26,879 nt of DNA from a virus: IMG/VR virus record IMGVR_UViG_3300006880_000047, positions 1 through 26,879 of that record, one strand, 5' to 3'. The notes beneath the pieces are model-generated. The model was given only the letters and a program-made list of their open reading frames with translations. It did not search any database and was not told the DNA's origin. Of this stretch, positions 1 through 26,879 are shown piece after piece. How positions within the stretch are numbered: position 1 is the first letter of the stretch; each line of letters opens with the position of its first letter. A program made the position numbers and the translations under genes.

Positions 1-4
1 GGCG

Positions 5-277
5 ATGCGCATGAATGAGGCGCGTGGGATCGCCGACGTCGTCGCCAGCGCCTACGCTCAGCTGCCGGCACCAGGGCAGACGTCCCACGCGGCCAGCCCA
101 GTTGTCGGCGATCCCTACGCGGTGCTCGGGGTGCAGCGGAGCGATAGCCTGGAGGCGATCGAGCGCATCTGGAAAGGTCGGCTCTGGGACGCGCATCCCG
201 ATCACGGCGGGAGCCAGGAGCGGACTGCTGCCTTGAACGCGGCGATGAACGCGATCAGGAAGGAGCGTGCCCCATGA
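5..277 (+). CDS. Isolated J-domain (DnaJ-like) protein, possibly 5'-partial
   Basis: The 90-aa product carries a J-domain: D-P-Y-A-V-L-G-V at residues 36-43, a helix, then the diagnostic H-P-D tripeptide at 64-66 followed by H-G-G. In known J proteins the HPD loop stimulates the ATPase of an Hsp70 (DnaK). Here there is no G/F region, zinc domain or C-terminal substrate domain, so it would be a stand-alone co-chaperone or a degenerate fold used for something else. ATG codons occur at 5 and 11, and the frame is open to the window edge, so the true start may lie upstream. The stop overlaps the next start (ATGA), suggesting translational coupling. The domain call is firm; the role is not. Confidence 0.75.
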   Translation: MRMNEARGIADVVASAYAQLPAPGQTSHAASPVVGDPYAVLGVQRSDSLEAIERIWKGRLWDAHPDHGGSQERTAALNAAMNAIRKERAP

Positions 278-591
278 AAACCATCACCCCCGACGACCGC
301 GCGCACCTGGTCGTCCTGCTCGACCTGGCCGCCCAGTACCGCGCCCAGCTGGAGGCGATCGTCGCGTCGGTCTACGCGATCGTCGGCGGCGAGTCGGACC
401 TGGCTGGCCTCGTCGGCGATGAGGTGTGGGGCGCCACCACATACGGCGCCGACGAGCTGCTCCGGCGGCTCAGCATTCGGGTGGCGGGCGCGACGACGCA
501 CGACGCGCTGCTCCGGCGGACGATGGAACTGGCGCGGCGGGCGCCGGAGCTGGGCGCCGGACCGGGAGAGGAGGATACGCATGCAGACTGA
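274..591 (+). CDS. Hypothetical protein, 105 aa
   Basis: I do not recognise this family. The protein is soluble, helical and rich in Ala/Leu/Arg/Asp, with no transmembrane segment or metal motif. The ATG overlaps the previous stop by 4 bases (ATGA), and its 3' end overlaps the next gene by 11 bases, so it sits in a tight + strand operon running towards ParA. GC-rich third positions match the neighbours. Its reality rests on this packing and on codon composition. Confidence 0.6.
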   Translation: MKTITPDDRAHLVVLLDLAAQYRAQLEAIVASVYAIVGGESDLAGLVGDEVWGATTYGADELLRRLSIRVAGATTHDALLRRTMELARRAPELGAGPGEEDTHAD

Positions 592-907
592 GACGATGCA
601 TGCCTTCCCGCCCTACCGCCCGCCGCTGGGCCTGCCGGCGAACTGGCGCGACGACGTGAGCGGCGCGCTGCCAGCGCTGGTCATGGCCTACCACCGGGCG
701 GCGCTGGGCGAAGGCCCGCCGCTGACCGCTGCGCAGCTGGCGCTGCTTCGGGAGTACCTGGCCTATTTTATTCACGCGCCGTGCTGGCGCGATTGCAATG
801 GCGGTGAGATCGCCCGGCTCCGGCGGGACATCGGCCGGGCGCAGACGATCGCCGCGATCGACGATTGGATCGCGGCCTGTTTGGACGTCGGGATCGACCC
901 GCTGTAG
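581..907 (+). CDS. Hypothetical protein, 108 aa
   Basis: Not recognised. The start at 581 is chosen because a strong purine-rich ribosome site (GGGAGAGGAGG, about 564-574) precedes that ATG, although the frame is open further upstream. The product has a Pro-rich N-terminus (F-P-P-Y-R-P-P) and then a mostly helical body with two Cys (C-W-R-D-C) near residue 65. It overlaps the preceding gene by 11 bases and lies 43 bases before the parA start, so it is probably cotranscribed with parA. No function can be inferred. Confidence 0.6.
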   Translation: MQTETMHAFPPYRPPLGLPANWRDDVSGALPALVMAYHRAALGEGPPLTAAQLALLREYLAYFIHAPCWRDCNGGEIARLRRDIGRAQTIAAIDDWIAACLDVGIDPL

Positions 908-950
908 GACCGAAGGAATCTATCTACCTATCATCGCAAAGGAGTCCACG

Positions 951-1715
<765 letters not shown>

Positions 1716-1720
1716 TGGCG

Positions 1721-1744
1721 TTTACTGCATTACAGTGCTGTAAA
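1721..1744. promoter_or_regulatory. Imperfect palindrome just after parA, possible operator
   Basis: A 24-bp dyad begins TTTAC and ends GTAAA, with partial symmetry inside (GCA/TGC). It is unusually AT-rich for this window, lies 3 bp past the parA stop and about 25 bp upstream of the extended -10 at 1769-1777. That position suits a repressor or ParB-type site for the downstream promoter. No protein can be assigned. Confidence 0.35.
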
Positions 1745-1768
1745 ATGGCCTTTTTGGTAATGGGGAGT

Positions 1769-1777
1769 TGGTATACT
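1769..1777 (+). promoter_or_regulatory. Extended -10 promoter for the HNH (and parB-like) genes
   Basis: T-G-G followed by TATACT matches an extended -10 element (TGnTATAAT) with one change. No good -35 lies 17 bp upstream, which extended -10 promoters tolerate. It falls in a 134-bp AT-rich gap before the HNH gene, giving a 5' leader of roughly 65 nt. The same TGn-TATACT element occurs on the - strand at 18807-18815. Confidence 0.55.
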
Positions 1778-1796
1778 TAAGGTCTACAAACGAATG

Positions 1797-1822
1797 CCAC
1801 GCGGTGCTTGTGACACCCGTGG
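1797..1822 (+). other. Leader hairpin upstream of the HNH gene
   Basis: CCACG pairs with CGTGG and GGTG with CACC around a 7-nt loop, with a single bulged C on the 5' side: nine base pairs. It lies in the predicted transcribed leader, 27 nt before the start codon and clear of the ribosome site AGGAG at 1839-1843. It could stabilise the mRNA or regulate translation. No U-run follows, so it is not an intrinsic terminator. Confidence 0.4.
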
Positions 1823-1849
1823 CGCGGCCAATCGCTATAGGAGATTGAC

Positions 1850-2260
1850 ATGCCTAGATTACCACGGAAACGCAGAAAAACCACGCCGGATGAGCGCCTT
1901 ACTCCCTGCCAATGTTGCGGGCATCCTGTTTCGCAGCGACATCATGAAGATGCTGTACATGCGTGGGGCGAAAACAAACAGACTACCCAGCTGTGCGCGA
2001 ACTGTCATGAAGGGGTCCACATCATTGAGCGCGCGTGTATTGATATGGGCGCAGGTAAACACGACACCCCGTCGATTATTCTGATGATCACACTACGTGA
2101 CTATTGGGGAGCAGACAGTCCGCGATTCGAGTTCCTCTGTTCCCTTTATATGGACAGAAGGGACATGTATATAGCACTGAATCGAAGGATCTACGAAGAA
2201 AACCGGTCGCTCTGGGACAAGATGAGAGAGATTATGGAAGGCACCGAAAGCGAGGAATGA
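1850..2260 (+). CDS. HNH endonuclease, zinc-ribbon type
   Basis: The 136-aa protein has C-x2-C at residues 20-23, then R-H-H-E (H31/H32), then C-x2-C-H at 49-53 with N51 and H57. This is a zinc-stabilised HNH (beta-beta-alpha-metal) nuclease core in which H32, N51 and H57 are candidate catalytic or metal residues. Such small phage HNH proteins nick or cut DNA, as homing endonucleases or packaging helpers. The C-terminal half is charged and helical. The gene is markedly less GC-rich than its neighbours, starts from its own predicted promoter, has ribosome site AGGAG at 1839-1843, and splits parA from its likely partner, so it looks recently acquired. Its stop overlaps the parB-like start. Confidence 0.82.
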   Translation: MPRLPRKRRKTTPDERLTPCQCCGHPVSQRHHEDAVHAWGENKQTTQLCANCHEGVHIIERACIDMGAGKHDTPSIILMITLRDYWGADSPRFEFLCSLYMDRRDMYIALNRRIYEENRSLWDKMREIMEGTESEE

Positions 2261-3363
2261 TGCCTACCAAGCTCGCGCAAATGATCAAAGCGCCGCCGAT
2301 ACGTCAAGGAACGCGCTACCTGGCCGGCGACGAACTCTCGATCGCCGATATTCGCATGGACGGCGGCACCCAGGCGCGCGCCGGACTGGACGAGGAGACC
2401 ATCACGAACTATGCCCTGGCGATGCAGGCCGGCGCGCAGTTTCCGCTGATTGTCGTTTTCCACGATGGCGCGAATCACTGGCTGGCTGATGGGTTCCACC
2501 GGGTCAAGGCCGCCGAGAGAATCGGCCGCGCTGCGATGCGTGCTGACGTGCAATCAGGGACGCAGCGCGATGCAATTCTCTATGCGATGGGCGCAAACGA
2601 CACCCACGGCCTGCCGCGCCGGCGCGACGATCTGCATCGCTCGATCGCGCGGATGCTCGCAGATGAGGAGTGGAAAACATGGAGCGATCGCCGAATCGCA
2701 GAGCAGGTGCATTGTGATCACAAGACGGTTGCGGCGGCGCGCGCGCGCCTATCTGGGGAAGTTCCCCAGATAGCGGCCGAGTCCCGCACGGTCGAGCGCG
2801 GCGGCACAACCTATCAGCAGAAGGCCAAGCGGCCCGCGCCAGCTCGCCCGCCCGCCCCCGAGCCGCCAGCGCCGGCAACCATCACCGTCACCACCGACAA
2901 AGGGACACACGCGATCGTGCCCACGCGCCGGATCGGCGACCTGGCCACACATCCATCCGTCACGCACCCGCACGCCCCCGACGTCGCCTGGTCGATCACC
3001 TATGTGCCGCTCGGCAGCCGGGTTGGCCCCGGCTTTCCAGACCAGCAGACCGCCGAGTCGGCACTCCGGGATCTGGCGACGCTCGATTGGGGCGACATGA
3101 AAGACGGCGTTATCCCCCCGGCGCTCGCCGCGCAGGCCAGAAAGATCCTGGCGCGGCACCGCGGCACCACGGCGATCGCGCCGGCGCCTGTTCCGCCCGC
3201 TTCTATGGCGCCCACGCCGGCGCCACCCACCGGAGCGCGCGACACACTGTTGGTCCGCCCGACGCGGCCCCCACGCGACGACGTCAGCGTGGTGCTGGCC
3301 TACCTGGAGGAACTGGAGGCCTACGTCGATGCGCTGGAGGCGGCGCTGCGCCTGGCCGACTAA
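2257..3363 (+). CDS. ParB-like DNA-binding protein (ParB/sulfiredoxin N-domain plus HTH)
   Basis: A 368-aa protein. Residues about 27-110 form a ParB/Srx-type N-domain with the nucleotide-loop motif D-G-F-H-R-V-K-A-A (78-86), in place of the chromosomal G-E-R-R box. Next comes a stretch with G-A-N-D-T-H-G-L (112-119), and a helix-turn-helix near 143-165 (W-S-D-R-R-I-A-E-Q ... H-K-T-V-A-A-A-R). The rest is a Pro/Ala-rich linker ending in a short coiled coil (about 340-365) that could dimerise. This architecture is common in phage and plasmid ParB-like proteins; DNA binding is expected and CTP use is possible. The frame is open upstream, but ATG-ATG at 2257/2260 overlaps the HNH stop and follows GAGGA, so the start is placed there. 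With parA it may form a partition system. Confidence 0.8.
   Translation: MMPTKLAQMIKAPPIRQGTRYLAGDELSIADIRMDGGTQARAGLDEETITNYALAMQAGAQFPLIVVFHDGANHWLADGFHRVKAAERIGRAAMRADVQSGTQRDAILYAMGANDTHGLPRRRDDLHRSIARMLADEEWKTWSDRRIAEQVHCDHKTVAAARARLSGEVPQIAAESRTVERGGTTYQQKAKRPAPARPPAPEPPAPATITVTTDKGTHAIVPTRRIGDLATHPSVTHPHAPDVAWSITYVPLGSRVGPGFPDQQTAESALRDLATLDWGDMKDGVIPPALAAQARKILARHRGTTAIAPAPVPPASMAPTPAPPTGARDTLLVRPTRPPRDDVSVVLAYLEELEAYVDALEAALRLAD
2749..2773. repeat. 25-bp perfect dyad inside the ParB-like gene
   Basis: Arms CTATCTGGGGAA and TTCCCCAGATAG flank a single central G, giving 12 perfect base pairs. It encodes the stretch L-S-G-E-V-P-Q-I just after the HTH. Candidate binding site for the protein it encodes, or an mRNA hairpin. 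Confidence 0.6.
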
Positions 3364-3370
3364 CCACGGA

Positions 3371-3458
3371 CGCGCCGGCCGCTCGTGAGCGGAGCCGCCG
3401 GCGCGGTGCTCAGCATTGAGGTAGCAACGCAGAGCGAGCCGATCATAGCACGGCTCGC
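3371..3458 (+). other. Two strong hairpins in the gap after the ParB-like gene
   Basis: The first spans 3371-3405: an outer 9-bp stem (CGCGCCGGC with GCCGGCGCG) encloses an inner 6-bp stem CCGCTC/GAGCGG; the two share the C at 3379. The second has an 8-bp stem GCGAGCCG (3434-3441) with CGGCTCGC (3451-3458) and a 9-nt loop. Neither is followed by a U-run. They fill most of the 116-bp gap before the membrane protein. They could be Rho-dependent or processing structures, or protein-binding dyads. Confidence 0.45.
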
Positions 3459-3479
3459 ACAGTAGATAGGATGTGCGAG

Positions 3480-4085
3480 ATGGCAGGCAAGACCGCTGAA
3501 AGCCGCCTGGCCCCGGTCCCACGGGAGTGGCTCGATCTCACGATGCCGGCCTTCCGGGCGCTCGTGGGCGCGGCCTTCGTCATTTTTTCCAGCTATGCGA
3601 CGGTCACGTTGGTCGCGCGGGATCTGTCCCCGATCCTCGGCGATCGCGCCGGCATCGGGCTGTTCGCCGATCGCTACTGGGTCGGCATCGGCCTGGCGCT
3701 CGGCTTCTTTCTGGGCGAGGTCTACACCGCCGAGCGCTGGCCGGCGGCGTACCAGGCCATCCTGGTGCCCGATACGATCTATACCGGGCGCCAGCTCTAC
3801 GCGGGCCTGGCGCTCGCGGTGGCCGTCCTGGCGCAGTCGCCGATCGATCTCCTGATCGTTGGCGGCCTGGCCGCTGCCGGCGCCGCGCTGGTCGCCTACG
3901 GCGTCGGCTGGTCGCTATTCAAGTGGATCATCGCCGGCGCGGCGCTGGTCGGTCTGGTGTTCGCGCTTGGCGTGTTCTGGTCGCTCGCGGCGGCCCGCAC
4001 GACGCTGGCCGTCCTGATGGCGCTCTACACCGGCGGCATCGTGGCTCGCTTCGGCGAAGTATTGCTCTTTGGAAAACGGAGGTAG
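3480..4085 (+). CDS. Polytopic membrane protein, 201 aa
   Basis: Unrecognised family. Hydrophobic segments lie roughly at residues 20-45, 65-85, 105-125, 120-142, 147-165 and 170-190, so five or six transmembrane helices are likely. The short N-terminus is polar and the last residues are basic (F-G-K-R-R), suggesting a cytoplasmic tail. ATG codons occur at 3471 and 3480. The only AGG (3468-3470) abuts the first and is 9 nt from the second, so 3480 is preferred. It ends 3 bp before the next membrane protein gene, so the two probably act together at the inner membrane. It is too large and too hydrophobic for a typical small holin. Function unknown. Confidence 0.65.
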   Translation: MAGKTAESRLAPVPREWLDLTMPAFRALVGAAFVIFSSYATVTLVARDLSPILGDRAGIGLFADRYWVGIGLALGFFLGEVYTAERWPAAYQAILVPDTIYTGRQLYAGLALAVAVLAQSPIDLLIVGGLAAAGAALVAYGVGWSLFKWIIAGAALVGLVFALGVFWSLAAARTTLAVLMALYTGGIVARFGEVLLFGKRR

Positions 4086-4088
4086 GAC

Positions 4089-4655
4089 ATGCCCCAACCC
4101 CAACCACCGCCCGAGCCGACGTTGCTGATCATCGGGGTGATGGTCGTCGCCCTCGTCGGCTGGCTGGCGTTCATGGCGCTGGCCGCCTGGGTCCACCGTC
4201 AGGGCGGCATCGTGGCCGCTGTCGGCGGTCTACTCCAGGCCGCGCGCAGCGGCCAGGCGCGGCGCCGGCGCATCCCACTTCGGGGCAAGCACGGCCGGCT
4301 GATGGGCTCGGCCAGCGTTCGCGCGAGCCGTTCGCCCGTTCGGAACGACCCGAACGAGGGCGAACGCCGTTCGGCGGATCGTTCGGCACCAGAGCGCGCA
4401 GGAACGACCGTCCCGGACGTTTCCCGTTCGCCGGCGATCGTTCCCGATTCCGTTCTGACCGTTCCCGAGATGCTCATGATCACCGCGGCGCTGACGCGCG
4501 GGGTGGCGCCGAGTGAGATCGCGAAGGGGCTGCCGGGCTACTCGGGCGAGCGCTACAAAGTTTATATGGAAAAGGTCAAGAAAACCCAGGCGGTGCTGGC
4601 GGAGATCGGCGCGCCAGAGGTGCGCAAAGAGGCGCCCGAAGCAAAGACGGCATAA
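4089..4655 (+). CDS. Single-pass membrane protein with a cytoplasmic helical domain, 188 aa
   Basis: After a Pro-rich start, one transmembrane helix spans about residues 11-35, followed by a basic stretch (A-R-R-R-R, near 57-61). The middle (about 75-120) is low-complexity and rich in Arg, Ser, Pro and Asp. The last 65 residues are a folded-looking helical domain (P-E-M-L-M-I-T-A-A-L-T-R-G ... G-Y-S-G-E-R-Y-K) that resembles a small winged-helix or HTH region; that is a weak impression. The low-complexity middle is exactly where the DNA carries the CGTTC/GAACG cluster (4316-4465), so its sequence may be dictated by DNA-level selection. It is the last gene of the + strand operon before the palindrome at 4685. 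Confidence 0.6.
   Translation: MPQPQPPPEPTLLIIGVMVVALVGWLAFMALAAWVHRQGGIVAAVGGLLQAARSGQARRRRIPLRGKHGRLMGSASVRASRSPVRNDPNEGERRSADRSAPERAGTTVPDVSRSPAIVPDSVLTVPEMLMITAALTRGVAPSEIAKGLPGYSGERYKVYMEKVKKTQAVLAEIGAPEVRKEAPEAKTA
4316..4465. repeat. Cluster of 13 CGTTC/GAACG pentamers
   Basis: On the + strand CGTTC starts at 4316, 4329, 4337, 4368, 4380, 4425, 4439, 4451 and 4460. GAACG (the complement) starts at 4343, 4352, 4362 and 4402. Spacing is irregular, 6-23 bp between neighbours. The copies fall in different codon phases (gtt-cgc, cgt-tcg, gaa-cgc, gga-acg), so codon bias does not explain them. Candidate iteron-like or centromere-like site close to the par genes. Confidence 0.55.
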
Positions 4656-4684
4656 GACAAAGACTAGAGACTAGAGAACGCACC

Positions 4685-4722
4685 AGGGGGCCGAGTCTCG
4701 AGATCTCGAGACTCGGCCCCCT
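4685..4722. terminator. 38-bp perfect palindrome between converging operons
   Basis: Both arms are 19 bp with no unpaired loop bases, centred on AGATCT and containing two CTCGAG sites. It lies between the + strand gene ending at 4655 and the - strand gene ending at 4731, the normal place for a bidirectional terminator. A folded RNA would have a roughly 17-bp GC-rich stem on either strand. There is no U-run on either side, so termination would be atypical. A heptamer GACTAGA is tandemly duplicated just before it (4662-4675). Confidence 0.6.
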
Positions 4723-4730
4723 CCCCGATC

Positions 4731-4823
4731 TCACCACCCATACCCCAGCCAGATCAGCGCCACCGCGATCGCCACGCCGACCAGGAACCAGCCCAGTGCC
4801 GCGCGCCAGCCGACGTCGCTCAT
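4731..4823 (-). CDS. 30-aa single-pass membrane peptide
   Basis: The ATG at 4823 overlaps the stop of the upstream fibre gene in an ATGA arrangement, the same coupling used throughout this operon. The peptide starts M-S-D-V-G-W-R and then has one continuous hydrophobic helix (G-W-F-L-V-G-V-A-I-A-V-A-L-I-W-L) ending G-Y-G-W. It is the last gene of the late operon. Small membrane peptides at this place often belong to lysis (holin-like, spanin partner) or to tail-tip membrane interaction. The length is below most gene-calling cut-offs. The coupling and clean transmembrane helix make it plausible; the function is a guess. Confidence 0.5.
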   Translation of the reverse strand: MSDVGWRAALGWFLVGVAIAVALIWLGYGW

Positions 4824-5707
4824 GGCGGTGGCCCCACGGCCTGCCAGTGGACATCCACCGTCCCACCCGTGAGATCAGCCGTGGTCACATTGATTCGACA
4901 CAGGTTGGTCGCGATCTCCGCCAGGTTGACCACCGTGCCGCGCGAGAGGATCGGGAAGCAGGCCAGCAGCACCACCGGCGTCCCGCCAAACGCGGTCGGA
5001 AACGTGATCGTCGTGACCGTCACGCCGCTCGACCCCCAGTCGGGATCGGCGGTCGCGAGAATGACCCCCACCTGCGTCAGCAGCGCGTCCACCGCCTGGC
5101 CGGACGTGCCCGCCACCGCCCAGTCGTCGGGGTCGCCGCCCTGGCGCGCGTAGGTCTGCGGCGGCAAGGCGTCGAGCCGGGCCTTGTCGGCCGCCGGCAT
5201 AAAGCCCGCGTCGCTGCTGGTGGCGGTGCTATGCAGGCTGCCGCCCTCCTGGTCGCCGTGGAGGTGGGCGTGATCGGCGCGGCTGCCATCAGGCGACGTG
5301 CCCGGCGCGCCGGCGTCCGAGTCGATCGGCTGGGGCGTCGCGTCCGAGAGCGTCGCGCCGGCGATCGGCACGTCGGCCGCGGCGGTCAGCCGTCCATCCG
5401 CGCCGACGGTGAACGCCGGCACATGCGTCGCGTCGCCGTAGCTGGCCGGCGTGACGGCGGTGGCGGCCAGCGCGTGGATGTGGCCGCCCCGGCTGGCGCC
5501 GGAGTCGCTCCCAGGGTCGGCGCCGGTCGTCACGACGTCGGCCGGATCGGCGTCGGCCAGTGTCACGCCGCCGCTGCTGCTGCCGCTGGCCGGCGGAATG
5601 CGCGCCGGGTCGAGCTGGTCGCGCAGCGCGCCGGCCGGGATGTCGCGCTGTGCCGCCTGGTGGGTCTCCGCCAGCAGCTGCGCGAGCTTCGCGCGAAAGC
5701 GTCTCAT
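4820..5707 (-). CDS. Tail fibre / receptor-binding-type protein, 295 aa
   Basis: The N-terminal 45 residues are helical and probably attach to the tail. The centre has motifs typical of phage fibres: a T-V-G-A-D-G-R-L-T-A-A-A element near residue 100, and His-rich turns (G-G-H-I-H, D-H-A-H-L-H-G, G-G-S-L-H) followed by G-F-M-P-A-A-D-K-A-R-L-D-A-L. The C-terminal about 95 residues form a beta-rich domain (I-T-F-P-T-A-F-G-G-T-P-V-V-L-L) resembling the gp53-like or H-type-lectin-like tips seen on tail fibres. The role inferred is host-surface recognition as a trimer at the tail tip. Its start overlaps the stop of the big hub gene (ATGA). Confidence 0.72.
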   Translation of the reverse strand: MRRFRAKLAQLLAETHQAAQRDIPAGALRDQLDPARIPPASGSSSGGVTLADADPADVVTTGADPGSDSGASRGGHIHALAATAVTPASYGDATHVPAFTVGADGRLTAAADVPIAGATLSDATPQPIDSDAGAPGTSPDGSRADHAHLHGDQEGGSLHSTATSSDAGFMPAADKARLDALPPQTYARQGGDPDDWAVAGTSGQAVDALLTQVGVILATADPDWGSSGVTVTTITFPTAFGGTPVVLLACFPILSRGTVVNLAEIATNLCRINVTTADLTGGTVDVHWQAVGPPP

Positions 5708-8700
5708 GGGAGCACCTCGTCAAGCGCGCAGAACGGCGCCCCGCGCGCGAGGATATCGATGCCGCTCGCGCCGGCGTTGGCGGTCTGGAGATCGGCGTCG
5801 GGCAGCGCCACCGACGCCCACGCCGCGCCGTCATGCACCAGAAACTGGTAGACGCCGGCCGCCGCCGCGTAGCCGACGAACACCCGCCGCGCGCCCTGGC
5901 GGCTGGTCACGCACTGGTAGACCAGTGCGATCGGCGCGTCGGGCGCCCCGGTCGGCTGCCAGGTCGCATGCGGCCGACGATAGAAGCCCTCCGAGCCGCC
6001 GACCATGGAGGCGATAAACAGGTGCGTGCCGCCGACCGCCACACAGCGGTAGTCGCCGTCGACGTCGTTCGGCCGCTTCAGCGTGCCGGTCGGTGGCACG
6101 TCCGAGGCCGGGTCGTTGGCGCGGTAGTCGGTCCAGTAGGCAATCCCCGCCGTCGCCGCGCTGTCGAGGTTGGCCTGCCAGAAGGTGCGCGTGCCCTTGA
6201 TGGTGTCGAGCGGGCCGAGCGGCTGGGCGATGCCGCGCAGCGGGTCGTTCGTCCATGAGCCGTCGAGCAGCGCGCTCGCCTCGCTGGGCAGATAGGCCAG
6301 CCGGCCAGCCGTGCCGCCGCCGGGCAGGTCGGCCTCGCTGATCAGGATGTCGCCGCCGGCGTCGGCGTCGCCGGTGCCGCTGATCGCCCAGTGCAGCTCG
6401 GGCCAGGCGGCGCCCAGGTCGGTGAAGGTCGCGTTGGCGGCGTTGGTGCCGCGCCACACGCACCCCGCCAGGAACGTGCCGTTGACGTCGGCCTGCGTGC
6501 CGACCGCGAACCAGTGGCCGGTGTCGTCCTGAAAGCCGATGCTGTAGAGCCCGCCGTAGACCGCCGCGCTCGACTCGGGCAGCCGCACGGCCTGCCAGTG
6601 CAGCCCGCCGTCGTCGGTCAGCCAGAGCGGCGTCAGCCCGCCCGTGCGCAGCGTGGCCGTGCCGCTCATATTCAAGGGGATGACATAGTTGTAGCTGTCG
6701 AAGTTGGCCACCGGCTGCCCGTAGGCCAGCCAGCGCTCGCGACTAAACGGCGACGCGACGATCTGGAGCCAGCGCCAGCCGCTGGTCCCGGCGGGCGGCG
6801 CGATATGCGTCCATGGCCCGGCCTGGTAGCGCCAGAAGCCGTCCAGGTCCGGGTCGCTGATGTTGCGGGTGCCAAAGACGAAATCGACCCGCGCCGGCGC
6901 GATGATCGTCTCGCCCAGCCCGAGCATGTGGCCCTGCTGCCCGGTCGCCAGCGCCTTCCATAGCAGCAGCGCATCAGCCGATGGGAAATACTTGCGCAGC
7001 GCGCCGGTGCCGCTGGCGATGCTGTCGAAGTCGGCCGCGTAGAGCACATCGACGTCCGGGTCGGCGATCAGGTGCTGGACGATCGCGTCACTGGGGAAGG
7101 TCTGCGATGACACGACCGCCGAGAGGCCGGTCAGTCCGTCGACCGTGGTGATGGCCGCAGGATTCGCGCCGCCGACCAGGTAGAGGGTCGCGAGCGCGCC
7201 ACTGGCCGCGCGGTCGAGGGCCAGCGTGCGGATGGTCGTGGCGGTGACATCGGCACCAGCGCCGGTCTCGACCCGCTGGGCCGCATCCCCGCTGAACGTG
7301 CCGGTGTAGCAGACCCAAGTCACTTGCCCATCGCGACTGCGCACGAACTGGCGCGCCGTCGCACCGACCGGCCCGGCGTAGAGCACGACCCAGCCGAGCG
7401 TCGGCGCGGTCGCGTGGTACAGGTCGGCGCCCACCGCCACAAACACGCTGTCATCCACGGCCGGGTCTTCGATAATCCAGGTGACGTCGACGCCGGCGGC
7501 CGGCTTGGCCATGGCGGTGAAGGTGGCGCCGCCGTCGAGCGAGCGGTACACCGTATCGCCCGCGCCGGCCCAGACGCGCGTCGGGTCGGCCTCGTTGGCC
7601 CACAGGCAGGCGATGGCCGTGCCGAGGCTGGCCAGCGCGACGCTGGGGGTCGCCAGCTGGTCGAGCGTCCGCCGCAGCGCCAGCCCGGCCGTGCCGCGCG
7701 TCGCGAGCAGCCCGGAGGTCGCGCCCGTGCCCGCCGCGCGGTCGTCGCCGCCCGCGCCGATCGGCGGCACCGCCACCGCATCGCCGCCACTGCTCTCGAT
7801 CGCCCAGGTCGCCCCGCCATCGGGGGTCACATACCAGGCCGCGCCGGCGGCGGCCGAGACGACCCGCGTGAGTGTGGGCAGCGTCTCGGCCGCGCCCGTG
7901 AGATCGATCGTCTGCGTGAGACTGCCCTGCTTGCTGGTCGTGTCGGTGACGATCAGGGTGACGTCGATCGTGCCCGTGCTGGCCGGGATAATCAGCACCG
8001 CGCTGACGCCCGTGGCACTGGCGGGCGTGCCGGCGTAGGGCGTGGCGGGCGTCGACCAGGCCCAGCTCACGATCTCGCCCGAAAACGAGACTGAGCCACT
8101 GCCGTCGAGGAACACTTCGACCACCGCCGTGCCGTCGAGCGTTTCGGTCATCAGCCGCCAGCTGAACGCGGCGTCGGGTGGCGGGATGGTGGTGTAGCCC
8201 TGACTGCCCACGCCGCCATCCAGCGTCAGCCGCTGGTCGAACTTGCCCGCCTGCAGGTCCAGCTCCGTGTCGAGCTGGTAGATAAAGAACTTGCGCGCCG
8301 ACGCGATACTCACCCCGCTATCGACGATGCCGATCGTCGCGCCGACGGAGAGACGCGGGTCGGCCTTGATGCGCGCGCTGATCACATCGGGGATGCGGGA
8401 GAGCACGCCCAGGATGCGGCGGGTGATCGCGGTGGCGGATGCGGCGCCGGCCTCCGACTCGTTGACATACTCGATCAGAAACGAGGAAAAGCCAAAATCT
8501 TTATAGATGCCGCTGGGCAGCAGCGGGTGGCTGGTCTGAAACTGGTCCATGATCTGCGACCCCTCCACGCCGGTGTTGGCGCCATGCACCGTCACCTGGT
8601 TGGAGATCGAGTCGTAGGACTGGCGCCGTTCGGGCGCGCCGTCGATCAGCAGATCCACGCCGCGCCGGAAGGTGCGCATGGCGGTACTGGCCGGGCGCCG

Positions 8701-9321
8701 CTCCATGAGCTTGGCCTGCACCAGCCCGGCCGCGTTGGCCGCCAGCCAGTAGCCCAGACACGAGCAAATCTCCTGCGCGGCCTTGAGCGCGGTCGTGCCG
8801 CCGCTGTTCTGCTCCGTATCGCCCCACTGCACCGGCGTGAGCACGCCCAACGTCCAGGCGGCGCCGCCCCAGGCGCTACCGGCCGCCGCCAGCAGCGGGA
8901 TATGCAGGCGGCTCAGCGGGATGCCGCCGAAACGATGCAGGATGTCGATAATCGCGTCGGTGGCGGTGATGCTGTTGAGCGGGTCGGTGGCGATCACCTG
9001 GCTGGCCTTGTCGGCGCGCCAGAGCACATCACGCACGTCGAGCGACCAGGTGTCAGGGTAGGAGGCGTCGAGGATCGCCGCGATCTCGCCGGTGCAGCCA
9101 GGCACGGGCGGCGCGCCGGCGTAGCCCCACTTCCAGCTGAGGTTCATCCCGACTTGCGGCGTCACCGGCGGGTCGCGCCCTTCGGCCGTGCCGCTGCTAA
9201 TGCCGGAACCAAAGGCCTGACTCGCGCGCAGCCGGATGATACCGCGCCAGGGCTTGCCGTCGAGCAGGGCGGAGGCGATCGGTGTGCGGGTGTAGGCAGC
9301 GATGAGGGCGGCGAGCGACAT
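5704..9321 (-). CDS. Tail hub / tail-tip protein fused to a PKD-like domain and a BNR-type beta-propeller, 1205 aa
   Basis: Residues 1 to about 360 look like a siphoviral tail-tip hub (phage tail-lysin N-domain class): W-S-L-D-V-R-D-V-L-W, T-A-L-K-A-A-Q-E-I and S-N-Q-V-T-V-H-G-A-N. Residues about 373-470 form an Ig/PKD-like beta-sandwich (F-L-D-G-S-G-S-V, then I-V-S-W-A-W-S). From about 480 to the end the protein carries BNR/Asp-box-like repeats (T-P-D-G-G-A-T-W, S-L-D-G-G-A-T-F, T-D-D-G-G-L-H-W), the signature of sialidase- or VPS10-type beta-propellers. No catalytic residues of sialidases can be assigned. Such propellers probably bind glycans or act as rigid spikes. It lies downstream of the tape measure, as hubs normally do. 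Confidence 0.75.
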   Translation of the reverse strand: MSLAALIAAYTRTPIASALLDGKPWRGIIRLRASQAFGSGISSGTAEGRDPPVTPQVGMNLSWKWGYAGAPPVPGCTGEIAAILDASYPDTWSLDVRDVLWRADKASQVIATDPLNSITATDAIIDILHRFGGIPLSRLHIPLLAAAGSAWGGAAWTLGVLTPVQWGDTEQNSGGTTALKAAQEICSCLGYWLAANAAGLVQAKLMERRPASTAMRTFRRGVDLLIDGAPERRQSYDSISNQVTVHGANTGVEGSQIMDQFQTSHPLLPSGIYKDFGFSSFLIEYVNESEAGAASATAITRRILGVLSRIPDVISARIKADPRLSVGATIGIVDSGVSIASARKFFIYQLDTELDLQAGKFDQRLTLDGGVGSQGYTTIPPPDAAFSWRLMTETLDGTAVVEVFLDGSGSVSFSGEIVSWAWSTPATPYAGTPASATGVSAVLIIPASTGTIDVTLIVTDTTSKQGSLTQTIDLTGAAETLPTLTRVVSAAAGAAWYVTPDGGATWAIESSGGDAVAVPPIGAGGDDRAAGTGATSGLLATRGTAGLALRRTLDQLATPSVALASLGTAIACLWANEADPTRVWAGAGDTVYRSLDGGATFTAMAKPAAGVDVTWIIEDPAVDDSVFVAVGADLYHATAPTLGWVVLYAGPVGATARQFVRSRDGQVTWVCYTGTFSGDAAQRVETGAGADVTATTIRTLALDRAASGALATLYLVGGANPAAITTVDGLTGLSAVVSSQTFPSDAIVQHLIADPDVDVLYAADFDSIASGTGALRKYFPSADALLLWKALATGQQGHMLGLGETIIAPARVDFVFGTRNISDPDLDGFWRYQAGPWTHIAPPAGTSGWRWLQIVASPFSRERWLAYGQPVANFDSYNYVIPLNMSGTATLRTGGLTPLWLTDDGGLHWQAVRLPESSAAVYGGLYSIGFQDDTGHWFAVGTQADVNGTFLAGCVWRGTNAANATFTDLGAAWPELHWAISGTGDADAGGDILISEADLPGGGTAGRLAYLPSEASALLDGSWTNDPLRGIAQPLGPLDTIKGTRTFWQANLDSAATAGIAYWTDYRANDPASDVPPTGTLKRPNDVDGDYRCVAVGGTHLFIASMVGGSEGFYRRPHATWQPTGAPDAPIALVYQCVTSRQGARRVFVGYAAAAGVYQFLVHDGAAWASVALPDADLQTANAGASGIDILARGAPFCALDEVLP

Positions 9322-9327
9322 CGCCGG

Positions 9328-9534
9328 TTACGCCTCGGCCGTGGGCTGCGCACGGGCCGCGATTGCTGCGTGGATGCGCTGCCAGTCGTCGTCGGTCAGC
9401 TCGGCCTTGTCGAGCAGATCGGCGACCTCCGGCAGCTCATGCGCCGGATAGTGTTTCCACCCGTCTGCGCAGGGGGTGGCGTAGTGCCAGTAGGCCCCGT
9501 CCGCGACCACACCAAGCGCAAGTCTCATCTGCAT
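9328..9534 (-). CDS. Small tail-region protein, 68 aa
   Basis: Unrecognised. The start at 9534 has a near-consensus ribosome site AAGGAGG (9540-9546) five bases upstream; the second ATG at 9528 is spaced less well. The product begins with a short hydrophobic strand (L-A-L-G-V-V-A) and has a Trp/Tyr/His-rich stretch (Y-W-H-Y-A-T-P-C ... W-K-H-Y-P), then an acidic helical part (D-D-D-W-Q-R-I-H). The ribosome site overlaps the stop of the preceding gene. Its place between two tail-tip genes suggests a baseplate or assembly role. Confidence 0.6.
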   Translation of the reverse strand: MQMRLALGVVADGAYWHYATPCADGWKHYPAHELPEVADLLDKAELTDDDWQRIHAAIAARAQPTAEA

Positions 9535-9544
9535 CAGTGCCTCC

Positions 9545-9907
9545 TTATGGCCTCAATTCGAACAGTAGATCGATCCAAAAATCAGCATAATCGCCGCCGT
9601 TCATCGGCGCCGCCTTGAGCAGTGTCACGGTCCCGGTGCGCCCGCGCGTGTTCGACAGCGTGCCGGTGCTCGACCGCGCGGCGACCAATGCCAGGCGATC
9701 GGCGGCACTGAGGCACGACGCACGGAACGCCAGCGGCGGATAGACGTCGGCGCCCAGGTCGATATAGGCTTGCGTGCCGCCCAGCACGACATCCTTGGTG
9801 TACTGCGGATCGGCGTTGAACCAGGGCGGGAAGTCGTCGCCGTCGATCCGCCGGACGAACGTGACCGCCGCGAACGTGTAGATCGTCAGACCGGCAAGGA
9901 AGCTCAT
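9545..9907 (-). CDS. Minor tail protein, 120 aa (distal-tail position)
   Basis: Beta-rich small protein with no motif I can name confidently. Order (tape measure, this gene, small gene, hub) is where siphoviruses place distal tail or tail-tip proteins, but at 120 aa it is shorter than typical Dit proteins. Notable stretches are V-R-R-I-D-G-D-D-F-P-P-W near the N-terminus and D-Y-A-D-F-W-I-D-L-L-F at the C-terminus. The start overlaps the tape-measure stop (ATGA). Confidence 0.6.
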   Translation of the reverse strand: MSFLAGLTIYTFAAVTFVRRIDGDDFPPWFNADPQYTKDVVLGGTQAYIDLGADVYPPLAFRASCLSAADRLALVAARSSTGTLSNTRGRTGTVTLLKAAPMNGGDYADFWIDLLFELRP

Positions 9908-12492
9908 GGCGCCCCCGCTACGACCGTCTGCGTGCCGCCCGGCGGCAGCACGATCCCGATCGTCGCCAGCTCCTCGGACAGGTCAAGATCGACGCGCTGC
10001 TCGATCTCCGACCAGGTGGCGTCAATGAAGGTCTTGCCGTCGATCTGGAGCGGCAGCGACGTGAGCTGGATTTTGAGGATGAGCGGGATCGGGCTGCCAC
10101 CGCCGCCCGGTAGCGCCGGCAGCCCACCGCCCCCACGCCCGGCCGCGCCGATGCCACCGCCGCCGATCGCCGCACCCCCGCCACCGCCACCGCGCGCCAG
10201 CCGCGCACGCGCCAGGATCTGGCCCTGGCGCAGATCGGTGCGGGCGTCGATGTCGCCCGTGCCCTCCTGGTTGTTGCGCAGCGTGCGCCCGCGCTGGCGG
10301 TCGAAGTCTTCGCGCGCCCGGCGCTGGTCGCGGGCGAAGTCCTCGCCCAGCCGCGCGGCCTCGAAGCGCCGCCCGCCGGCCAGTAGGCGGATGCGCGCCC
10401 GGTCGAAGTCCTCCTGCTTGCGACTGCGCCCGACGTCAAAGTCCTCCTGCTGGTCGCGCAGCCGCTCCAGGTTCTCGCGCTGTGTTCTGGCGAGCTGGAG
10501 TCCGCTGTTCTGTTCCAGCGTATCGAGCTGGAGGCCGGTGCGTGCGGCGGTGGAGACGCGCTGCTTCGCGGCGCGCTCCTGAATCAGGTTGGTCTCGGCG
10601 GCGATCGCCTCGGCCGAGCCGCGCCCGAACTGGCGCACCTGCTGCTGGTAGATGCGGTTAAGCTCAAAAAGCTTTTGGTTGTGCGTGCCGATCGCGAGGA
10701 TCTGGGCGCTGCGCGCGGCGGCGGCGGCATCGGCCTGCACATTGGCAAAGGCGGTGTTCTTGCCCGGTGCGTTGAGCACCCGCGCCAGCGCATCGCCGCC
10801 GGTCTCTGGGCGCCCGGCCGTGAAGCCGGCGAGCTCAGTCTTCAGGCCGCGCAGTTGCAGCGTGAGCCTGACCACTTCTGCCACCGTCGGATCAATCGCC
10901 TTTGCGGCGACGGCTAAGGCGATACCCGTCGCGCTGATGTGCGGGTTGGCGGCGATGAACGCGTCCGCAACGGCCTGGGTGTGCGCCTGGAGTAGCTCGG
11001 TTTTGGTCGCGGCGACGTCCTTCGCGGCGGCATCAACCAGGCTCACATCGGCAGCGTGCTGCTCGGCCTCCGCCAGCGCCCGCGCTGCGGCGGCCTGCCG
11101 ATCGGAGAGGTCAAATGGCGTCAATGATATGAGGCGCTGATGGCGGTCGGCAAGATCGGTGACGGCAGATGCCTGTCGCTGCAATTCCGCGCTGGTGAGC
11201 TGGACTGCCCCGCCGAGCACTTGCTGTTGCGTCGCCGCATGGGTCGTTGATCCGAGCAGCTCCTCTACCCGGCGTCCGGCGCCCTCTTCATTCCCCGCCA
11301 AGAGGTTCATCGCGATCGCCAACACGCCGATCTGATCACGAAATGCCCCGACAGGTGTGGCGCCTTCCGCGATCGCCGCGTTGAAGCCATTGACCTCTTT
11401 GGGCGCCTTCGATCCCTCCTGCCGCAACAGGATGAGCGCCTGCGCGATATCATTCAGGTCGTGCGCGACTGGGCCAAGCGTGCCGACGAGCCCCTCACCG
11501 ATCGCGATCTTGATATCGCCCATCGTTTGTCCGAGTTCGCGGAAGGATTTGGCGTCCTTATCGATCCGTCCCGCGACCGCCTCTGACGTGATGCCGACTT
11601 TACTTAGGAACTGGTCAAGCACCTTCAGGCGTTCCGTAACCGGGATGGTCGTGTCGTTCAGCTTCGCCAGCGCCGCGCGCGGGATCTCGAACCGCCGCGA
11701 CAGACTAGAGATATTCCCCGACAGCGCCTCGGCAAGGGCAATGCGCGCCCCCTGGGCGCCCTGGGCGGGGTCAAGCACGGTTAAGCGCTGCTGAAGGTCG
11801 ACCAGCTGCGTAAGGCTGGCGCCAGAGATGCGCGACTGGACCGCGAGTCCGCTCAGGCCCTCAATATTATCTTGGAGCGACCCGCCAAAGAGCACCTGCT
11901 GCTTGCGGGCCGTCTCGATGATGGCATTGTAGGTCGTGGTATTGCCCGCCACGGCCCGCAAGCTGTTTTCTGTTTCGCGTAGTTCGAGTGCCGCCCCGCC
12001 CGCGTCGATCCCATACTGAACGAGCTGGCGCGCTCCTAGGACGATGCCGAGTCCCCCCATCGCCGTTTTGAGCCCGCCGAGCGCACCCGTCAGCCCGCCC
12101 GATGTGGCTTGCGCGGCCTGCCGTGTCAGGGTGGCCTGCTGCGCCAGCAGGTTGTTATAGCGCAGCGTGCCGGGCTGTGCGCTGCTGAGCTGTGCCGAGA
12201 TCAGCTGAAGCGCCGTAGCGTAGTCGCGTCCCGCTACCGCGACGCGGACCTCACTGGCGCGCAGCCGTTCCAGGCCGGTCGCCGCCCGCGCCGCCGCCGC
12301 GCTCTGCTGGGTGAGCGCCGCCGCCTGGCCCCCGCCGCCGATCCCGCCGCCCCCGATACCGGAGGGCGCGCCGATGCCGGCCGCGTCGCGCTTGATGGCG
12401 GCGAACAGCGCGCGCAGCTCGGCCGCCGCGCGCTTGGGCTGCTCGACGTCGAGGATATAGGAGGCATGGGCACTGCCAGCGTCAAAACTCAT
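9904..12492 (-). CDS. Tape measure protein, 862 aa
   Basis: A long, mainly helical protein with heptad-rich Ala/Gln/Arg segments, a hydrophobic Gly-rich stretch near residues 130-165 (G-G-L-K-T-A-M-G-G-L-G-I-V-L-G), and a C-terminal segment of charged helices (about 640-790) followed by a Gly-rich region and a compact end. This layout, the length, and the position just after the chaperone-type genes identify the tape measure. It sets tail length and is ejected into the host. Using the usual 1.5 Angstrom per residue, the tail tube would be about 130 nm. The DNA of its middle part (about 10850-12100) is clearly less GC-rich than both ends, suggesting mosaic exchange. The start overlaps the preceding stop (ATGA). 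Confidence 0.88.
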   Translation of the reverse strand: MSFDAGSAHASYILDVEQPKRAAAELRALFAAIKRDAAGIGAPSGIGGGGIGGGGQAAALTQQSAAAARAATGLERLRASEVRVAVAGRDYATALQLISAQLSSAQPGTLRYNNLLAQQATLTRQAAQATSGGLTGALGGLKTAMGGLGIVLGARQLVQYGIDAGGAALELRETENSLRAVAGNTTTYNAIIETARKQQVLFGGSLQDNIEGLSGLAVQSRISGASLTQLVDLQQRLTVLDPAQGAQGARIALAEALSGNISSLSRRFEIPRAALAKLNDTTIPVTERLKVLDQFLSKVGITSEAVAGRIDKDAKSFRELGQTMGDIKIAIGEGLVGTLGPVAHDLNDIAQALILLRQEGSKAPKEVNGFNAAIAEGATPVGAFRDQIGVLAIAMNLLAGNEEGAGRRVEELLGSTTHAATQQQVLGGAVQLTSAELQRQASAVTDLADRHQRLISLTPFDLSDRQAAAARALAEAEQHAADVSLVDAAAKDVAATKTELLQAHTQAVADAFIAANPHISATGIALAVAAKAIDPTVAEVVRLTLQLRGLKTELAGFTAGRPETGGDALARVLNAPGKNTAFANVQADAAAAARSAQILAIGTHNQKLFELNRIYQQQVRQFGRGSAEAIAAETNLIQERAAKQRVSTAARTGLQLDTLEQNSGLQLARTQRENLERLRDQQEDFDVGRSRKQEDFDRARIRLLAGGRRFEAARLGEDFARDQRRAREDFDRQRGRTLRNNQEGTGDIDARTDLRQGQILARARLARGGGGGGAAIGGGGIGAAGRGGGGLPALPGGGGSPIPLILKIQLTSLPLQIDGKTFIDATWSEIEQRVDLDLSEELATIGIVLPPGGTQTVVAGAP

Positions 12493-12722
12493 GCGCGTCG
12501 TGCCTTAATCGTGACGCCCTGTCGCGGCGTGTCGGCGTCGGGGTGGGCCTCCGCGTGCGCCGCCAGGTGCGCCACCGCCTGGTCGAAGATGAACGCGGCA
12601 AAACCCGTCAGCCCGGCGTAGCTACTCGGCGGCGTATGGTAGAGCGTCGCCAGGTGGTGCAGCCGCTGCGCCGCCGCCAGCTCCAGGCGTGGCAGGCGAT
12701 ACGATCGGCGGATCGCCGAAGC
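12489..12722 (-). CDS. Frameshift extension of the tail assembly chaperone (GT-like part)
   Basis: This is the second frame of an overlapping pair; it is +1 (or -2) relative to the gene starting at 13062. Its plausible coding part begins around L-P-R-L-E-L-A-A-A-Q-R-L-H-H-L and continues to A-H-P-D-A-D-T-P-R-Q-G-V-T-I-K-A-R-R-A. Upstream in this frame the translation is Arg-rich nonsense, and no ATG, GTG or TTG with a ribosome site lies at the start of the sensible part, so it is probably reached only by ribosomal frameshifting. The left coordinate is the stop; the right one is a working boundary after a TTT-C step at 12726-12723. The shift could be further downstream. Fusion length would be about 190 aa. 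The stop overlaps the tape-measure start. Confidence 0.6.
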   Translation of the reverse strand, partial: ASAIRRSYRLPRLELAAAQRLHHLATLYHTPPSSYAGLTGFAAFIFDQAVAHLAAHAEAHPDADTPRQGVTIKARRA

Positions 12723-13062
12723 GAAACCAGGTGATGATCTGGTCGATCTCACCCAGATACAGATCGGCGCCGCTGATCTGCCCTTTCTGCGGCGTCGTGC
12801 CCGCTTCTGCCAGCAGCGGCGTCTCCGTGCCCGGCACAAAGACCACCCGGCCGATCAGGTCGTAGGCGCCGCGCAGCCAGCGCCGGTTGGCGGCGAACTG
12901 CTGGACGGGACTGGGGGTCTGTCGCCCGTCCATTACCACCGCCAGCAGATCGGCCAGCACGCCGTCGGCGATCTCGGTCGTGCCGGCGACCAGGCTGGGC
13001 ATGTCGAGCATGCGCAGCTCGGCCGCCACGCCGATTTTCAGGGTCATAGTCGTTTTGAGCAT
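12622..13062 (-). CDS. Tail assembly chaperone (lambda gpG-like), 146 aa
   Basis: Lies between the major tail protein and the tape measure, the conserved location of the tail assembly chaperone. These proteins bind the tape measure and recruit tail tube subunits but are absent from the virion. Residues 1-115 are a compact alpha/beta domain (L-K-I-G-V-A-A-E-L ... E-I-D-Q-I-I-T-W-F-R-F-G-D-P-P). The last 25 are Gly/Ala/Pro-rich and probably the unshifted tail. The ribosome site AAGGAG sits four bases before the ATG at 13062. A heptamer array fills the gap upstream. The overlap with the second frame to 12489 fits the frameshift organisation known in many dsDNA phages. Confidence 0.72.
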   Translation of the reverse strand: MLKTTMTLKIGVAAELRMLDMPSLVAGTTEIADGVLADLLAVVMDGRQTPSPVQQFAANRRWLRGAYDLIGRVVFVPGTETPLLAEAGTTPQKGQISGADLYLGEIDQIITWFRFGDPPIVSPATPGAGGGAAAAPPGDALPYAAE

Positions 13063-13074
13063 GGGACTCCTTGT

Positions 13075-13158
13075 AGCTCTCAGCTGTTAGCTGTCAGCTT
13101 TCAGGAGCCGGATTCCGGAGCTGATGGCTGATAGCTGAAAGCTGATGGCTGAAAGCTA
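13075..13158. repeat. Heptamer inverted-repeat array 1
   Basis: Degenerate 7-bp units of a TGANNGC family (TGATGGC, TGATAGC, TGAAAGC) run along the right half. Their complements (AGCTGTC, AGCTTTC) run along the left half, around a core AGGAGCCGGA-TTCCGG. The whole can fold as a long imperfect hairpin. It fills the gap between major tail protein and chaperone genes, and contains the TAG stop of the former (13156-13158). Confidence 0.75.
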
Positions 13159-13965
13159 GGCTGCTTTGTCCAGCCAGATGCACGGGCTGCCGGTCAGGCC
13201 CGTGGGCAGCGCTATGCCCAGCACGTCGACCAGTGGCGCCATGCTGGCGGTGAACTTGTAGCCTGAGACGGCCGGCTTATCGCCGGTCACGCGATCGGGC
13301 ACCGACACGGCGACGAACTTACCGAGCGGATACCACGCCCGCCCGGTCTTGTCCGTGCGTACGCCGGCGGCGGTCTCCTCGATGACGTCGCCCTCGCCCC
13401 AGAAGCCGACCGTGACCCCCGAGCGCTCGGCGCTCGTCAGCAGCGGCGTCGCGCTGGTGTAGCCGTCGGGGAGGTTGGCGGTGATCGCCGTCAGCCCAAA
13501 GATGCGCTGGTGCGCGCCCAGCGGCAGGCAGTCGGCGTCGAATTGGAAGCTGAGGCCCAGCGCCTTGCTAAGCTTCTCGACCTCATCATCGCCCTCGTAG
13601 GACGCCTCTTTGGTCTCGACATTATTGGCGATCTTGTTGGCCTTGCGCAGCCGCACGTCGTAGCGCGCCTGGAATGTGCCGGTGCCATTGGTGGTCAGCA
13701 CGATTGCCGCGCCGCCGGCCGTCAGCGCCAGCTGGAACGTGTTGGCGGTGGCTGCCACGATAAAATAGTAGGTATTGATCGCGACCCCGGTGGTGGTGAC
13801 GATCGTCTTGAGAATCACCTGCATCCCATCGACCAGGCCGTGCGCCGTCGCCGTCACCAGGTCGCCGGTGTCGGTGAAAGTGTTGGCCACGACCGGCCCG
13901 GCCACCTGCACGCAGGCGACGCGGAAGCCGAACAGAAGTTGAAAGAGCTGTGCTAGTGCCGCCAT
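13156..13965 (-). CDS. Major tail (tube) protein with an inserted beta domain, 269 aa
   Basis: A 269-aa beta-rich protein in the tail-tube position, between the tail-terminator-like gene and the chaperone pair. Residues about 25-98 look like an inserted repeat domain seen in many phage virion proteins (T-A-T-A-H-G-L-V-D-G-M-Q-V, then Y-Y-F-I-V-A-A-T-A-N-T-F-Q-L). The remainder (R-Y-D-V-R-L-R-K-A-N-K-I, and D-K-P-A-V-S-G-Y-K-F-T-A-S-M) is the likely tube fold that polymerises into hexameric rings. Its last codon and stop adjoin heptamer array 1. I infer the identity mainly from order and size. Confidence 0.7.
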   Translation of the reverse strand: MAALAQLFQLLFGFRVACVQVAGPVVANTFTDTGDLVTATAHGLVDGMQVILKTIVTTTGVAINTYYFIVAATANTFQLALTAGGAAIVLTTNGTGTFQARYDVRLRKANKIANNVETKEASYEGDDEVEKLSKALGLSFQFDADCLPLGAHQRIFGLTAITANLPDGYTSATPLLTSAERSGVTVGFWGEGDVIEETAAGVRTDKTGRAWYPLGKFVAVSVPDRVTGDKPAVSGYKFTASMAPLVDVLGIALPTGLTGSPCIWLDKAA

Positions 13966-13969
13966 GTAA

Positions 13970-14383
13970 TCAGGCCCTCCTCAGATAGATAAGCTGAAAC
14001 GATCGCGCGGGCCGCCGCATGGCCGCGTCCTGGGGAATCTCCGCGCCCGGCCCGACGATCTGCGTGTCGCCGACGGTCGTCCAGTGGCGTGGGTAGGCCG
14101 CCTCAATCAGCGGCAGCAGCAGATTGATGCGGCTGCACTCATAGGCGACGTCGTCGTACCACCACCAGGTCAGGAGCAGCCGCCGCACCGCGTCGGCATC
14201 CCCGGTCGCCGGGCCTTGCCGCAGCACGCCGAACGGTGGCGCGGGCGTGGCTTTCTTAAGATCCTTCGCGACGACCAGGCCGGCCGCGCCGGCCGGCAGC
14301 GCCGCCCGCAGCGCCGCGCCAGCCGCGTCGATTTTGAGGCGGGCGAAGAACTGCGCGGCGATCGCGGCGGGGTCGAAGGCCAT
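13970..14383 (-). CDS. Tail terminator / tail-completion protein, 137 aa
   Basis: The size, the alpha/beta composition and the position just before the major tail protein fit the tail terminator that caps the growing tube and joins it to the head. A central W-W-W-Y-D-D near residue 75 and P-R-H-W-T-T-V-G-D near 100 are notable. I cannot assign a named family with certainty. The start overlaps the previous stop by one base (TAATG), so translation is coupled. Confidence 0.55.
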   Translation of the reverse strand: MAFDPAAIAAQFFARLKIDAAGAALRAALPAGAAGLVVAKDLKKATPAPPFGVLRQGPATGDADAVRRLLLTWWWYDDVAYECSRINLLLPLIEAAYPRHWTTVGDTQIVGPGAEIPQDAAMRRPARSFQLIYLRRA

Positions 14384-14853
14384 TAGCGCAGCCCGCGCTT
14401 GCTGGCGTCGGCGACGATCTGCGTCACCGTGCGGGCCTCGCTGAACATCGTCGGCCCGATGTGCGCCTTCGCGCCGGCGTCCTCGGTTTCGAGCGCGTCG
14501 GCGTAGTCGGTGTAGTTGGTCAGGACGATACCCTTCTGGCCCTCCGCCAGCCGCACGCCGCTATCCTGGCGCACGGCGCTGCCAGCGTGCCCAACGAAGC
14601 CGCTGAGCGCGGCGGCGGCCGCCGCGTAACCGACCGCCGACTCGGCGCTACCATCCTTGCCCGGCCCGATCGGATAGGCGGTGGTCGAGTCGCGGGTTGC
14701 GCCCGACATGCCGTGATAGGCCTCGGTCTCCTGGTCGACGGAGTGCAAATGTGCCGCGCCCTCGGTCAGGCCGGTGTCGGTCCCCGCATCGATGCGACTG
14801 AGCAGGCCCGTGAGCCCCGCCAGCAGCGCATCGTCATCCAGCAGCAAGGGCAT
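14383..14853 (-). CDS. HK97 gp10-like head-tail connection protein, 156 aa
   Basis: The position (after the connectors, before the tail terminator) and the pattern (V-L-T-N-Y-T-D-Y-A-D-A-L-E then K-A-H-I-G-P-T-M-F) resemble the HK97 gp10 family of tail-completion proteins, with only moderate confidence. The frame is open to an upstream ATG at 14898, but that start would add an Arg-rich stretch copied from the neighbouring gene and has no ribosome site. The ATG at 14853 has GAAGG about nine bases upstream, so it is preferred. It overlaps the previous gene by 20 bp. Confidence 0.6.
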   Translation of the reverse strand: MPLLLDDDALLAGLTGLLSRIDAGTDTGLTEGAAHLHSVDQETEAYHGMSGATRDSTTAYPIGPGKDGSAESAVGYAAAAAALSGFVGHAGSAVRQDSGVRLAEGQKGIVLTNYTDYADALETEDAGAKAHIGPTMFSEARTVTQIVADASKRGLR

Positions 14854-15079
14854 CGTCGCCGCCCTTCTTGCCGCCAGTCGGCGGCTTTGGCGCCGCATCC
14901 GGCTGATGGGTCGCGCCCTTGACGGTCGGCTTGCCGTCGCCGTCGATGAGATTCAGCGCCTGCGCGCGGGTCCAGGGGATCGGCTCGCCCGCGCGCGCCA
15001 CCACCACCGCGCCCCGGCCGCTTTTGAGCGCCTCGGTCACGTCGGCGGCCGGGGTGAAGGTCCGTTCGTCGTCAGCCAT
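14834..15079 (-). CDS. Small head-tail region protein, 81 aa
   Basis: Starts at 15079 after an excellent ribosome site (GGAGGAG) in the 11-bp gap behind the previous stop. The N-terminal 55 residues are mixed alpha/beta (F-T-P-A-A-D-V-T-E-A-L, then V-V-V-A-R-A-G-E-P-I-P). The C-terminus is a Lys/Gly/Pro-rich tail (P-K-P-P-T-G-G-K-K-G-G-D-D). No family recognised. Its location among connector genes suggests a head-completion accessory. Confidence 0.6.
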   Translation of the reverse strand: MADDERTFTPAADVTEALKSGRGAVVVARAGEPIPWTRAQALNLIDGDGKPTVKGATHQPDAAPKPPTGGKKGGDDALAAG

Positions 15080-15090
15080 AAGACTCCTCC

Positions 15091-15441
15091 TTACGCCATG
15101 CGTTCGAGCGTGCCGATCGCCAGTCCCGGCACCTCCACCCGATCGAGCGCGGTGATCACAAAGGCCAAGGTGCCGTTGGTGAGTTTGTCCAGTTCGACCA
15201 GCGCCGCCGCGACATCCGCCCGTGCGACAAAATGCCAGCGCGTGCTCGGCACATCGGTGCCGGCCAGCGCCAGCGCCAGCGCGGTCGGCGCATCGCAGCG
15301 CACATAGAGCGGGGTGACCGTGCCGACCGCGACCGTCGCGCCACTCGCATCCACGCGCGTCGCCGCCCAGGTCGCGCCACCGATCGCGAAGGCTCGCGCG
15401 ATCACCAGCTCGCCCTGGAGGATGTCGGCGTGCGCGGTCAT
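15091..15441 (-). CDS. Head-tail connector region protein, 116 aa
   Basis: No confident family. The protein is alternately hydrophobic and polar (beta-rich) with V-T-P-L-Y-V-R-C-D near residue 45 and W-H-F-V-A-R-A-D near 70. The ATG overlaps the previous stop (ATGA). Position directly after the gp6-like connector suggests a head-closure or stopper function; this is inference from gene order only. Confidence 0.55.
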   Translation of the reverse strand: MTAHADILQGELVIARAFAIGGATWAATRVDASGATVAVGTVTPLYVRCDAPTALALALAGTDVPSTRWHFVARADVAAALVELDKLTNGTLAFVITALDRVEVPGLAIGTLERMA

Positions 15442-15815
15442 GGCCAGTAGTCAGGCGGCCGGGCGAACTCATCGGTCGTCGCCGTGTCGGTGTAGGTCGC
15501 GGGCACCATGGTGAGCCCGCCGCCGGCCGCGTCCGCGCGCGCCTCGCCGGCGATCGTGCGCCAGTGCGCCAGCCGCTCGCCGTAATCGACCGTCTTGCCG
15601 TTACTGGTCACGCGCACCGGCTGGCGTGCGAAGCGCGCGGCCAGCTCGGCGGCCAGAAACGCCACCGCGCCGTCGAGCGATGCCTGCCAGGCCAGCACCG
15701 CGTCGATATGCTCGTCGGTCAGCAGCGCGTCGTCCGGCAGATCCTGGGTATCCCCCAGGATCGAGCGGGCGCGGTCGCGGTCGGTCGGTAGCGCGTCGTC
15801 GTAGGTGGCGCCCAT
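15438..15815 (-). CDS. gp6-like head-tail connector (adaptor), 125 aa
   Basis: The N-terminal helices D-R-D-R-A-R-S-I-L-G-D-T, L-T-D-E-H-I-D-A-V-L and A-V-A-F-L-A-A-E-L-A-A-R-F-A, followed by V-D-Y-G-E-R-L-A-H-W-R-T-I-A, match the helical pattern of HK97 gp6/SPP1 gp15-type adaptors, which form a ring under the portal. The end is a Pro/Tyr/Trp tail. The start overlaps the previous stop by one base. Confidence 0.6.
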   Translation of the reverse strand: MGATYDDALPTDRDRARSILGDTQDLPDDALLTDEHIDAVLAWQASLDGAVAFLAAELAARFARQPVRVTSNGKTVDYGERLAHWRTIAGEARADAAGGGLTMVPATYTDTATTDEFARPPDYWP

Positions 15816-16069
15816 CAGCCGCGCGCCTTGGGCCGCGCGGGCGGCTCGTCCGGTGGCGCCTGCGGCCGGAGCGCGTGGGCCAGGCTGCGCGCCAGCGGGT
15901 CGTTGCGCGCCTGGGCCTCCAGGAAGGCCAGGTTGGCCCCCTCGCGCGTCTGCTGCTGTGCGGCGTGCAGCTGCTCGGCTTCGGCGATCTGCGCGGCGGT
16001 CAGCGCCGCACCGTCGGCGTTGACCCAGCCGCCGGGGGTCCGGTAGGCGCCGCCAGGAATGGTATCCAT
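15815..16069 (-). CDS. Small head protein, 84 aa
   Basis: Begins M-D-T-I-P-G-G-A-Y-R-T-P-G-G-W-V-N-A-D-G, then a helical stretch (I-A-E-A-E-Q-L-H-A-A-Q-Q-Q) and a Pro/Arg tail. It has a strong ribosome site GGGAGG seven bases upstream of the ATG at 16069. It is the first gene after the 500-bp non-coding gap, so the gap element sits immediately before its ribosome site. Not recognised; probable capsid or connector accessory by position. Confidence 0.6.
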   Translation of the reverse strand: MDTIPGGAYRTPGGWVNADGAALTAAQIAEAEQLHAAQQQTREGANLAFLEAQARNDPLARSLAHALRPQAPPDEPPARPKARG

Positions 16070-16087
16070 AGAAAACCTCCCAGGGAA

Positions 16088-16517
16088 CCGCCGCCTTGAG
16101 GCGCGCGGGGGAATGGGAGAACGGCGAAAATCACGGCGTCCGCTCTCGATTGATAGCCGTTTATTCCGCGTCCTCTTGCGAAAAACACCACATTCTGGTA
16201 CACTTGTTCTATGTGTTGGTATCGTTCGATCGTGTTCCTACGGCGCTGGTCTCGGCCAGATGCCTCTCCCGTCCGACGGGTCACGCTCGCAGCGAAAACG
16301 GAAAGATGCCAACATGCCGGTTTGGGTAAAGTGGTACGTAAGTCCCCTGGCCTGCTACTCACGTTTGGGCCAGTCTCATCCCGGCGGGCCGCCGAACCCG
16401 TAACGTGCGGGTGTCACCCGGCCAATCGTAGCCGCAACCGCCTCCGTATCCTGTATCGCGGTGTCGTGTGTCATCGGCGGTCGTGCGAGTTACAAGCCGC
16501 CGGCTTTAGCCGCGCGG
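16088..16517. mobile_element. Candidate non-autonomous IS200/IS605-type element (PATE-like)
   Basis: The 500-bp gap between the capsid gene and the next small gene has no convincing ORF and is less GC-rich than its flanks. Its two ends carry hairpins of identical design in the same orientation. Left, 16088-16108: outer CCGC/GCGG, inner CGCC/GGCG, loop TTGA, bulged C on the 3' side. Right, 16497-16517: outer CCGC/GCGG, inner CGGC/GCCG, loop TTTA, bulged C in the same place. Paired subterminal hairpins with a bulge, rather than terminal inverted repeats, are the hallmark of IS200/IS605 ends bound by TnpA. The right sequence, C-A-A-G then a stem with loop TTTA then GTAGGTGAC, resembles right ends next to tnpB genes. 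No transposase is inside, so it would move in trans. Confidence 0.5.
16347..16517. ncRNA. Candidate structured RNA inside the gap element
   Basis: Several compact stems are packed together: CTGGCC (16347-16352) with GGCCAG (16368-16373); CGGCGG with CCGCCG (16382-16394); ACCCG (16396-16400) with CGGGT (16408-16412), which competes with CGGGTG/CACCCG (16408-16420); and the end hairpin at 16497-16517. IS200/IS605-type elements carry guide RNAs (omega/reRNA for TnpB or IscB, HEARO) at their ends, so a stand-alone RNA of this kind is possible. On the + strand the end hairpin would lie next to a 3' guide, as in TnpB reRNAs. I cannot fix the strand or boundaries. Confidence 0.3.
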
Positions 16518-16569
16518 TAGGTGACAGGAGTACTCCTCTGTGTTCGTTTCCTGCCAGGAGGGCCACGCC

Positions 16570-17634
16570 TCAGACGATCGTGGGGCTTGCAAAGGTCGCG
16601 TTGGCGAAGTAGACGGCCACGCCGTTCGTGCGCGTCCACACGCCCAGCCCGTACTCGGCCTCGAAGTATTTCGCATACAGCGGGTAGGTCGGTAGCTCGG
16701 CCGCGATGCGCAGCCCCTGGAGGCTGGTGGCCGTGCGCTGGCGGAACTTCAGCGGCTTGCCGGCGGCGGCGGCGTCCCAGATGAACAGGTAGTTGGCGAT
16801 CGCCCAGGGCTTCACCCACACTTCGGCCGCGCCGAAGTAGCCCAGCAGGCGGTTGTACTGGTTGCCCAGATCCGTCCGCACGGTCGGGATGGTCACGTTG
16901 TAGGCCGGCGTCTGGACATACTGCGGCACAGCGGCGATGAAGCCGGTGAGTGCCGTAAAGGCCGTCACATCCGCCGGGGCGATGGCGATCATCACCCGCG
17001 CGCCGTGACCGTGCTCGATCAGGTCGGTGATACCGGCGTTGACGGCCGCCACATCCAGCGCCGCACTGCCGTTGTAGTGGCTGTGGGTCGAGACGGTGAA
17101 CGCCGAGCCATCCGGCGCGTCGGGGATGGCGGCGCTATCCGCGTTGAGCAGGCGCTTCACGCCGATCGCCACGTTGTTGATTAGGAAATCGTTCCAGGTG
17201 TAGTTGGTCGCGCCGAACAGCGCGCGCTTGATGTCGCGGCGGATCGCCTTCATGTGCGCCTGCTCGGCCGCGAGCTGCTGCTGCGCGATATCGGCCGGCG
17301 TGGCGCTCTCCATGAACTTGGCTGTCCAGCCAACGCCGTACTGAAACAGGCGCAGCGGGAAACCGACCGTCGAGCCGGGCGCGATCTTCTGGGTCTCTGA
17401 GCGCCCGAACTCGTCCACCTCGATCATCTCGCCGGCCGAGCCCGAGCCGTAGATACTCTGCGTGTCGGTGGTGAACTCGGCCAGCCCGGTCAGCATCTCG
17501 CTCACGATCGCGTTGTGCGCCGCCAGGTCGTTGGTCAGCACCTCCACGATCGTGTTCATACCGAACTCGTTCGCCGAGGCGAAGCGCGCCGCCAAAAGGT
17601 CGGCCAGGGTGTAGGTGCCTACTTGGATTGGCAT
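16570..17634 (-). CDS. Major capsid protein, 354 aa
   Basis: The order (scaffold, small decoration-like protein, this gene) and its size identify the main capsid subunit, probably of the HK97 fold. Features are an N-terminal helical arm (Y-T-L-A-D-L-L-A-A-R-F), an acidic loop (G-E-M-I-E-V-D-E-F-G-R-S-E-T-Q-K), a long central helix (A-A-E-Q-A-H-M-K-A-I-R-R-D-I-K-R-A-L-F-G-A), and a C-terminal stretch Y-F-E-A-E-Y-G-L-G-V-W-T-R-T-N-G-V-A-V-Y. A scaffold is encoded separately, so no delta domain is expected. The frame is open to 17670, but the ATG at 17634 with an upstream AAAGGA is preferred. A 60-bp gap separates it from the decoration gene. Confidence 0.82.
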   Translation of the reverse strand: MPIQVGTYTLADLLAARFASANEFGMNTIVEVLTNDLAAHNAIVSEMLTGLAEFTTDTQSIYGSGSAGEMIEVDEFGRSETQKIAPGSTVGFPLRLFQYGVGWTAKFMESATPADIAQQQLAAEQAHMKAIRRDIKRALFGATNYTWNDFLINNVAIGVKRLLNADSAAIPDAPDGSAFTVSTHSHYNGSAALDVAAVNAGITDLIEHGHGARVMIAIAPADVTAFTALTGFIAAVPQYVQTPAYNVTIPTVRTDLGNQYNRLLGYFGAAEVWVKPWAIANYLFIWDAAAAGKPLKFRQRTATSLQGLRIAAELPTYPLYAKYFEAEYGLGVWTRTNGVAVYFANATFASPTIV

Positions 17635-17694
17635 GCTGTCGTATCCTTTGCCGCATGTCGCGGCGGTCACTCCAAAACGAACGGCGCGGCGCCG

Positions 17695-18096
17695 CTAGAA
17701 GTCGCGCAGCACCCGCACCACGGTCGCGGTAATGGCGCGCACAATCCCCACGGCGTCGCCGGTGGTCGCGGCGGTGTCGAGCCGCCCGGCGGTCGCGGCG
17801 ATGTAGTAGTTGGCCCCCGCCGTGAGGCCGGTGGCGTAGCGAAACTTCGTGCCGATGCCAAGCAGGGTCACGTTGGAGTCGCCCGCCGCATAGGCGCGTG
17901 GGCTGAAGCCGTCGAACGACGCGGCCTCGTTGGCTGCTGTGCCGTCCGACATATAGACCAGGCCGTCCGACTCTTTGATATAGCACGGCGCCAGCGCATC
18001 GATCGCCGCGCCGGCGGTCAGCCCCGAGCGCTGCGGCGCATACATCGCGCTCGCCGCATCCAGGCTGGCATCCGCAACTTTGGTCACGAGTGTCAT
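17695..18096 (-). CDS. Capsid decoration-type protein, 133 aa
   Basis: A small beta-rich protein between scaffold and major capsid. Its C-terminal half, with G-L-T-A-G-A-N-Y-Y-I-A-A-T-A-G-R-L and T-T-G-D-A-V-G-I-V-R-A-I-T-A-T, reads like the beta-barrel repeats of phage head-decoration proteins (DUF2190-like). These bind the outside of the expanded capsid and stabilise it. A ribosome site GGGAGA precedes the ATG at 18096. The family call rests on position and pattern, not on a diagnostic motif. Confidence 0.65.
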   Translation of the reverse strand: MTLVTKVADASLDAASAMYAPQRSGLTAGAAIDALAPCYIKESDGLVYMSDGTAANEAASFDGFSPRAYAAGDSNVTLLGIGTKFRYATGLTAGANYYIAATAGRLDTAATTGDAVGIVRAITATVVRVLRDF

Positions 18097-18128
18097 ACGT
18101 ATCTCCCTACGGCGCCACCGGGGACGCC

Positions 18129-18698
18129 CTACAGCGCGTAATCGCCGCTGGCCTTCTTCTGTGCAATCAGATCGGGCGGTGGACCGCCCGCCGGTGTCGC
18201 CGCCCCGTTGCCGATCGGGCCGCGCGGCGTGCCGAGCGGTGGGCGCGGCGCGACGGGCGCGAGCTTGGCCGCCGCCGTCTCGGCCTTGGCCAGCCAGGCG
18301 AAGCGACTGAGCGCGTCGCCGCCGGGGTCGAGTGCTTTCAGCTCGGCGGGCAGCGCGGCCAGGCGCGCCGCGATCTGCCGATCCATCTCGGCCTGGTAGG
18401 CCGTGAGCTGCTCAGCCGTCGTCGTCTGCGCGGCCTCGAGGGCGGCGATGCGCGTGGCGCGCTCAGTGGCCAACGACTCGAACTCGCCAGCCTTCACGCG
18501 CGCGACCTCATCGGCCTTGCGTGCGATCTCGGCGGCGTCGGTGGCCTGCTGCGTCTTCCACTTGCGCTTTTCCTCCGCCATGGCGGCGTTGAATTGCTCT
18601 TGCGTCAGGGTCGCCGCCGGGGGTAGCACGGGCGGCTGCGTGGCGGGGTCGACGGCCGGCGCCGGGATGCCCGCCGGCTGCGGTGTGGGGTCGCTCAT
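18129..18698 (-). CDS. Scaffolding protein, 189 aa
   Basis: Pro-rich N-terminus (about 1-35), then a long charged coiled coil (about 40-130: Q-E-Q-F-N-A-A-M-A-E-E-K-R-K-W-K ... A-A-L-E-A-A-Q-T-T-T-A-E-Q-L), and a Pro/Gly-rich basic C-terminus. This is the typical scaffolding layout; these proteins drive procapsid assembly and then leave. The frame is open upstream to 18725 but that region is the terminator. The ATG at 18698 has AGGAG eight bases upstream. It is the first gene of the capsid transcription unit. Confidence 0.8.
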   Translation of the reverse strand: MSDPTPQPAGIPAPAVDPATQPPVLPPAATLTQEQFNAAMAEEKRKWKTQQATDAAEIARKADEVARVKAGEFESLATERATRIAALEAAQTTTAEQLTAYQAEMDRQIAARLAALPAELKALDPGGDALSRFAWLAKAETAAAKLAPVAPRPPLGTPRGPIGNGAATPAGGPPPDLIAQKKASGDYAL

Positions 18699-18723
18699 GA
18701 GACATCTCCTCGCGATGGGGAAC

Positions 18724-18755
18724 AAAAAACGCCAATCCTCATCAGAGGATCGGCG
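18724..18755 (-). terminator. Rho-independent terminator in the leader of the scaffold gene
   Basis: On the - strand an 11-bp stem (CGCCGATCCTC with GAGGATTGGCG, one G-U pair) has a 4-nt loop TGAT and is followed directly by TTTTTT. The G-U pair is only good in the - strand RNA, which fixes the orientation. It ends 25 bp before the scaffold start codon and lies downstream of the promoter at 18807-18815, so it can end upstream transcripts or act as an attenuator. Confidence 0.85.
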
Positions 18756-18806
18756 CTTATCTCGATCGGTGGCGGGTCCGTATGCCCCGCCCGGCAGTGC
18801 GAATCA

Positions 18807-18815
18807 AGTATAGCA
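18807..18815 (-). promoter_or_regulatory. Extended -10 promoter for the scaffold-capsid unit
   Basis: On the - strand TGC precedes TATACT, an extended -10 identical in form to the one at 1769-1777. It lies in the 122-bp AT-richer gap upstream of the scaffold gene, just past the end of the zinc-ribbon gene. No consensus -35 is visible. The predicted start near 18800 gives a leader of about 100 nt that contains the terminator. Confidence 0.55.
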
Positions 18816-18820
18816 CATGG

Positions 18821-19015
18821 CTACGCTGGCAGTGGCACCACCCGCACGCCCCGGATCTGCGGGCGCCATACCACCCGCCCGTCGCAGCCCCATGCCGCGC
18901 AGTGCAGCGTCACGATGCGATCACAGTAGGCCGGGCCGATCAGCAGCCGCGCGCCGTCGCTGGTGGCGAGCGACCGGCGACAGACCGGGCAGCGGATGGT
19001 GGTGCCGGCGCTCAT
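18821..19015 (-). CDS. Small zinc-ribbon protein, 64 aa
   Basis: C-P-V-C at residues 9-12 and C-A-A-W-G-C at 39-44, with a further C31 and H38, suggest a single zinc-binding site. The size and C-x2-C layout recall phage Com-like zinc-finger regulators and other small phage zinc ribbons, but I would not name it more precisely. The C-terminus is basic and hydrophobic (R-V-V-W-R-P-Q-I-R-G-V-R-V-V). The start overlaps the previous stop (ATGA). It lies directly before the capsid promoter, where a regulator would fit. Confidence 0.65.
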   Translation of the reverse strand: MSAGTTIRCPVCRRSLATSDGARLLIGPAYCDRIVTLHCAAWGCDGRVVWRPQIRGVRVVPLPA

Positions 19016-19323
19016 GGCGGGGCGCTCCGGTGGACTGCGCCAACGATCGCGATCATCTTGTCGGCCTCGGCCCGGTCGCTTTCCTTTTCCGCTTCCGGTA
19101 AGTCAGCGTAGGCCGTCGTCATCTGGCGTGTCCAGCGCTCGACCGCCCACGCGGGCATTGTCCATGTCCCATCCTCGTTCAGCGTGCCTTTGCTGAATTG
19201 ATACTGCATCCAGCCGGCCCATGCGGCGTCGTGCGAGTAGGCCGCGAGCGCCTCGCGCAGGGCATCGGGCGGTGGCGTCGGCGGTGTGGCCATAGCTCGT
19301 TTGCCTCCTGTGTCGGCGCTCAT
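19012..19323 (-). CDS. Conserved phage hypothetical protein, 103 aa
   Basis: The core A-L-A-A-Y-S-H-D-A-A-W-A-G-W-M-Q-Y-Q-F-S-K-G then W-T-M-P-A-W-A-V-E-R-W and E-K-E-S-D-R-A-E-A-D-K-M is a pattern I associate with a widespread small phage protein of unknown role. Two starts compete: the ATG at 19323 that overlaps the previous stop (ATGA), and the ATG at 19293, which has AGGAGG ten bases upstream and gives 93 aa. Helical, soluble, no metal motif. Confidence 0.65.
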   Translation of the reverse strand: MSADTGGKRAMATPPTPPPDALREALAAYSHDAAWAGWMQYQFSKGTLNEDGTWTMPAWAVERWTRQMTTAYADLPEAEKESDRAEADKMIAIVGAVHRSAPP

Positions 19324-19685
19324 GGCGATGCTTCCGCATCGTCGTCGCTGGCCAGTTCGTCCGTCGCCACGAGATAGGCGACCAGATCGGGATTGCGCCG
19401 GAGCACATCCAGCAGTGGCAGCGCCAGGACGCGGATCGCGGCCTCTTCCCCCTCGATCTGCGGGTCGGTCGTATGCCAGCAGCCATGCAGCACCTCGTGC
19501 AGCAGCGCCGCGCGCCGGTGCTGGGTGGTCTGGTCGGGATCCAGGACGATCTCGCCGGGGCCGTAGTTGATCGCGCCCCAGCCGTCCTTGCTGCTCTTCC
19601 AGACCTCGCGCGCGTGGCTGGCCTCGTCGGCTTTGACGGTGTAGACCAGCGGGCCGATGATGATCGAGTCGGGAAGATCACTCAT
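19320..19685 (-). CDS. HExxH zinc metallopeptidase-like protein, 121 aa
   Basis: H-E-V-L-H at residues 63-67 follows a hydrophobic helix (R-R-A-A-L-L), the zincin signature. An acidic residue about 15-20 positions further (E78/E80/E81) could be the third ligand. The preceding strand G-E-I-V-L-D-P resembles ImmA/IrrE-type or SprT-type small phage metallopeptidases. It sits between portal and scaffold, where many phages place a prohead protease, although those are usually serine or U9-type enzymes. It could process head proteins, or act like ImmA on a regulator. Both ends use ATGA-type overlaps. Confidence 0.7.
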   Translation of the reverse strand: MSDLPDSIIIGPLVYTVKADEASHAREVWKSSKDGWGAINYGPGEIVLDPDQTTQHRRAALLHEVLHGCWHTTDPQIEGEEAAIRVLALPLLDVLRRNPDLVAYLVATDELASDDDAEASP

Positions 19686-21196
19686 GACTGGCCTCCAACG
19701 GGCGCGCGCCCGTTCTGCGCCGGCGCGGCGTTCTCGGGCGGTGCGTTGACCACCTCCGGTGCCGCCGGCGTGGGCGCCTGCTGCGGGAGTGCGGCTACAG
19801 TTTCGCCCAGTGCCGGCCGCGTATTAAACCGATGGTCCTCGAATCCCCCCTGGAACGCGGCATCGGCGGCGTCGCGTGTGCCGCTGCCGGTGCCGAGATC
19901 GGCCAGCTCCAACAGAATCATCCACGACACGCCGATCTTCTGCGCGCGCACCAGGCCGTCCTCATAGTTCGACCGCGCCAGCAGCACCGCGTCCTCGGCC
20001 GGCTTGCGCAGCGCGGCGATCGTCTCGCCGGATTGATTCGACAGGAACTTGCCCGCGGTGGCTTTCAGCTCGGGCAGCATGTCCTCGATCAGGCCGATCT
20101 GGAGCTGCGCCTGGCCCAGCGCGCCGGCCAGATCGAGATCGGCCACCATCCACTGCATAAACGGCGGGATGGTCGCGCCGCGCGTGTCCACATAGGCGAC
20201 CTTGTTGCCGCTCAGCACCATCTCCGTCGGCGCGGGGCCGCTGGCGGCGACGAACAGCACACCGTTGACATGGCGGTGGACCTGGATGTCGGTGTGGCAG
20301 ATCAGACTGTTCAGGCGGTCGATCGGCGCGCGCGCCTTGTACCAGGCGCTGCGGCCCCATGGGTCGCCGGTGTGCTCGTGGCGCAGAATCACGTAAGGCA
20401 CCACGCCCAGCGTGTTCGGGTAGTCAGCGCCGGTAAAGCCGCCCGGCTCCGTGACCGGCGTACACGCGTAGGCGGCGAGCCGGTCGACGGGCATCCCGTC
20501 GGCGCTGAACGTGCCCAGATCGAAGGGGATGAGCCGGGCGCCGTCCACCTGCCAGGTGCGGATGCGCAGTTTCGTCAGCTCCTCGCGGATCGTGATGACC
20601 TCGGCGTCTTCGGCCAGGCCACACGTCAGGTCGTACTCGAGCTGAATCGCCCCGACGTTGCCGCGGTCGTCCAGCCGGGCGTCGCGGATCGTGCGCGGGT
20701 GCTCCGGTTTGAGGTAGACGCGCCGCTTGCCCACGTCGGCGTCGTCGCGCGCCACGATGCGCAGCCCGACGCAGCCGTGCGTGGCAGCCAGGCGGCACAG
20801 CGGCTGCTTCTCGACGGTCAGGTTGCTCCACTGCCAGATCCGGGCGATCGCGGCGGTGAGCGGGTCGGTGGCGGTCGGCGCGTCAGCGGTGCTCGGCTCG
20901 CCGCCGGTCGGCTCGATCTGGATCTCATCGCCAAACGCGCCGCTGAAGACATGCAGATACAGATCGACCACCTGCGCGATCGGGTTATAGAGCCCGCTCA
21001 AATCAGCGGCGGCCGCGTTGCCCAGATCGGCATTGATGACGTCGCGCTGGCCGCCGCTGGCCGTGCGCTCATAGATGCGATTGGCATAGTAGAGATCATT
21101 GGCGTCGTAGACCGCCCGGCGCTCGTCCCAGGCCCAGGCGGTCTGCGGCGTGCCGGACCCCAGCATACGGCCGATCGCGGTTATCCAGCTTGTCAC
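19682..21196 (-). CDS. Portal protein, 504 aa
   Basis: Follows the large terminase directly, as portals do. The size (about 500 aa) is typical. Characteristic stretches are the N-terminal Y-D-A-N-D-L-Y-Y-A-N-R-I-Y, a wing/crown beta region, and a long central helix with G-L-I-E-D-M-L-P-E-L-K-A-T-A-G-K-F and S-G-E-T-I-A-A-L-R-K-P-A, consistent with the stem and tunnel-loop area. The C-terminus is Pro/Ala/Glu-rich. Portals form dodecameric rings at one capsid vertex. The start is GTG at 21196, overlapping the terminase stop (GTGA), with GGAGGGG seven bases upstream. Confidence 0.85.
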   Translation of the reverse strand: MTSWITAIGRMLGSGTPQTAWAWDERRAVYDANDLYYANRIYERTASGGQRDVINADLGNAAAADLSGLYNPIAQVVDLYLHVFSGAFGDEIQIEPTGGEPSTADAPTATDPLTAAIARIWQWSNLTVEKQPLCRLAATHGCVGLRIVARDDADVGKRRVYLKPEHPRTIRDARLDDRGNVGAIQLEYDLTCGLAEDAEVITIREELTKLRIRTWQVDGARLIPFDLGTFSADGMPVDRLAAYACTPVTEPGGFTGADYPNTLGVVPYVILRHEHTGDPWGRSAWYKARAPIDRLNSLICHTDIQVHRHVNGVLFVAASGPAPTEMVLSGNKVAYVDTRGATIPPFMQWMVADLDLAGALGQAQLQIGLIEDMLPELKATAGKFLSNQSGETIAALRKPAEDAVLLARSNYEDGLVRAQKIGVSWMILLELADLGTGSGTRDAADAAFQGGFEDHRFNTRPALGETVAALPQQAPTPAAPEVVNAPPENAAPAQNGRAPVGGQS

Positions 21197-22617
21197 AGCT
21201 TTGCCCCTCCACTGAGCGCCTGGAGCGCGTCGGCGTCCCAGCCGGCCTCCGGCCGCGCCATCACCCCATAGCGCAGGTAGTCGTAATAATCGTCGCCGCC
21301 GCGGCCCTGCGCATCCGCGTTGATCTTCTTGACATCTTCGGCGTTCTTGGGGTCAGTGACCATGCGCGGCATGGTCCTGATCGTCTCGACACAGCCGCGC
21401 CAGATGAGCAGCGTCGGCGGGCGCGTGGCGTCGCCCAGGCCCTCCTGGATCGCCGTCGCGCCGTTCACCCGGTCGACCGTGGCGCGCTCTAAGCGCAGCG
21501 CATCGTAGCCGAGCAGCTGCTTGACCGCCCTGGCCCACTTGTCGGCCCGGCTCTCGGCGTCGTCGCCGCCGTGCGCGGCCCACATGTCATGCCCGGCCGC
21601 GATCGCCCGCACGCGCGACGGGTGGATGCCGAGCCGGCCGAGCATGCCCAGATAGCCCAGCACATGGTCCCTGATCAGGATCTTGCGCCCGCCCCACTCG
21701 GCCATGCAATGCGTGCGACCCATCGGATCGAGGCCCAGCACGCCCGAGGCGAGCGGGTGCCCAAAACCGTAGTCCAGCCCGCCCCAGATCAGCCAGTCGC
21801 CCGTAATCGGCACGGGGTCGATCACATGTTTCGCCTCGTCCCACGCCTCGAAGTGCTGGCCTTCGGCACCGACCCAGATGCCCATGCGCAGTCGCCAGTA
21901 GCGCGCGCCGGTCAGGGCATCGAGGACGGCCAGCGTGCGGCGGCCCTGCGCGGTCCAGTCGGTGCCGTCGTGCAGGGTCGGATTGTCCTCGTGCTTGCTC
22001 TCCAGCAGGGTCAGCGCGCCCGCGTCGCGGCGGCGAATAATCCAGTGGTCCTCCGGGCCGGGGTTGCAGTCGCCGAACACCATCGGATCGGGCGTGGTCG
22101 CGCCGCGCCCGGTCGTGCGGGTCGTCAGCGTCTCGTAGTCGTCCTCGTCCAGCTCCTCGCACTGATTGACATACGCCCCGCCGAACTCGCCCGAGAGGAT
22201 CTTGTCGGGGTTGTCGAAGCCGACCACCCACACGCGGGCGCCGTTCGGGTAGGTGTAGAACGCCGGGTGCTCGCCGCCGAACGTCTCGACGCCGCCGCGC
22301 AGCGCGATGATGCGTCGCCAGGTGCCCAGCACGGTCGAGTCCATCGTCGCGCGCACCTTGCGCGCCAGGATGTACTGATCGGGGTAGGCGCGCGCCAGGG
22401 CGTCGAGCCGGTAGAGGCCGGCGTAGGTCTTGCCGGTCTCGGCCGGACCGGCCAGCAGGAAGGCGCGATCGGTGATCGTCTGCGCACGCCGGGCGGCGCC
22501 ACGAAAGATCGGCCGGGGGGCGTTTGCCGCCCCATCCGCGACCAGATCGGCCGCAATCCGGTTGCGCATCACCGTCATCAGCGGCGGCTTAGGGGGTCCG
22601 GGAAACATCAATGCCAT
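21193..22617 (-). CDS. terL: Terminase large subunit, 474 aa
   Basis: DNA packaging motor. Walker A is G-P-A-E-T-G-K-T at residues 57-64; the Walker B and catalytic acid strand is A-Y-V-N-Q-C-E-E-L near 145. The nuclease domain starts near W-G-G-L-D-Y-G-F-G-H-P (about 270), an RNase H-like D-x-G strand, with further acids near the C-terminus (G-G-D-D-Y-Y-D-Y-L). It hydrolyses ATP to translocate DNA and cuts concatemers. The frame starts at a GTG (22629), but ATG at 22617, with a weak GGGACGA upstream, is preferred; neither is strong. It overlaps the preceding gene by 29 bp, indicating coupling. Confidence 0.88.
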   Translation of the reverse strand: MALMFPGPPKPPLMTVMRNRIAADLVADGAANAPRPIFRGAARRAQTITDRAFLLAGPAETGKTYAGLYRLDALARAYPDQYILARKVRATMDSTVLGTWRRIIALRGGVETFGGEHPAFYTYPNGARVWVVGFDNPDKILSGEFGGAYVNQCEELDEDDYETLTTRTTGRGATTPDPMVFGDCNPGPEDHWIIRRRDAGALTLLESKHEDNPTLHDGTDWTAQGRRTLAVLDALTGARYWRLRMGIWVGAEGQHFEAWDEAKHVIDPVPITGDWLIWGGLDYGFGHPLASGVLGLDPMGRTHCMAEWGGRKILIRDHVLGYLGMLGRLGIHPSRVRAIAAGHDMWAAHGGDDAESRADKWARAVKQLLGYDALRLERATVDRVNGATAIQEGLGDATRPPTLLIWRGCVETIRTMPRMVTDPKNAEDVKKINADAQGRGGDDYYDYLRYGVMARPEAGWDADALQALSGGAKL

Positions 22618-23251
22618 GGTTCGTCCCACTGGTCAGCGTCAGAAACGTCTGCTGGATCGCGATCAGCGCCGCCTGCTCATGCACGTTCGCCCGCACCGCC
22701 AGCAGCAGCGCGTTCATCAGAATGAGCACCTGCTCACTGGTCATCACCTGCTGCATCTCGACCAGGCGCTTGCGCTCGCTCTCGACCAGCCGCCGCCGCT
22801 GCTCCAGCGTGGCGCCGATCTCGCGCCAGGCGGCGTAGTCGGCGTGGCCCTGGGCGATCAGGTCCAGGATGGCGCTGGTCGCGGCGATCTGGTCGACGGT
22901 GTGGCCCAGCTGCTGCGCCACCAGCAGCGCCAGTCGCTGCGCGTCCAGCGCGCGCCAGATCGCGCCACTCTCGCCACTGTCGACCCGCGCGAGCAGATCG
23001 GACAGGCGCGCGTCGAGCAGCGAGACCTCGTGCCGCTGCTCCAGCAGCGTCGGGTCGTCGACGGCGGCCTGGTAGCGCGCGCGCAGCCGCTCGGGCAGCA
23101 GGTAGCGCGAGTGGGCGCCGTCGGTCCAGGCCGGCGATGCAATCCCGGCGAGACTCTTCCCGCCGTGCATATGGCAGACGGCCCGGCCCGGCGCCGCGTG
23201 CTTCTGACACGGCTGGCCACTGCGTTTGGACGTTGCGCTGCATTGTGCCAT
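22589..23251 (-). CDS. HGG zinc-motif protein, candidate small terminase, 220 aa
   Basis: The N-terminus has C4, C15, C26 and H29 in the pattern C-x10-C-x10-C-x2-H-G-G-K-S, a small zinc motif often found at the start of phage proteins directly upstream of large terminases. The rest (about 45-200) is helical with coiled-coil parts (L-E-Q-R-R-R-L-V-E-S-E-R-K-R-L-V-E-M), suggesting an oligomer. I infer a small-terminase (packaging-recognition) role from location. The frame is open to an ATG at 23281. The ATG at 23251 starts right before the zinc motif and is preferred, though no clear ribosome site precedes either. Confidence 0.65.
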   Translation of the reverse strand: MAQCSATSKRSGQPCQKHAAPGRAVCHMHGGKSLAGIASPAWTDGAHSRYLLPERLRARYQAAVDDPTLLEQRHEVSLLDARLSDLLARVDSGESGAIWRALDAQRLALLVAQQLGHTVDQIAATSAILDLIAQGHADYAAWREIGATLEQRRRLVESERKRLVEMQQVMTSEQVLILMNALLLAVRANVHEQAALIAIQQTFLTLTSGTNHGIDVSRTP

Positions 23252-23293
23252 TGTGCAACCATGGGGTCGCTGGGATTCCATGGGGTGTGTTGC

Positions 23294-23380
23294 CGTCAGC
23301 TGTTAGCTGTCAGCTGTCAGCTGTCAGGAGCCGGAACCTTCGAGCTGACGGCTGACGGCTGACGGCTGACGGCTGTTAGC
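23294..23380. repeat. Heptamer inverted-repeat array 2
   Basis: The right half has four TGACGGC units in tandem. The left half has units complementary to TGACAGC. The core AGGAGCCGGA is shared exactly with array 1. The array can fold as a long hairpin. It overlaps the last 21 codons and the stop (23317-23319) of the 89-aa gene, and extends towards the HGG gene. Confidence 0.8.
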
Positions 23381-23586
23381 TTCGCCCGCTCGGCCTCCAA
23401 AAAGTCGATCGCCTTCGTCGCGTTGATCGCCTGCGCCTCCAGCGCCGTCACATGCTCGGCGGGCGAGTTCAGCACATCGCGATGGACCTGGATGCTCCAG
23501 CGCGCGTCCGCCAGCGACACGCGCCAGGCGCTGAGCAGGCGCTCGATCGCGGCCAGGTTGTCGGCGGTCGTCAGTGTGGTGCTCAT
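23317..23586 (-). CDS. Small hypothetical protein with a repeat-encoded C-terminus, 89 aa
   Basis: The first about 68 residues are a helical protein (I-E-R-L-L-S-A-W-R-V-S-L-A-D-A-R-W-S-I-Q-V-H-R-D-V-L) ending A-I-D-F-L-E-A-E-R-A-K-L, probably a short coiled coil. The remaining 20 or so residues (T-A-V-S-R-Q-P-S-A-V-S-S-K-V-P-A-P-D-S) are a translation of heptamer array 2; three 7-bp units give one 7-residue period. The array thus supplies the end and stop codon, so the original C-terminus may be shorter or lost. The start overlaps the previous stop (ATGA). Function unknown. Confidence 0.6.
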   Translation of the reverse strand: MSTTLTTADNLAAIERLLSAWRVSLADARWSIQVHRDVLNSPAEHVTALEAQAINATKAIDFLEAERAKLTAVSRQPSAVSSKVPAPDS

Positions 23587-23879
23587 CGCGGGCTCAGCCG
23601 GGAGAGCGCCTTGCGCCGCGTGTCCGTGAACAGCGCCGTAATGGCTGCGAGTTGTACCAGGTCGGTATAGAACGCGGCGGCGGTCGCGATGTCGACGTTG
23701 GCGCCCGTAAAATCGCCGGTGACGAACGGCGCGATGCCCGCCGCCAAGCCCGCATCGAAGTAATCGAAGTCGCGGGCAATCACGATGTCGCTGTCGAGCG
23801 TGCGGTACGTCCCCAGAAACAGCGAGATATCCGCCCGAATGATCGTGATCGCGTCCGAGCGATTGCCGAAGTTGGCCAT
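23583..23879 (-). CDS. Small structural-region protein, 98 aa
   Basis: Starts at 23879 after a strong ribosome site AAGGAGG six bases upstream; the longer open frame (to 23969) would begin with antisense-like Arg/Ser sequence. The protein has R-S-D-A-I-T-I-I-R-A-D-I-S-L-F-L-G-T-Y-R and an acidic D-F-D-Y-F-D-A-G-L. No family recognised. Located directly after the large fibre gene, it could be a fibre partner or assembly factor. Confidence 0.6.
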   Translation of the reverse strand: MANFGNRSDAITIIRADISLFLGTYRTLDSDIVIARDFDYFDAGLAAGIAPFVTGDFTGANVDIATAAAFYTDLVQLAAITALFTDTRRKALSRLSPR

Positions 23880-23889
23880 AAAAACCTCC

Positions 23890-25995
23890 TTATGCCGTGA
23901 TGCCGATGCCGCCGGCAGCTGCGCCGAGAGCCGTGAGGATGAGGCCGATCGCCACGCGCGACTCGGCATCCACGATCGCGCCGCCGGTGGGCGCGGTGAT
24001 GGCGGCCTTCTGGAGCACCGCCGCGCCGCCGTACAGCCCGATCATCGCCGCGCTGCCCGACGCTTCGCCGCGCAGCACCTCACGCGCGCCGTTAAAGTCG
24101 TAGACCTGGAGTTTCGCGCGGGTGGTGTAGCTGGCGCCGAGCGCGACCACTAGCTCGCTCGTCAGGCGCAGCGCGCTCGCGTCCGCCGTAGTGCTGTTGG
24201 AGATGTTGAGCTTGAGCGCCGTGCCCAGCCCCGCCGCGTGCGTGCCGCTACTGATCTGGTGCCCGATCGTCACGCCGTCGTTGATCTGCGAAACGTTGGT
24301 GTCGCGCGTGCCGGCCCTGAGCGCACCCCACTGGCCGGCGGTGCCGTTGATGATATCGACCACACCGGCGCCGCTGCGTTTCAGCGCCGTGTCGGCAACC
24401 GTCGAGTTATCGGCCGCCGAAGACCAGCCGATCAGGATCGCGGAGTTGGCCCGGCTTTGGGCGGCGTTGACCGTCCAGTTGCTGGTCGCGACGATCGTCC
24501 CGTTTCCCGCCGTCAGATTGCCCGTTGCCGTGATACTGCCCGCCGCGGTCAGGACCCCGGTACTTGCGAGCGTCAATTGAGCGACATAGCCCGCTCCGTT
24601 GACCTGACTGCTCAGCACAAGGTTGGTCGTCGGGTTGGCCGCGCCCTGCACCGGCTGGACCTCGGCGATCCAGTCCACAATCTGACTCGCGCTGGGCGTG
24701 GTGGCCCAGCCGCGCGCCTGAAGGCGCAGGCGCGGCGACCACTGCTGGACCCCGAGCGCCGCCGCCGTAGTATTTGCCAGCACGAGGGCATCGGTGGTTG
24801 CCGCGCCGATGCCGTTGCGGTCGATCTCCTGCGCCGCCGTAAACACGTTCGCCGTGCCGAGCAGCGCCGCCGTCCCGGTCGCCGGGATAGTCAGGGTGTA
24901 GGGGCCAGTATTGACCAGGCCGTGGATGCCGGTGACGACCGCCGCGTGCGTCGCCACGAGGCTCGCCGCCGTGCCGGCCGCGTCGACCCCCAGCGTCGCG
25001 CGCGCCGTGGCCGCGTCGGCGTCGTCCAGCAGCGTGCGGGCGAACGTGGTCAGGTCGGCCAGCGCGGCGGTATGCAGGCCGGTGAAGTACGGCAGCTTGT
25101 CGGCGGCGGTCGTCAGGCCCGCCAGCGCATCCAGGTCGGCGTCCCAGGCCTGCACATTCGTGCCGATGACCAGCCCCAGCAGCACCCGCATCGCCGCGTA
25201 GTCGGCCGCGCTGATCAGGCTATGGCCGTTGGCACTCTGGCCATGCGCCGACGCGAGCGCGTCGTGTGCGCTGGCCGCCGTCGTGCGGGCCGTCGCCTCG
25301 CTGGTATCCGCCGTGGCGCGGGTACTGGCCTCGCTGGTGATATTCGTTTGCAGTGCGGTGTCAGCTGCGGCGCGGGTGCCGGCCTCGGTCGCGACCAGGC
25401 CCGCGAGCGTCGTGTCGGCGCCGGCGCGGATGCCGGCCTCGGTCGCGACCAGGCCCGCCGCCGTGCCCGTCGCGTCGGCGCCCACGTCGTCGGCGTCGAG
25501 CGTCACGTCGCCGGTCTCGCCGTTGATACTCGTGACCCCGCCGCCGGCCGCGACGAATCCCAGGCCATCCTCCGTGCCGGCGACCCCCAGGAGCTTGCCG
25601 GCCTGACCGACGTAGCTCGTGGGCGTGTCGGCGAGGTCGGTGAAGCGCAGCAGCGCCAGCAGGGTCGCAAGGTTCGCGGCAACGACCGGATCGCCCGTGT
25701 AGGTGCGCAGGGTGGACATGGCGACCAGCAGACCGTCGCCGACGGGGAGGTCGAAGCGGAAGCGCTGGCCGCCGGGGTAGCGCGCCAGGTAGGACGCCGG
25801 GCTGATGCCCTCCTCGTCGCACCAGAGTGTCACGACGTAGGTGCCGGCCGCATCGGTCACGGCGCTGATGCGATCGGGCGGATAGTCGTCCACCGCCGTG
25901 TAGCTGCCCTCCAGGAAATCGAAGTACACCAGCGCGCCGGCCCAGGGCGTGCCATCGGCGTGGAGGATGGTGTCAGTAACTTCTCGTGTTGTCAT
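23890..25995 (-). CDS. Large fibre-like protein, 701 aa
   Basis: Residues 1-90 form a beta-sandwich with an N-terminal attachment look ([16 protein letters not shown]). Residues about 160-260 are Ala-rich with two copies of G-L-V-A-T-E-A-G. A segment near 280-340 ([13 protein letters not shown], then [15 protein letters not shown]) is typical of phage tail or neck fibres. The rest is a Ser/Thr/Asn-rich beta region, probably a trimeric shaft. Its place upstream of the terminase, far from the tail genes, is unusual. There is no ribosome site before the ATG at 25995; heptamer array 3 sits there. A 27-bp exact repeat (25378-25404 and 25432-25458) lies inside. Confidence 0.72.
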
Positions 25996-25999
25996 GGCT

Positions 26000-26028
26000 C
26001 AGCAATCAGCAATCAGCAATCAGCAATC
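26000..26028. repeat. Heptamer array 3
   Basis: Four perfect tandem copies of AGCAATC on the + strand (26001-26028), that is TGATTGC on the - strand. It fills the 24-bp gap between the winged-helix gene and the fibre gene, and contains the stop codon of the former (26020-26022). It has no inverted half. It occupies the position where the fibre gene's ribosome site should be. Confidence 0.85.
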
Positions 26029-26304
26029 GGCCAGTCGATACTGCGTCAGCGCATCCCCGCGATAGCGCCGCGCGCGCGGCTCGACCACGAGCAAACCCTG
26101 CTGTACCAGCCGCCGCAGATGGTAGCGCACCGCGTCGGGCTCGTACCCATCGCCCAGTGCGGCCAGCAGCGCCGGCGCCGTCTTGGGACCATCGCCCAGC
26201 GCGGCCAGCACGCGCTCGCGGGTCGTGGGCGGAAGGGTCGCACGCCGCTCGGCGCGCCGGCGCGCTTCATAGCGCCGATGGTACTCGCGGCATTCGGGGG
26301 TCAT
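26020..26304 (-). CDS. Winged-helix DNA-binding regulator, 94 aa
   Basis: The segment T-R-E-R-V-L-A-A-L-G-D-G-P-K-T-A-P-A-L-L-A-A-L-G then Y-E-P-D-A-V-R-Y-H-L-R-R-L-V-Q-Q-G-L-L-V-V-E-P is a clear winged helix-turn-helix, like those in ArsR- or MarR-type or replication-associated wHTH proteins. The N-terminus is short and basic. The ATG at 26304 has GGAGG three bases upstream and overlaps the stop of the methylase (ATGA). It probably controls an adjacent phage promoter. The last residues (A-D-C) and stop are contributed by heptamer array 3. Confidence 0.72.
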   Translation of the reverse strand: MTPECREYHRRYEARRRAERRATLPPTTRERVLAALGDGPKTAPALLAALGDGYEPDAVRYHLRRLVQQGLLVVEPRARRYRGDALTQYRLADC

Positions 26305-26879
26305 GGAACCTCCAGGCAGTGCGGGCTGAACCAGACGCACTCGCGCTTCGCGTTCTCGCGCCCGCGCCCAGCAGCCCGCTGGTTACTGTATCCGCCGCGC
26401 GCCTGCCAACGATAGCGCGTCCAGGTCGCGTCAAACAAGGCGTCGGTTTGGTCGCTGTGATAGCCACAGATCGCGATCCTGAGCAGCGGATTGTCGCCGT
26501 TCTCGACGGCCCAGTGCGCGGCATCGTGCCAGATGTTGCCGTCGCCGTGATAGGCCATGTCGTGCTCAGCGTGCGGGTAGGGCGGGTCCATGAAAATTGC
26601 GGTCAAGCCGTGATTGGTCGTGATGCTCGGCTTGACCACCCGTCGCCAGTCGCCGCACAGAATACGCACGCGGCGCAGGCGGGTCGCCAGGCGGTCGAAG
26701 TAAGCCAGCAGGGCGGCGGGGGCGACCGTGTTGATGCCGCGCGTTGTTTGCCCGTAGCCGCTTTTGCCCACCTCGGGCATCTTCTTCGGCACGCCCGCGC
26801 GGTACGCCTGGACGCCCTGATGGCGCATCGTGCCCCCGCCCTGTGGCGAGATAGCGGGCATCTGTTTTTGGACGCCCGA
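26301..26879 (-). CDS. D12-class adenine-specific DNA methyltransferase, 5'-partial
   Basis: The visible 192 residues are the C-terminal part of an N6-adenine methylase. The catalytic motif IV D-P-P-Y is near residue 98-101 (A-I-F-M-D-P-P-Y), followed by W-A-V-E-N-G-D-N-P-L-L-R-I-A-I-C-G-Y, then W-Q-A-R-G-G-Y-S-N-Q and a C-terminal W-F-S-P-H-C-L. The frame is open past the right edge, so the SAM-binding N-terminus lies outside the window; an internal ATG at 26861 is not a likely start. Phages use such enzymes to protect their DNA from restriction or to regulate genes. It overlaps the winged-helix gene (ATGA). Confidence 0.82.
   Translation of the reverse strand, partial: SGVQKQMPAISPQGGGTMRHQGVQAYRAGVPKKMPEVGKSGYGQTTRGINTVAPAALLAYFDRLATRLRRVRILCGDWRRVVKPSITTNHGLTAIFMDPPYPHAEHDMAYHGDGNIWHDAAHWAVENGDNPLLRIAICGYHSDQTDALFDATWTRYRWQARGGYSNQRAAGRGRENAKRECVWFSPHCLEVP

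Follow-up and report, generated by a model that had tools for sequence, protein, structure and literature searches.

We report that a phage gene carries a dense cluster of thirteen short DNA sites, which is under selection at the level of the DNA, and we propose that this array probably acts in cis as the recognition locus of an HTH domain that the 3' end of this gene encodes. The window, i.e., the whole stretch of DNA analysed (26,879 nucleotides), is from the record of a tailed phage, and the positions of its relevant features are presented in Table 1.

The CGTTC or GAACG copies start at positions 4316, 4329, 4337, 4343, 4352, 4362, 4368, 4380, 4402, 4425, 4439, 4451 and 4460. The first-pass annotation had counted thirteen of them in about 150 bp and placed them in different codon phases; the count proved to be exact (149 bp), and all three phases are used. 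Judging from the flanks, the actual site may be YCGTTCS instead of the bare pentamer. The argument of the annotation depended on the pentamer not being equally dense elsewhere, which is borne out, since the whole window contains 66 copies versus 63 expected, the 53 copies outside the array are at chance level for 26.9 kb, and the second-best 200 bp hold 3 copies; hence, the enrichment is purely local. In 200 simulated windows (Markov, same dinucleotide make-up) the top pentamer cluster had a log10 p of −6.6, as compared to −15.9 for the real array. Synonymous recoding with the protein fixed and the phage codon usage (20,000 trials) generated a mean of 1.24 sites and a maximum of 6, versus the 13 observed, while the shuffling of codon order yielded a mean of 1.6 sites and a maximum of 8. 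As both nulls are exceeded, selection acts on the DNA, as the annotation had supposed.

Table 1. Location of the array, of the surrounding phage genes and of the related features in other records.
Feature	Record and position	Strand	Description
ParA-like ATPase	window, 918–1715	+	phrog_164, AAA_31
ParB-like protein	window, 2254–3363	+	phrog_1033
Small polytopic membrane protein	window, 3471–4085	+	directly 5' of the array gene
TM-linker-HTH protein, 188 aa	window, 4089–4655	+	AlphaFold2 model
Site array	window, 4316–4464	.	13 YCGTTCS-like sites; 9 CGTTC and 4 GAACG; irregular spacing, 6–23 bp
HTH domain	window, 4464–4613	+	homologous to FtsK-like C-termini in Chloroflexia (profile E 1e-9 for L169, 2e-7 for L168)
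LPGY HTH type	window, L001, L168, L169		core GTTMC
VCDAAGLL HTH type	L232, L259, L256, L234, L237, L231, L230, L260		core GCTWY
SPNRIAL HTH type	L271, L251, L249		TAC-centred core
ANKIAE HTH type	L246, L241		core CGNACCA
Actin-like-signature protein	L316:11902-13086; L317:3042-4289; L310:9306-10520		beside the FtsK-like cassette

The array-bearing gene, whose ATG is immediately preceded by a GGAGG-like ribosome site, closes a + strand run that also comprises ParA-like, HNH-like, ParB-like and membrane-protein genes. In the AlphaFold2 model, its product displays a membrane-type helix (residues 10–37), a disordered region (57–124) and three helices (125–173). The array coincides with codons 76–126; it thus lies inside the part encoding the disordered linker, which is Ser-, Arg-, Val- and Pro-rich, and stops at the start of the HTH. 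Modelled alone, this C-terminal domain of about 55 residues had a pLDDT of 91. Foldseek returned no significant match, and the VIA-align neighbours of the HTH (best Z 6.8), which include GcrA, a paired domain and phage small terminases, support only a general HTH-type arrangement because Z is below 8; we therefore do not assign the domain to a family on structural grounds. The absence of FtsK gamma from the VIA-align neighbours listed excludes nothing. Pfam searches of the 188-residue protein found no motor domain (PF01580), and neither Pfam nor PHROGs detected a replication-initiator family in it. PF01580 was not found either in the virus records of the window, L001 and L025, which may be fragments. 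Elsewhere in the window, tandem 7-bp repeats (AGCTGAT, AGCTGTC, GTCAGCT, GCTGACG and TCAGCAA, all variants of one GCTGA theme) occur in or beside intergenic gaps at 13075–13157, 23295–23375 and 25999–26028.

When the HTH alone served as query, an initial genome scan gave no match. In Chloroflexia genomes, which were reached through the ParB-like domain instead, the HTH profile matched the C-termini of larger proteins, including L169 and L168, the latter from an Oscillochloris MAG. The PF01580 motor scored above cut-off in L169, L259 and L232, while L168 gave only a weak P-loop match; when the whole class was surveyed for PF01580, most of the proteins retrieved were chromosomal FtsK. The linkers situated directly before the HTH in L168 and L169 also hold arrays, of TCGTTCC (7) and GGTAAC (7), respectively. 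Judging from these similarities, the window protein looks like an FtsK-like protein minus its motor.

Searches for sequences closely related to the window protein retrieved a single viral contig (L001, IMG/VR contig 3300005546_000007), and neither phages nor PLSDB plasmids gave a match. The gene order of L001 is that of the window: ParA (98% identical), ParB-like protein, small membrane protein and TM-linker-HTH protein. The HTH domains of the two phages are 45% identical, and their linkers are unalignable (z −1.0), yet the L001 linker region keeps an array with the same core, in which CGTTAC (5) is mixed with CGTTCC on both strands. The sites have therefore persisted while the protein drifted, an outcome in line with the annotation. 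Furthermore, L001:6019-6203 is an orphan copy of the window HTH segment 4473–4657 (97% DNA identity), with a sharp boundary 9 bp past the last window array site, which suggests that the HTH may have been swapped as a module. Another viral TM-linker-HTH protein, encoded by L025 with a GAACA array, retrieved only itself in a relative search. Both L001 and L025 encode integrases, consistent with their being temperate phages.

We then scanned 39 FtsK-like ORFs of 438–655 aa from Chloroflexia (query L169), a MAG-rich sample whose members are related to each other. An array with log p < −6 occurred in 13 of the 39 gene tails (300 bp near the 3' end), versus none of the 133 other windows of those genes (Mann-Whitney p 8e-9). 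About two thirds of the tails lack a strong array, among them those of L170, L171, L173 and L183, which have an HTH of the window's type. Each of the eight records examined possesses one array. The core motif goes along with the HTH type (groups drawn by eye; Table 1), in that the similarity of the linker pentamer profiles correlated with that of the HTH (Mantel r 0.66, p 5e-5). Among the pairs with unalignable linkers, the mean profile similarity was 0.174 for the same HTH type versus 0.041 for different types (permutation p 5e-5), part of this signal being shared composition and ancestry, since gene bodies also showed a gap, albeit smaller (0.126 in the same group versus 0.078). Our searches of open-access papers turned up no report of these intragenic arrays.

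Most of these FtsK-like genes come after a gene for a small polytopic membrane protein, and these upstream proteins form one family. The phage gene upstream of the array gene is similar in position and type; hhalign found no homology between the phage proteins and those of the FtsK elements. The complete plasmids pHAU01 and pHAU02 of Herpetosiphon aurantiacus harbour one array cassette each (Haur_5006-5007 and Haur_5298-5297), with differing flanks and differing sites: one plasmid has CGCTAC and the other AGTAGCAC. The cluster of pHAU01 is weak. On both plasmids, as in L310, the cassette adjoins a conserved protein with actin-like signatures (GxDNGNG, TGGG), suggesting that these cassettes may operate in plasmid segregation. 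As these candidates have weak Pfam matches only and their sequence profile matched no solved structure, regarding them as ParM-like segregation ATPases is a guess from motifs. A tyrosine integrase is present in L306.

From these lines of evidence we propose the following model. The phage protein would be a motor-less cousin of the mobile-element FtsK-like translocases, with its N-terminal helix in the membrane, a flexible linker encoded by the array itself, and an HTH that would bind the short site at its numerous occurrences. Bound next to one another, these copies would hold the DNA of the phage or prophage at the membrane and label it as "self", in the way that TRS repeats in clt serve TraB and KOPS serve FtsK; the role would probably be in segregation or maintenance, alongside ParA/ParB. 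Such a tether may help ParAB or a step of replication or lysogeny, and HTH binding could perhaps repress the gene as well. In the FtsK-like relatives, the contact between HTH and array would load the pump, or start it, on the right DNA, like that of TraB with clt.

Other site clusters were encountered near ParB-like genes. In a Chloroflexota MAG, about 16 alternating ATGCAC/GTGCAT-type sites (L166:2573-2770) lie within a replication-initiator-like gene that has a ParB-like gene in its vicinity; this looks like an intragenic origin of the lambda O type. ACCCT/AGGGT arrays on both strands occur within replication-initiator-like genes of ParB-bearing phages (L071:10494-10630, L067:10139-10251, L034:8616-8728 and L083:11253-11385), and similar genes house a GGTAA array in L035 and an AGACA array in L152. 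We regard these ACCCT, ATGCAC, AGACA and GGTAA clusters, all inside replication-initiator-like genes, as a related but different phenomenon. Three GGCTA-TAGCC palindromes lying 5' of an Arc-like repressor gene (L015:4046-4116) are likely an operator.

The annotation had interpreted the array as a partition centromere (parS) or a replication iteron region, neither of which we favour. Equivalent arrays reside in FtsK-like genes where tblastn found no ParA or ParB within neighbourhoods of 6–21 kb (L306–L311, L316 and L317). A multi-site parS for the neighbouring ParB-like protein would fit with the ParA and ParB-like genes that were claimed, correctly, to lie within 3.5 kb of the array and that are also found in L001. 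It is nevertheless unlikely, because ParA/ParB are absent from the plasmid and mobile-element array neighbourhoods tested, the motif follows the HTH of the same gene, and L001 and L025 were the only ones to have the window-type arrangement among about 80 virus loci collected via the ParB-like gene. What probably stands is the idea of a multi-site protein-binding locus; the choice of ParB as the binder is probably wrong. A role in segregation, making the array centromere-like in a wide sense, is possible. We also doubt that the array is a replication origin with iterons inside an initiator gene, for which the lambda ori inside O (PMC4488673) and the intragenic arrays of L166, L152, L035 and L071 provide precedents, inasmuch as the protein encoded here combines a membrane helix with the lack of any initiator domain, the sites are short (5–7 bp) and irregularly spaced, no adjoining A+T-rich stretch was seen by eye in this G+C-rich region, and the relatives are FtsK-like.

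We give little credence to a purely autoregulatory operator, through which the HTH protein would block its own transcription. The sites do lie 3' of the start codon within the gene of the likely binder, and such repression is compatible with our preferred reading as a side effect, but repression alone should work with few sites rather than the 13, in either orientation, found here, and it leaves unexplained the membrane anchor or motor present on the same chain. A packaging (pac) site for a small-terminase-like protein is very improbable: the phage is tailed and the HTH has DNA-binding domains of small terminases among its best structural matches (Z 6.8), but Z-scores below 8 cannot be taken as diagnostic, the protein has a membrane anchor, and relatives occur in plasmids and integrative elements. 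As for an artefact of codons or of a low-complexity protein, which the composition of the linker could evoke, it is hardly credible, being excluded at the level tested by the two nulls and the use of three codon phases, and related sites recur in spite of unalignable linkers.

Beyond the proposed recognition of the array by the HTH of the same gene, we tentatively put forward a wider proposal, about which we are rather undecided. As a general class, membrane proteins of mobile elements, whether or not they contain an FtsK motor, may encode in their linker the address label of their own DNA, label and reader lying next to each other and diverging together, to constitute a private and transplantable code with built-in incompatibility specificity for each phage or plasmid, such that the element's own DNA alone is tethered or pumped at the membrane. 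If true, the HTH reader and its array target would always be co-inherited and could shift their specificity jointly. This would explain how plasmids and prophages in one cell distinguish their own DNA, and the code by which many HTH domains choose their sites would become readable from sequence alone. The TraB/clt principle would then no longer be confined to actinomycetes and would include phages, in the form of a motor-less membrane tether acting beside ParAB.

FtsK gamma/KOPS and SpoIIIE/SRS combine a membrane anchor, a linker and a C-terminal DNA-reading domain with short repeated sites, the layout observed here. KOPS are polar and chromosome-wide, whereas the present array is one local intragenic cluster with no fixed polarity; a KOPS-like polarity of the array was dropped in view of the mixed orientation of its sites. 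With lambda O and ori lambda (PMC4488673), the similarity is that a protein's sites lie inside its own gene, the differences being the four iterons of 19 bp and the replication initiator of lambda, as opposed to 5–7-bp sites and a membrane protein. ParABS resembles the window phage, where ParA and ParB-like genes lie close to the array gene, and differs from the tested plasmid and integrative-element neighbourhoods, where arrays occur without ParA/ParB. TraB of Streptomyces conjugative plasmids acts at clt via its C-terminal HTH (PMC5365140, PMC3583192, PMC4170104, PMC3218068), a domain that reads 8-bp repeats there (PMC5365140, PMC3583192, PMC4170104), and in pWTY27 clt and the end of traA overlap by 16 bp (PMC3583192). 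The likeness extends to a membrane-associated FtsK-like translocase with a C-terminal HTH for many short repeats on its own plasmid; a cluster of short repeats is found on the present elements too, and the TRS repeats vary between plasmids as the present motifs vary between genes. Unlike clt, the array is wholly intragenic, ahead of the HTH, in both orientations, and the elements are from Chloroflexota; there is no motor in the phage version, and the genetic context points to maintenance no less than to transfer.
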